From Prasinococcaceae sp. CCMP 1430 (lineage: Eukaryota; Prasinodermophyta; Palmophyllophyceae; Prasinococcales; Prasinococcaceae): a DNA stretch of 64,000 nucleotides. The translations under genes were made by a program, and so were the position numbers. A model generated the notes under the pieces. It was given only the letters and a program-made list of their open reading frames with translations, searched no databases and was not told the origin of the DNA. Below are positions 1 to 64,000 of the stretch, piece by piece. Where the stretch lies: NCBI GenBank assembly GCA_013416795.1, contig RQSC01000523.1, positions 14,056 to 78,055 on the forward strand. Reading direction: 5' to 3'. Positions within the stretch are counted from its first letter, which is position 1, and every line of letters starts with the position of its first letter.

Positions 1-121
1 GGCGAGAGGGGCCGCGACGGCCGCTGCTGCGGAGCCCGCGCGCGCGCGCGCGCGCGCACGCGCACACGCGCACGCACGTCGCGCGTGGGGCTGTCCTGTG
101 CGCTGATTGCCGCGTGCGCGC

Positions 122-518
122 AGCTCACTTCGAGAACTTTGAGAAGTTTGACCCGGCCGTGCGATCCGCCAAGGTCGCAGAGGACAGCCTCGCCCCTTAC
201 GGCGTCGGCACAAAGTACTCGCTTGTGACGCTGTTTCAAGGCGAGGAGAGTGACATGACCTACGAGACTACGGACTTCATGCCGCCGCAAAGGGTGGTGC
301 TGAAAGGAGAGGGTGGCACTGCGCGGGCGACGGACAAAATTGAGTTCGCGCCCAGCGAGAAAGGAGGTACTGAGATCACCTACACGGGCAACATAGTTTT
401 GAAGTGGCCGTGGAAGTTACTCACGCCGTGCTTTCGGGGCTCGCTACGCAAGCTCGCCGACGACGCCACCAGCGGCATGAAGGAGGCCTTCGCGACCAAC
501 GCGCACAAGCAGCAATAG
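122..518 (+). CDS. SRPBCC-superfamily (polyketide-cyclase-like) protein, 3' exon only
   Basis: This is the last exon of a gene whose 5' part lies before the window. It probably begins after the acceptor gcgtgcgcgcag at 121 and ends with TAG at 518. The protein reads ENFEKFDPAVRSAK, then GVGTKYSLVTLF, a Tyr/Pro-rich strand (YETTDFMPPQRVVLKGEGG), a DKIEFAPSEKGGTEITY segment and a C-terminal helix. That order matches the START-like SRPBCC fold, for example Polyketide_cyc2, in which a curved sheet and a long C-terminal helix enclose a hydrophobic ligand cavity. The substrate cannot be inferred. No membrane segment is seen in this exon. The sequence before 121 is CG/CA-rich and looks like intron. 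Confidence 0.65.
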
Positions 519-599
519 GCGCGGGCGCACGCGGCACGCGGTGGAGGCGTGTGTGTGTGGGGGGGGTCCTGTACATTATGTGTTCTATACAATAATACA

Positions 600-680
600 C
601 CACATCACATACCCCACCCCCACCCCCCCCCACACACACACACACGCGCACACAGCCCTTCATAGCATCGCCACCTCCCC
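600..680. repeat. C/CA-rich low-complexity tract
   Basis: A run of CCCCACCCCC, (CA)n and (CCCCTC)n lies between the convergent SRPBCC and isochorismatase genes and extends into the 3' end of the latter. It encodes Glu/Gly repeats at that protein's C-terminus. Confidence 0.8.
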
Positions 681-1901
681 CTCCCCCTCCCCCTCGTCCC
701 TGTATCGCACGCGGCCGTCGTGCTGTGCGGGGTCGCGGTACTCCCCGAACAGAGCTGTGCGCTCCTTCGGCTCCCTCAGGTACGCCTCGACCTCGTCGGT
801 GCGGCGCACGAGCGCGTACGCGCCCGCCGCCGCCAGCGCGGCGTCGCCATGGCCGGTGCCCGTGGCGGTCGCGTCGCCCACTACCACCACGTCGAAGCCG
901 CGATTGTGCGCCGAGATGGCGGTGCTCAGCACGCACGCGTCCGTCCACATGCCCGCGACGAAGACGGTGTCCACCCCGTGCTCCCCGAGGAAGCTCGCGA
1001 GCACCGACGGGTCCTCGTGGCGCTGGCGCCCGCCGTCTTCCCCGCCGCCGCCGGTGCGCTGCGGGCCGCGGCCGTACGCATGCTGATAGTCGCCGTTCCA
1101 GAAGAGGTCCATCGACTCGCTGGGCATCTGCAGGAGCGGGGCGTCGCCGTGGTCCACCGCCGCGAGCTCCGCGAGCGGCAGCTCGCCGTCGGCCTTCCAC
1201 GCGTACGCCACGCTGCGCCGCGGCGGCATGCCCAGCAGGCGGTCGTTGGCGTTGGTCCACTCGGGCCGGCCGTGCGGGCCCGTCCACCGCCGCGCCCACG
1301 CGCTGCGCACGACGGGGATCCCGCCCCCCGGCGCCGCGGCCGCGGCGCGCGCCAGGCGCACCATGTTGTCCAGCGCGGCGCGCGGCAGCACGGCGCGGTA
1401 CTCCTCCTGGGCGTCGACCAGGACCAGCGCGCACCGCCGCGGGCGGCTCGCCAGCGAGTACGCAGGGATGCCCGTCAAGTTGAGCGCGCCGTACGCGTTC
1501 GCATCGAGCGGGCCCGCCCCGCTCTCGACCAGCGGTACGCCGTCGCAGTCGACGCCCGCGGGCTCGGGCGGGTAGCGGCACGGCTCCGCCGCGAGGTGGT
1601 TGCACGCGTAGAAGTCGTCGCACGCGACACGCGCCTCCGCCGAGGGCTGCCCCGCGACGACGGAAGTCGCCAGCGCCTGCGCGCCCCCGACGCTCGCGGC
1701 CTGAGCAGGCGCGAGGAGCGCCAGCACCAGGAGGCAGAGGCATGTGCCGGCCGCCGCGCCGGGGGCGACCGGGAGGGGGAGGCGCCCGTTGGACGTCGGG
1801 CGCGGCGTCGACGCATGCAGGCGAGAGATAGAAGTGAAAGAGGAGGAAGCGGAGGCTGCCAGCCCCTGCCTCCTCGTCAGGCTCGTCTTGGTCTGCTCCA
1901 T
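660..1901 (-). CDS. Isochorismatase-like (cysteine hydrolase) protein with N-terminal signal anchor
   Basis: A single-exon gene of 413 residues from the first in-frame ATG (1901); upstream frame starts are GTG. Residues about 50-70 form a hydrophobic segment (AGTCLCLLVLALLAPAQA), a signal peptide or signal anchor, so the enzyme is probably secreted or lies in an endomembrane or plastid-routed compartment. The body has the isochorismatase/nicotinamidase fold: the first strand LVLVDAQEEY carries the catalytic Asp, and FVAGMWTDACVLSTA carries the nucleophilic Cys after the usual T-D. An insertion rich in Gly/Arg precedes the last third. The family hydrolyses isochorismate, nicotinamide or N-carbamoyl compounds; which applies here is not visible. 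The C-terminus is a Glu/Gly repeat encoded by CCCCTC repeats. Confidence 0.8.
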   Translation of the reverse strand: MEQTKTSLTRRQGLAASASSSFTSISRLHASTPRPTSNGRLPLPVAPGAAAGTCLCLLVLALLAPAQAASVGGAQALATSVVAGQPSAEARVACDDFYACNHLAAEPCRYPPEPAGVDCDGVPLVESGAGPLDANAYGALNLTGIPAYSLASRPRRCALVLVDAQEEYRAVLPRAALDNMVRLARAAAAAPGGGIPVVRSAWARRWTGPHGRPEWTNANDRLLGMPPRRSVAYAWKADGELPLAELAAVDHGDAPLLQMPSESMDLFWNGDYQHAYGRGPQRTGGGGEDGGRQRHEDPSVLASFLGEHGVDTVFVAGMWTDACVLSTAISAHNRGFDVVVVGDATATGTGHGDAALAAAGAYALVRRTDEVEAYLREPKERTALFGEYRDPAQHDGRVRYRDEGEGEGEVAML

Positions 1902-3009
1902 GCGCGCCCTCAGGCTGCGGCGCGCGTCCACGCGCGCGCCCGCGCGCGCCCTCGCGCGCCGCTACCGCGCTCCCCCGCCGCGCGCGTTCGCGCGCGCGCT
2001 CGCGCGTCGCCTCCGCGCTGCTGCTATCGCCTCGCGCGGCGGCTGCCGCTTCCGGCCGGCCACACACGTGTGGGTGGTTCCGCCGATCGTCCCCCGACGC
2101 TCCCTCGCTCACGATCAAAAAGCAACGACAAACAGAGGCCCTCATCAGCGCACGAAGCCATTCTTCCCATTCCTGTTTTCCTATCCTTCCCGGGCTTCAG
2201 CCTCGTGCAGGCGTTGCCGTTGTTTCCGTCCGGCGCAGCGATGCTCCATCAAGCCTGCGATGCTCGATCAATCAAGCTTGCGATGCGGGCGCCGGCCTCC
2301 TCGCTGCTGGGGCGGTTCGTTCGATCGACAGAGGTTTGTTCGCGTCGTCGCACGCACGAGCGCTTGGCCCGGATTTTGTTCTCGATCGTTTCTTTTTGAT
2401 TTTCAAGAGCTTCACATTCGCAACAACGCGATTTTTCCCGCATCGATGGCGCGTCCCAGCGCCGAAAAAATCGTCCCAGCGTCGGATTCGTTTTTTGCTG
2501 AGGCGGCATTGGTGCGCCATTTTGGTGGACGGCGCGCGCCACCGGCTGGCTGGCGGCGTGCAGGGCGTGGGTGGCGGGCGCGCTCGCTCTGCGTCCCACG
2601 CTGGCGCGCGCACCGGCGCGTGCCACAGGCGGGCGTGCCCGCGCCCGCCCCTCTCCCCCCACCACCCCCCCGGCCCGGCGGGCATTCACTCTGGTGTTTG
2701 TTGGTGCGCGGCCGGGGAAGCGAGGTCGACGAGGCGCCCTCTCTCCGGCGCGCCGCCGCCGCGAGGCCATCGCTGAGGCTGTCGGCGGGGCGCGGGCGCT
2801 TGGCCACAGCCGCTGGCCACGGACCCGCGCCCCACGGAGGGCGGCGCTGCGTGGGACGACCAACCCGACTGTTCTGGCGGCTCGCTCGCGACCCGAAAAT
2901 AACAAAAACAGCAGCAACAGCAACAACAGCCAGCCAGTCACATAGGGCCAGCAGAGCCCCCCCCTCCCCTTCCCCCCTCACCCCACCCAACCCCACCCCC
3001 TCCGGATAA
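1902..3009. other. Divergent intergenic region
   Basis: About 1.1 kb separates the divergent isochorismatase-like and FUSC-like genes. It holds long open frames on both strands, but these are Arg/Ala/Pro-rich and match nothing I recognise. A CAG/CAA-rich stretch (about 2906-2935) and a C-rich tract (2960-3000) precede the next ATG. It presumably carries both promoters, but no defined box could be identified. Confidence 0.5.
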
Positions 3010-6000
3010 ATGATGGGCAACGGAGCTCTCTCCCCAGCAACAAAATGGCGCGATGGCGCGCGCCGGGCGTGGCGCGCGTGGGGGGACGACGTCATCCACG
3101 GGGCGCGCACGGCCGTCCTGGGCATTCCGGTGGGCGCGGTGGCGTTCTCGCCCGCCGGCGACAAGGCGCGGGGCTTCGTATTCACGGGATGCATCGCCGC
3201 GCTGATCCAGATCATCTTCCTCAGCGCGAATCACCCGGTGGCGGCGGACATGCCCGAGGGGTACGCGATGCTCGCGGCGCTCTACGCGGTCGGCGCCTTC
3301 CTCGCCTACGCCGTCACGCTCTGGACGAGCGGCCCGTGGATTGGCACGGTGATGGTCCTCTTCACCTTCGCCATCACCGCGATCGGCACCAGGATCAAAA
3401 ACCCCGTGTTCGCCAGTGCCGTGCTGGCCAACAGCGCCGGCATCTTCTTCGGCAACTACCAGCGGCCGAGCACGAGCTTCGACAAGGCGCTGGCCACCTT
3501 CGTCGGCGCGATGTGCGGCCTCACCCTGACCTACCTCTCCTTGCTCCTCGTCTTCCAAAAGACCGCCAGCGAGCGGGCGCTGCTGCGGTACGAGCGCCAC
3601 GTTGCCAAACAGGCCGCGGTGTTCCGAGAGGCGATGCAGTGCATGGCCGACGGCGAGGCAGTCGCGGCCGCGCAGACCTCGGAGGGCGTGGACTCCGACC
3701 GGAGGCGGGCGGCGGCGGCGCGCCTGTCCACGCGCGTCACGGACAGCCTGTACAAGGCGTCGGGCACGATGGAGGCGGTGCGCCAGGACGCCGTCAAGTC
3801 GCGGGGGGAGCAGCGCCTCCGGTGGCTCCCGGTCATTTCGGCGCGCTTCCGCGTGTACCTGCCCGTGCTGCGGCTCCCGCGGCCACTCGGCGGCGGCGCG
3901 CTGCTGGGTCTCGCCGGAGGCGACGCGCGCCTGCACGTGGCGCTCGCGGCGCTGCACGAGGCGGGCGTGCGCCAGATGCTCACCATGACGTACATCGGCG
4001 CGGTCTGCGGATTCGAGCGCGGCGCCTTCGCCCGGGCGGCCACGTGCGAGGGCAGCGCGGGGCTCGAGACGCTCGGCGAGCTCCGCGAGGCGATCGCGGG
4101 CGGCATCGCCGCCTGCAGCGAGGCGATGCACGGGGTGGTGCACCGGCGACGGACGGACCAGGCGGAGCGCGCGATCGAGCTGCTACGCGCGAGCGTCGCG
4201 CGAGGCGAGCGCGCGCTGCTCGCGCGAGCTGGCCGCGCGCGCGACGGCGGCGCCAATGGCGACGGCGCCGTCGTTCTGGACGTCGCGGACGCGGCACATG
4301 GGGAAAGCGCCGGCGAGAGGACGTACGCTCGGTCGGAGGAGCAGTCGGCGGCGCAGGCGGAGGGACTCGATGGCGGCGGCGACGACGACAGCAACGACGA
4401 CGACGACAGCGACGAGTTGGTGGAGCGGCAGCTGCTGTGGTCGACCGCGTGCGTCGCGCTGGAGCACCAGCTCAAGCTGCAGTCCCTGTTTGCCGATGCG
4501 CTCGTCGACCTGCGCGAGTGGGACCTGCGCGCCGCGCCCCCTCCGACGACGGGGGAGGCCCGGCGGGGCGCGACAGATGGCGGCGAGGCGCCGCACGCGG
4601 GCGGCGGCGGCTCCGACGCATCGGACGGCACCGACGAGAAGGCGCTAGAGGAGGAGGCGTCCCAGCCGCCGCCGCCCCTGATGGAGCGCGCGGCGGCGGC
4701 GATGCGCGGCCTGGCGCACGAGTGGGCGTCGCCCTTCAGGCGTGGCTTTCGCACCGCGGCGGCGACGGTCGTGCCGGTGGCCGTGGGCTTCTCGCACGTG
4801 GACGACGCCAACGTGTTCAGCGGCTGTCAGACGGCTGTCATCACCATCGCCATCCTTCACTGGATGCAGACCGTTGGCACGCTGGTGAACAAGAGCGTGG
4901 CGCGCGTCATCGGCACCCTGTGCGCGGGCTTCTTCGCGTACGGGGTGCTGCAGAGGCGCAACGACGTGTGGTTCGTGTGGTGGCAGACCTTTTGGATCTT
5001 CTTATGCCTGACGCTCGGGGGGCACATGCCCAACTTCTACGCCGGCATCGTGGCGGCCTTCACTTTTGCGGTCATCGGGTACGGCCCCGAAAGCACGCCG
5101 ACGGCCAGCATCTTCACGACGGCGCTCACGCGCGTGGTGGGTGTCCTCAGCGGCATCGGCATCATGGCGATATTCGTGCTCCTCTTCTTCCAGGAGACGT
5201 CGAGCGCGCCGGCGTGGTCGGCCCTGCGGTCCGCCACGCAGCGCGTCGCCGCGGCGGTGCGGCAGGCGGCAAGCGGCGCGCGCGCCGAATCGCGCCACCG
5301 CGGCACCGGCGAGCACCAGGCGCAGCCGATCGACGCCAGCGAGGCGTCGGCGGCGCTCGGCGACGTCAAGGCGTGCGCGGGAGCCGCCGCGATGGGCGCC
5401 ATGGAGCGCCTCCTCTGGCGCAAAGAGGCGCGCACCTTCTACGTCACGCACGTACCGCTGCACGCGTACCTGTCCCACATCCCCCTCGTCGGCCGCGTGG
5501 ACCCCAGCCTGCACGGCCGCGTCCGGTACGACGGCCTGCTTCCCAGCGCAGAGATCGAGGCGGTGCTGCGGAGCTTCCTCCGCGCGCTGGATGCCGCGGC
5601 TGTGCTGGCAGCGCTGGACGCCCGCGCCGCCGATGCGGCCGCGGGCGCCGCGGAGCGCCGCGACGAGGCGTCCGCGCACGTGCACGAGGCCCTCGACGCC
5701 ATCGTAGGCGAGGTGGCCCGCGTGTCGACCGTGGGCGGCTGCGCGGCCTCGGGTGGCAGGCTGGGCCAGGTCCACACGCTCCTCGTCAGGGAGGCTCAGA
5801 TCAAGGCCGCCACAGCGTTGGCAGAGCCAGCGCGCTCCAAGGCGATGGCCGCCATCGCGGCCGCCAGGCAGTCCCTCGAGGCGGCCGAGCGCGAGGCCGT
5901 GCGCTCCGCCGCAGACGCGTCGGCGGCCGGGCCGTGCGAGAGCGCCGACGTGGCGCGCGCGCGCGTGTGGGGGTGGCGCATGCTGCTTCGCGCGCTGGAG

Positions 6001-6045
6001 CGCGCCGCAGACGCCATGGCCGCCCTCGCGCGCGCGACGCCGTGA
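3010..6045 (+). CDS. FUSC/ALMT-like integral membrane transporter with two membrane modules
   Basis: A single exon of 1011 residues starting at tandem ATGs (3010, 3013). The N-terminal half (residues about 30-190) has five or six hydrophobic helices, including a GPWIGTVMVLFTFAITAIGT helix and GTRIKNP. A long soluble region with an Asp-rich stretch (DDDSNDDDDSDE) follows. A second membrane module (about 580-735) begins FRRGFRTAAATVVPVAVGF and includes WFVWWQTFWIFLCLTLGGH and a hydrophobic helix ending FVLLFFQE. Two halves with cytosolic linkers are characteristic of the fusaric-acid-resistance (FUSC)/aromatic-acid exporter and aluminium-activated malate transporter group, which export organic anions. 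The substrate is inferred only at family level. The Ala-rich C-terminus is predicted helical and soluble. Confidence 0.7.
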   Translation: MMGNGALSPATKWRDGARRAWRAWGDDVIHGARTAVLGIPVGAVAFSPAGDKARGFVFTGCIAALIQIIFLSANHPVAADMPEGYAMLAALYAVGAFLAYAVTLWTSGPWIGTVMVLFTFAITAIGTRIKNPVFASAVLANSAGIFFGNYQRPSTSFDKALATFVGAMCGLTLTYLSLLLVFQKTASERALLRYERHVAKQAAVFREAMQCMADGEAVAAAQTSEGVDSDRRRAAAARLSTRVTDSLYKASGTMEAVRQDAVKSRGEQRLRWLPVISARFRVYLPVLRLPRPLGGGALLGLAGGDARLHVALAALHEAGVRQMLTMTYIGAVCGFERGAFARAATCEGSAGLETLGELREAIAGGIAACSEAMHGVVHRRRTDQAERAIELLRASVARGERALLARAGRARDGGANGDGAVVLDVADAAHGESAGERTYARSEEQSAAQAEGLDGGGDDDSNDDDDSDELVERQLLWSTACVALEHQLKLQSLFADALVDLREWDLRAAPPPTTGEARRGATDGGEAPHAGGGGSDASDGTDEKALEEEASQPPPPLMERAAAAMRGLAHEWASPFRRGFRTAAATVVPVAVGFSHVDDANVFSGCQTAVITIAILHWMQTVGTLVNKSVARVIGTLCAGFFAYGVLQRRNDVWFVWWQTFWIFLCLTLGGHMPNFYAGIVAAFTFAVIGYGPESTPTASIFTTALTRVVGVLSGIGIMAIFVLLFFQETSSAPAWSALRSATQRVAAAVRQAASGARAESRHRGTGEHQAQPIDASEASAALGDVKACAGAAAMGAMERLLWRKEARTFYVTHVPLHAYLSHIPLVGRVDPSLHGRVRYDGLLPSAEIEAVLRSFLRALDAAAVLAALDARAADAAAGAAERRDEASAHVHEALDAIVGEVARVSTVGGCAASGGRLGQVHTLLVREAQIKAATALAEPARSKAMAAIAAARQSLEAAEREAVRSAADASAAGPCESADVARARVWGWRMLLRALERAADAMAALARATP

Positions 6046-7222
6046 CCCGAGCAGCTGACGCTGCTGTCCCCGCCTGCGCTCATGTAGTCAACTGCCAAGG
6101 GCATCGTCATCTTTCTCTGTCGTAACGCAATTCCAATTCGGGCGCGCGGGTCGCACCCGGCCGCGGGGCCGTCGAGGTCTTGCTTGGTTGGGGCACGCGC
6201 CTGGCTCCGGTCACTGCCGGAGCACACGCGAGGCCGTCGCCCGCACCCGGGGTTTTGCGCGCGCGCGCGCGTGGCGAGCGCGAGTGCGAAAGCGAAAGCG
6301 TGGCGGCTGGGCCGGGGCGCGCGCGCCGCGGTGCGAGGATCAAAAGCGCGCGCGGCGGCGCGCGACGCGCAACCGAAAAAAAAAGAAGATCTTACGTGCG
6401 CGCGCGGGCGAAGCGGAAGCCTCGAGCGCCGCGCCGCGGCACCGGCCCGCAACCCAAACGCTCGTCCGCGCAGCCCTCGTCGGAGCGCATGCGACGGAAG
6501 GCCCCCGAGGACCCTCCGCAATCGAGCCCCAAACACGGAAGTCCCTGCGGCGCCGGCACACATTGCGGGACGCCCGCATTGGCGAATTCGCAAATTGGCA
6601 AATTCGCGCGCGCACGCGCTCGCGCACTGGTAGCGTGCCGCGCACGCGCGCGCTGGCGGGCTTCCCATGCGGCGGCAGAGGAATGCGCGCGCGAAATTCC
6701 GAAATCTCGCGAGCGCGCAAGCAGTACAGTACCAAAGTTGACGCCACGAACGCGGCGAAGTGCGAACAAATTTCGGGGGCGCGGAGCGAATCCGAATCGA
6801 AGAGATCGAAAGCGAAAGAGCGCGCGAAAAGAGCACAGCGGCGGAAGGGCGAAAATGAAAAGCGCCGCTGCGGGCAGGCGGATCAGATCGCGCGCGCCAG
6901 GACGCGGCCACACGCCCCGCGCGGCGCCAAGCGGGCGGGCGCCGGACACGCAAGGAGGGGAGGGGGCGGCGGGGGGAAAGGGCTCGCTCGCTCGCGAGGG
7001 GGGCGAGAGGGGGCGGCAGTGGCCGCGCCAGCCTCGCGCGCGCGCGCGCGGCGGGCCTCTTTCTCTCTCTCTCTCTCGCGCGCACACACACCGCCAACCT
7101 GCTCCTGCACCGCGCGCGCGTTTTTTTTTTGGAATTCCTTCCGCGCGGGGCGCGCGATAATTCGCGCGCGAGGAGGGGCGGGCGCCGCAGGCTCGCAGCC
7201 GACAGGCGGCAGGAGGGCCGTC
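6046..7222. other. Intergenic region with CG-rich low complexity and a poly(T) tract
   Basis: This 1.2 kb separates the FUSC-like and CBM20 genes. It is dominated by CG alternation, with short A runs (6375-6383), an AATTCGCAAATTGGCAAATTCG stretch (about 6585-6606), a CT microsatellite (about 7062-7078) and a T10 run (7121-7130) 92 bases before the CBM20 gene's ATG. No convincing coding region is seen. Confidence 0.5.
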
Positions 7223-10200
7223 ATGGCGGCGGCGGTGCAGCCGCCGCGGCGGATGTCGGCCTCCGCCGCCGCGGGGAGGGGCGGGCTGCCCTCCCCCTCC
7301 TCCGACGCGCGGACGGCCGGCGCGGCGCGGCGCCCCGGGCGACGGCGGGCGTCTCCGAGCCCGCGACGGACGGCTCCAGCGACAGCGAAGGCAGCGACTC
7401 GGACGAGCTGCTCGGAGGAGGAGCGCTCGCAACGCCCTCCGACTCGGTCATCACCGCCGTCGCCAACGACGGCGAGGACTCCGCCCTGGATGACCCGCTG
7501 CACATGAGCGGGCGGGCGCAGCGCTACGCGCCGGAGCTCCCCGACGACTTCTGGAGCGACGACTGGACGGGCTCCCCGCCCAGCGCGGTCGTGCTCGACA
7601 TGAGCTCGTCCGACGAGGACGGCTCGAGCGTGGTCAAGCTCAACTTCCGCGTGCCGTGCCACGTGCAGTACGGCCAGCGCGTCGCCGTGATGGGCTCGCA
7701 CAACGTGATGGGCGCCTGGGACGTCCACGAGGCGGTGCCGCTGCGGTGGCACGAGGGCGACGTGTGGACGGGCTCGATCAGCGTGCCGGCGGGCGAGAGC
7801 TACGCTTACAAGGTCGTCGTGACCGAGGGGAATCGGGTGGTCCGCTGGCAGAAGGGCGCCAACGCGCAGCTCGCGGTGCCACCCGAGGCCGAGGGCACGC
7901 TCGGCGTGTGCCAAGACATCGACGGACAAGGGTGCGGCGACGAGGACGACTTCGCAGCGCTGTGGTCCAACGAGATGCTGCTCGAGCCGGCAGACGAGCA
8001 AGCGTTCGAAGACGACGATGACGACAGCGACGACGACATTCCTGACTCCTCGGTGCTCCTGCGCGCGTTTGAGCGCAGCTACAGGGCGTCGCCGGACCCC
8101 GATTACTACCAACACGAGGCGGAGCGGATCGACGACGCCGCCCGAAACATTTCTGAGATCCCAGCCCCGGAGGCAGCGTCGGCTGCTGCCGATCCCTCGT
8201 CGGCCGCCGGGGGAGCAAGTGATCAGGACGACGACACTGCGGCGGCCATCAAGATCATGGGGCGGTACCTCGCCGCCTCGGTCGAGGAGACGCCGTACGT
8301 CGATGGATCTGATGACGTGGCCCTCGAGGGGGACGATGCCGCAGACGACGCAGCGGAGGACGCCGCGTCTGGCTCCGACGTCGATGCGGACGACAGCCAA
8401 CAAGAGAGGAGCGAGGCCAGAGATAGCTTCCGCTCCGACGAGGAGATCGTCATCGATGACATGGACGAAATCGCGGACGCGCTTGGCTGGGACGCGTCGT
8501 CCTCGGGCTCTGACAGCGAGCTGGGCATGCCACAGGCCGCTGTGGATGCTGCCATGGAGGAGTTGCGCGCCGCCTCTAAAGTGCTCGAGGAGAAGAGTCA
8601 GGCGGAGGAGGACGAGACGGCCGCCGGGCGCGCAGCGGGCGAAATCGACGCGAGGGACGAACCACCTTCCGACGTCGATGCCGCCATGCAGGCCACCGTC
8701 GATGCTGCGATGTGCGCGGCCGCCGAGCAGCTCAAGAAAGAAAGCGAGGCCGAGGAGGAGACTGGCACCTCGCTCGCGGGCAGCACGATCAGCTCGAAAG
8801 ACCAGGCGCTGGAGGAGGAGGCGGATGCCGGCATGCTGGAGGCCACGAAGGCTGCGACCGAGGCACTGCGTGAGGCATCGAAGGCTGCGGTCGAGCTGGA
8901 GAAGGACCTCTCCCTCCTCGCTGCCGAGGGCCTTGAGACATCAAAGCCCTGGGCAGCGACGCTCGAGGTATCGACAGCCGAGACCGAGCTTGAAGAGGAC
9001 GTGCATCTCGTTTTTGCGGAGGGCCTTGGGGAGGCAACGAAGGCCGCGTTGCCAACCAAGTGTGTGCGACGCCCTGCGCATCGAGGGCTCTCCGGTGACA
9101 CTGCTGAGCTCCCCGACCTCGCTCCCGCGGGCTACGCCGCTGCCATAGAAAAGATGCAGGCGTGCATGGATGAGGGCTTCGTTGAGAGCCAGGCAAAAGC
9201 GACAGCGGCAGAAGGGGAGAAGCAGAGCGCCCCAACAGCTGAGTCCCGCGGCGTCGACAGGATGAGCGACGCTCCCGGGCGCGCTCCCACCGACGCCCCT
9301 CCGGCGACGACCACGTCGGAGGAGGAGGAGGCGCCGATGCCGCCGTCGCTGAAGCCTTCGCCCGGCGCGCACGCATCCGCAGAGAGCGCAATCGAAGACA
9401 CTGCTCAGAAAGACGTTGAGGTCGCTCCCGCGGGCTACGCCGCTGCCATGGAAAAGATGCAGGCGTGCATGGATGAGGGCTTTGTCGAGAGCCAGGCGAA
9501 ACCGACAGCGGCAGAAGAGCAGCAGCAGCAGAGTGCTCCGACAGCTGCATCCCGCGACGTCGACAGGATGGGCGACACTTCTGCGTCGGCTTCGTCGTCC
9601 AAAGCGCAGGTGTCAACAGAGGGTGCGGAGCAAGATGCTTCCAAGAAACACCTGCGTGTCGCTGGCGCGGCTGTGCGCGCGCACATGTCGGAGGCGGACG
9701 CACGACGGCGGGAACGGATGAAGTACTACGTGGCACGCGTCGGGAGGGCGATCAAGAAAGCCAACGGTGCGCCTCGGGCCAAACCAACCACTCCCAATTG
9801 CGAGAAGCAACCCGCGGAGGAAGCGGTCGACATGCACGCAGCGAATCTCAGCGAGGCGAAGCAGACGCTTCACTCGGACGCGCCTGCTGACATCGAGCGG
9901 CTCGAGTCTTCCCCCGTGTATGAGCAGCTTCGCAAGCAGCTCGCTGCGTCCAAGCCCAATGCGGTGCTTGGGACGCCCAATGAAGAGAAGCGGGAGCACT
10001 TCTTCAAAAGCGCGTGGCTATGGGCGTCGATGGCCGTGCCCACCTTCGTGGCATGCGTGGCAACTATCATCAACTCACCAAGAGTACGTCCCTGCCCAGC
10101 GAGCGCTTCTGTGCCCACGCACCGCGCTGCCACGAGCGCCGCTTCGCAATGTTGTTGCGCTTCGCCGCCGCGTCGCATCGCCGCCAAGTTGCAAGCTTTG

Positions 10201-10535
10201 CTCGCTTGAGTCAGCCACAGGCGCGTGGACTGCTGACAGTGCGCCCAACCCCGGAATAGCGCCCGGCAACACTCGCGAGCTTGACGGCGCAGCGGCAGAC
10301 GCATGCGGCGGCGGCGGTCGCCGCTCCAGCGGCCCTCGGCTCCGCCGCGTCCACCGCCACAGGAGGCGGCACTTCCGACACCCCCGTGAGCCTGAGTCTC
10401 AGCGAGCGCGAGGCCGTCGAGGCGCTCGCGCCCGCAACCGTCGACCTGGGCGGCAGAGCAAGGTTTGCACTCGATGGCAGCGAGAGCTCGGACACATTGC
10501 TCGCGTCCGCTCAGATGGGCTCAGCGGAAGCGTGA
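7223..10535 (+). CDS. CBM20 starch-binding-domain protein with C-terminal membrane anchor
   Basis: The first ATG with a good context is at 7223, but it lies in a different frame from the body. The body frame is open from before 7223 with its first ATG only at 7504, so the N-terminus is unresolved. A CBM20 starch/glycan-binding domain lies at about 7630-7920 (VKLNFRVPCHVQYGQRVAVM, NVMGAWDV, MGAWD-type and W-containing binding loops). It is followed by about 600 residues that are acidic and Ala/Glu-rich, with two near-identical repeats (see the repeat entry). A hydrophobic helix near 10010-10070 (WLWASMAVPTFVACVATII) suggests a tail or membrane anchor. Exon 1 ends at 10083 (donor GTACGT) and exon 2 is 10293-10535, joined in phase 0. 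Probable role: tethering storage glucan to a membrane, analogous to STBD1 but with the domain order reversed. That role is inference. Confidence 0.65.
9121..9570 (+). repeat. Two-copy ~50-residue protein repeat in the CBM20 protein
   Basis: The segments at about 9121-9270 and 9424-9570 encode near-identical blocks sharing APAGYAAA, KMQACMDEGFVESQAK and SAPTA...VDRM. The nucleotide identity is high as well, which points to a recent intragenic duplication. The intervening linker is Pro/Ser/Glu-rich. Confidence 0.9.
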
Positions 10536-11108
10536 TGGACGTCGGCGGCGATTGTCGCACACGTACTGTAGGACAAACACATGGTCATCGGCGGCGGGCG
10601 CCCATACGAGAGTAGAGAAACGCGGGGTCGCATGCGGGAGGGCGATACATGGAGACACCGCACGGTGCCCTCACGTAGACACGCGTTGCGCGCGCACATG
10701 TGCGTGCATGAGTGGCGCGAGCATCGGTGGCGACACCCACTGACCATCGGCACTAGGCTGAGGTTGCTAGCAACAACGCCCGCGCTACTCAACGCAACGT
10801 TAAGGCCGGCAGTAGGCCTCGCGCTGTAAGTACCACTGGAGCTACACACGCGCGGCCACGGGGCATCGCAAGACCAACGGCCACTTGCAAGACGCCGGCC
10901 GAGGGGCGCGGGGTGTTTGCTGCCGGACAGATTCGCCATCAGACAGCGCGCGATCAACGTACCACGAAACGCTCACGTCAAGCAAGGCCGAACGCTCCGC
11001 GCGGGCCGCGCCAAGCAAGCAAGCGACCGACTAGTCGAGTGCCATGCCCCGCATGGCTCGAGTTGGCATCTTGCGGTGATTACTTCACATGGTATTTGTA
11101 CAAAGATA
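10536..11108. other. Intergenic region between convergent genes
   Basis: About 570 bases between the CBM20 gene and the Munc13-like gene. No coding similarity, RNA gene or repeat array was recognised. Confidence 0.5.
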
Positions 11109-14100
11109 CTAGTACTGAATCTGCAGGTCGCTCTCGACCTCCTTGCCCTTGGCCCGCACCTTGCCGCCCAACAGCATCCTGCCCGTCTTGCCGTCCGCCT
11201 TCTGCATGGCGAAGCGCTTCTTGAGGAACTTGGAGGCGTCCCTGTCGGAGCGGTGGCACAGCACGCGCAGCGCAACCTGTGGACCGACGCTGCTCTGACC
11301 GGTCGCGCCGTCGCTGCCGCCGGTGGACACTCGCGATCCCACGCCATTGCCATCCTTGCCAGACGCGATGCTCTTCCAGTCGTACATATCAACGAGCATG
11401 TCCGTAGGGGTCGCCATGAGCGACACGACCGAGCCAATGTCCGTCGCGAGCGCCTCGATGGTCTGATCACTGAGTCCCTCTCCGTCAGCACGAAAGAGGT
11501 CCTTGATGTCCTCGAGGTCCTCCGATATCTGCGTCGCACGCACGACGGCGACGCGGTGCGCGCGGAGCGCGGATGCACGCATCGCGGACGGGCGGGCGCA
11601 GGGGTCAGCACACGCGCCCGAGGCAGACGCACACACGCGCGCCAAGCCATTGGGCGAGCGGGCGGGAGAGATGCGACTTCGGCACGAAAGAAGCGCTGTG
11701 GCAAGGCGCGCACCTGCGAAGAGTCCAGGCACGCGAATGAGCGCGACGAGCCGCCGTCCAGCAGCACGCGCTTGAGCGCCGACATGGTCCCGCTCGCGAG
11801 TGACGATACGAGCGCGTCGCGCGCTGCACGAGACGCCGCGGCGCCAGCAAGCGCGCCGAGCGCCTCATCGAGCTTGGGCAGCAGTGCTGACCGCGCGCGA
11901 TTGCGTCCGCGCGCGTCTCGGTCGATGCCACCCGCGTATAGCTTGCCCGTCGTTCCGAGCACATCGTTCATCTCACAGAAGACGACCCGGTACGCGGCGA
12001 CATCGCAGACGTGCGTGCGCGTGCGTCGCAATTGCTCGTAGGCCTCCGCAAGCGCTTCGGCGCCCGGAGCCGAGGATAGCACTGACGACGGCGGTGGCGC
12101 CCCCTCGACGATCTCACCGTCCGCAGCTGCCTTGACATGGCTCAAAGGCGCCCTCGTAGCGCACGCGGTCGCCGCCATTCCGATTGCAGGTAGCTGCGAG
12201 GCCATGAAGACCATGCTGTTCACGCGCGCACAAAGAGAGTCGAGCGTGGGCACCAAGGAGACATCCACTAGCTCGTCGGCCACTTCGTGCGAGCTTTCGG
12301 TGTTGTGCAGACCCTGCTTGAAGCGCGAGAGCGGGGGTGGCGGCGGCACGAACGAGTGCGGGTCGGGCAGCTCCGCATCGACGCCGTGCGCGTACGCGAC
12401 GCAGGCTTTGGCGCAGCCGACCGACAGAAGCTCAGCCGCGTGCTTCGTTGGCTCCTCAAAAGGCAGCTCAAACTCGGCCAGCGTGCAGAGCGCGTCGCGC
12501 CACATGTTGCAGACGTCCACAGCGCTCTGCGATGCGGGCGCAGGGGTGCCGTCGCCGCCGGGGCGCACCGGAGCGGGGAACTTCTCGACATCAAGCGAGC
12601 GCACGGCCCAATCCTTCAAGCGTTGGGCGCGCTCCCGCGCCCATGTTGCCGCGACCGTTTCGCAGAGCGCCGTCGCCGCCGCAGCCACACCCGCATTGCC
12701 AGCGCCCCTCTCCTCGAGGACTTCTGCGAGCGCGGCAGCCTGGCGGAGGCCCTCGGCGGTTGTTTTGTCCAGACCGTCAGCTGGCACGTAGCCCTCGAGC
12801 GCGTGGCCCGCCACGGCATCCATCTTGATGGCGAACGAGCTCCGCACTCGCGCGACGAGCACGCTGTTGCCCACTCCGTCTGCGCCCCATGCCTGCTCGG
12901 CAGCCGCCGCGAGGACGGGTGCAAAGCACTCGGCGTCCTTCTTCGCCGCGCTGGTGACGGCCGCGATCCACTCGATCGGCTCACCCGTGGCAGAGGCATC
13001 GACCGCGTTGGCAAATACTGTCTCGGCGGCCCCTGCGATCGCTTGGCAAATGAGATCTGCGTTCGCCCAGCCGGGCTTCTGGCTGTCGGCGCCCGCGGCC
13101 TGGGAGCTCAGCAAGAGCTCGGCGAGAGCGCCGGCCCTCTCCACGTTCGCGGCACACGACTCGTGATAGTCGCTGAGGTGCACAATGGTCCACGCGGACA
13201 GATCATCGGCGCACTGGGTCACGTCAAGGACTGCGCCGCCTCTGAGCTCCCCCGCACCGCTGCCCTCCGGCATCGCCCCTCGGACTGCGGCAGCGGCGAG
13301 CTCAAGCGCTCGCGCGGCGGCCCGCAAGAGCTCCCCATTCGACGCGCCAGCCCGGCGGTCGGCCTCAACGCATGCCATCGCCACACCAGCCAGATGCTCC
13401 GCGCGTGTCATCCCGAGGGCGCCCGTAGCCATCGCCTCCGCCGCGATCAGCATCTGCTGCGCACCTTCTGCGAGCGAGGTGTCGTCCAGCAGGTCGAAGA
13501 GCGACGCTCGGACCGAGGCCGCATGCAGAGCTCGCGCAAGCTGCGGCGACGTCGCCGCGCCCCACTTCCCCTCCCTGGTGGCCTCCGGCGCCAGCGCCAG
13601 TGCGGCCATCACCGCGTCCTGAAACGCCTTGCAGGCCTTGTCGCGCTCGGCTCGCGCGCTCGCCTTGCCGTCGGTGATAGCGCAGGCCTCCACGCACCAC
13701 ACTGCATGGCCGAGCAGCCTTGCCCGGAGGGCGGCTGCGGCGACCGCGGTCGTCCATGTGCACGCCTCGAGCAACGGCAGCACGCCCGCCAGGGCGAGGC
13801 GCACGCTGCGACGCGTCCACGTCGCGAAGGCCGCTTCGCACCCGAAGTCCTCGGGGGCAGCCGCCGCGACGAGCGCCGCGCGCGCGGCCGCGAAGCCTGC
13901 GGGCGCGCCGCCTCCCGCCTCAACGCGGCCCAGCGCCGCGCGCAGCCCCTCCGCCTCGCCCGCGTCGACCTCGTGCTGCGTCCGCGACGCCTCGTCCAGC
14001 TCGTCCAGCTCATCGAGCCGCGCCCCTGCGGCGGTCACCGCGCCGAAGATCGCCTCGAGATCTCCCTCCTCGCCACTCGCGCCCGCGTCCCTGCCGCCCC

Positions 14101-14239
14101 CGTCGCCGCGCGCGAGCGTGCGCGCGCGCGCCCCTTCCTCCCACGCCCCGGCGGAGAGCTCCGCCTCGTGGAGCGCGCCGCCGACGCACGCGGGCAGCGA
14201 AGGCGTGCCGGCCGGCGGCCGCGCGGCGACCGCCGCCAT
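11109..14239 (-). CDS. Munc13-homology (DUF810/PATROL1-like) protein
   Basis: Two exons: 14239-11714 and 11528-11109, joined in phase 0 across a 185-base intron (donor GTGCGC, branch-like CTGAC, acceptor CAG). The start is the ATG at 14239 (GCGATGG); the frame is open further upstream but has no ATG. The protein has about 981 residues, mostly long helices. Its C-terminal part reads MSALKRVLLDGG, then EDLEDIKDLFRADGEGL and ATPTDMLVDMYD, which matches the pattern of the second Munc13 homology region in plant DUF810/PATROL1 proteins. There, a small exocytic tether controls delivery of membrane cargo to the plasma membrane. The first 250 residues are Ala-rich and not assignable. A role in vesicle tethering is inferred from family membership, which is itself a pattern judgement. 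Confidence 0.55.
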
Positions 14240-15352
14240 CGCGTCCGCCCGGACGAGCCACGATCGTCCAAGGCCACGACACGGCACCGCGCCACGCCTG
14301 CCTCCCGCAGGATCGGGCGGCGTGCGCGTGAGGGGGTCGGGGGTAGAGCGGATGGGCAAGGCAAAGGGGGGAGGGGGGGCACCGCGCCGCGTTGCGCCGC
14401 GCTGCTGCGCGCGGTGTGGCGTCGCTCGGAGCGCTCGGAAGCGCGGCCCGCGCGCGCTCGAGGCATACCCCCTTTCGCAAATTCTCGTATTACGTCACCA
14501 CGGGCGACAAGAGGCGCCGATTCGTAGTCGGATCTTCGCCTCGATGAGTCGGCCAGGTGGCAGTGCTCCAGATTCCCCTCGCCATGTTTTGGGTTTTGGG
14601 TCATTGAGCAGCGTTAAACATAAAACAAAAAATCATTTCGAATAAACCCTGTTTTGACGCCCAGTTCCCAGCCAGATCACGAGATGACCGTTCGGCCGTT
14701 GTTAGGTGTGGTGACGCGCGCGCGCGTTTTCCGTGTCATGTTCAGGTTCGAAAGCAGAGGAGGCGAGCGCGCGCGAGAGAGCGCATGCATTCGCGCGCAT
14801 TGGATGGAAGGAATCTCCCGTGGGTCACGTCTAGTGCACATTTGGGTGTGCATTGGGCCCTTTGGCGGGGGCCGTGGCTGTTGCGCCGCGCCCGGGGTTG
14901 CGGACGATAGGGTCTGCGCGTGATGCATTTTGACCATGAGCGAATGAATGCCGGCGTCGGGGGACGTTTGGGTTCGGCGCGAAAGCGGCGCGAAAGCGGG
15001 GCGGGGCGGGTGCGCGCCGGGCCAGAATCGCGGACGCGAACCGCGCGCATCTCCGGATGTTTTTTTTTTTTTTTTTTCCGAGCGGCGTGGTGCGGCGTGC
15101 GGCGGGGCGCCTGCGCCAGAGCGCGCGCGCCCGCCGTTTGGCGGGTGGGGGCCGCGCTGGCGATCGCCGACACGCACAACCACCACCACCAACGCACACA
15201 CGCGCTCCTCCCGACTCGACCCCCCTTCCCCCCCTTCCCTTCCCTTCCCTTCCCTTCCTTCCTGGTGCTCTCCCGTGCCCTTGGCGTGGTCGCTCGTGAG
15301 CCCTGCTCGACGCGTCGGCGCGTCGGCGCGTCGGCGCGTCGGCGCGCCAGCG
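14240..15352. other. Divergent intergenic region with poly(T) and pyrimidine tracts
   Basis: About 1.1 kb between the Munc13-like and GCNA-like genes. It contains a relatively AT-rich patch (about 14590-14660), an 18-base T run on the GCNA coding strand (15060-15077), a CCCTT repeat (about 15236-15262) and an 8-base tandem repeat immediately before the GCNA start. No gene is seen. Confidence 0.55.
15311..15350 (+). repeat. Tandem GCGTCGGC repeat abutting a start codon
   Basis: Four to five copies of the 8-mer GCGTCGGC end directly before the GCNA-like gene's ATG at 15353, so the 5' leader next to the start is a simple repeat. Confidence 0.85.
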
Positions 15353-18300
15353 ATGGACGCGCTGCTGCGCGCATCGGCGCGCAAGGCGTCGGCGCGCAAG
15401 GCGGGCAAGAGCGCGGCGAAGACGCGCGGGGTCACCGGCGGGCGCAAGCTGGCGTGGAAGGGCCAGGGCTCGCTCGAGGAGGAAATTGCCGGCGTCGAGC
15501 GCACGCTCGATTTCGGCGCGAGCGCGGCCGGAGGCGCGGGCGCGCGCGCCACGCGCGGCAGCACTCGCCTCGCCCCCAAGGAAGAGGGCGCCGCGGCGAC
15601 AGCTGAGCCCGAGCCGCAGGCCGTGGCGAACGAAGCGAACGAATCGGTGGTGGAGGCGGTGGCGGACGCGCAGGTTAAGGATGAAATTGACGCGCAGCCT
15701 TCTGCTGCCAGCGACGAGGTCGAAGGCAGGGTCGAGACGACCGCGCCTGAGCTTGAGGCCACCACCACAGCCACCGCCGACGCCGACCACGGATGCACTG
15801 ACATGCCAGACTTCGATACGGCGGAAGTCGCCGAGGTGTCCGAAGCCGCATGCCCCGACGCACGTGCCGCCCCACCTGCCGCTTCGGCTGCGTCCTCTGC
15901 GGAGGCGTCGGCGGCGCATGTGGAACAACTGCCGGCGGAGAGTGCGCATGAGCAGCGCGATATGCACGAGCATGCGGGACAGGTGAGCGCGCCCCCGCAC
16001 GCCGTGAGCGAGTCGGACAGCCAAACGGCGGCGCGCAAAGCGTCCACAGAGCATTTCCGCGAGGCAGTGCGTCTGCTTCAGCGCGCAGGCCTCGACGCGC
16101 ACACCGAGCTGTTCAACCTGATGGAACAGGTGAACGACTACGCGCTCAACGACGTCTTTGCGCTCGACAGCGACTGCATGGATGATCTCGCTGCCCGCCT
16201 GCCTGCCCCAGTGGATGGCCTCGACGCTGCAGCCGCCATCCTCGTCATGGTCTTCGGTGAGGAGGGTGCCCGTGCCTCTCCAGGCAACGGCCGCCGCGCG
16301 AGCTCGGCAGGCGCTCCGTCGGCGAGCCCGCCGCTCGTCGACAAGCAGAGTGGCCGCGTCGTGTTTGCGGATGTCACGGACCTCTTCGAGGAGGAGAGCG
16401 CGTCCGACCCGCTCGCCGCTGACAGCTCGGCCCTCGATGAAGTGTGCGATGGCCTCGCCGCCATGAAGACGGACTGCCGCGCCGAAAGCACAGCAATCGT
16501 GCCCAGCGATGGCACGCCCTCGCCTTTGCCCGTGACGCACGAGGCGATGGTCGCCGCGGACACGCCGGCGGCGAAGGAGGCCTTGCTTTTGGCGGCGCAA
16601 GACGTCGACGACAACGAGTCTCCCGCAGTGCTCGCCCGCACGTTCTTTCGCAACGCGCGCGAGCGCAGGCGGCCTGTGATCACCGAGAGCGACGATGAGG
16701 GCGCCAATGATGAGTCCGAGGCGGTCGCCGCGAACGCGAAGACGTGTGCGGAGGCTATTGAAACCGCGCACGCCGTGGGCGCCGAGGACGCGTGCGCTCA
16801 CGACAGCGATGCTGAGAATATCGCCCCCGCTGAGCCGACCGCGTCCATCGATGAGTCTGACGAGGTCAGACGCGAGGGCGATTGCGACTCGGTCGTCATC
16901 ACCAGGACCCAGCGCAAGACGCAACGCAGCGTCGACTTTTTGGACGACGCAGTCGATTTGGACCGGTCGGAGCGTGCAGACGAGGCGGGCGCCGTGCCCG
17001 CTGCCGCCACTGACGCCATCGAGCGCAAGGCGAGGGTCGCGTTCGCCGACGTCCTTGAGGAGGCCGCGCCCGAAGGGCACGAGACATCTTGCGACCGGGT
17101 GCACCGGTCGCCTGCGCACACCGAGTCCGACCCCTTCAAGTCAGCCGCCGCCGATGCACCAGGAAGTTCGACCTCAGACGCGTCGATCACCATCTCCGAG
17201 GCATCGCATGCCTCCGAAGCGGTCTCTGAGGCCGCTTCGGATGCGTCGGCTGAGTCGGGCACCTCTGAACCCAAGCCACGGCGGCTGAGTTTCAACAGCA
17301 GCCCGAGTGGCTCCGATACAGTGGACGCCGCCGAAGCGGGCGACTTTGGCGATGGCGGCATTGCCATGGACTCGCCGCCCATCGCGTCGCCCGACGGTCT
17401 CGCCGCCTCCGCCGCCGCGACCGCGCCGGTGTCGCCGCCTGCGGCGGAGGACTCCGACGACGACTTTGTGAGCTGCGACAGCGGCCAATCAGACTCAGAT
17501 GGAAGCGTTCACGTCGTCACAGCACGCAAAGACTTCCTGCGTTCCGTACGCCGCAGTAAGAGCGTCGTAATCGGCGACTCCGACAGCGAGGATGAGGGCC
17601 ACGCTCAGGTGGTTGTAGTTGACGCGGGCGCTGACAGCGAGGACGATGACGAGGAGGCTATTGCCAATGACTGTGAGGACGACGCGCGTGCTACCATCGA
17701 AGCTGTGCGCTTCACAAGCGCGGATGCCGACGCCTCGGACTGCGAGGAAGAAGACAGCGAGATGGACGACGAGGAAACCGCCGAAGATCGCGCCTTTATA
17801 AACGATGAGAGCGAGGAGGAGGCCTCGGAGTCTGAGGGCGAGTCGGAGATAGAGATTGAGTCGGAGGGCATCGCCTCAGAGTCGGACGCTGAGTCGGAGG
17901 CGGCCGCGACGCCCATCGTGGCCGAGGTGACGCCCGCGCCCGTCTCATCGACGGGCCGCCCGCGTCGCTCCACGCGCGCGCGCAACACGCCCATGCCGAA
18001 GGTCTTCCTTGATGTGAGCAGCGATGAGGAGGATGGCGACGATCAGGATGCCTGTGATGACAGCGCCGAGAGTGACTTCGACCCGGATTGTGTGTCTGCC
18101 GACGAGGCCAGCGATAGCGACTTCTCTGTCGGCGAGGATGGCTCGGCGGACGAGGACACTGGCCCCGGACACCCTGGTCGCGCAGGGACGCGTGGAGGCG
18201 CCGACATCCGCACGCAGCACAAGCCTATCAAGCGCAAGAGCGCGACCAAGGCCACCTCGAAGCCTGACACTGCTAGAAAGAGGGCTGCAGAGGCCGCAGC

Positions 18301-19421
18301 CGACGCCGCAGCCGCTGCCATTGCCTCGATTGAGATAGACTCGGCCAGCGACGACGAGGACATCCCTGGGGCCATCACGCACGTGCCCGCGTCGACGTAC
18401 ACTCGCAAACCTGGTGGAGCAAGGGCGCCGCGGCGACCCTGGCCTGGCAAGGTCGCTCCCAGCGATGACGTCTTCGTGCTGTCCGGGGACGCTGCCAACG
18501 CCCCCGTCTCCAAGAAGCCCGCAAGCAAGCAGCCCAAGGAGGCTATGCTGGCTGGCCGCAAGTTTGCCGCAGCGCGATCCGACCTGGCCGCCAGGCTCTT
18601 CGAAGAGTACAACGAGCGCGTCTTCGGTGGCAGCCTCCCGGGCGACCTGAGCATCGAATGGAATGCGCATTTGAAGACCACGGCTGGGCTCACCAAGTAC
18701 AAACGCGTGGGCGCGGGGCCCGCAGCGGTGTACACAGCGTCGGTGGAGCTATCTACCAAGGTCATCGACGACGAGGGCAAGCTTCGCCGAACGCTCGCGC
18801 ACGAGCTCTGCCATGCCGCTGCGTGGCTCGTGGACCACGTCGCCAAACCACCGCATGGCGACACCTTCCGCAAGTGGGCTGACGCGGTGACGGAGGTGTA
18901 CCCGGGGATCGAGGTCACCACGTGCCACAGCTACGAAATTGCGTACAAGTATCAGTACAAGTGCACGGGCTGCGCCAAGATCTATGGGCGGCACTCAAAG
19001 TCCATCGACCTCGATAAGCAAGGCTGCGGCGTGTGCCGCGCGCGCCTGGAGCTCCTTGGCACGCGCAAGGCGGACGGCTCCATCACGCCCGCGCGCGCCG
19101 CGCGCCCGCCGTCTGCGTACGCCTTGTTCACCAAGGAGAACTTCGCGAGCGTGAAGGCCTCGGCGCCCAAGGGCACGCCGCACGCACAGATCATGAAGAT
19201 GCTTTCCGCCAAGGTCAGGAGAGTGCTGCGAGCGCGTGATGCCAGTGCGCATGTGGCATGGGTGTGCTTGGCGCGGCGTCCGCGATGTATGTGCATGCCC
19301 TGACGCGGAGCGCGCGCGCACGCGCGCACCTCATGTGCGCTCGCGAGCGAAGTGGAAGGAAGCCAAGAGCGAACAGAACGCTTCAGGGGCACAACGCAGT
19401 CCGCTCTCTGCGAGGAATTGA
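15353..19421 (+). CDS. GCNA: GCNA-like SprT-family metalloprotease with acidic disordered region and HMG box
   Basis: The start is the ATG at 15353 (GCGATGG). Exon 1 runs to 19213 and exon 2 is 19353-19421 (phase 0), giving 1309 residues. After a basic N-terminus comes a very long disordered region, increasingly Asp/Glu/Ser-rich (about 700-1000), with motifs that look like SUMO-interaction motifs (VFLDVSSDEED, IEIDSASDDED). A SprT zinc protease follows: ARLFEEYNERVFGG, the catalytic HELCH at about residue 1150, and the third ligand in PPHGDTF. A zinc ribbon (KCTGCAKIYG ... CGVCRARL) and an HMG-box-like tail (PPSAYALFTKENF, completed by WKEAKSE in exon 2) complete the order known for GCNA. GCNA/SPRTN proteases digest DNA-protein crosslinks in the nucleus, and SUMO recognition is a known feature of the family. 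Confidence 0.88.
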
Positions 19422-19779
19422 TGACGGCGGCGAGTGCCGCCGTCAGCTACCGTCCTAATACGATCCGGATCGCTGCCTAGCGACGGAGGGCGTGCATCGG
19501 CGCTGGTCGCCTTGTGTTCCGGCGGCCGCGCCGCCCGCGCCACCCTGCAGTCTTTGGGGGGAGTAAGAAGTGCTGGGCGACACTCTAGCACGCACGACGT
19601 GCATTACAGCATTCATCTAGAGCCGCTGTGGGGAATCCGCTAGTGGCATCGCTCGGGGAAGAGCGACACGGTGGATCGTCCTTTATTGCTTCAACGTTGG
19701 TGGATGCGCGAGTGCAGCATGGCAGCACCTTTGCTCGTGGCTTCCCCCATGCGACACGCGCCTTGCTACGACAAAGGTC
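19422..19779. other. Convergent intergenic region
   Basis: About 360 bases between the 3' ends of the GCNA-like and EHD genes. Nothing recognisable was found. Confidence 0.5.
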
Positions 19780-21691
19780 TCACTTGAAAGTCGTCGCAGC
19801 CCCCGCGCCCGCCTCGGCATTCATCGCTTCCATCTTTCGCACCATCTCCTGGGTCTCCTCGTCCGGGGATGAGACCGCCTGAAAGCTTTGCAGCCACCCG
19901 CTCATCTCCTCCATGTTGTCTGCCGCCAGGTGGTAGATGCGATCGGCTGTGACGAGCTTTATGCAGAACGAACGCTCCATCTCGGTCGCGGCCGACGCCG
20001 TGCACGACTCCAGGTTCATCGTGCCCTTGGGCGGGGCACTGTTGGCATAGTCCTCATGGGTGCCGTAGTAGCTCAGCAAGCCGTTGTCCAGCACGAAGTA
20101 GCGCTTCTGCCACTTGGTGCGAGAGGTGGAGGCCTGCTTCTGCAGGTAGCCCTTCCGAGAGGCGAGTGCGGCCACGTCATCTGCGGTGACTTCGAAGCCC
20201 ATCTCAGCGCGGAAATGGTTGAGCATGTGGGGGATGCAGCGTTCGATGATGTCGTCCCAGTGGGAACGCAGCTTGTCGCTCGAGGCAGGGAAGGCGGCGA
20301 AGTCCACCTCCGGGTTCCTCACCCAGTACTGCTGATAGGTTGCACTGTCCACGAAGTCCGACGTGGGTACGCCCGCCTCCTTGCTGATGCGGGAGTAGTA
20401 GAGCGGCAGCTCCTCCTTCATGCGCTCGATCGCCGCCGCCTTGCCCATCATTGGGGTGTTGCGGCGAAGATAGTCGAGCACCAGCATGTGTGCGCGCCCG
20501 TGGCGCAGGCGGCGCACGAAGTCGTTCACCTTGCGGTTGAGGGCGCCCTGCGGGAGCGATTTCAGGTCCTCCATGAGCTTGTCGCGCTCGGCAGACATGA
20601 AGCGCTTCATCTCCTCGTTCTTGAGCTCCTCGTTCCAGAACGAGCTCACGTAGCTGCGCTTCACCTCCGGCGTCTTGAAGACCTTGCCGAGGAACCACAG
20701 CACGCCGCCGTAGACATGCATGAGCTCGGCGGTCGTGACGGTGTCCGACTTGTTGAGCACCAGGCGTACCTTCTCGTCGTGCGGCTGGAGCGCCAGGATG
20801 ACCTCCTTGAATTCGTCAGAGATGTCGACCTTGTGGCCGTCAAACAGGAGCAGAATCTGGTCTGCTTTGTCGGCAAACCACTTGATGACCTCGAGGAAAT
20901 CGTAGTTCCGCTGTTTCTGCTTCTCGCCGGCGAGGATGCCGGGGCTGTCGATGAACGAGATCTCTTTGAGGAGCGGCACGTCCGACACCTCGGAGACGGC
21001 GAACCTGTTGAGGAACGCCGCGCCGAACGAGCTCAGGTTGCAGTAGGGCGAGTTCGGATCGGCGGTCGCGGTGGTGCCGGGCACGAGGCGCGTGGTCCTG
21101 CCGTCCTTGATCGCAACAAAGCCATCCGTGGTCGGCTCAGGACCGATGTGACAGCCGGGAAAGTCGGTGCCCCCTAGCAGGTACCTAGTCGTTGGATCGG
21201 GCGGGCGGTCAGGCAAGATCCCGCAAAGTGTACTGAAGTGCTCCAAAAGTACAACAAGCCTCGGCAGCAGTAACTGAGCGCCCGCAATGGCGCGGCGCGC
21301 GCGCATGCGGACGCGCGCACGCACTGGATAAAGGTGGTCTTGCCCGTGGAATACTGCCCAATGAGCAGGACCGCCGGTTTCGCCTTGATCTCCGACTCAA
21401 AGATGGGCGCAGCCACATAGTCATTGAAGAGCGCGTGCTCCTCGAGCTTGGCCACGCGCTTCTCATAGAGCCCTGCCGCAACAACGAGTCAGATCGCGCC
21501 CACGCGGGGCGCCGGTGGGGCGCGCGCGTCGCGTAGGAGGCGCTCCTGTCGGTCAGTACAGCCGCCATATGCACCCGCGCACAGACCAACGCGGCGACAG
21601 CTCTGGCCGCGCGAGCTCGCCTGGGGCTAGCCTCACCTGCGAGTGCGCTGCGCACGTCGGTATAATCAGCCGCCGCCCACTCCTTGGGCAT
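19780..21691 (-). CDS. EHD-family dynamin-like ATPase with a C-terminal PH domain
   Basis: Three exons: 21691-21637, 21472-21325 and 21184-19780 (phases 1 and 2), 535 residues. The two junctions restore ALAG-LYEKRVAKLEE and TTFIQ-YLLGGTDFPG. The P-loop is GQYSTGKT, followed by IGPEPTTD, DSPGILAGEKQ (DxxG switch) and NKSD, all EHD hallmarks. These proteins oligomerise on membranes and remodel endocytic tubules. Where animal EHDs have an EH domain, this protein ends with a PH domain (RKGYLQKQ, TKWQKRYFVLDNGLLSYY, final Trp in GWLQSF). That suggests phosphoinositide recruitment instead of NPF-motif binding. No EH domain is present. The first exon is only 18 codons. The T12 tract on the coding strand at 21916-21927 lies 224 bases upstream. 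Confidence 0.85.
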
Positions 21692-22168
21692 GGTGCCCGA
21701 CCCTCCCTCTCAATGCGCCGTGCCGCTCAAACCCGCGGCGTCGAGATGCGTGCACGGCCGCCACTCGTTAGCCGCGTGCCGGGGCCGCCGTGTGGCACCC
21801 CGCGCCGCACGCAGCGTGTCACGTCCGAATGGGGCCGCTGCCGACGTCGTCAACACCCGAGCGAGCGCCGATGGTCTCTCGCCAGCACCGTAGGATTTTT
21901 TCTGCCGAGGAGCGCAAAAAAAAAAAAGGTGTCCGCAAATGTCTTCGCCCCACGCGCTCGACCTGCCGTGATGGCATCGTACACAAAATTCACCTCGTCA
22001 CACCCAGTGACCACAAACTTTGGAGACGCGTTGCACTCGTGTGCTCACGGACCCTTAGAACGACCCAAGGGTGCAACCTCTGATCTCAGCCCACCTCAAT
22101 TCGTCATTATTACAGCGGCCCCGAGCAGCAGCCCCACGCACGCGCCTGCGGTCCTGTGCGCGCAGCCG
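21692..22168. other. Intergenic region upstream of the EHD gene
   Basis: About 480 bases between the 3' end of the glycosyltransferase gene and the EHD start. A 12-base A run (21916-21927; T on the EHD coding strand) is the only feature noted. Confidence 0.5.
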
Positions 22169-23990
22169 TTACCGCGCTGGCGCGACGGTGTGTGTCACGC
22201 GCAGAGGCACGCCGCCACCGACCTCGGCGGCGTCGACTGACGCCTTGTGGATGAGCCAGTGCCACGGAAGGTCTTGAGCGGTGGCGAGTGTGCGGACGGA
22301 AGGCAACGGGCAAGGAAGAACGCACGCGACAACGTTAGCTCAGTTGCACCGCATGCCACCTTGCATGTCCGCTGAGCGCAACAGCGCGTGTCAGCAGCAC
22401 ACCTTGATAGTACTGGTTTAAGCGCCAACCGGGTGCGTTGGCCCAGTAGCCCGTGCGGTTGCCGTACACGTTGCCGTCCTTGCCGTTGAAGTGGAGTATC
22501 GTCGCCTGCGCGACGCGGTGGACGAGGGGCTCGATGGTCGGTCAGCACACGCGCGAGCAACCACACATGCGATGCCTGCGACCGTTGCAGTACGAGGGGC
22601 AACAGAGCGCCTCGCGCCTCGTGGCGGCGCCTGCGCGCGCCACGCACCCGTTGCACGGTCTCAGGGAGGTGAGGGTTCTTGCCCCCGTCTGCCAGCGACA
22701 CCGCCCATCCGCGCTTCGGCTGCTCGCCGAATATGCCCGGCATCTCCGATTGGGCGATGTTCATGAGCATTTGGTCGCGCAGGTGTTTCGCGTATGGGAG
22801 CCCCGTCTCGCGCAAATTGGGGTACCTGCGCATGAGCGCCTCCTGCACAACGCGCGCAAGTCAGTCAGTCACAACGTTAACCGTTGCGGGACACACGACC
22901 CAAGCGCTTGCGCGGCGCACGCGCGCGCGCGCGCATGCGCACCTGGAAGACGCTCCATAGCCCTGCACGCTCAAAGGCGCCTGTGTGCATGAGGAGCACG
23001 CCGCTGCACGTAAAGGCATCCCACTGGAAAAGCACTCTGTGGGCATTGGCCAGGTCTCGCTGGTTCCACACGTGGACAGGGTTGCTGACAAACATGGCGT
23101 CTGTGTCTAAATATATCACCCATTGCACCCTCGCTGGCAACACTGATAGCGCGTATGTCAGCATCCGGACTGACGAGAGGGCTGTGGGCGTCCACGCGTG
23201 GGCGCGGGCACGAGCGCTGCCGCGGGCGCGCGCACGCACCCTCGTAGCTGAAATATCGATACCACTGACCGATCCCACCCTTCTGCCACACGCCCACTTG
23301 GTTGCTGTGCACTGCATCGCCCATGGGGCTGCGATAGGCGATTTTGGAGGATATGTTAGCAAGCAGGTGCGCCTCCCACGCCGGTGCCCTTGCGCTCACG
23401 TCGATGAGGTGCAGCTCGAAGCGCACGGGGAAGAGCGCGCCTTCGAGCGGGCCAGACATCAGCTCCTCGCCCTGGCGCTGGAGCGTGCGATACCGCGAGG
23501 GTGTCTCGCCCGCGCGCGCCACCTGCTCACGCGCCGCGTCGATCGCGGCGCCGTCACCCACAACGAACAGTTCGACCGCGGAACGCCGAGGGAGGTTGGC
23601 GAGCAAGCTTTTCAGGAGCGTGTCGAACTCCAGCGACAGAGCGGCGCCCTGCATGCACACGAGCACTGCGATGGGCTCCCCGTGAGAACTCGCAGCAGGT
23701 TGTTGCTGTGACTCTTGCGACGACGATTCAAACTGGGCGTTGAGCCCGCCCGACGCTGGCGAGGCTCGTGCGACCCCCTTTGCTACCTCGCTGCGCGTGC
23801 GCTCGAGGCGACTCGCGATGGCGCTCACGAGCTGCCGGGGCGACGTGGCTTTTGTCACTTGTTCGGCCCCCGGCTCCGCAACAGCCATTTCTGCACCGGC
23901 GGTGACACCAGCCACGTCGCCCGTAGCAACCCCGACAAGCGCTGCGCTCAGGAGCAGCGCCATCACCGAGCGAGCCCGCAATCGCCCCAT
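22169..23990 (-). CDS. GT8-like type II membrane glycosyltransferase
   Basis: Five exons: 23990-23240, 23142-22943, 22842-22648, 22529-22403 and 22272-22169 (the end of exon 2 is uncertain by a codon), about 458 residues. The chosen ATG at 23990 gives a signal anchor (MALLLSAALVGVATG) typical of Golgi type II enzymes; an in-frame ATG at 24089 would add a basic leader. The lumenal domain contains QWYRYFSYE, then QWVIYLDTDAMFVSNP with the DxD metal/nucleotide-sugar motif, FTCSGVLLMHTGAF, LRDQMLMNIA (like the GDQDxLN element of GT8 xylosyl/glucosyltransferases) and ILHFNGKDGN. The family transfers sugar to protein or glycan acceptors in the Golgi. Donor and acceptor are unknown. All four introns are 97-130 bases long. 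Confidence 0.75.
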
Positions 23991-24386
23991 AGCTACCACT
24001 CCTCGGTGCAGGTGCCTGGCCGCGCCCGCTCGACGGTGCCTCCCGCCGCCGCCCCCGTCGCGGCGTAGTCGAGCACGAGAGAGCGGCATGCAATGTCACC
24101 CAACCCGGCCGCGTTGCGCGGCGCGCGCGACGCGGCACGCGAGGAGCCCCACCAGCGGCGGCCTGCGCCCCCGCGTGCGCTCGAGGCGGGTGCTGAGGCG
24201 CGCGCGCGCACGGTTGGTGCTGGTGCGCTGCGCATGGTACCGACACTGAGCACTCGCTGCGCCGCGGGTGCGCACATGAGGCCTCTTTCCCCCCCGTCGC
24301 ATTTTTGGCCATTTGCAGCCAAATGGAACAGGAAAATCTGCGACGTGCAGCGTGAGCACGGAGGTGTACATAGCGATTGACTTGAT
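23991..24386. other. Intergenic region
   Basis: About 400 bases between the glycosyltransferase start and the 3' end of the surface-protein gene, both on the minus strand. No coding similarity was seen. A short AT-richer patch lies at 24290-24330. Confidence 0.45.
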
Positions 24387-25430
24387 TTACAACAAGGGAG
24401 GAGTGGCGAGCGACACCGCGAGCGCGGCGAGCACCTCGGCCAGCAGCGCCGCCGCGAGCGCGCTCGGGCGCGCGGTGCGCCGCGCGGCCGGGGAGGACAC
24501 TCCTTCCGAGTCCCGAGGCGGGGCAGTTGGCGGGCCGGGCGGAGGGAGGGCAGCCTGTGCGTCGGGGCCGTCTGAGACGGGCCCCTGAGGGCTGGCAGGG
24601 TCACGCGGAGGCGGCGTGTTCGGGGTCGCAGCGGGCTGCTGCGGCGCCGCGGGGGGCTCCTCGTATTGCACTGGTGGCGGAAGCGGCGGCGCGTTCGCTC
24701 GCGTGCCATCCGAGCAGTGGATGCGCCACGAGAGCGCGCCCATGTACGTATAAACCGTTGTCGGCGCTTGCAGGACGATCTGCAGTTGCTCGCCCGCGCA
24801 CAGCGCTCGGCTGCGTGCGGGCATCCGCTCATTGTCCGCACTCTGATCCATGTAGGCGTCTCTCAGGATAAAGTCCCCTTCCGTGTCCAGTACATCAAAT
24901 CCGCCCCCGCCGTCCAGCCACACCGTCACGTGAGGATCGCTGCCACTCGCGCACTCGCCGCTCGCAGCGATGTTCACAGTCACGTTCCCGAGAGAGCCAG
25001 GATAGTGGTACGTCACCGACCCCGCGTCAGCCAAGCAGCTCAGCTCCACCGTCGGGTTCTGCGGGTCGCCTTGGTTGCCAAACAGGGTGGTGGAGCAGTT
25101 GTTGGCCGAGTTGGCCTCCGCGGCGGACAGGCCGCTCCACTGAAACGCGCTGACGTAGACGTGGCTGTTGTGCAGCCTGCGAGGGAACAGGAGACCGAAG
25201 CACTCGTGCGCGACGAGACGCTGCCCTGCGAGCGTGCACTCGCGGGACGGCGTCGCCTCCAGCGTCCCTGTGCCCCCCGCGCCGTACGCTCGATATATGA
25301 TGGTCTCCGCGTCGTTGCGGTCTGTGGTGTTGAAGCAGGTGCCATACCACTGCTGGAGGGCGGTGCTCGCGTCGTGCACGCATGGCACCGCCGCGGGAGC
25401 AAACGTCCCTCGCCCCGCCGCGCAGCCCTC
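24387..25430 (-). CDS. Secreted GPI-anchor-like surface protein, 5' end missing
   Basis: The frame is open from about 25565 but has no ATG before the middle of the protein, so a start and signal peptide are not present here. The body (from about VPCVHDASTALQQWYG) has several Cys, N-glycosylation sequons (NNCS, GNVTVN) and a beta-rich region (VTVWLDGGGGFDVLD). A Pro-rich stalk follows (PPLPPPVQYEEPPAAPQQ), and the C-terminal tail is hydrophobic (ALAAALLAEVLAALAVSLA) with no cytoplasmic residues, as in GPI-anchored or tail-anchored surface proteins. Directly upstream in another frame is an unrelated SNF2 helicase exon. Either the 5' exon is elsewhere or the locus is rearranged or misassembled. 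Function unknown. Confidence 0.55.
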   Translation of the reverse strand, partial: EGCAAGRGTFAPAAVPCVHDASTALQQWYGTCFNTTDRNDAETIIYRAYGAGGTGTLEATPSRECTLAGQRLVAHECFGLLFPRRLHNSHVYVSAFQWSGLSAAEANSANNCSTTLFGNQGDPQNPTVELSCLADAGSVTYHYPGSLGNVTVNIAASGECASGSDPHVTVWLDGGGGFDVLDTEGDFILRDAYMDQSADNERMPARSRALCAGEQLQIVLQAPTTVYTYMGALSWRIHCSDGTRANAPPLPPPVQYEEPPAAPQQPAATPNTPPPRDPASPQGPVSDGPDAQAALPPPGPPTAPPRDSEGVSSPAARRTARPSALAAALLAEVLAALAVSLATPPLL

Positions 25431-25470
25431 CCCGGTCGCTGCTCCGGCGCAGGCGAGCGCCGCCGCGGAC

Positions 25471-25638
25471 GTGCCGCTCGATCTCGTCGCGCCACTGCCC
25501 GAGCAGCGACATGGGGCACACCACCAGCGTGCCGCCGAAGCGCACCACCTGGGGACTGGCAGCACCTCCGACTTCCAGCTCTACCGCGACGCAGAGACTA
25601 TGGCCGCGGCGGGGCGCGCCCGCTGCGAATGGCGCGCC
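25471..25638 (-). pseudogene. Orphan SNF2/RAD5-like helicase exon
   Basis: A 168-base open segment bounded by a CAG acceptor (25639-25641) and a GT donor (25470-25469) encodes 56 residues. These include FGGTLVVCPMSLLGQWRDEI, the motif-Ia region of RAD5/HLTF-type SNF2 helicases. Neither the upstream Walker A (GLGKT) nor any downstream helicase motif (DEAH, motif IV-VI) is found on either side. Downstream sequence is the surface-protein frame and upstream is the OGG1 gene on the other strand. It is best read as an isolated exon copy or a fragment at a rearrangement or assembly junction. Confidence 0.6.
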
Positions 25639-25934
25639 CTGGGTGCAGACGCAGCCTCGGTGCGCGGGGTCTAGTCGCTGAGGAGGAGGCCATGTGACGC
25701 CGCGCGCGCGCGGTGTGGCACGCGCCGTAGTGGAGCGGGCAAGCACGACCGAGGTTTGGGTGCGTGCTGCATGCAGAACATTTCCTGCAAGAGGGTTCCC
25801 CAAAACGGCGCATACGGCAGCACAGGCTGGCGGAGCACTGCTGCACGCTGTGGGCAGGTCGACACCACACAGCACGCTCCCCGCAGTCGCCGCGCCCTAG
25901 CCCCCCCCGGCCGAAGAGGTACAGCGCGTAGTAG

Positions 25935-27233
25935 ATGCCGCACCAAAAGTTGGTGCCCGCCATAGCCGACGGCGTGTGGGCGGGCGCCGTCGGGCGGCGC
26001 GCGCTCGCGCTGCGCCAGACGCACGGCGATGTCGAGTTTGCGCTGCTCAACGCGGGCGAGCTGCGCGCGCGCGGCCACGGCGAGGAGGCCCCGGACGCGA
26101 CGCGCGAGGTCCTGCGGGACTACTTCCACCTGAACACCGCCTCGCTTGTGGAGCTCTACGCGGACTTCGAGGCCGCCGACCCGCGGTTCGCGGCGGTCGC
26201 GCCGTACTTTGGTGGGACTCGCATGCTGCGGCAAGACCCCGTCGAGTGCCTCTTCTCATTCATATGCAGCAGCAACAACCACATCAGCCGCATACACGGG
26301 ATGGTGAATCGCCTGTGCGCAGCGTATGGCGAGCGCATGGCGATCGATCCCGGCGCCGAGGTGCTACTGGCGCCGCCCGAGCCGGACGCGCCGGGCACGC
26401 CGAGCAAGGCCAAGCCGGAGGAGACGCTGGAGCTCTTCGTGTTTCCGACCGTGGAAGGGCTCACGCGTGCCACCGAGGACGAGCTGCGCGCCGCGGGTTT
26501 CGGCTACCGCGCGAAATTCATCACAGGGAGCGCGGCGATGCTCGCGGCCAAGGATGAGGGCGGCGACAACTTCCTGTGGCAGCTGAGGGAGGTCGGGTCC
26601 GACGAAGCCGTCAACGCCCTCATCGAGCTGCCGGGCATCGGGCCGAAGGTGGCGGCGTGCGTGGCGCTTTTCTCGCTGGACAAGCACGAGCTCATTCCGG
26701 TGGACACGCACGTGTGGCAGATCGCCGTGGAGCATTACACGCCCGAGCTGGCCGACAAGAGCCTCACGCCCAAGGTGCACGCCGCCATCAACGAGGCCTT
26801 CGAGACGCGCTTCGGTCCCTTCGCCGGCTGGGCGCACAACATCCTGTTCGTGTCGCACCTGCGCGAGTACAACAAGCGCTTGCCCGAGCACCTGCAGTCA
26901 CCCCCCACGCCCTCACCCAACGCCAAGGCCGCGAAGCGCAAGGAGCACGCCAAGGCGCTCAAGGCCAAGGCAGCGCGCGCGGGGGCTGCCGAAGAAGAGG
27001 CGCCGGAGCCCAAGAAGGCCAAGAAGAAGCCCGGCACGACGACCAAGACGGCGAAGGCGCAGGGCAAAGCCAAGACTGGCGCGAAGAAGCCGCGAGCGAA
27101 GGCCGCGGAGGCCGGCGTGGGCGCAGCTGCGACGGAGGCGAAGGCGTCGGGCGCGCGCGCGGGCGGCGACGCTGGTGTCGCCCGCGCTCTGCACGCCGAG
27201 CTCAATGGCCGGCCCAGGCGCAGCCGACAGTGA
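25935..27233 (+). CDS. OGG1: 8-oxoguanine DNA glycosylase OGG1, N-terminal part missing
   Basis: From the ATG at 25935 the frame gives 432 residues. It contains LRQDPVECLFSFICSSNNH, the helix-hairpin-helix LPGIGPKVAAC with the catalytic Lys, and IPVDTHVW with the catalytic Asp, which are the hallmarks of OGG1 base-excision repair enzymes. The N-terminal domain is short: alignment in mind with other OGG1s, the segment carrying G-Q-x-F-R-W should precede AGAVGRRALALRQT, but no such coding sequence is seen in the 300 bases upstream. A 5' exon is therefore missing or displaced, or the allele is truncated. The C-terminal 110 residues are a Lys/Ala/Pro-rich, histone H1-like tail, probably nuclear targeting and DNA binding. 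Confidence 0.85.
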   Translation: MPHQKLVPAIADGVWAGAVGRRALALRQTHGDVEFALLNAGELRARGHGEEAPDATREVLRDYFHLNTASLVELYADFEAADPRFAAVAPYFGGTRMLRQDPVECLFSFICSSNNHISRIHGMVNRLCAAYGERMAIDPGAEVLLAPPEPDAPGTPSKAKPEETLELFVFPTVEGLTRATEDELRAAGFGYRAKFITGSAAMLAAKDEGGDNFLWQLREVGSDEAVNALIELPGIGPKVAACVALFSLDKHELIPVDTHVWQIAVEHYTPELADKSLTPKVHAAINEAFETRFGPFAGWAHNILFVSHLREYNKRLPEHLQSPPTPSPNAKAAKRKEHAKALKAKAARAGAAEEEAPEPKKAKKKPGTTTKTAKAQGKAKTGAKKPRAKAAEAGVGAAATEAKASGARAGGDAGVARALHAELNGRPRRSRQ

Positions 27234-27519
27234 GGCAGTGTCGACTACAGTAATGGAAATCTCCTTCTGACTTTTCGGAACGATGCGCGCGCCCGACGGT
27301 TATCAACCATTTTCCTGACATAAAATCGCCGCTCATGCGCGCGATGCCGCGCCCCGGCCTGTGGGACCTCGACTGCTGCTGTCGCGCAGGCGTGCCACAG
27401 TGACACGCGCGCTTGGAGGCGACAGCGTCGCCCCCCGCGGTCCCACGACAACTGGCAGCGGGTGGACCGCGGCGAGGAGGGCCAGCGCGTGGTCTTTGGC
27501 ACGCGGTACACCACGGGTC

Positions 27520-28547
27520 ATGTTCGGCCCCCTGACAGCGCTCGCGGTGCGGTGGGTGTACCTACGCTGCGGCCTGAGCACGTTCAAGTCGCTCGTGGGT
27601 GCTGCACCGGCGACCGAGACGTCGAACTGGGACCAGGTCACGCCCACGCCTCCGCCTGCCGCGCTCACCTCACAGGGAAGCGTCCCTTCGAGCGATCCCA
27701 AGGCGGATGACGCGGAAGAGCCTGCGATGTGGGGCACGTTCTGGCTCGCGGCGATGCTGCTTGAGGCCATTTTCACGCTGTTCTCCGTGCCGCTGTTCTT
27801 CGTCCCGTTTTCGCCCGAAATCCGCCTGGCCGCCATCGTCTGGCTCACCCCTGGACCGTGCCAGTTTGGCTGCTGCGGCGGTGCCGCCCTCATCCACGCC
27901 CGCCTTGTGGTGCCCTTCCTGAAAAAGACTGATGGCAAGATCGATTCTAGATCGGCGCTCGCCTTTCTCGCGGAGAGCTCAAAGCAGGCTGTCGCAGACG
28001 CCGCTGTTGCGGCGAGGCGCTTTGCTGCTCCCATGGTCGCCACCGCCAACGAAGTCGTCGAGGACCTCACCGAGCAGGCGAAGGAGCTCCGGGAGGGCCT
28101 CATTGAGTCTCCAGCGGCTGCTGCTGCGGAGACACCCGACAAGAGAACGAGCTCGGAGAATGCCTCGCCAGCGCCAGTGTCGATGCTCTCAAAGGTGCGC
28201 AGACAGTCCACGATACGTGCGCGCGGCTTTGCTTGCAATGTTTGCTCGCCCCGCGACTCTCTCTCTCCGCGCTGACGCTGACGTTGACGTGTCCCGCAAA
28301 CCACTTTGGCGTCCTGGCGGCGGGCATCGTCCATGCGGCTGTACGGCAGATTGTTGCGGCAGCAACTGAGCACGAGAAGGCGCGCCAGTCATCTGCGGCA
28401 CACGAGACCGCCGCCGCCAACAAGGCGGACGAGGTCGTCGCGTTCGCCGCTGGGGCCGCAGCAGGCGTCACGGCCACGATCGCCGCAGATTCTGGACACC
28501 CCGAGACCCCGCCCGAAGACCCGGCGACGCCACCGCTCGACGACTAA
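27520..28547 (+). CDS. TB2/DP1/HVA22 (REEP-like) ER-shaping protein
   Basis: The start is the first in-frame ATG, at 27520. Exon 1 ends at 28194 (AAG before GTGCGC) and exon 2 is 28350-28547, phase 0, giving 290 residues. The N-terminal hydrophobic stretch and SLVG linker precede WGTFWLAAMLLEAIFTLFS, FSPEIRLAAIVWL and LIHARLVVPFLKKTDGKID. The spacing and the final PFLKK...G.ID match the TB2/DP1/HVA22 domain, whose hairpins curve ER membrane in REEP, Yop1 and HVA22 proteins. The loop TPGPCQFGCCGG is longer and Cys-richer than usual. The C-terminal part is an Ala/Glu-rich amphipathic helix that continues across the intron. It is inferred to act in ER tubule or vesicle shaping. Confidence 0.75.
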
Positions 28548-28790
28548 GTGATGCACGCAGGCCACAGTGGAGCGAGCAGAGCAATAATGACAGCTTCGTC
28601 GTGCGCATGGTGCATAGACGAAGGTCGACAAGCAAAGGGTACGAGGAGATGAGCGAGAACATTGCTTGTGCAGGCGCGAGCGACGACACAACAAAACACA
28701 CATTTTTTACGGCCAGGGTGGCCCCGTGCTCAGGTGGCGGGCATATACTTTAGCGCCGGTCACATGCACATCTGCTGTCAGCAGAACGCG

Positions 28791-30479
28791 TCAGGAAGCC
28801 TCCGCGGCCGGCGTCTGTGGCGCCGCGCCGTGCTTGTTGTCGGGGCGCCGGCGTTTGGCATCGATCGTGAAACCGTTGTCGCCTCCGCGCCGCAAATTGA
28901 ACACGCGGTCGCGCCACGCCCGCGGCGAATCGCCGGGCTTGGTACCATCCACGCCATCAGGCACGACCCAGTCGACGGTCAGTAGCATAGCACTCAAGAG
29001 AATGAGCAGCTCGTTGGTCGCCAAGACTTGGCCAGGACACACTCGCGGTCCGCACCCAAAGGGCGTGAAGTTGGATCCGAAGGCCTTGCTGCCTCGCGCC
29101 ACGCTCGAGCTCGCAGGAAGGCTCTCCAGCCAGGGGAGCCAGCGGCGCGGGTCGAACGCATCTGCATCGTCCCACGCCCCACCGTCAGGGCGAGACATCT
29201 CGTTGAGCGCACTCCCTGAGAATAGAATCACGGTGTGGCCCTTGGGGATGTGAAATCCACCCACAACCAGGTCGTCGACGATGACCTCGCGGAAGGCAAA
29301 TGGGACCACAACCCAGAAACGCAGCGTTTCGAGCACGGTGGCGTTGAGCAGGGTGGCCGCCGCCAGCCCGTCCGGCGTGATTTCCGCGGTGACGTCCTCG
29401 ATTGTGGCGCCCTCCTGCGCCGCTTTGGCAGCTGCGGCGGGCATCGCCGCCTCAACATCCGCGCGCAGCGCAGCCGTGAGCTCCGGCATGGCGTAGAGCT
29501 CGGGAAGGATGGCGCTCAGGCTCGCGGCGGTCGTCTCGATGCCACCAAATAGCATGTTCGTGATAAAGCCCTTCAGCCACGCAACGTCCACGCCCTCAAC
29601 GCCCTCCGCCGCGGCGGCGCGCGCCAGGCGCCCGGCCATGCCGTCGCCCTCGAAGCTCTCCCCAGCCTCGGCGCGCGCAAGCACGCGCCGCAGAGGGGCG
29701 TCGAGGATGTCGTCGATCACGCGCCTGCCTGCGTCCGCTGCGGCGCGCTCGGGGAACAGAGCAGACGAGAGCCACGACACGTCCACGCCCGGCAGGTGCG
29801 TGCACTCGAGCTTCGGAGAAAAGAGGCCCTTGGACACCGCATCGAAGCCCTCCTGCATGCTCGCAATCTGATCATCGCTCAAATTCGCGTTGGGTCCCAC
29901 GGCGGAGCTCACGGCTACCTCGAACGCCAGCCGGCGACACGCGGGGATCAGCACGGTCGGAGGGGGGGCGTGCGAAGACGCTGGCCCGGCTGCCCATCGG
30001 GCGAGATTGCGCCCGACGATGCGCTGCAGGTTGAGCCAATTGTCCGGCGCTTCGAGCGTTGCCGAGCTGATCGCGCCGGCGACCGCGCGCCGCGCCCGGC
30101 GGTGCTCGTCGCCAGAGAGGTTGAGCAGCGCGCCCTCGGGGCCAAGCAGCTCCACCAACGACGACGGCCACGCCGAGCGCACGGCGGTATCCTCGCGATT
30201 GAAGAGCTTGCGCACGTCCTCACCGCCGACGACAACGGTCACGCCTTCGGTGCTGAGGAGCGGCAGCGAGAGCTCAAACACCTCCACCGCATCTCCCTCG
30301 TCGCCACCAATTTCTCCTACGCCTCGGGCCGTGCGCACCGCTTCCGCTCCCGAGATGCACACCCGGTTGATGCCCACACCGAAGCCCTCCTCGAGCGACG
30401 CGAGGGTATGACCAAGCAGAGGCAGCCCGCCGGGCGCGAGCGGGGGGCGCGGCGCCGGCAGCGCTGGGCTCGCGGCGGC

Positions 30480-30532
<53 letters not shown>

Positions 30533-30812
30533 GGCGTGTGTGCAAGCGCGTGTGGCTGTGGGACCGCCGCGCGCGTTCGATGCGGCGCTGCTTCGCGCCC
30601 GCGCCAAATCGTTGCACGCGAACCAGTTGACAGGCGCCCCCAACAATCCCAAACCGCAATGCATTGCATTGCCCCTCCCGGGTGTGGCATCGACGCGCGA
30701 AGATGGGAGTGCTTGTGTCAACTACTTGTCTCGTGTGATACCAAGTCATGCCGCAAGTCATCACCCCTCGACGGTGTGGTGGCACGTAGACCGCCGCGAT
30801 GATGCCAGCCAT
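28791..30812 (-). CDS. Cytochrome P450 monooxygenase
   Basis: A single exon with an ATG at 30812, 673 residues. The catalytic part is clear: I-helix GGIETTAAS (about residue 422), K-helix ETLRF (about 492), PERF-like FDPRRWLPW and the haem loop FGCGPRVCPGQ with the axial Cys (about 590). The membrane-proximal hinge PRPPLAPGGLPLLGHTL is typical of eukaryotic P450s. The first about 110 residues are unusual. They carry no obvious membrane anchor and include a run of 17 prolines encoded by a 50-base poly(C) tract (poly(G) on the + strand). The true start may lie at or downstream of that tract. Substrate and family number are not assignable by eye. Confidence 0.85.
30482..30531 (+). repeat. Poly(G) homopolymer of 50 bases
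   Basis: An uninterrupted G run is printed from 30482 to 30531, reading as poly-proline on the P450 strand. The length may be an assembly estimate. It can form G-quadruplexes and is expected to be highly length-variable. Confidence 0.9.
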
Positions 30813-30965
30813 GAAGGAAAGCGAGAAGAGCCCTCGCGGCGATCACAAGCGGGAGCGTGGGCCCACCACACGCGAGCTCAACAGCGGGGCGCTGGTGGCA
30901 TTGAGAGGGCGCCTCAAAAGCAGCGGGCCGTCCTCTAGCTAGGACAGTAGTACTTGTACAACATA

Positions 30966-33900
30966 TTACACATCATCCAACGCCCCGCCTTGGTCCCCAA
31001 TGCGATCAAGCACGCCGCTGGCGAAAGCGCGAGAGACGCGCAGCCTCACCACGCCGTCGCCATGCACTCTCGCAGCCAGCCACTGCGGTGCGCCCCCGTG
31101 CGAGTCGTCGCCGCCGGCCGCGCTGGTGCCTGCGGGCGTGGAGCGAATGCAGACGCTGTGGTCGGTGCTGCCCTCGCCCTTCCACGCGTTGCGCCGCGGC
31201 GGCAACTCGCCGCGCAGCAACAGCCCACCATGGCGGCCAGCGCCGCAGAGCGCACCGTCGAGAGCGGCCGCTTTCGACGGCATATCGCCCGCGCCCACCT
31301 CGAGGCTTTCCAGCGCTCGCACTGTGGCGGCAGCTCCGAGCGCCACCACGCAGAGCGCGCGCGCCTCGCAAAGCGCCCCAAGGAGCGCAGCGCCCTCTTG
31401 CAACGGCAGCCATCCGCACGAGGAGACGTCGTCGGCCCGTGGCGCGTCATCCGCACAGAGAGCGCCACCAGGGCAGTTGTCGTCGTTCGAAAGGTCCAGC
31501 TCGAAGACGGCAGCGCCGACTCCGAGGACGCCTCCGCACGCACGGCCGACCGACTCGAGAGTCGCTGCGGCCCGCGCGCTCACGATGACGAGGCGCGTCG
31601 GACGCACTGGCATGTCCTCCGCCGCAGCACCGCCATCGAACTCCGCGCGGATGCACGTGCGCGCGTGCGGCCGCTCGAGCATGGCAACGAGCTCGCCGCG
31701 CTCGAATCGCGACGTGTCGATTCCGTAGGCGTCGCAGAGTCCGGTCCACCATGCAGCCTCGCCCACCCTCTCGTACGAGCGGGCGTATTCGTAGCTCCCA
31801 CTTCCGCGCACGCACACGTTCGCGGCCTCGGCCACCATCGCGCCGCCATGCCCTGCGCCCTCGTCGTCATCGCCCGCCGGCTCTATCCGGGCATGGCTGG
31901 GGGGCATGGGCGCAAGCTTGCGCAGCAGCGCCACGAAGCGCCCCGAGCCGATGATCTTGTGCGGCAGCACGCGCATGCAGTCGAGCAGCACATCACTCTC
32001 GACCTCTTCAACCTCATGCACCCCACCACCGTAGCTCTGCGGGAACATGGTGCGCATGAGCGGCCCCTTGGGCGCCCTGTGATGCGCCGCCACATCCTCC
32101 CAGCGCTCGTACATACGAAAGAGGCTCAGCCCGCCGGGGTCGGGCACTAGCCAGCTCGTGAGCCCTGGCGCGCGCTCGAGTCCCAGCAGGTCGTTCTGGC
32201 CACTCGGCGGCGGCGCGAGCTCACACGTGCCGCCCGCGCGCCGCAGCGCCGCGAGCACCACCGCCTCGTTTTCCACCGGGTTGAAGCTCGAGGTGGTGTA
32301 CGACACGAGGCCGCCCACTGCGCACCTGTGCAGCGCGCACTCGAGCATGTCGAGCTGCGCGGCGTGATGCGCAAGGCAGTCCGTCGCCCTCCACGAAGCC
32401 CAAAGCTCGGGGCGCACGCGAAGGTCGCCGTCGGCAGTAGACGCCGGGGCACACAGCACGCGGTCGAAGCGCAGCGATGGCGGCGCCGCGCGAAGCACGC
32501 ACGCGCAGAGCGCCAACGCGTGCGGTGCGCCCGTCTCGCGCAGCGCACGCGTGCGAACCATCACGCGCGGGCCGCTGGGACCTTCGGCGGCGGCCAACGC
32601 TGCCTCGTCGGCGCAGGTCGCGCTGCCTTCCGCGGCCGCGGCCGCGGCCGCATCCATGCCCTCTCTCTCGCGCGCGGTGGGCTGCGCGCGCTCCAACGTC
32701 GACGTGGCGAGCACCACCGCGCCTGTCACAGCCTCGTCGCCCCCAGCGAGGAAGGCCATCGCGTGCGCCGCCTGCAGCGCGCCACCGGTGCCCTCGTGCT
32801 CGGCAGCTGCCTCGCGCGCGGCCACACCGCTGGCCGGTGCCTCATCGAGCACCAGGGTTGCTTGTGCGGGGCCGGGCGCGAGCAGCGCGACGGGAAGCGC
32901 CGCCGCCGCGTCCTGAAAGGCGAGGTCGCCCGCGGCGGCCGCGCCGCGGCACATCCGCCGCAGCTGCGGCGAGCACTGGTAGTTGTACTGCGTGACCTTC
33001 CACACGCTCGCGGGCGCCGCCCAACGCACGCGCGTCCAGCGCGGGTCGGAACGCAGATCGCGCTCGAGCGCCGAACCCGGCGTGGCGTCGCGCAGGCGCA
33101 CCGCTGCGGGGCTCGGGCGACGCAGCTCGTGTTCGAGCGCCTCCCACTCCTGCTCGTCCTCTGCGATGCGCTGTGCGCGGTAGTACACGCTGAAAGCCGC
33201 GCTCGAGCGCTCGGGGTCGGGCAGGTCGGCGAGTTGGTCGTCCGCAGGGAGCAAGTGCGACAGATCGGCGCCGAGCGCTTGGCCCTCGGCGCCCCCAGGC
33301 GCGCCGCCGGCGCCGCCCAGCGCGGCGCGCGCGGCCCGCTCGGCCGCGGCGAGCCGTGCCGCGAGCCCTGCAAAGCCGTTGAGGCGCGCGAGCTCCGCCG
33401 GCGAGATGCCCGAGCGATCCCTCGCGAGCAGCTGGCGCGCGCCAACGTTGGGCACCTCGGCCCCGAGCATCCACTCGACGAGGCCCGCGTGGCCATTCCA
33501 CGCGGCCTTGCACAGCCCGCAGTGCCCCTGCTGGTTGCGCAGCGAGAAGTCAAGGCCGCGCTCAAGCAGCCAGCGGCACATCGCCACATCGCCCGCGGAC
33601 GCCGCCCAGTGGACGGCGCTACAGCCCCAGCGGTTGAGCGCGTGGCGGTCCACGCCCACGCGCAGCGCCCAGTCTGCGGCGCCGACGTGCGCGCCGAAGA
33701 CGGCCCAGTGGAAGGCGTTCACGCCGTCCTTGGTCGCGGCGTGCACGTCGGCGCCGCGCGCTGCGAGCAGCGCGCACGCGTCCTCTTTGCCGTTGCGCGC
33801 CGCCCAGTGCAGCGGCGTGCGCCCCGTGCGATTGGGCGCGTCGACGATCGCGCCCGCCGCCAGGAGCGCCTCGCACGCGCGCAGCTCGCCCGCTCCCGCG

Positions 33901-34323
33901 GCCCAGCACAGCGCAGATGAGCCGTGGCGGTCGGTCGTCTCCGGATCCCATCCCCTCGCGAGGAGCTCGGCCAGCCGCGCAACGTCGCCCGTGCTCGCTG
34001 CGTGCAGCCCGCAGCCGGGGTCGTCCGCGCTCTCGAACTGCGCGGCAGCGCCCTCGCGGCGTGCTCGCGCTCGGCGCTCTCGCGCGGCGGCGGCGCGCGC
34101 CACGCGCTCCGCCTTGGCGCGCGCCTTCTCTCTCTTGCGCTCGCGCTTCGCCGCCTGCTTGGCCTCCTCGCACGTGGGCTTCGAGCTCGACGGCGCGTCG
34201 GTCGCTTCCGCCTCCTCCTCCTCCTCACCCTCCTCCGCCGCCACGGCGTTGGTGCCGCTGCCGCCCCCCGCGTACCCGCGCGCCGCGGCGGCGGCCGCGA
34301 GGTACTCGTCGGCGCCGGCGACC
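30966..34323 (-). CDS. Ankyrin-repeat NSUN2-like RNA methyltransferase homologue lacking catalytic cysteines
   Basis: A long single frame ending with TAA at 30966. No ATG occurs in frame before the middle of the protein, so the 5' end is unresolved near an ambiguous base (34459). A charged Lys/Arg-rich coiled region (about 34050-34200) is followed by six or so ankyrin repeats (33430-34030; for example GRTPLHWAARNGKEDACALL). A domain then follows collinear with tRNA cytosine-5 methyltransferase NSUN2: QYNYQCSP, APGPAQATLVLDEA at the SAM-loop position, DRVLCAPASTADGDLR, SYTTSSFNPVENEAVV, MRTMFPQS and MRVLPHKIIGSGRFVALL. The two cysteines of the family (PCS and TCS motifs) are Ala (32442-32444) and Ser (32289-32291), and the SAM loop is degenerate. 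An enzymatically dead RNA-binding or scaffold role is inferred. Confidence 0.75.
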
Positions 34324-34337
34324 TCCGCGCGCACCAG

Positions 34338-34458
34338 CTCAACTTCGAGGACGACCTCCCCGGGTTGAGCGAGGACAGCAAGCGCATGCTGCGGTGGCAC
34401 CGCGAGCGCGCGGCGGCGCAACGCGGTGGCCACGCGCGCCACTCGGGTGGCAACTCGA
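34338..34458 (+). pseudogene. Possible orphan exon of unknown protein
   Basis: After an acceptor-like CACCAG (to 34337) the + strand reads LNFEDDLPGLSEDSKRMLRW followed by HRERAAAQRGGH, with GC at nearly all third codon positions. That is a better coding signature than the opposing minus-strand frame has here. No other exon of such a protein is seen nearby, and an ambiguous base follows at 34459. I do not recognise the family. It may be a real terminal exon, an exon fragment or coincidence. Confidence 0.35.
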
Positions 34459-34631
34459 NGCGAGGCCAAGGGAGGGAGAGAGGGGCAGCGTGGTGCGCGC
34501 GCCGGCGCGGCGAGGGGGCAGCGCCCTCCGCCCTCTGGACCTCAGACATGCGCAGTTTGCCAGTATCGATACACGGTACCGCACGATTATCGAAAGGGGC
34601 GCGGCGCAGCGGCCGGCGCGGCGCGGCGCTC

Positions 34632-35903
34632 CTACGGCGGCGTGATGCGGCCGAGCACCTCGAGGAGCTTGTCGGTCTGCTCGGGCTTACCGACGGAAAT
34701 GCGCACGTAGCCCGAGAGGATGGCCTTGTCGTAGTGGCGCACCATGACGCCCTCCGCCGCGAGCGCGTCCTTGAGGTCCTTGGCCGTCCAGGGGGCCTTG
34801 ACGCTCATCAGCACGAAGTTGGCCTCCGAGGGGTACGGCTCGAGGAAGTCGAGCTGCTTCAGCCCGGCGTACATGCGCTCGCGCTCGCTCACCAGCGCGT
34901 CCTTGACCTCCTTGAGGTACTTGGGATTGGAGAGCGCCGCCATGCCCGCCACCTGCGCGGCCACGCTCACGTTGTACGGCTGCTTGGCGCGCCACAGGAA
35001 CGGCGCCAGGCTGGCCGGGAAGGCGCCGTAGCCCAGCCGCAGGCCAGCGAGCCCGGCGCGCTTGGAGAACGTGCGCAGCACGATCAGGTTGCTGTACTCC
35101 TCCACCCACGAGATCCGGCTCGGCGAGCTGCCGAACTCGACGTACGCCTCGTCGAGCACCACGATGCACGGCAGCTGCAGCAGCTCCAGGATGTCCTCCT
35201 CGGACATCACCGAGCCGTCGGGGTTGTTGGGGCTCGTCAGGAAGACGAGCTTGGCGTTGGTGCGCGCCACCGCGTCCTTGACGCCCTGCACGTCCACCGA
35301 GAAGTCCTCGTTTCGCGGCACCGTCTCCACCTTGGCGGCGTTCACGTCGGCGTCGAAGGCGTACATGGTGAACGTCGGCGGGGTGTCGATGACCGTGTCC
35401 CCCGGCTCGAGCACCACGCGCATGAGCAGGTCGATGAGCTCATCGGCGCCGCATCCCACCAGCAGCAGCTCCGGGTCCACGCCGCAGTCTGCGGCGAGTG
35501 CCTCGCGCAGCTGGGTGCAGGCGGGGTCGGGGTAGATCTCCGGGAAGCTCATCGAGCCGAGGGCCTCGAGCACCTCCGGCGGCGGGCCGTAGGGGTTCTC
35601 GTTGGCGTCGAGCTTGACGATGTCCTCGGGCGCTCGCCCCAGCTGGCGGCTGAGCACCTCGAACGGCAGGATGGGCGTGTACGGCTTCATCTCGCGCAGG
35701 TGGGGCCGCACGAGCGCCGCCGCGTCACAGCCGCCCTTCATGGCCGGCTCTGCCACGCACCGCGCCCGCGCGCGCCGCGCGCCCGCCGCCGCACGCGAGC
35801 GCGTGCGCGAGCGCGAGGGCGTGCGCCGCGCGCGCGCACTGTGGTGCGCCGCCGCGCTCGCGCTGAACCCCGCGCGCATCCCCCCGCCACAAAAGGCTCG
35901 CAT
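34632..35903 (-). CDS. hisC: Histidinol-phosphate aminotransferase, probably plastid-targeted
   Basis: A single exon of about 423 residues from the ATG at 35903; further in-frame ATGs lie upstream and at 35879. The first about 55 residues (GFSASAAAHHSARARRTPSR) are rich in Ala/Ser/Arg and lack acids, like a plastid transit peptide. The mature enzyme starts near AALVRPHLREMKPYTP and shows LDANENPYGPPPEVLEAL, LLLVGCGADELIDLLMR, TSPNNPDGSVMSEEDI, LDEAYVEFG and TFSKRAGLAGLRLGYGAF, in which the Lys binds pyridoxal phosphate. It catalyses the glutamate-dependent transamination of imidazole-acetol phosphate in histidine biosynthesis. Its length after the leader is typical. No other histidine genes are nearby, as expected for a nuclear genome. 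Confidence 0.9.
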   Translation of the reverse strand: MRAFCGGGMRAGFSASAAAHHSARARRTPSRSRTRSRAAAGARRARARCVAEPAMKGGCDAAALVRPHLREMKPYTPILPFEVLSRQLGRAPEDIVKLDANENPYGPPPEVLEALGSMSFPEIYPDPACTQLREALAADCGVDPELLLVGCGADELIDLLMRVVLEPGDTVIDTPPTFTMYAFDADVNAAKVETVPRNEDFSVDVQGVKDAVARTNAKLVFLTSPNNPDGSVMSEEDILELLQLPCIVVLDEAYVEFGSSPSRISWVEEYSNLIVLRTFSKRAGLAGLRLGYGAFPASLAPFLWRAKQPYNVSVAAQVAGMAALSNPKYLKEVKDALVSERERMYAGLKQLDFLEPYPSEANFVLMSVKAPWTAKDLKDALAAEGVMVRHYDKAILSGYVRISVGKPEQTDKLLEVLGRITPP

Positions 35904-36278
35904 GAATGCATCCAGACACACATTGGATTCCATAAGATACCGCATCAAACCTCGAAACCTTCGGGTGTGGATTCCGTGCGCCGACAGCCCTATGATCTTG
36001 ACGGCGGGCGCGTGCCTGCGATGCATGCAAGGCGGGCAGCCTTTGCGCCCTCCTTCTTGTGCGTGTGTCAGTGGGCTGGGTGAGATCTGATCTCGTCGGG
36101 CCTGGCTGGCCATTGGCGCTGGCGCTGCTGCGGGCTCGCGCCACACACGCGCTCGCGCGGGGCGTGGGACGGGGCCGAGGGGCGGGGCGATCGCGCGAGG
36201 CGGGGCGGGCAGAGGTGGGGGAAGGTCAGCGGTCGCTCGACCGCGGCGCTCGCGCGGCCGCCGGAGCCCGCGCGCGCC
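35904..36278. other. Divergent intergenic region, hisC and GET3
   Basis: About 375 bases separate the two divergent starts. It is less GC-rich at 35920-35960. No defined promoter box was identified. Confidence 0.5.
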
Positions 36279-37466
36279 ATGGTGGCCGCCGGGGACGCGT
36301 TCGAGGACGCCGAAGAGTACCTCGCGCCGACGCTGGACGCGCTGGTCGACGCGTCGAGCGGCCTGCGCTGGGTGTTCGTCGGCGGCAAGGGCGGGGTCGG
36401 CAAGACGACGACGGCCTGCTCGCTAGCGCTGCGCCTCGCGGCGGTGCGGCGCTCGGTGCTGCTCATCTCGACCGACCCGGCGCATAACGTCAGCGACGCG
36501 TTCCGGCAGAAGGTCGGCCGGCATCCGACCAAGGTGGAGGGGGTGGACAACCTGTTCGCGATGGAGGTCGACCCCACGCCGGATCCCGCCGAGATCGAGC
36601 AGGCGGGCGCGGCGGGGGGCCTGCTGACTGACCTCGCGGGCAGCGTGCCGGGCATCGATGAGGCGATGAGCTTCGCCGAGGTGCTCAAATTGGTTCAGTC
36701 GCTAGACTATGAAACGGTCGTGTTCGACACGGCGCCAACGGGCCACACGCTGCGGCTGCTGCACCTCCCCGACGCGCTGGAGCAGGGCCTGGGCAAGCTG
36801 CTGGGGATGACGCAGGGGCTGGGCGGCATGGTCGCGCAAATTGGGCAGATGATGGGGCTGCCCGGCCTCGAGAACGTTGAGGATCTCATGGAGCGATTCA
36901 AGGAAATGAAGGTGCGCTTCGCCCACGCCCGTGCGCGCGCGAGCCAGGGCGCGGCACCGCCGCCGCTCCTGCGCGGCCTCTGACGCTGCGCTCGGCCGTG
37001 CCTGCGCCATCCCGCCCAGGTGACCATCGAGCAGGTCAACGCGCAATTCAAAGACCCCGCGCTCACGACCTTTGTGGCGGTGGCCATCCCCGAGTTCCTC
37101 AGCCTTTACGAGACGGAGCGCCTCGTGCAGGAGCTGAGCAAGTACGACATCGATTGCCGGAATGTCGTCGTCAATCAGGTGCTCTACCCGGGCCCAGAGG
37201 ACAAGGGACCCCTGCTCGCCGCGCGTGTGGCCATGCAGAACAAGTACCTCTCGCAGTTCGAGGACCTGTACGCGGCCGATTTCCACCTCGTGCGCATGCC
37301 AATGCTGCCCGCCGAGGTTCGCGGCGTGGACGCGCTCGAGAACTTCTCGCAAATGCTCACGGACCCGGCGCGCGCCGAGGAGGGCGAGATTGCACACCAG
37401 AGCGAGGTGGATGCGCTGCGAAAGCGCGTGGCCGAGCTTGAGGCCAAGCTGGCGGACAAAGCGTGA
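36279..37466 (+). CDS. GET3: GET3/ArsA-type tail-anchored-protein targeting ATPase
   Basis: Exon 1 is 36279-36911 and exon 2 is 37020-37466, joined in phase 0 across a 108-base intron, giving 359 residues. It has the deviant Walker A GGKGGVGKTT, switch I DPAHNVSDAF, the A-loop DTAPTGHTLRLLHLPDALE, a Met-rich region (LLGMTQGLGGMVAQIGQMMG) like the client-binding helices, and IPEFLSLYETERLVQEL. GET3 delivers tail-anchored proteins to the ER membrane (or, for organellar paralogues, inside organelles). The zinc-binding CxxC of fungal and animal Get3 is absent: at that place the sequence is DKGPLLAARVAMQNKYL. No transit peptide is seen, so a cytosolic location is likely. The C-terminus is a short coiled coil (EVDALRKRVAELEAKL). 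Confidence 0.88.
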
Positions 37467-37538
37467 GCCAAACTACTAATATTGCTATTGCTCTAGCTAT
37501 TGACTAGTCCACTAGTACGAGCTACCAGCTGAGGCTGG

Positions 37539-38769
37539 TCACTCGCGCGGCAGCCCCGCGTCCTCCGCCGCACGCTTGGCACCCGCGCCTCGCGCACGGG
37601 CGTGCTCAGAGGCCTCGTCGCCGTCCGAGTCCGACGACAGCGCTATGACCTCCGGCGCAGCGCGGGGTCGCTCAGCGACCCTTGCCGGCAGTGCGCCTGC
37701 GTGCGCGGAGCCGTCAATGGTGCCTGCCGCGCCGCCGCCCGCGCCGCCCCTTACCCCCTTATCACGCCCGAGGAGCCGCGCGAGCGCCGCGCGTGCGGCG
37801 GCCTTGCGGCGCTCCTCTGCGGCCGCCGCCGCAACCACGCGCTGGCGCTTGCGTCGCTGCCGCGCTCGGGAGCGCACATGTCAGCGGACATGGCGCAAAC
37901 GCACTCCGCGTCCCCATCCCGTCTGCGCCACGCGATGCGTCCGCACCTGAGCTTCCTCTGCTGCTGCGTCGCACCCGCTAGAGGCACACACCGCTCCGAC
38001 CGCCCCTGTCCCGACTGTCTGCGTCGCTCTTGCCGCTGTAGGCGCCGCCCACGGCAGCGCGGGGCCCCCACTGCCGCCGAGCACACGCGCGGTCCCAGCG
38101 GCACCCCAGTACGCGTTGCTGTCGCTGCCGCCAGCCATGACGCTGTCGGGTACGAAGCCAAGCTCCTGCAGCAGCGCACGCGTACGCTCGCGGATGTGCT
38201 CGAAGCGCCGCTGCCGTGAGGCGAGGCATGCATGTCAGCAGACAGAATGCACTGCCCCCTTTGTGGCACCCATCCCATCCCATCCCATCCCACCTCCACA
38301 CACGCCGCACACCAGGCACGCCTGCGCCCGCGAGCTGCGCCCTCACCTTGCCCAAGTTCTCGCCACCCCAGACGCGCGTGACGACGACGGCAACTCCGCA
38401 TGCCCGCAGGGCGTTGAGCTCGGCTCGCGCGGCTGTGCCACCGCGTGGCTCGCCGTCGTCATCGAAGGCTGCTTTGAATCTCTGCTTGCCGGCCTTGGTC
38501 ACGCCGTCGGGCACGCGGTAGGCGCTCATCGCGTGGTCGATGCCTGACGCCGAGGCGTACTCGCGCCGCAGCGCCGCGGTAGCACGCTCAGCCTCGCGCA
38601 CGCTCCGCACCGGCCACGCCGCGCATGCGGCGAATGCCGAGCCCCGGTCGGTGACAGCATGCGTCACCGCGGAACGCAGCGTTGTCGTGGCGGTGCTGAC
38701 GCCGCCCCCGCCCGCGCGAATCTGCAGCGAGGCGCGGCGCGCGATGCACGATGGGCGCCGCGCCGCCAT
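37539..38769 (-). CDS. IMPACT/YIH1-family (UPF0029) protein with SUMO-interaction-like tail
   Basis: Three exons, all joined in phase 0: 38769-38347, 38210-37947 and 37856-37539, 334 residues. The start is ATG 38769 (ATGGCGG). The domain reads GIDHAMSAYRVPDG, FKAAFDDDGEPRGGTAA, GVAVVVTRVWGGENLGK and, after the first splice, RRFEHIRERTRALLQELGF. This is the IMPACT fold (DDDGEP and VVVxRxxGG elements). IMPACT/YIH1 proteins bind GCN1 and restrain the GCN2 starvation kinase, but they usually carry an RWD domain, which is absent here; bacterial-type UPF0029 proteins also lack it. The third exon is basic, then ends with PEVIALSSDSDGDEA, resembling a SUMO-interaction motif, so a nuclear role is possible. 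Confidence 0.72.
38266..38293 (+). repeat. CATCC pentanucleotide repeat in intron
   Basis: Four to five copies of CATCC lie within the first intron of the IMPACT-domain gene. Confidence 0.8.
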
Positions 38770-39100
38770 CACGCCCGCCCTCGACGGGCAAAAGGCCCAG
38801 GTGCACGCTGTGGCGCGCGCACACGAGAGGCCCCACCCACCCACACCCGTCCGCGCCGGTGTGCACGCGGCCGGAGTGGCACCCGGGCCGCGCCGCCGCG
38901 TGTTTTGGTTTTGCGCGCAGGTCGTCGTGCAAGGCACTATTGGTCAAGTCGAATGGGCGAATATTAGAGTTTGTCGGCGTGGGTGCACGCATGGGTGTGC
39001 ACGCGCGCGCGTGTGTGGATGTGCGCGCGCGTGCGTGCGGATGTGGCTGTGGGTGTGAGTGGGGCGGTCGCAGGATGGCGTCGCCGCAGGGCATCCCTTC
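38770..39100. other. Intergenic region
   Basis: About 330 bases between the IMPACT-gene start and the 3' end of the Fused kinase gene. It contains GT/GC-rich simple sequence (38960-39060). No gene was recognised. Confidence 0.5.
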
Positions 39101-42100
39101 TTAGCGCGGCGCGGCGACGGTCCGCGCGAGCTTCGCCTTGGTGAGGATGCGCGTGCAATATTTGTGCACGGTGGCGTCTGCCGACGAAGACCTGAGCGCG
39201 TCGACAGCCTCCGCGAGGCCCATCTCGAGCAGAGCGCCGCGGCACGTCGGGTGCGAGCACATGTTGCCAAGGCTGAACAGCGAGATTTTGAGCGGGCTCT
39301 GCGAGTCCAAGCCGTCGGCGTCAGCCGTGTCGAGCTTGCCCGTCTCGCCACGCGCGGCGGCGGCCGCCGCGTCGGCTGCGGCGTCGGCGGCCTCAATGAC
39401 GACGTTCACAAGCGCCTCTGCGGCGCCGCGATCGACAATCTCGTCGGCGAGCGTTGACGCATTGCGCACGAGGTTGCCGAGCGCGCCAGCGGCGTTCGCC
39501 TTGGTCTTGTCGTCCGGGTCCTGAAGCAAGCCGGCGAGCAGCGGCACGGACAGCTCGAGGGAGCCATAGAGCGAGTCCGAGTGGAAGGCGGCATTGCCCA
39601 ATGCGAAGCAGGCAAACTTGCGCGTGTTGGAGTCGTCATCCACGCAGCAGCTCACGAGCGCCTCGATGGCCCCGCTGGCGTCCAGTGCCGCGTAGAACGC
39701 ATCGGAGTGGCGACAGAGGTTGCCGACCAGGTTGCACGCGCGCGCGCGCACCCCCGGGTCGGCGTGGCGCAGCAGTCGCGGGAGCGCTTCCACGACACCC
39801 GAGCGCCGCAGCGGGGCGTAGTGCGATACCGACAGGCGGGCGAGCTGCGAGGCGAGCAAGAGCACGTCCACCACAGCGGAAGGCGGCGCCCCTTCGCGCA
39901 GCAGCGAAGACACGAGGTCGGGCTCGAGGGCGCCGGACTGCAGCAGCGCCGATGCGAACTCAGCCGATCCCGTCGCGAGCAGAGATGCCAGGGCCACGGC
40001 GGAGCGCGCATCGCCGTGCGCGCGGCCACCTCTCGCAGGTAACGAGGACAGCCGCAGCGCAGTCACGATCCTCCCGGGAGCGCCATTGGCCATAAGCTCC
40101 GCCTGCGTGGCCTTGGCGGCCGCGGCGGCCATCCCCACCTCACGCTGGAGTGACGTGGCAGCGACGGTGGGAGTGAGGGCAAGGCTGAGAAGCACGCCGC
40201 ACGCGGCGGATACCGTCGACGCGCTCACTGCGCGCGAGCCCCCGGCAGAGGCTGGGATCATCGCATCCCAGGCGGCGATGGCATCCGCGTGGACCTCGCT
40301 CGCGCAGCTGAGCAGGCGAGGTACGAGGCCCGGCGGTGGCGGGCCCGTGTTGAGCCTACCGGCCCGTACGAGCCCGCGCAGGGCCGCGAGCACACCCCTC
40401 GGTGACAGCGCTGCGACCACCGACGAGGAGCCGCCCCTAGCCCCAGCGCCCCCTGCTGCGACGCACGCAGCCAGCGCAGCGGAGGCGCCCGAATCGTGCA
40501 TGGCCAAGAGCTCCGAGCCGCCACCGCGCGCGCTCGCACCCGCCGCCAGAGCGTGTGCCAGCATGGCCGGTCCATCCGCCGCGCCGAAGCAGCAGCTCCC
40601 GCCCTCCGCGTCCGCAACCGGGGCGTACCACACGGGGCTTGCGCTGGGCTCAGGCGCGCTCGCGCGTACCTCCGCCAGCTCGGCCTCCTCTGTGAGCAGC
40701 ACCGTCAACGCCGACAGTCCCGCGTGCGCTCGAAGCTCCGAGGCGAGTGCCGAAAGTTTGCCCGGATGGGCAGAGCGCCCACGGGACGCAACGGCGCCAT
40801 CCAGCTCGAGCAGCGCTGCAGCTGCAGCGCACGCCGCCCGCTGGAGGGCACCGCGACCGGCGCTGCCGCTGCCAGCTTTGTCCACGATACAGCGGGCCAC
40901 GGCGTCAGCCATCTGCGCGGCGCGGCCCTCGCTCGACGGCAGAAGCTTGCTCGCCGCAAGCGAACCTGAAGTTGAGCCGTGGCCAGCAGCGAAAGCAACC
41001 TCGGCGAGCGCGAGCGCGGCGCACGCGCGCACGCCTGGCGATAGCATCCCCTCTGCGCCACCGTGGTCGGCGTCGGCGCAGTCCATCACGCTCGCCAAGC
41101 ACGCGCCGAAGTCCGTCGTTGCAGATGCGATCGCGTGCGCTGCCGCCACAGAGCCGCGCGCGGCGACCAGGACGAAGCGCAAAGCTGCACATGCCGCCTC
41201 GGCCGCCTCCACCGCCACGTTTGCGGCCGCACGACCGCCGCCCTGTGCGCTCGCCAGCGCAGGGTTGGTCTTGCTCTTCACCGCCTCCACCAGCTCAAGT
41301 ATGCGCGAAAGCACGTCGGGCGACGCTCGCTCGGCCGCGCTGGCTATGCACTGCGCCATATCCCCCCACTCGGGCGGCGCGCCGCGCGCGGGTCGCCCCC
41401 GGCGGTCAGGATCCTTGTCGCATGGCTCAGCTGAGACGGACGCGCCGAGCGGGTATCGCACGCTCAGACCGAACGATGGCAGGGGGCGGCCCATCGCCGC
41501 GAGCGCCTTGGCGGCGGCCGCCCCCACCGCTGCCCTGTCCTTTGGCGCCATGTCACTGTCATCCTCCGCGCCAACACAGGCTGCGAGCGCGGTGAGCACG
41601 GTGGACGGCGCATTGCATCCCACCGCCGCACTGCACAGGGAAGTGGCCGCTTCTACTGCAAGCGCGACAGCGTCCGTGGCGCCGGCGGAGCGTGCCGCGC
41701 TGTCGAGCGATTCCATGGCGGTGTGGAAGCACGCCGCGGCCTCCAGTGCAGCGTACGGGTCACCGCGGGCGGCAAGTGCCGAGCTGATTTCGAGAGCAGC
41801 CTTGCCGTACGCCCCAGGGAACGCCGCGGCGCCCGCTCGTAGGGCGTTCAGGACGTCGACGAGCAGTGAGGAGCTCACGGTGGCGCGAGCCGCATCGACC
41901 AACATGCGCGCGGCGTCCGTCTTGAGCGCGCGGCTAGCGCCGCGGGTTGAGGCCGCTGCGACGGTGCGATTGAGCAAGGCCCGCAGCGTGCGCAAGGCGG
42001 CGCGCGCGCTGGCGTCCGCAGGCGCCCTCGAGTTTCGTGAGCCTCGCCGCCCGGCCCCTCCGCGGGTCCCCAGAACACTCCCGGGGCCACCAAGCCCGCC

Positions 42101-43790
42101 TGTCGAAGGAGCCGACATGGCCGCAGCGACGGCGCTCAGCAGCTTCACGCCGGCCTCCACGTCGCCGACCAGCGCGTCGGCGCCATCCACGGTCGCAGCC
42201 TTCGCTTCAAGCGCCACCAAGGCAGCGTCGGCAACCGCGTTGGCGCCTGTGGCGTCCGGTGTACGCGTGGGCCGGAGCATGATGTCTTCCGTGGCGCCGT
42301 TGCTTAGTCGGTCAACCCCCACGGGCGCCGTCACGGGGGGCGCCCCGGGGGCGGGTGTCGACGGCACGCCCGGACCGATGCGCGGCGTCGCATGTGTGTC
42401 GTGCCCCCTCGCAGTGCGGGCGCGAGCGGAGGCAGCGCCTCCCGACGCTTCGGTATCGAGCGGCGCTGCAGTCGCGGCGGGTGCCAGATGTGCCTGCGCG
42501 TCGGCCGAGCTGGCGGCGATCGCCACGCGTTTCTTGGCCGTTCCCGCTGCCGGCTGTTTCGGTTGCTGCGCACTTTCGTGCAGCGAGGTCTGCTCCTGCG
42601 GTGGCTCGAACCGCGCGGCGGCGGCGGTTCCATCAAAGCCCACGCCGTCGGATCGCCCGGGCGTGCCCGTGCGCGGCTGCATCCGCCACCCAGAGCTGAG
42701 TTGGCCCACCCCCGCGCTGTGCGCACTCTCCTCGCGAGTCTGGCGCTTCGCCTGGTCCTCGGGGGTCTCCGCGACGAACGGGTGCTCCAGGAGGTCGGGC
42801 CACCCAAGCCTGCGCTTGGGATCCTTGCTGAGCAGCCCCGACAGGAAGGCGCGGAAGGAGTCGCTCATGGTGTCCGGGTACTGCACGCTGTCGTTGACGA
42901 TCCTCTGCACGAGCTTGAGGATCGAGTTGGTGTAGAACGGCGGCTGCCCGACATAGAGCTCGTACAAGATGACCCCCAGGCTCCACAGATCCACCGTGTG
43001 GTTGTACGGCTGCTCCTTGACGAGCTCGGGTGCCATGTACAGCGGCGTGCCTTTGATGGAGGTGAGCATCATCGTGTTCGAGCTCATCGCGCGCGCGAAG
43101 CCAAAGTCGCAGAGCTGCACCCGTCCGTTGGCGCCGATGAGCACGTTTTGCGGTTTGAGATCCCTGTGGATGATCCTGTGCGCGTGCAGGTAGTGCAGCG
43201 CCCTCACGAGCTGCTTGGCTATGGAGCGAACCTCCTCCTCGGGCAGGCACTGGTCGTCCTCGAGGATCTCGAAGAGCTCGCCCTGCGCGAACTCGGTGAC
43301 GACGCAGAACTCGGACTTGGTTTCGAAGGCGTCGAGCATCTGCACCACGCCCTCGTGCCGCAGGTCGCGCAGGATGTCGATCTCCTGGCGCAGGCTGTTC
43401 AGGTCCTTCTCCGTCTTTCCATGCTTGAGGATGAACTTGAGCGCGACGATCTGCCCTGTGAAGCGCCTGCGGCCCTTGTAGACCTGGTCGAGCGCCAGCG
43501 GGTGGCGGGTGAGCGCGCGACCAATGAGACCGGCGCGGCGCGCAGAGGGCGCGCGCGCCGTCGCAACTGGTGCAGCGCACGCGAGCGCGCGGCGACACAG
43601 CTCGGTGCGAGCAAGGTGCTGGCGCTGCCAGCGCAGGTGGCGTGCGCGGGCTGTCGCAGCGCGAGCGTCGGACGCGCGGCTGGGGGGCGGCGCACCGCGC
43701 CGCGGCGCGCGATGGCCAGCGCGACAGCTTTCCCCGCACCTTGCCGAACGACCCCTCGCCAATGAGCTCGAGGACGTGGTAGTTGTCCAT
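39101..43790 (-). CDS. STK36: Fused/STK36-type serine/threonine kinase with ARM/HEAT repeats
   Basis: Exon 1 (43790-43740, 17 codons, [17 protein letters not shown]) splices in phase 0 to exon 2 (43483-39101), giving about 1477 residues. The kinase domain is complete: glycine loop [11 protein letters not shown] Lys in [32 protein letters not shown] and [14 protein letters not shown]. The kinase domain is closest in pattern to Fused (the [19 protein letters not shown] opening is diagnostic). After a Pro/Ala linker, about 900 residues are Ala/Leu-rich helical repeats, ending with clear armadillo repeats ([42 protein letters not shown]). Fused homologues serve the central pair of motile cilia in animals and protists and phragmoplast cytokinesis in plants (TIO). 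Either function is possible here. An 11-base T tract on the coding strand lies 304 bases upstream. Confidence 0.85.
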
Positions 43791-44623
43791 GCCGGCGGGC
43801 CGTGGCTGTCGCCGGCCCCCCCGTTCCCCCCCAAACCGGGCGGCGGCGAGATCCCGCGCGTGTTGCGCGGCGCCCGCCCGTCCCGCCCCCCGCCGAGGCG
43901 GGTGCGCGATCCCTCCCTCCCCCGCGCGGCGCCGGCCGCGTCGCTGCAGCGGTCGCGGCGCCAAGTACCCGCGATCGCGGTCGCGATACCACGCGCTCGC
44001 GCCACCCAATCCACGTTGGGCCAATTGTTGTTGGGCCCCATCGCCGCAGGGAGAAAGAGAAAACCGTCAAAGCAAAGGTGCGCACGCGCGTGCAAAAAAA
44101 AAAACGGATGCAATGTGACGTGCGTTCTTTACATGGGAAAACACCATCTGCCGGACGCGGCCTCGCGACGCGGCGCGACGAGCGCGCGGCGCCATCAGTC
44201 GGTCGGTCGCGGCGCCGACCAACGCATTTGATGGGCGCGGCCCTCGCGCGCTGCGCGCGGCCGCCTCCGACGAATTCAAAATTTCGCCCCGGCGGCGACC
44301 CGGAAAGCGGCGCGGGCGCGCGCGCTCCCTCCCCCCCCCCCCGCTCCCCCAGCCTGCCAGTCCGTCGGCTCGATTCGATTCGGATGAGAAAATACGACCG
44401 ACGGCTCTGGCCGGCCCATTCGATTTGACGGCCGACCGACCGCCAACACGAAACGCCTCTGCCTGTGCGCCGGTCCGTGCGTCCTGCCTGATTGTCCGCC
44501 CGTTGGTTCTGGTTGTGTCGTCTGCATCGCCATGACGTGATGAGGAGGTTCCGCGCGCGGGCGCGTTGCGCAGAGGGGAATTCGAATGCGGACGCGGCGG
44601 CGCGCGTCGGGTCCGCGTCCGCA
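43791..44623. other. Intergenic region upstream of the Fused kinase
   Basis: About 830 bases. It holds the A11 run at 44094-44104 (T on the kinase strand), a C-rich tract (about 44329-44342) and no recognisable gene. Confidence 0.5.
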
Positions 44624-44918
44624 TCAGAAGGGGTGGACGTGCAGGCAGACCGACTCGAAGGGCCGCGAGTGGATGTCGTGGGCGGCGGCGGCGGCGGCGG
44701 CGCGCTGCCGGCGGCGCTCGGGGTCGGGCGACTCGGCGACGGCCTCGCGGAAGCGCGCGGCGTCGAACTCGGGGCGCGCGCGCTCGTCGGCGAGGCGCGC
44801 GCGGATGTCGTCGCTGTCCTCGCGGAAGTGCTGCAGGCGGTCCTTGGCCGCCGCCGAGATGAGCGCCGCGGACAGCGGCGCCGCCGCCGACGGCGGCATG
44901 TGCAGCCCGGACATGCGA
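44624..44918 (-). CDS. 3' end of an unknown gene, cut by assembly gap
   Basis: A minus-strand frame enters from the gap and ends at 44624. It encodes ALISAAAKDRLQHFREDSDD, IRARLADERARPEFDAARF and HDIHSRPFESVCLHVHPF. The mixed charge pattern and GC-rich third positions look like real coding sequence, but I do not recognise the family. The helix-rich Arg/Glu composition is compatible with a coiled coil. Confidence 0.4.
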
Positions 44919-45634
44919 NNNNNNNNNNNNNNNNNNNNNNNNNNNNNNNNNNNNNNNNNNNNNNNNNNNNNNNNNNNNNNNNNNNNNNNNNNNNNNNNNN
45001 NNNNNNNNNNNNNNNNNNNNNNNNNNNNNNNNNNNNNNNNNNNNNNNNNNNNNNNNNNNNNNNNNNNNNNNNNNNNNNNNNNNNNNNNNNNNNNNNNNNN
45101 NNNNNNNNNNNNNNNNNNNNNNNNNNNNNNNNNNNNNNNNNNNNNNNNNNNNNNNNNNNNNNNNNNNNNNNNNNNNNNNNNNNNNNNNNNNNNNNNNNNN
45201 NNNNNNNNNNNNNNNNNNNNNNNNNNNNNNNNNNNNNNNNNNNNNNNNNNNNNNNNNNNNNNNNNNNNNNNNNNNNNNNNNNNNNNNNNNNNNNNNNNNN
45301 NNNNNNNNNNNNNNNNNNNNNNNNNNNNNNNNNNNNNNNNNNNNNNNNNNNNNNNNNNNNNNNNNNNNNNNNNNNNNNNNNNNNNNNNNNNNNNNNNNNN
45401 NNNNNNNNNNNNNNNNNNNNNNNNNNNNNNNNNNNNNNNNNNNNNNNNNNNNNNNNNNNNNNNNNNNNNNNNNNNNNNNNNNNNNNNNNNNNNNNNNNNN
45501 NNNNNNNNNNNNNNNNNNNNNNNNNNNNNNNNNNNNNNNNNNNNNNNNNNNNNNNNNNNNNNNNNNNNNNNNNNNNNNNNNNNNNNNNNNNNNNNNNNNN
45601 NNNNNNNNNNNNNNNNNNNNNNNNNNNNNNNNNN
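44919..45634. other. Assembly gap of 716 N
   Basis: A run of N. Nothing can be said of its content; frames translated through it are artefacts. Confidence 0.99.
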
Positions 45635-45868
45635 TGCGGAGCGCCGCGGCGCCGCGGCGCGCGCGCGCGCGATCCGCGCCGGGCCGCCGAATCTCCATCC
45701 GGACGACCCGCGCGTCGGATACGAATCGACGGAATGCCACGAAGCGTCGTCGCGATGGTATCAGCGGTGTGGCGCAGGTGTTTCGGTATGAGCACAGTGG
45801 GATTGTGTGTTACATGTACAGTGGTCTCGGCGCAGGCACCGTGGTGGTGGCGACGCGGCGGGGGGAAC

Positions 45869-47756
45869 TTACTGCCGGCGCCGCCCCGAGCCGCCGCCGC
45901 CGCCGCTCGCGGCGCCGTCGTCGTCGCCGGCCGCCCGTCGGTCCTCCGCGGGGAGTGCGAGCGGACCCTCCGCGCTCCCCCAGTAGCGGTAGCTCAGCGA
46001 CACGGCGCGGCCGAGCTGCAGCACGCCGATGGCCTGCCACACGCCGAGCAGCGAGTCGCCCAGCAGGCTCAGCGCCGCGCCGCCCGCCGCGGTGGCGCCG
46101 CCCATAGCCAGCGCGACGTATCCGAAATCCTTGGCGCCTTGGAGGATGCCGTCGCCCTGCGAGCGCGCGACGCGCGCGATGGAGAGGGAGAGAAGGGGGG
46201 GAGGGGGGGGGGAAGAGAGAGGGAGAGAGAGAGAGCAGGCCGCACGCACGCGCGCGCGCGTGGGTCAGAGATGCGCGCGGAGACACATCGGCGCGCGCAC
46301 GCGCTCCTCAGGCGCGTCCTGAACTCACCACGAAGACCGCAGCGTTGAGCGGCTGCAGCGCAGCCACGAGCCTGAGCGGCTGCGCCACCGCGTCCGCCAC
46401 GTCCGCGTCGTTGGTGAATATGCCCGGCAGCGCCGCTCCCCCAACGTACAGCAGCCCCCCGAGCCCCGCCCCGAATGTGAGGCTGTACCTGAGGATGAGG
46501 TCCGAGACGCGGCGAGCGCCTGCCACGTTGCCGCGGCCGAGCTCGTTGGCGACGAGTCCCTGCGCCGCCACTGCGAGCGCATCCAGACAGAACAGCGAAG
46601 TGTACCACACCTGGAGCACCACCTGGTGCGCGGCGGCGCTGCTCTCGGCGTCGAGCGACGCCGCAGAGGCGGTCGCCTCGAACAGCAGCGCCTGCAGCGA
46701 CAGGGTGCGCAGCAGTTGGCCGCCACCGCCGGCCAGCACCTCACTCAGCCCCGTGGCGGAGCCCTCGCCGCCGCCCCCGTCGCCTTCGGCGTTTCCTTCG
46801 CCGCCACCGCCGCGCGCGAACTCCAGCGCGCCGCCGAAGCGCAGCGTGCGCCCCACGTCGAGCAGCTCCCTCCGCGCGAGCAGCGTGATGAACCACCCCG
46901 CCGCGAGATACTCAGCCGCGGCGGTCGCCGCCCCGGCGCCAGCGAGGCCGAAGGGCTGCACGCCGAGCTGTGGCAGGCCGAAGATGAGGAGCGGGTCGAG
47001 CACGAAATTCAGCGCGTTGGCTGCGACCGCAACGCGCAGCGGCGTCTGCGTGTCGAGCGCGCCGCGGAAGGCGCCAACGCCGACCGCCCCAGTGAGCGCG
47101 GCGGGCAGCGCGAGCGCGCGCACTCGCAGGTACTCTGCGGCGCCCTCGGCGAGCTCGGATCCCTGCGTCGCACCCGCGAGCTGCAGCACGTCGTCAGTGA
47201 AGAGCTCGATGCCAACCGTGGCGAGCACGCCGACGCCGAGCGCGAGGGCCATCGCGTCCGAGACGGTGGCGCGCGCGCGCGCGACGTCCCCTGCGGCGAT
47301 GTCCGTCGTGACGATGGGCGCCACCACCACGCTCAGCGTCACGTTGAATACCTTGAAGCACAGGGCGAACACCGCCGAAGCGACCGCCAGCGCGCCGAGC
47401 TCGTCCGTCCCCGCGCGGCCCACGTAAGCGCTGTCCGCGACGGTGAGCAACGGGTCGATCGCCAGCGCGAAGAGCGCGGGGAGCGCCAGTTCGAACACCT
47501 TGGACGCCAATACGCCGTCGTCTTCGGCGGCCAGCTCCTCGGCCGCGTACACTTCCTCGCTGCGCTGCCGCAGGCCGTCCGCGCCGGCGGCGCCGCCAGC
47601 GCCGCTAGCCTCGGCGTCAGCATCGCCAGCTCGCACGCTCTCCTTCCCCTCTGTGGCACCCACTACCACACCGCCGCGGGGAACGCTGCCAATGCCTTCC
47701 CGTCGCAACTGCCGCCTGCCGCCGCCGCTTCCGACGGCTCCCGCGCGCGCCCGCAT
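45869..47756 (-). CDS. MATE-family multidrug/organic-anion efflux transporter
   Basis: Exon 1 is 47756-46329 and exon 2 is 46156-45869, phase 0 (donor GTGAGT), 571 residues from ATG 47756. About 80 hydrophilic residues precede the first helix (KVFELALPALFALAIDPLLT), followed by DSAYVGRAGTDELGALAVAS, typical of MATE transporters of the plant FRD/EDS5 group. A second half follows a Gly/Glu-rich loop and contains HQVVLQVWYTSLFCLDALAV and GLVANELGRGN. About twelve membrane segments are expected. The final exon carries GDGILQGAKDFGYVALAM, the conserved last element. The long N-terminus may be a plastid-targeting leader. Substrate (citrate, salicylate-type anions or toxins) is not determinable. The 172-base intron has a GA/G-rich tract. 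Confidence 0.85.
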
Positions 47757-47892
47757 GGCGCCCGCCTGCGCGAGCTCTCTCTCTTTCCCCCCTATCCGCC
47801 TCTCCCGCCGCCGCGCCCGAGGCACCTTTCCACCCGCCGCGCGCGGCGGCGCGCGGCTGCGAGCAGGCACGCCGCCCGAGCGCGAGCCCGGG

Positions 47893-47931
<39 letters not shown>

Positions 47932-48260
47932 TCCCACCCCTCCCACCCACCCACGCCGTGCACCGCGTGCGCCGCTGTGGCACCAACACCCACGCAGCGC
48001 ACTCGGGGAGTCGTCAGCCCGGCCAGCGGCGCGCCGGCGCACCGCGTGTGCCCCCGGGATCGCCAACGAGAGACAGGGATCAAGGCACACCACCGGCGAC
48101 TTGGCAGGGAATGACCCCCATACACCCCGAGCAAATCCCGGTCTGCGTGAGCAGCTATTTGCGACGCAAACCCTCGCGGCTCTCCTCATCCTGCGCCTGT
48201 GCATTTTTTTTTTTTTTGCTCTCTGGGTTGGGCTGTGACGAAGTTCGGCTGCGACTCCGA
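47757..48260. other. Divergent intergenic region, MATE and FtsH-like genes
   Basis: About 500 bases with a CT microsatellite (about 47896-47929) and a T14 run (48204-48217); a second T run follows at 48270. It presumably carries both promoters. Confidence 0.55.
47896..47929 (+). repeat. (CT)n microsatellite
   Basis: About 17 CT repeats lie roughly 140 bases upstream of the MATE start (GA on its coding strand). Confidence 0.9.
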
Positions 48261-50673
48261 ATGCACGCCTTTTTTTTTTTTTTTGCGCCGCGGGGTTTTG
48301 GGCGGCGGCCCTCCGCAGGTTGGCGGCAGCTGCGCGGCACAGCGCGCGGCGGCGGCAGCCGCGGCTGCGCAGGAGGAGGGGAGGCTCGCCTCGTGGGTGG
48401 CGGGCGGGGGTTTCTCGGCGCCAGAGGCCGGATCGGATCCCGAGAGAGCGCCGGCGGTCACACGCGCAAAAAGCTGCGAACGCGCGGCGAGGCCGCCGCA
48501 CAGCCGCGCGACTGCGCGGCGCGCGGTGGCGCGCGCAGCCGCTGGTGCCGAGGGCAAGACAACCGTGACCGAGGAGGTGTCGTACACGGACATGATCAAG
48601 GCGCTCGACAAGGGGCAGGTCGCGCGCGCGCGCTTCGCCAACGACCTCTCCGGGCGGGTGCTGCTCATCTACAAGAGCGGCGTGTGCAAGGTCGCGCAGG
48701 TCCCGCTGGACCACACCAAAACCATTCAGCGCATGAGCCGCGGCGGGGCAGAGGTGTCCTACCTCGCGCCGCCGTCGGCCTCGGGGCTCAACCAGGCCGT
48801 GGTCAGCGCCATGTCAAACGTTGGCCCCGTCGTGCTCCTCTTCGGCGTGTGGTGGCTCGTCCACACCTACGTGCAGCAGAAGGGCGACGCGGAGGACAGG
48901 AAGAAGATCCGCGCCAAGGAGATCGAGGAGAAGAAGAAGCTGGTCGACGCGGCGCGCGAGGACGCGCTGCGCCGCACGAAGGAGGCCGCCAAGGCCGCCG
49001 CTGAGAAATCCGCCAAGGAGGAGGCCGAGAGCGCCGCCAAGCGCACGGGCGCGAAGACGACGGCGCCCGCGGCGGGCGGCCGCAAGAAGAAGGGCGAGGA
49101 GGACGACGAGCCTGAAGACGACCCCGAGCAGGCGGCCGCCAAGGAGTTCCTGTCGTCCTCGGCGCGCGTGGTGCAGGCCTCCAAGTACCAGCAGTACGGG
49201 AAAGCGACGACGTTCGACGACGTGGCTGGTATCGGTGACGCCAAGGTGGAGCTCGAGGAGCTGGTGACGTTCTTCACCAACCCGGAGAGGTTCACTGACA
49301 GCGGGTGTGTGGTGCCGCGCGGCGTGCTGCTGTGCGGCCCGCCAGGCACGGGGAAGACCCTCGCGGCGAAGGCCGTCGCTGGCGAGGCGGGCGTGACGTT
49401 CTTCTACGCAAACGCCTCGGAGTTCGTGGAAATGTTCGTGGGAGTGGGCGCGGCGCGTGTGCGCGACCTCTTCGCGCAGGCGCGCGCGGCGGCGCCCTCA
49501 ATAATCTTCATCGACGAGCTAGACGCCGTGGGCAAGCAGCGCGGCACAGGGGGTGGTTCGGGCAACGACGAGCGCGACGCGACCGTCAACCAGCTCCTCA
49601 CAGAGCTGGACGGCTTCGAGGGGGCGATCACCGATGCCAACGCTGTCAAGAACCGCGTGGTAATCATGGCCGCCACCAACCGGCCCGACATCCTCGACAG
49701 CGCGCTCATGCGCGCGGGGCGATTCGACCGCAAGGTCTTCATGGGGCTGCCGAGCTTCGAGGGGCGCCGACAGATTCTCGGCGTGCACGCGGGGGGCAAG
49801 CCCCTCGGCAAGGACGTCCTCGACGACATCGCCAGCCCGAACTCAAGCCTCGCGGCCAAGACTCCGGGCTTCTCAGGCGCGGATATCGCCAACCTGCTCA
49901 ACATGGCTGTGCTGAGCGCGACGCGAGAGGGCAAGGAGGCGGCCACCATGCGTGACTGCGGCGAGGCGATCGACTTGGTGCAGCTGGGCAAGCGCGTGAA
50001 GCGCGAACAGCCGCTCGAGGTGCGCCGGCGACTCGCAGCGGCGGAGGGCGCGCGCGCGGTGGTGGCGATGGCCTCGCCGCTCCTGGGGCGGGTCGAGCTG
50101 GTCTCGATCGTCCCGCGCGAGGGCAAGCGCCTGGGCACCACGCGGCTCTTCGTCGACGAGGCCGTGGTCCGCACGGGTATGTGGACGCACGCCGCGCAGA
50201 AGCAGATGCTCAGCTACGAGCTCGCGGGCCGCGCGGGCGAAGAGGCCGTGTTCGGCGACGGGCAGGCTAGCTCGGCTACGCGCGAGGGCGTGGAGCGAGC
50301 GCGCGGCCTCTCGCAGCGCATGGTTCTCACCGGCATGCGCGCGGAGCCGCTCGCCGGCAGGCGCGGTGCGCTCGGCTGGACATTGGATGACAGCTACGGC
50401 GCGGGCGAGTCGGTGCAAATCGACTACCTGCCGGGCTCCAGCTCCAAGCGCGAGGCCGACATCGCCATGCACGAGCTGCTGTCGGACGCGTACGAGGAGA
50501 GCGCGCGGCTGCTGGAGGACAACAGGCCGTTGCTGGATGCTGTGGTCGACGAGTTGGTCACTGACGGGCAGCTGTACGCAGACAGGCTCGAGGAGCTCGC
50601 CGCGCAGCATGGCCTGGACGTGGCCAAGCTCCCTGCCGCGAGCACCGGCCTGGCCGGCATCGGCCAGCAGTAA
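48261..50673 (+). CDS. FtsH-like AAA protein without the zinc protease motif (FtsHi-type)
   Basis: The body frame is open from 48199 (GTG) but its first ATG is inside the conserved part. The ATG at 48261 would join this frame if the following T15 run were one base shorter, so the start is uncertain. A transit-like Ala/Arg leader precedes the FtsH N-terminal domain (YTDMIKALDKGQVARARF), a membrane helix (VGPVVLLFGVWWLVHTYV) and a charged linker. The AAA module is intact: Walker A GPPGTGKT, pore loop EFVEMFVGVGAARVRDLF, Walker B IIFIDELDAVG and SRH ATNRPDILDSALMRAGRFDR. The M41 protease site is lost: where FtsH has HEAGH the sequence is AEGAR (50041-50055). Such FtsHi proteins act in plastid protein import or membrane assembly rather than proteolysis. 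Confidence 0.85.
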
Positions 50674-51333
50674 AAGATCAGACGCATGTGAAAGACCTAC
50701 TGTGGCTAGGCCAGTCCTGTCTGCGCTCACGCGCTGGATGAGCGCGCGCGCGGGCACACACTTTCATGGGAAAATGGCATCACATTTCGCTCTGCAATCT
50801 GTTTGTTTTTCGAATGCTTTCCTGTTTCATTTTGTCGCTTCAGCTGTGATTCTGATCAAACCCCACTCGCTCGGCGCCGTTCCCCCACATGGCCCTTTTT
50901 GACTGACGGATGCCTCCGTTCCCCCGCGCGCGCCCCCCCCCCGCCAGCGCGCGCCGCGGCCCGCGCGACCGCCGCAACCAGCCTGGCGCGGCCCGCCCGC
51001 GGCCCAGGCGCCGGGCGCGCGGGGCCATGGCATGCATGCCGGGCGCGCGGGGCCATGGCATGCATGCCGCAGGGGACGGAGCGAGCGGATGCGCCTTCCG
51101 GTTGGAGATGGTTGCGCCGCCGTCATGGTCGTGACGAGGTTGTTATTGTTACCTCCCGCGGCCCAATAATCATCGGAGGTTCAAATCGCTGGGCCGTTCG
51201 GGGAACGGGGCGCGGGCGAGGATCGTCGGCAGGCGGCGCGGCGCGGTGCGCGCGCGCGCTTCGCGGAGGGCCGCGGCGAAATAGCAGCGCAGGCGGCGCG
51301 TGTCCAGCGCGTGCAGCGCCACCTCTACGCGCG
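50674..51333. other. Intergenic region with two-copy palindromic repeat
   Basis: About 660 bases between the FtsH-like gene and the surface-protein gene. A relatively AT-rich patch (50760-50880) follows the FtsH stop. A two-copy 28-base repeat is described separately. No gene is seen. Confidence 0.5.
51013..51068. repeat. Two tandem 28-base repeats each ending in a 12-base palindrome
   Basis: The unit occurs at 51013-51040 and 51041-51068 without mismatch. Each unit ends with the perfect palindrome GGCATGCATGCC, 266-294 bases before the surface-protein ATG. It is compatible with a dimeric binding site or with simple duplication. Confidence 0.85.
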
Positions 51334-54300
51334 ATGGCGGCACGGCGCCGCTCGGGCGCGGCGCTGGCGCTCGTGGCCGCTGCCGGCGCGGCCGCCGGCG
51401 CGGCGGCGTCGAGCGAGAGCGAACGCTTCTTGGAGCTATTCTCGATCGAGGGCTACGGCTATGGCTATGGTCACTACGGCGGCTATGGCTACGGCTACGG
51501 CTACGGCTACGGCGGAGGCTACGGCGAACCCCCGGGAAGAGGGGAACCGCCCGAACCGACGCCCCCCCCCGCTGGGGACGAACCGACGACCCCTCCCACA
51601 GGGGGGCCGCTCGACCCGGGCGGGAGTGCTGTGTGTCCCTTCAGGTGCGCGTCCTACCATGCGGGTGCGAGCGCCAGCGATCCGCGCGTGTGCCAGTACT
51701 CGCGCTCGGGCGTCGGTGACATCGACCAAACCACCGACGCGGGCGTCGCGTGCTTCCCCGAGTTTGGGTGCGCCGCCGACTGGAACGTGTGCTATCCGGA
51801 TCGCGACGTCGCTGAGGCGCCCACGCCGGACCCCGACGATGCGTGCGACGAGCTCGACACGCTCGAGCTCGGCGGCGGGGGCGGACTCTTCCCGCCCGAC
51901 GGCGGCTACGTACCGCTGGCGAATGGCGGCTGGATGAAGAGCACGGGCGACATCGGGTGCGGCTGGGGCTCCACGTACGGTGGTGTCTCTCCTACTGAAG
52001 ACTTCTCCCTCGAAGACTACGGTCGCGTGGAAAGGGTCCTCGAGGGTGACCAACTCGCCAACCCCGACAAGGCGTGCTGCCTGATCGCCAACGAGTACAA
52101 CTCGGCGTCGCGCGAGGACGGGGGAAAGGCGATTCGCTTCGGCGTGAGGAACGGCGTGTGCAGAATTGATCGCGAGAAGATGATGCGCGGCAACCTTGAC
52201 ACGAGCTCCGGCCGCGCGCTCGCGTACACCCAGGCCTGCGGCGACGAGAGTGACACGTACTACTGGCGCCACGCCGCTGGCTCTGCCGACGCGTCCAACC
52301 TCAACAGCGGCGGGCGCTGCGTGCCCAATGGCGGCTTCCAGCGGGTGGTGGGTGACTCGCCCACGCTACCGCTCGGCCGCATTCCCGAGTCGTCGTCGTG
52401 GGAGCTGCCGAACCACGCATGCGACGGAGACACTGAGAACAACTGCGGCATGGCCTTGAGATTTAACACGATCAACACTGCGGAGGAGTGTTGCGAGATG
52501 TGCCGCTCTGGCGCCTCGACGTGGGTGGGGCCTGCCCCGATCTTCGGCGACGGTGACTGGTCCAACAACCCCTGCCTCGCTTGGCAGATCGTGGACGGCA
52601 AGTGCCGCATCCTGCGTGCCGAGTGGTTCGACAGCAAGTACGGATCGCCCGACCTCGGCCGCCATGCTGAGGGCGACGTTGCGATGACGCCCACCGAGGT
52701 CATCGAGGCGTGCACGACGGAACCTAGCGCCTGTGAGCGAGAGGACGACAGTCACGGCCACTGGGCCGATTGCGCTGCAATGGGGCCGGACACTCCCGTC
52801 GAGGACAACTGCGATTACTACTCCTTCATGTACTTCCGCACTCTGGCGGACGCGCAGGCCGATGCGGGCGCCTCGTCGAGTGACGCCACGTACAGGAAGC
52901 TCGAGGCCATGACTGTGGGAGACGCGGGCGCCTCCGGTGACGAGACGGTCATCTCAGTATCGGCCTACGTGCACCTCTACTCGAGCCGCGAGCGTTCGCT
53001 CGACGGCGATGACGTTCGCCCGCCCGCCGCCGCGGGCGGCGGCAGCGGCATCGGTGACGGCAACTGCGCGCGCGTGGAGGTCTACGCCACGGAGGACGTT
53101 ATCGCCAGCACAAGCTCCGCCAATCAGACAGTGTTCGACGAAGAGACCGCCGCGTCGCCGCTGTGCTCCTCGAACTGCATCGCTGCGGATGGAATGCTCG
53201 AGTTGTCCTGCACCGCCGACGAGGTCTTCGGCGGAGCCGGCTCGGCACGCCGTCGCCGCCTTATGGAGAGCGGCGATGGCTCCAATGTCATCATCTCGTA
53301 CTCGGCCGTCGGCACCGGCTACGACACTGCCGACTTCGGTGTGGACACTGCCTCGCCTCCCGCCGGCACCCCGACCCCGGCGACAGTCTTCACCCCCCCG
53401 CCGCCTGTCGCTCCGGTGTTGCTCGAGGACGCCCCGGTCGCGTCGCCGCCCCCGCCGGCGCGGCCAGTGGAGGAGCCTTCCGGTGGGTATGGCGACGATG
53501 AGGACTCCGGCGGCCCGTACGGCGGTCCGACTCGGGTTCCCGAGCACGCCTTCGACGACGGTCACGCTGCTGACGGCGGTGGCTATGGCGGCTACGGCAA
53601 GCCCGTTGAGGAGGAGGACGTGTGCGTGTGCGGCGTCAATGGCGAGGAGGACGTGAAGTACGGCCTCCTCAAGATCTCTGGGGATCCGTGCGAGTGCGAG
53701 GCGCCCGTGTCCGCGCCGGACGCAAAAGCATCTCCACCGCCCGCCGCGGTGCCCGAGACCGCCAAGACGCCCCTGGCAGTGCCCCCGGCGTCGCCGACGG
53801 ATGAGCCCGCGACGGCCTCCCCGCCGCCGCCCGAGATCGAGGTGCTTAAGGTGATTTCGGCCACCACCTCGCTCATCGTGGACAGCTTTGCAGGCCTCGA
53901 CATCGATGCCATCAAGGCCGACTTGCTCGCTGGGATTTCCGAAGCCGCCGGCGGCGCTGACGTTACTGCGGTGGTCTCCCTGCGTGTCGTTGCTACGTAC
54001 TCCTTCCCCGATGGCTTGGCATGCGCGGATATCGAGGCCGCGTACCATGTCGCCACAGGCGTGCCCTTGGATGATGTGTCGGCAGCCTGCGATGCTGCGG
54101 CGCGTCGCAGGCTCCTGGCGCAAGAGATCGAGATAACGGCGACGTTCGCCGAGTCCGAAGGTGCCGCCGCGGACGACCTCGTTGGCCTTGATCCCATCGC
54201 CGCCATGGCGGCGGAGCTGGGCGTCGACCCTTCGGACATCGCGCAGACGGTCGCGCCCAAGGCATCGATCGTCATCGAATGGACTGCCGCGATCACTGAC

Positions 54301-54609
54301 AGTGCCACTGCAGACATCGACGCGAGCACCCTGGCTGACGCATTGAAGGACGCTGTGGACGAGGTCGCCGATGCGGCCGGCGTGGTGGCTGAGCCGTTCG
54401 TTGTAGTCGAGGGAACGACGCCTGCGGACGACGGCGCGGACGACGGCGCGGACGACGGCGCGGACGACGGCGCGGACGATGACAGTGGCCTCAACGTAGG
54501 CGCCCTCGCCGGCGGTATCATCGGCGGCGTGGTGGTGCTCGGCGCGATAGCGTTCTACGTGTGGAAGTCGTCCAAGCGCGACAGGCACGACGCCTTCGTG
54601 GGCGTTTGA
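51334..54609 (+). CDS. Large Cys-rich type I surface protein with Gly-Tyr repeat
   Basis: The ATG at 51334 opens a clear signal peptide (GAALALVAAAGAAAGAAAS). The protein has 1091 residues in one exon. Just after the signal is a (GY)n block (GYGYGYGHYGGYGYGYGY), like structural wall or adhesive proteins. Then come a Pro-rich segment, a region with many spaced Cys (for example AEECCEMCRSG, VCPFRCASY) and Pro-rich linkers (TPPPPVAPVL). Two modules of the type common in algal extracellular proteins follow, each near an Arg-Arg-Arg-Leu motif (ARRRRLMES, AARRRLLAQEIEI). A tandem DDGA repeat (about 54427-54480) precedes one transmembrane helix (IIGGVVVLGAIAFYVW) and a short basic tail. It is probably a cell-wall or scale-associated plasma-membrane protein. 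No enzyme motif is seen. Confidence 0.75.
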   Translation: MAARRRSGAALALVAAAGAAAGAAASSESERFLELFSIEGYGYGYGHYGGYGYGYGYGYGGGYGEPPGRGEPPEPTPPPAGDEPTTPPTGGPLDPGGSAVCPFRCASYHAGASASDPRVCQYSRSGVGDIDQTTDAGVACFPEFGCAADWNVCYPDRDVAEAPTPDPDDACDELDTLELGGGGGLFPPDGGYVPLANGGWMKSTGDIGCGWGSTYGGVSPTEDFSLEDYGRVERVLEGDQLANPDKACCLIANEYNSASREDGGKAIRFGVRNGVCRIDREKMMRGNLDTSSGRALAYTQACGDESDTYYWRHAAGSADASNLNSGGRCVPNGGFQRVVGDSPTLPLGRIPESSSWELPNHACDGDTENNCGMALRFNTINTAEECCEMCRSGASTWVGPAPIFGDGDWSNNPCLAWQIVDGKCRILRAEWFDSKYGSPDLGRHAEGDVAMTPTEVIEACTTEPSACEREDDSHGHWADCAAMGPDTPVEDNCDYYSFMYFRTLADAQADAGASSSDATYRKLEAMTVGDAGASGDETVISVSAYVHLYSSRERSLDGDDVRPPAAAGGGSGIGDGNCARVEVYATEDVIASTSSANQTVFDEETAASPLCSSNCIAADGMLELSCTADEVFGGAGSARRRRLMESGDGSNVIISYSAVGTGYDTADFGVDTASPPAGTPTPATVFTPPPPVAPVLLEDAPVASPPPPARPVEEPSGGYGDDEDSGGPYGGPTRVPEHAFDDGHAADGGGYGGYGKPVEEEDVCVCGVNGEEDVKYGLLKISGDPCECEAPVSAPDAKASPPPAAVPETAKTPLAVPPASPTDEPATASPPPPEIEVLKVISATTSLIVDSFAGLDIDAIKADLLAGISEAAGGADVTAVVSLRVVATYSFPDGLACADIEAAYHVATGVPLDDVSAACDAAARRRLLAQEIEITATFAESEGAAADDLVGLDPIAAMAAELGVDPSDIAQTVAPKASIVIEWTAAITDSATADIDASTLADALKDAVDEVADAAGVVAEPFVVVEGTTPADDGADDGADDGADDGADDDSGLNVGALAGGIIGGVVVLGAIAFYVWKSSKRDRHDAFVGV
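54427..54480 (+). repeat. 12-base tandem repeat encoding Asp-Asp-Gly-Ala
   Basis: Four copies of GACGACGGCGCG encode (DDGA)4 just outside the membrane anchor of the surface protein. Confidence 0.9.
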
Positions 54610-54892
54610 GCGCACGTGGCCCTTCCCGAATGCGATTCGCGTGGTAGAGCGTCCTCCTACTGGGTCTCGACTAGATAGCAAAAGAGCTCCGGCTCGGGCT
54701 CGAGACAGAGACACAACACGGACAGAGAACGGCGACTTGCCCAGATAGACACAGTAACATGTTACACCCTGCATTGCGCACCTCAGCACGCCTCTTGCCA
54801 CGCACGGACGGCTCCAAGGAAAGGGGCATGGTTGTCAGTGGTGGCATCTGCTTTGGCCTTCAAGCAACTGAACGTGCGCGCGCGCCAGCCAA

Positions 54893-57800
54893 TCAGTGAC
54901 CAGAGTCGGCAGCGTCTAGCAGCGCGCGGTACGCGCCGCCCTCGCGCGTGGCCAGCTCGTGCGGCGCGCCAGTCTCAAGCAAGCGCCCGTTCCCGAGGAC
55001 GCAGACCTGATCAGCGCCGGCGATTGTGTCTAAACGGTGCGCAACCACAAGCAGAGTGCGCGCGCGCCGTGTGCGGCTTGCGAGGAGCACGTTCTGGATG
55101 ACCGCGTCGGTCTCGGCGTCCGTGTTTGCCGTTGCCTCATCGAGGGCTAGCACAGGCGCGCGACTGAGCAGGACGCGCGCCAGCGCGAGCAGCTGCTTCT
55201 GGCCAGCGGACAGCGCCGTGCCCAGCCCCCCCTCGAGGGGCGTGTCAAGCCCGCCACGCTCTCGAACGACCTGATCCATCTGCGCCTCGCGCAGTGCGTC
55301 CCAGAGATCGGCGTCGGCGAATCGAGCTCGAGGATCGAGGTTGTACCGAATGGAGGCCGCAAAAAAGATGGCATCTTGTGGAATGATCGCCAGCATACTC
55401 CTCCACCTTGCGAGCGCCATGTCTCGCGAGTCCGTCCCATCAAGGCGAATTGCGCCCCCGGTGACGTCGATCAGCTTGAAGAGCGCCAAGAGCAGACTCG
55501 ACTTCCCGCTGCCCGTGCGCCCGACGATGCCCAGCGAGGTGCCCCCGGGCACACAGAGCGAAACGCCTCGCAAAACGGGCGGCAAACCCGCGCGGTATCG
55601 AGCAGTCAGGTCGACAAGCTCGAGCTGGCCTGTTCCGCTGCCCTCGCCGTCACAGCCACCCCGCTGCCCCGCCCCATCCGCCGGAAGATTGCAGTAGTCG
55701 AGCATCCTCTCCACGCTTGTGAGGTGCACCTGGAGCTCCGCGCTCTGGCGCACCGCCCACTGCAGTGCCCCGCTCAGCAGCAGCGCGCTCTCGAGCGCAA
55801 TGGCCACCAATCCCGGGCCCAGCGCGTCGAGTGACGCCACGGCCGAGATGGACGCCACGCTGACCAGCAGGGCACAAATGGCGTCCAGCCGGATGCCTAG
55901 CCACCTCTGAATTCCTATGAAGGTGATCAGCCACGCTGAGTTCTCGTGCAGCGCGCCGATGAAGGCCTCGTGGCTACGCTCTTGCGCCCCAAACGCCCGA
56001 ACCGTCGTCAGTCCCGCGAGCGTCGCGCTGAAGCTCGCGTAGATCGGCGATCGGCTAACACCCTCGCTTCGCTTCACCTCGCGAGAACTCTGAAGGAAGG
56101 TGCGACGCAGCCACAAGAACACCAGCAGCAGGAAAAGCGCAGCAGGCAAGGAGAGCGGTAGCGCCACAGCTAGCAACCCGACACTCTGCGCGTTGATAGC
56201 AAAGCAGACAAAGGTATCGAGCCAGCAGTACGGCAAGAGCTCGTCGGCAGCCTGCGCATCCTTGGTGAAGCGGTTGAGGACGCGCCCAACGGGCACTGTG
56301 TGGAAGAAGCTCAGCCGCGCGCCAATCACGGAGCGCAGCATCGACGCGTGAATGCTCGAGGCCGCACTCACAAGACCGTGCATCGCCGCCAGCGATCGCG
56401 CGGGCGCCGCCACGATCAGAAGTCCCAGCAAGATTAGATAGTTGCGCAGGTAGCGCACGTCCCCTTGGCGCTCTGCGCTGGCGTCGGACCACTCGAGCAG
56501 CACGAAGCTGGAGAGGAGTACCAGCACCTGGCACATGACAATGCCAGCGAATACGCCCCCACTGAAGAGAAAGCCCACACGGCGCATCACTTGCACGTAC
56601 ACGGCCGACTCAACCTTTCCCACGCGGCTGATTTCGCGAACGAGTCCGCCGTCGGCACTCTTCGCGGACACAGCCGGCTCGGCGTCCGTACTTGCGCAAG
56701 CGACAGCATTTCCTTCCTCAGGTTTGGCGCCGCGATGAGTTGCAGCGGCAGGCACAGCGACGTTGCCGACGCTGGCAACCTCCGCGCCCGCAGCGTGGCG
56801 AGTCCCGTCCTGACGCGTGCCGACCCCGGCTGCCATGGAATCATGCTCAGCCGCTGCCGCCTCGGTGGCCATCCGCTGCAGCTCCTGGGCGCTCGCTGAG
56901 TTGGTGATGGCCGCCCGCAGCGAATTCATTGAGGTGGACGCCCGCAAATCGCCATTGTCGCCAGAGTCGCCATCCGCAAGCACGAGACTAAGCAGTTCGG
57001 GCCGGTTCTGCTGCTTGAGCTCGCGCACAACCTCTTCGTGCGTCCCGAGGGCGGCGATCTTGCCAGCCTGTAGGACGCACACTCGGTCGCACAGAGGCAG
57101 GTATTCCCGCGAGTGCGTGGCGAGCACGACCGTGCGACCCTTGAGCGCCCCGCAGATGCACTCTACGAAGAGGTGCCTCTTTACGGCAGAATCCACGGCG
57201 GCCAGCGGGTCGTCGAGCAAGACCGTGTCGAGTCCAGAGTACACGACGCGCGCAAGCGCCAGCCGCGCTTTCTGGCCGCCGCTCAGATTGACCCCGCGCT
57301 CGCCCAACAGCGTCGCGTCGCCGTGCGGCAACAGTTCGAGATCATGAATCAATGCAGTGCTCTCCAGGGCCAAGCGGTACAGCGCGGTGTTGTCCTTGGG
57401 TGCTTTGCTCTCGCCGCCAACTACAGCATCGCAGCCACGCCCGGTCGCTCCAAAGCAAACGTTATCGCGCACACTTCCCGCCGCCAGCCACGGCTCCTGC
57501 GCGCAGTACGCCAGTCGGCGGGGTAAGAGGGGTAGATGGTCCACCCCTGCCTCAACGACCCCATCGCTCGCAGTTGGCGCCATGTTGCCCATGAGCGCAT
57601 TCAGGAGGGAGCTCTTGCCCGCCCCCACGCTGCCCACCACCGCGATAAGCTCGCCCCGGCGCAGCGTGAGGTGTACGCCGCGCAGCGCGGGTAGCGGGGC
57701 GCTTGCGTTATCCTCAAGTGCCCCGGTTGCGCTCTCGGCTCCTTTGCTAGCCTCAGAGGGGACGTTTTCTGGCGACATCCTCGAGTCTACCCCATCACCC

Positions 57801-59176
57801 ACGCGTGCGTGGTAGAAGTCGCAACCACGCAGCTCCGCCGCCACATCCGCGCGCGTGGGCTCCTCTGCCCCACCCGCCTCGGGCAGCGCCATGAAGGCGT
57901 CAATGCGCGCGCAGCTGGCCAGCGCCTCCGCGCACGTCTCCACGCCGCGTATGGAAAATATTCCGATCCAAAGTTTCGGCAGGCGCATGAGGCTCACCAC
58001 GAAGAAAGTTCCCGGTATTGTGAGCACGCCGCCGCGCGCTACGAATGTGAGGATGGCCGCACCAATCGCGACGAGGTCGATCACGAAGAAGATCGCGGAA
58101 GAGATCGCACGCAGCGAAGTCACAAAACGCAGCGAGTCCTCCTCGTCCTTGCGTAGCGCGCTCACACGCGAGATGACGCTGCGCTCGAATCCGTACATCT
58201 TGAGCGCGAGCGCGCCCTTGAGCGCCTCGGCTGTCGAGGACACGCGCGCGTCGGTGCGCGCCGCGGTGCGCGAGCGAGCCCTCGATACTTTAGTGCCCAC
58301 GAAGTACTGCAGCGGAACGAGCAAAGCAAAGACAGACATGCCCGCCACAGCGGGGGCCCAGCCCATCTCCATTCCCACCAGCAGGCCCACAACGAGAGCC
58401 TCGAGGGGCCCAAAAACTACAAACGGGTAGAACGCGCCAGCTTCCTCAAATTTGCTGACGTCGTTGGAAACGAGCGACGTGAGCGTGCCCTCGCTGGCTG
58501 CACCGGCCTCGAGACGCAGCGCCTTGGCGTGAATAGCTCCGACAGCTGAGACTCTCCACCTCATGCCGCATCTCATGCCCATCCAGAACGTCTGGTGATG
58601 GCACAGGCAGTAGGCGAAGGCACACAGGCTCATCGCGACGGCCCAAGAATACCTCTCCCGCGCGCTCGCGCGCTCGTCGTTGAGGGCCCGCAGCAAGGCG
58701 CGCAGCAACAGCGACATGCCTATCCGCTGCGCGCTCTCCAAGGCAGCCCACAAGCAGTGCAGTCCTACGTCCCAGCGGAACGCGTGCACCAGCGAGCGCG
58801 CCATTCCTCGCGACGGGCGCGGGCGGAGTCGGGCTGTCGCGCGGCTGTCGGCGCCGCCATTGGCACCGCCGCTGGCACCGCCGTCGGCGCTACGTTGCGC
58901 GGCAGCCGCGCCGTACATGCTGCTCTCAAGCCTCGCCGTGAGCACCGCCGCGGCGTCGGAGGGCGCCATCAGCGCGCGCGCCAGCTCGACATCGATGGGC
59001 GTTGGCACGGCCCCTCCCTTGGGGGCTCCGCCGGCGGCCCGCTCGGCAGCCGCGCGGGCGAACGCGCGCCCGCGCGCGAGCACGGGCCACGCCCAGCCAA
59101 AGCTCACCCTATCGAACAGCGGCGCCGCCGCGTAGCTCGGCGGCGCCTCCACCCAATCACCGCCGCTGCCGCCCAT
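54893..59176 (-). CDS. ABC transporter, subfamily C (MRP-like) full transporter
   Basis: A single uninterrupted exon of 1427 residues from ATG 59176. The order is TMD1 (with the N-terminal opening FDRVSFGWAWPVLARGR), NBD1 with Walker A VGSVGAGKSSLL (about residue 512) and signature NLSGGQKARLALARVVYS then LLDDPLAAVD, TMD2, and NBD2 with GRTGSGKSSLLLALFK (about 1214), a degenerate signature ALSAGQKQLLALARV and LALDEATANTD. The short linker, NBD1 DDPLAAVD and fungal/plant-type TMD2 place it in ABCC without an extra N-terminal TMD0. ABCC pumps export glutathione conjugates and organic anions, often into the vacuole. In NBD2 the second Gly of the signature (SGGQ) is Ala, a variant that may lower turnover. 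Confidence 0.9.
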   Translation of the reverse strand: MGGSGGDWVEAPPSYAAAPLFDRVSFGWAWPVLARGRAFARAAAERAAGGAPKGGAVPTPIDVELARALMAPSDAAAVLTARLESSMYGAAAAQRSADGGASGGANGGADSRATARLRPRPSRGMARSLVHAFRWDVGLHCLWAALESAQRIGMSLLLRALLRALNDERASARERYSWAVAMSLCAFAYCLCHHQTFWMGMRCGMRWRVSAVGAIHAKALRLEAGAASEGTLTSLVSNDVSKFEEAGAFYPFVVFGPLEALVVGLLVGMEMGWAPAVAGMSVFALLVPLQYFVGTKVSRARSRTAARTDARVSSTAEALKGALALKMYGFERSVISRVSALRKDEEDSLRFVTSLRAISSAIFFVIDLVAIGAAILTFVARGGVLTIPGTFFVVSLMRLPKLWIGIFSIRGVETCAEALASCARIDAFMALPEAGGAEEPTRADVAAELRGCDFYHARVGDGVDSRMSPENVPSEASKGAESATGALEDNASAPLPALRGVHLTLRRGELIAVVGSVGAGKSSLLNALMGNMAPTASDGVVEAGVDHLPLLPRRLAYCAQEPWLAAGSVRDNVCFGATGRGCDAVVGGESKAPKDNTALYRLALESTALIHDLELLPHGDATLLGERGVNLSGGQKARLALARVVYSGLDTVLLDDPLAAVDSAVKRHLFVECICGALKGRTVVLATHSREYLPLCDRVCVLQAGKIAALGTHEEVVRELKQQNRPELLSLVLADGDSGDNGDLRASTSMNSLRAAITNSASAQELQRMATEAAAAEHDSMAAGVGTRQDGTRHAAGAEVASVGNVAVPAAATHRGAKPEEGNAVACASTDAEPAVSAKSADGGLVREISRVGKVESAVYVQVMRRVGFLFSGGVFAGIVMCQVLVLLSSFVLLEWSDASAERQGDVRYLRNYLILLGLLIVAAPARSLAAMHGLVSAASSIHASMLRSVIGARLSFFHTVPVGRVLNRFTKDAQAADELLPYCWLDTFVCFAINAQSVGLLAVALPLSLPAALFLLLVFLWLRRTFLQSSREVKRSEGVSRSPIYASFSATLAGLTTVRAFGAQERSHEAFIGALHENSAWLITFIGIQRWLGIRLDAICALLVSVASISAVASLDALGPGLVAIALESALLLSGALQWAVRQSAELQVHLTSVERMLDYCNLPADGAGQRGGCDGEGSGTGQLELVDLTARYRAGLPPVLRGVSLCVPGGTSLGIVGRTGSGKSSLLLALFKLIDVTGGAIRLDGTDSRDMALARWRSMLAIIPQDAIFFAASIRYNLDPRARFADADLWDALREAQMDQVVRERGGLDTPLEGGLGTALSAGQKQLLALARVLLSRAPVLALDEATANTDAETDAVIQNVLLASRTRRARTLLVVAHRLDTIAGADQVCVLGNGRLLETGAPHELATREGGAYRALLDAADSGH

Positions 59177-59184
59177 CGCGGCCG

Positions 59185-59270
59185 CCCGCCCTCAAGGACG
59201 CCGACTTCGACGCCAAGCCCACCGTCCTGCTGCTAGGCCAGTACTCGGTGGGCAAGACCTCGTTCATAAG
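59185..59270 (+). pseudogene. Orphan EHD P-loop exon fragment
   Basis: The + strand immediately upstream of the ABCC start encodes PALKDADFDAKPTVLLLGQY then SVGKTSFI, the EHD-family P-loop region. It stops resembling EHD at exactly the residue where the complete EHD gene at 19780-21691 has its intron, but there is no GT donor here. No other EHD exon is seen nearby, and the following bases turn into a GCC repeat. It is closer to classical EHDs (ALxDADF) than the complete gene in this window. Confidence 0.65.
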
Positions 59271-59605
59271 AGCCTCGCGCGCCGCCGCCGCCGCCGCCGC
59301 CGCCGCGGCTCGGGGAACACGGCGCGTCCGCCGACCATCCAAAAACCCCACCGCAGAGACACAAAGTACAAAAATAGATCATATATACCGACGGGAGAGT
59401 ATTGACCAGCGCTGGCGCGCCGTGGTTTGACAGGGACTGCGGCGCAGCGCCGGCGAGGCGTCCCGTCGAGTCTAATTGCTCTCGCCGACGTTGCCACACC
59501 TGTGGTGGCAGGCACCCGTCCCGACCCCCCCCCCCCTCCACCTTCCCCCGCCCGCGCGGCGAGGGTAGGGCGCGGAGGGGGGACGGGAGGCCCTCCCCGC
59601 TGGCG
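59271..59605. other. Intergenic region with GCC repeat and TATA-like patch
   Basis: It contains a (GCC)n tract (about 59282-59306) and an AT-rich patch with CATATATA near 59381-59389, about 220 bases before the pseudouridine synthase ATG. That patch could serve as a promoter element, but it is only a sequence resemblance. Confidence 0.45.
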
Positions 59606-60805
59606 ATGCGCAGGGCGCGCGTGCCACAAGAGCTGCCGCGCGGGCGGCCGCGTGCGCCGTCGCTCGGCGCTCGGCGCAGTGGCCCGGCCGCGTGCGGAGG
59701 CGGCAGCGGGCGCGAGCGCCCCGTCGCCGAGCTGCTGCTGGCGGCGGACGCGTTCGGCTTTGGCTCGGTGACGGCGGCCAAGAAGGCGGTGCGCCGAGGC
59801 GAAGTCTTCGTCGACGGCGCGCGTGCGACGGTCGCGACGCGCGCGCCAGCCGGCGCATCGCTCGAGTGGCGCCGGCGGCAGGAGTCTGGTGAGCCACTGC
59901 CGCTTGCGGACGTGCCCGCGCACCTTGTGGCCGACACGCGCGTGCTCTTCGAGGACGCGCACGCTGCTGTGCTGCTCAAGCCCGCAGGGGTCCCGAGCGT
60001 TGCCTCCAACGGCTGGCACGCGGAGCGCCTCGCCGCGCACGTGTGCGCGGCCACGCGAGAGGTGGGCGCGCTGCACCGGCCGCGCGTGTGCCATCGCCTC
60101 GATGCCCCTGTGAGCGGCGTGCTCGCCGTCGCCAAGACCAGGCCGGCGCTTGAGGCCATATCGCGCGCCTTCGCTCGCCGCGAGGCGAGCAAGACCTACG
60201 TAGCGCTCGTCGCGGGCGACCTAAGCGGCGCGCCGCGCGTGGTCGACGCGCCGCTCCCCGACAAGCGCACCGGACGCGACCTCGCGGCTGTCACAGAGGT
60301 GAGCGGCGAGTTCCCGCGCTGACCGGCGCGCGCCGGCCACCGGCAAGCCCACTTCTCGTGGAGCGCTGACAAAAATGGCCCGCGTGTATCCACACCCCTC
60401 CCTCTCCTTTGCACACTGCGCACGCTTCGGCGTCGGCGAGGGCAGCTCGAGCCGCTTGGCGCGCACGCGAGCGCTCGCCATGGCGCCGTAACGCTCGTGC
60501 GCCTGCGCCCGCGCACGGGCTACTACCACCAGCTGCGACGCCACCTCGCCCTCCTGGGCCACCCCATCCTGGGTGACCGCGCGCACGGTGCGGAATCTCT
60601 CGCGGGCGGGCGGATTGCGTTCGACGCCCTCGAGCGGGAGCTCGAGCGCGCGCCCGCGGGCGACGCGGGCGGCCTGATGCTCTTCGCCGCTGAGCTCGAG
60701 CTGCCGCTCGCGAGCGCGCCCGGCGGTGTGCTTCGTGCGCGCGCCGAGCTGCCCTCCCGCTTCGAGCGGAGGCTCGAGCTCGAGGCGTGCCGAGCGCGCG
60801 CGTAA
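59606..60805 (+). CDS. RluA-family RNA pseudouridine synthase
   Basis: Exon 1 is 59606-60298 and exon 2 is 60446-60805, phase 0 (donor GTGAGC, acceptor GGGCAG), 350 residues. The first 35 residues are Arg-rich (possible organelle presequence). An S4-like RNA-binding module follows (VAELLLAADAFGFGSVTAAK, then RRGEVFVDG). The catalytic domain has LLKPAGVPSVASN, the motif HRLDAPVSGVLAVAK with the essential Asp, ALVAGDL, and in exon 2 VTLVRLRPRTGYYHQLRRHL, ALLGHPILGD. These enzymes isomerise uridine in rRNA or tRNA. The exon junction falls between KRTGRDLAAVTE and LEPLGAHASA, in the expected place for a continuous fold. Target RNA unknown. Confidence 0.87.
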
Positions 60806-60968
60806 GCCGGCCACGGACACCGGCAGTGGTGCGTGCCGCCATCGTGTATCATATCAAGTAGTACTAGCTAGAGAAGGAGTTACGGGTGCCATAACGTGCG
60901 TATGGGGTGTAGGCAAAATTAAGACGAGCATGGCCTGGATCGAGGGCGTCGTGCGGGGTGCGCTCGGC

Positions 60969-62804
60969 TCACTCCAGCCTGCTGCCTGGCAGCGTAGCGC
61001 TGATGGAGGCGCTTGTGAACGCGATGGCGGCGGCGATGCCGCACGAGATGGCGTAGTTGCCCATCCGGTCGAAGAGCGCGCCCGCCATCAGCGGTGCGAG
61101 CACCCCTGCCGCGCCCCACGTGGCGAAGACGCGGCCGTACACGTCGCTGAAGCGCTCTGGGAAGAGGCGAGAGGTCACCGCCGGGAGGCATGTCATCGTG
61201 GCGCCATAGCAGCACCCCACCACGGCCAGCGCGACGCCCGCGAGCCCCCCGGGGCCGGCCGCCAGAGTGGCGCACGCCAGCGCCGACACCGTGCTGGCCC
61301 CCACGAGCACTCGCTTGGCGCCGCGCGGCGAGGCGTCGGCGGCGGCGCCCGCGCCGATCCGGCCGAAGAAGTTGGCCAGCGAAGCGCCCGACACCACGCT
61401 CGCGGCGGCACAGGCCGCACCGCCCGCGGCCTGCCAGATGCCCGCGGCGTGCGCGATGGTCATCAGCCCCGCGGTGGCGCCTGTGGCGCACGCGAGCTGA
61501 AGGCGGAGCACGGCGCTGCCGGCGGCGGCCGTGGGCTGCCGTCGCGCGGGCGAGGGAAGCTGGGGTCAGAGGCACGCCACGGCAGCGCCATTAGCGCTAC
61601 GCAGGCAGGCCATGCGCGCGCACAGGGCACGGCAAGCGCACGGCGCGCTCACAAGCGCGTGTGCATATGCGCGTGCATGTGCGTGCGCCTGCGCGCGCGC
61701 GCGCGCGTCCCACCTTGGCGTCCCCGCTCGCGGCCTTTGCCGGTTTCTTGGGCATAGGCAGCTGCAGACCCGACGCGGCGTAGAGCGCCCACGCGGGGAT
61801 GGCGAGCGCCACCAGGATGATCCCCAGCTGCAAAAGGGTGGCGTGGGCACCGAATTCGGCGACGCGCGCCTGTCCGTGCGCGTGCGCGCGTGTGTTGCGA
61901 GTGATGCGCCGATCGATCCTCTGTCAGAATCCCGTACTCCTACGCCAGCTGCGACGCGCCAACAGAGCGCGCAGAGGGGCAAGGGCAGACGACGCAGTCG
62001 CCAGCGCGCGCACCTTGAGCAGCTGCGAGAAAAACACGGGTGTGGCGACGTAGCCGCCCACCGCGAGGCCCGTGGCGATGCCCTTGGGCAGCCTCTCGAA
62101 AGCGCTGCCCTTGACGCCCATCATGTTGGCGGTGGCGAGGGACGCGCCGTATCCGATGCCGTTGGCGGCGCCGAAGCACAGCCCGAAGCCGATGAGGAGC
62201 GCCGCGAAGGACTGCGGCAGCCCGCCCGCGAGAGCGAGGCCCACGCCGCCAAGCGCGAGTGAGGCGCCCGCGGCGAGCGGCGTTGGCGCGCGCGCGACCA
62301 GGCGCGGTGCCACGGCCATCGTCGTGGCGAATGTCGCCGTCGCCAGGCCGAAAGGCACGGACAGCGCCGCGCGGCCCATGCCAGTGGCCTCCTGCAGCGG
62401 GGCCAGGAACACCGACCAAGTGTACAGGCTGTGCGCGCGCGCGCGTGCGCGCACGTGCGTGTGCGTGCGTGTGTGTGCGAGCGCGGGCCGCGCCGTGTGA
62501 GCTCGCGAGCGATTTCGGGGCAGCACTCGCGCTGCGAGCGCGCGGCCTTTGATCTCTCGCGCCCTCCCACGCCCACCCACACTCCCTCTTGTCACGCTCG
62601 AGCGTGCACGTACGCGCAGGCGCGCTGCCCCACCTTCCGAGCGCGACGTTCAGGATGATCGCGCCCGAGACGGCACACAGCGGCGCCGCGATCGACGCAG
62701 CGAACGACGTGATGGGCTCCTCCGGGTCGGCGTCCACGACGGCAGCGCCAGCCGCGGCTGCGCGCGCGGCCACCCTTCGCGGCGCTGGCGCGCGCGCGCG
62801 CTTC
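60969..62804 (-). CDS. Major facilitator superfamily transporter, 5' end in gap
   Basis: Four exons are visible: 62804 (gap edge)-62634, 62428-62014, 61827-61714 and 61559-60969; the last two junctions are phase 0 and the first is phase 2. The start lies in the gap. Hydrophobic helices include PLCAVSGAIILNVALG, LYTWSVFLAPLQEATG (after the first splice), FAALLIGFGLCFGAANGIGY, GIATGLAVGGYVATPVFF, LGIILVALAIPAWALYA, and in the last exon SLANFFGRIGAGAAAD followed by FSDVYGRVFATWGAAGVLAP. The loop GRIGAG and the overall pattern fit the OFA (oxalate/formate-antiporter-like) or monocarboxylate branch of the MFS. Substrate unknown. The remaining introns are 154-205 bases. Confidence 0.75.
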
Positions 62805-63389
62805 NNNNNNNNNNNNNNNNNNNNNNNNNNNNNNNNNNNNNNNNNNNNNNNNNNNNNNNNNNNNNNNNNNNNNNNNNNNNNNNNNNNNNNNNNNNNNNNN
62901 NNNNNNNNNNNNNNNNNNNNNNNNNNNNNNNNNNNNNNNNNNNNNNNNNNNNNNNNNNNNNNNNNNNNNNNNNNNNNNNNNNNNNNNNNNNNNNNNNNNN
63001 NNNNNNNNNNNNNNNNNNNNNNNNNNNNNNNNNNNNNNNNNNNNNNNNNNNNNNNNNNNNNNNNNNNNNNNNNNNNNNNNNNNNNNNNNNNNNNNNNNNN
63101 NNNNNNNNNNNNNNNNNNNNNNNNNNNNNNNNNNNNNNNNNNNNNNNNNNNNNNNNNNNNNNNNNNNNNNNNNNNNNNNNNNNNNNNNNNNNNNNNNNNN
63201 NNNNNNNNNNNNNNNNNNNNNNNNNNNNNNNNNNNNNNNNNNNNNNNNNNNNNNNNNNNNNNNNNNNNNNNNNNNNNNNNNNNNNNNNNNNNNNNNNNNN
63301 NNNNNNNNNNNNNNNNNNNNNNNNNNNNNNNNNNNNNNNNNNNNNNNNNNNNNNNNNNNNNNNNNNNNNNNNNNNNNNNNNNNNNNNNN
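62805..63389. other. Assembly gap of 585 N
   Basis: A run of N that removes the 5' end of the MFS gene. Confidence 0.99.
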
Positions 63390-63867
63390 CGGCGCGCCCC
63401 TGCGCCGCGCTGCGCCCACGCGCGCAGCGCAGAGGGCGGACGACGCCCCCGCCGCCCCGCTGAAAAAAACTACGATACCAGTTGCTCAATTTTTATTTAT
63501 TTTATTTTATTTTATTTCATTTTATTGGGCCGCAAGGCCAGAGGCCCAGCCGGCGAGGCGGGGGGCGCGAGGCAGCCGCTGCGCGCTCGCTCGCATGCGA
63601 GAATTTAACGCCTACTTTTTTCACTTCAATTTCGAGCCATATACGGAAAGATTCATATTCGTATATACTACAGGTGTCGGCATTTGCGTCCCGTCGAAAA
63701 ACTGGACGCCGCGCGCCCTAATGGGTGGCGTGCGTCGCGCGCGCCGCTCCGCCTCACGCCGGCGTGTGCCCGCGCTCTAGCGCCCGTCGCCGCGCCCGAC
63801 GGCGGGCGGGCGCTGCCGGCGCGCGAGGTGCGCGGCGCTCGACGTCGACGCGTCGACCGTCCTGCAG
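63390..63867. other. Intergenic region with an AT-rich island
   Basis: Between the gap and the last gene. It has T/A-rich stretches unusual for this window: a TTTTA repeat (about 63488-63527) and 63600-63675 with several AT runs. An in-frame TAG at 63778-63780 closes the following gene's frame. Confidence 0.6.
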
Positions 63868-64000
63868 GGGGTGCCCGCACTGGCCATCGTGTTCGCGGCG
63901 CGCGGCCTCGCGCTGGGCGCGGGCAAGAAGATGCTCGACATGAAGATGCAGGAGAACCTCGCGGCGTGCGAGGAGCGCGGCATCGACATCAGCGACATGT
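63868..64000 (+). CDS. 5' or internal exon of an unknown gene, cut by window end
   Basis: After a TGCAG (possible acceptor, 63863-63867) the + strand reads GVPALAIVFAARGLALGAGK, then KMLDMKMQENLAACEERG to the window end. It is a short hydrophobic helix followed by a charged helix. There is no ATG between the upstream stop (63778) and this point, so it is probably an internal exon. Family not recognised. Confidence 0.4.

Follow-up and report, generated by a model that had tools for sequence, protein, structure and literature searches.

The window, a 64,000-nucleotide stretch of the genome of Prasinococcaceae sp. CCMP 1430 with a GC content near 70%, encodes on its minus strand a protein that joins about six ankyrin repeats to a region resembling NSUN2 (Trm4), the RNA cytosine C5-methyltransferase that modifies tRNA. 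In the open-frame listing, the frame runs from 34541 to a TAA codon at 30966–30968 and is open over 1191 codons; the portion in common with an independently assembled protein, P0001, spans 30966–34331 (1121 codons plus the TAA) and is treated here as the gene. On the same strand, an open frame at 28794–30842 encodes a cytochrome P450 (PF00067) and contains a run of about 50 G (30482–30531) that would translate to poly-proline in front of the P450 domain. A plus-strand open frame at 36084–36983 carries a KGGVGKTT motif and has, by eye, the look of a GET3/ArsA-type ATPase.

P0001 was recovered in a search of 5.8 billion proteins. It is a 1179-residue protein from an environmental assembly that has the same ankyrin fusion, with 1105 of the 1121 aligned residues identical and no gap. 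A second protein, P0002 (704 residues), derives from another contig and repeats the ankyrin-to-NSUN join; it is full of frame breaks, and its start corresponds to the end of the aminotransferase that adjoins the gene in the window. We considered P0002 as a decaying orthologue and set this aside: judged from its protein letters only, the breaks appear to take out the stop codon of the adjoining aminotransferase too, a pattern that suggests read errors. The first protein search scored the 7992 candidates with the most words in common and gave six hits, and a narrower one scored 4548 candidates and gave nine. Neither returned an ankyrin–NSUN protein besides P0001 and P0002 (by the listed Pfam domains), an orthologue with intact cysteines or a distant orthologue of any kind.

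The 5′ end of the gene is obscured by an assembly patch (34333–34459, not part of the gene). Its 126 bp at 34333–34458 are 100% identical, in inverted orientation, to C65:57961–58086, which lies within another open frame on contig C65, and they adjoin a lone N at 34459. P0001 carries 58 other residues ahead of the part that it has in common with the window gene. Because the sequence above 34331 is a patch and P0001 differs there, the real start codon must lie outside the window; the first in-frame methionine below 34331 (33579–33581) falls within the ankyrin repeats. A similar arrangement is found on contig C78, where 1251 bp (L036, C78:499000–506000, 2862–4113) are 100% identical to window positions 31743–32993 and are flanked by a lone N on one side and by the genome's only KARI match on the other; the 5′ part of that KARI gene is absent there. 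We rejected this apparent copy (94% over query positions 63–518) as evidence of conservation, as it consists of an identical stretch beside a lone N. The C78 stretch is most likely an assembly patch, or possibly a very recent partial duplication, and lone Ns may mark misplaced patches in this assembly in general. With patches of this kind on record, the gene itself might be a mis-assembly that joined an ankyrin gene to an NSUN gene, but we regard this as improbable in the extreme: there is no N within 30966–34331, the stretch that recurs on C78 does not cross the ankyrin–NSUN join near 33200–33345, and the idea is largely refuted by P0001, which agrees, as does P0002 for the join, both coming from other assemblies.

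The ankyrin repeats occupy 33340–34013 on the minus strand (Pfam Ank families, with limits set by eye from the repeat sequence). Consecutive repeats score above the Pfam cut-offs, with 91.3 bits against 27.3 for PF12796 (6e-26) and 73.5 bits against 22.7 for PF13637 (1.3e-20), placing the frame among ankyrin-repeat proteins. These matches, together with the same fusion in P0001, bear out the initial annotation, which had proposed a fusion to about six repeats. An NCBIfam ankyrin effector model and other ankyrin models scored far below their cut-offs and are taken as generic repeat matches. Within the genome, the nearest ankyrin repeats found belong to proteins on contigs C131 and C60 (43% and 40% identical to the fused domain, respectively), whose examined frames, unlike the window gene, show no methyltransferase family; a module of this type may have been the source of the fused domain. 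By eye, both proteins (L020 and L021) also have a Cys/His finger-like stretch ahead of the repeats, and no Pfam finger family matched in either.

The NSUN2-like region, comprising an N-terminal part and a Rossmann-like core, is separated from the repeats by a linker and lies at approximately 31908–33203 on the minus strand, as delimited by Pfam, alignments, and models with fold matches. PF01189 (Methyltr_RsmB-F) matches frame residues 691–769 above its cut-off (1.1e-6, 28.9 bits against 27; 28.7 bits in P0001), which assigns the protein to the RsmB/NOP2/NSUN superfamily by fold. Human NSUN2 entries are the best solved-structure relatives in a sequence search (E 1.5e-22), followed much more weakly by Escherichia coli YebU (RsmF), a Pyrococcus homologue and E. 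coli SUN/Fmu (RsmB). The NSUN2 framework that had first been read from the frame by inspection is upheld by these matches, and, given the E-values and the independent copy, we judge both the ankyrin and the NSUN2 resemblance to be beyond chance. Collinearity with NSUN2/Trm4 extends from the N-terminal SAAFSVYY region across motifs I, IV and VI and reaches a stretch of weak similarity to the pre-PUA region (31362–31763, minus strand; hhalign E 0.0072, probability 5%). The protein retains 74 of the 154 columns in which at least 90% of the 44 other NSUN2-type rows agree. It differs from NSUN2/Trm4 in that ankyrin repeats stand in front and the PUA families are unrecognised: Pre-PUA_NSUN2 and PUA_NSUN2 (PF25376 and PF25378) gave no Pfam match in the window frame at E up to 1, whereas both are recognised in an NSUN2 encoded on contig C24 of the same genome. 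Structure models were built from two folding alignments of 46 and 28 rows, drawn from proteins P0001–P0131 and genome loci. The full-length model reached a pTM of 0.52. Structure modelling is not independent evidence here, because canonical NSUN2s stood in the alignment; the human NSUN2 structures that lead by sequence are absent among the fold matches listed.

The protein also departs from NSUN2/Trm4 in its active site: neither catalytic cysteine is present, the motif IV aspartate is gone, and so is most of the cofactor loop. According to PMC6409601, the motif VI cysteine is the nucleophile, the motif IV cysteine acts in release, and the motif IV aspartate and proline backbone orient the base. 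We aligned the protein with two NSUN2-like genes of its own genome and with NSUN2s from elsewhere. Motif VI (32277–32300, minus strand) reads YTTSSFNP, compared with YSTCSLNP in the family, and its surroundings are well kept; as had been recognised from the sequence initially, the nucleophile is replaced by serine (codon TCG, 32289–32291). Motif IV is degenerate (RVLCAPASTADG, 32427–32462, minus strand) and aligns without a gap, pairing LCAPASTADG with the LCDVPCSGDG of the family. The release cysteine is thereby replaced by serine (TCT, 32439–32441), the proline by alanine (GCG, 32442–32444) and the aspartate by alanine (GCC, 32448–32450). The initial annotation had assigned the alanine at 32442–32444 to the cysteine position; it was right that the catalytic cysteine is absent, but its replacement is the adjacent serine, as the alanine version requires a one-residue gap. 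Motifs IV and VI of P0001 carry identical residues, which excludes sequencing error as the source of the two serines.

The cofactor-binding elements are similarly eroded. Motif I is represented by LVLDEAPASG (32826–32855, minus strand), placed by a gapless alignment of 31 residues that ends LVLDEAPASG/NVLDMCAAPGSK-type and has 10 identities to the C24 NSUN2, compared with 7 for the next best register against the same stretch. The sequence APGPAQAT (32856–32879), previously read as the SAM loop, lies too early for this register, and we discard that reading. In the motif II stretch (32691–32717, minus strand), VVLATSTLE takes the place of the family's VVAND. The protein keeps 4 of 10 conserved columns of the SAM-binding motif I (CAAPGSK), none of the three residues of the motif II 'AND' and none of the six family-conserved residues of DVPCSG; conserved columns are retained at 8/16 in the motif IV framework and 12/15 in motif VI. 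Two residue sets were chosen on the basis of what is generally known of the family: the broad one, covering catalytic and cofactor positions, was retained at 4/20 positions compared with 70/134 elsewhere (one-sided Fisher p 0.006), and the strict one, of 11 residues, at 3/11 compared with 71/143 (p 0.13). On these alignments, catalytic inactivity is well supported, in line with the pseudo-methyltransferase originally proposed. Because the NSUN2 framework is kept and the catalytic features tested are gone, we class the protein as a pseudoenzyme derived from NSUN2 rather than as an NSUN2 methyltransferase. A methyltransferase of altered chemistry, working without either cysteine, could be imagined from the presence of serine at both positions; we consider it very improbable, as cofactor binding is itself doubtful once the motif IV aspartate and the greater part of the cofactor loop are gone, and the known mechanism (PMC6409601) requires the motif VI cysteine as nucleophile.

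Relatives that keep the active-site cysteines are encoded elsewhere in the genome. Across the 145 contigs examined (24.5 Mb), a search for the RsmB/F family gave 14 matches at 12 places, and a motif scan covered 11 of these (all except C2). Motif IV was found at nine, being missing at the window gene and at its fragment on C78, and the motif VI pattern at seven of those nine, the exceptions being C134 and C78:564557. The C24 gene encodes an 851-residue NSUN2 with CAAPGSK, DVPCSGDG and YSTCSLNP as well as the NSUN2 pre-PUA and PUA families, and two more NSUN2-like genes, on C75 and C64, also keep both cysteines and the cofactor loop. A separate NSUN2 gene, which the initial annotation had suggested looking for, is thus present. 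The C64 gene (L005) and one on C92 (L006) are the same NSUN2-like gene, identical over 2254 bases, through either assembly redundancy or recent duplication.

When the C24 NSUN2 was used as the query, the best 120 of 6606 hits included P0013 (99% identical) and P0014 (68%), followed mostly by land plants near 42%. A related species is therefore represented by P0014, but an ankyrin–NSUN copy from that species was not found; this absence is weak evidence because environmental gene calls are incomplete. A scan of viral contigs for relatives gave four pattern matches, none of which was confirmed. Among the literature matches listed, which lie mostly outside subscription journals, no ankyrin-fused NSUN2 pseudoenzyme is described.

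Several observations bear on whether the gene is still under selection. Over 1121 residues, the window gene and P0001 differ by 16 replacements without a gap, and over 851 residues the active C24 NSUN2 differs from P0013 by 8 replacements and one gap; if both pairs are equally old, the former rate would be slow for a free-running pseudogene. GC at codon positions 1, 2 and 3 (0.77, 0.59 and 0.86) lies inside the range of the active paralogues, and GC3 drops from 0.93 to 0.80 along the gene toward the C terminus. In a tree of 28 rows out of P0001–P0131 and genome loci, in which the window protein is insecurely placed owing to its long branch and unlike letter make-up, its stem branch amounts to 6.92 changes per column, accumulated without a stop. 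Together with the many replaced catalytic residues, this long stem suggests that activity was lost long ago and that the framework was kept in the meantime. The region around the former cofactor site gives a different picture: in 89 codons seen via P0002 in another frame, the inferred changes are four at third and three at second positions (three and three without one change at the edge, where there is also one uninterpretable difference), which is no sign of constraint, and P0001 has one further conserved motif I residue changed. A codon-usage correlation was discarded, as the antisense frame (0.943) scored as high as sense segments (0.864–0.941); one of its comparators, the aminotransferase, had been cut out of frame, with 3 stops. 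By these comparisons, constraint over the whole gene is likely, constraint around the old cofactor site appears weak or absent, and relaxed selection can be excluded only in part.

The explanation that we prefer, although it falls a little short of probable, is that the gene is an old, strongly diverged NSUN2/Trm4 paralogue that lost m5C transfer, became a pseudoenzyme and was kept as a non-catalytic adaptor behind ankyrin repeats; the adaptor role itself is suggested by the lost reaction centre and the fused protein-binding repeats. The NSUN-derived fold might serve as a non-catalytic dock for a structured, tRNA-like RNA or for an RNA-modifying partner, the ankyrin repeats might hold a second protein, and the whole might serve RNA metabolism as an adaptor or as a competitor. 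A narrower version, in which selection keeps the protein to bind tRNA or tRNA-like RNA, with ankyrin repeats directing it, so as to shield, deliver or store RNA substrates of the active paralogues in an early-branching green alga, is a good deal more speculative and, as it stands, rather unlikely. Against the adaptor explanation are the near-identity of the sole full-length independent copy with no distant orthologue found, the weak recognisability of the PUA part, which is the expected RNA-binding piece, and the P0002 codon changes, the extra motif I change and the falling GC3.

The same three signs of relaxation point towards a decaying paralogue: selection on its methyltransferase half would be relaxed or absent, its frame would be open mainly since stops are rare at about 70% GC, and perhaps only the ankyrin half would still matter. 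Such decay fits the long open frames that the other reading frames of the 30966–34331 stretch contain, and it would fit the P0002 breaks if they are real and not, as their apparent reach into the aminotransferase end suggests, read errors. Yet 1121 codons are free of stops and gaps in both the window and P0001, replacements have accumulated at close to the rate of the active NSUN2, provided that the two pairs are of equal age, and motif VI and the framework around it largely persist despite the very long branch, so that decay seems to us unlikely, if the strongest of the competing accounts. Slightly less likely again is a pure protein–protein scaffold, with the NSUN-derived fold surviving as a structural or docking surface that no longer contacts RNA. 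The barely recognisable PUA part and the nature of ankyrin repeats, which are in general protein-binding modules, would suit a scaffold, but the partial retention of the framework round the old base-binding site in motifs IV and VI is something that a scaffold would not need, although this is not decisive.

For the adaptor explanation, METTL14 and Trm6 offer a working analogy as inactive RNA methyltransferase subunits needed by their active partners: they too would be methyltransferase folds without catalysis, but they belong to other methyltransferase families, and a partner of the ankyrin–NSUN protein is purely hypothetical. The NSUN4–MTERF4 complex, as described in PMC6409601, similarly has an NSUN fold acting with another protein; unlike the fusion, NSUN4 is an active methyltransferase and its partner a separate chain. 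Known at present from sequence alone, as one gene and one full-length near-identical copy, the protein would, if expressed and constrained, offer a natural experiment on the role of the NSUN2 fold beyond catalysis. Among the other environmental proteins, P0012 (806 amino acids) is NSUN2-like, has the PCS and TCS motifs and a long branch in the tree, and shows an unusual N-terminal region with, by eye, a finger-like stretch.
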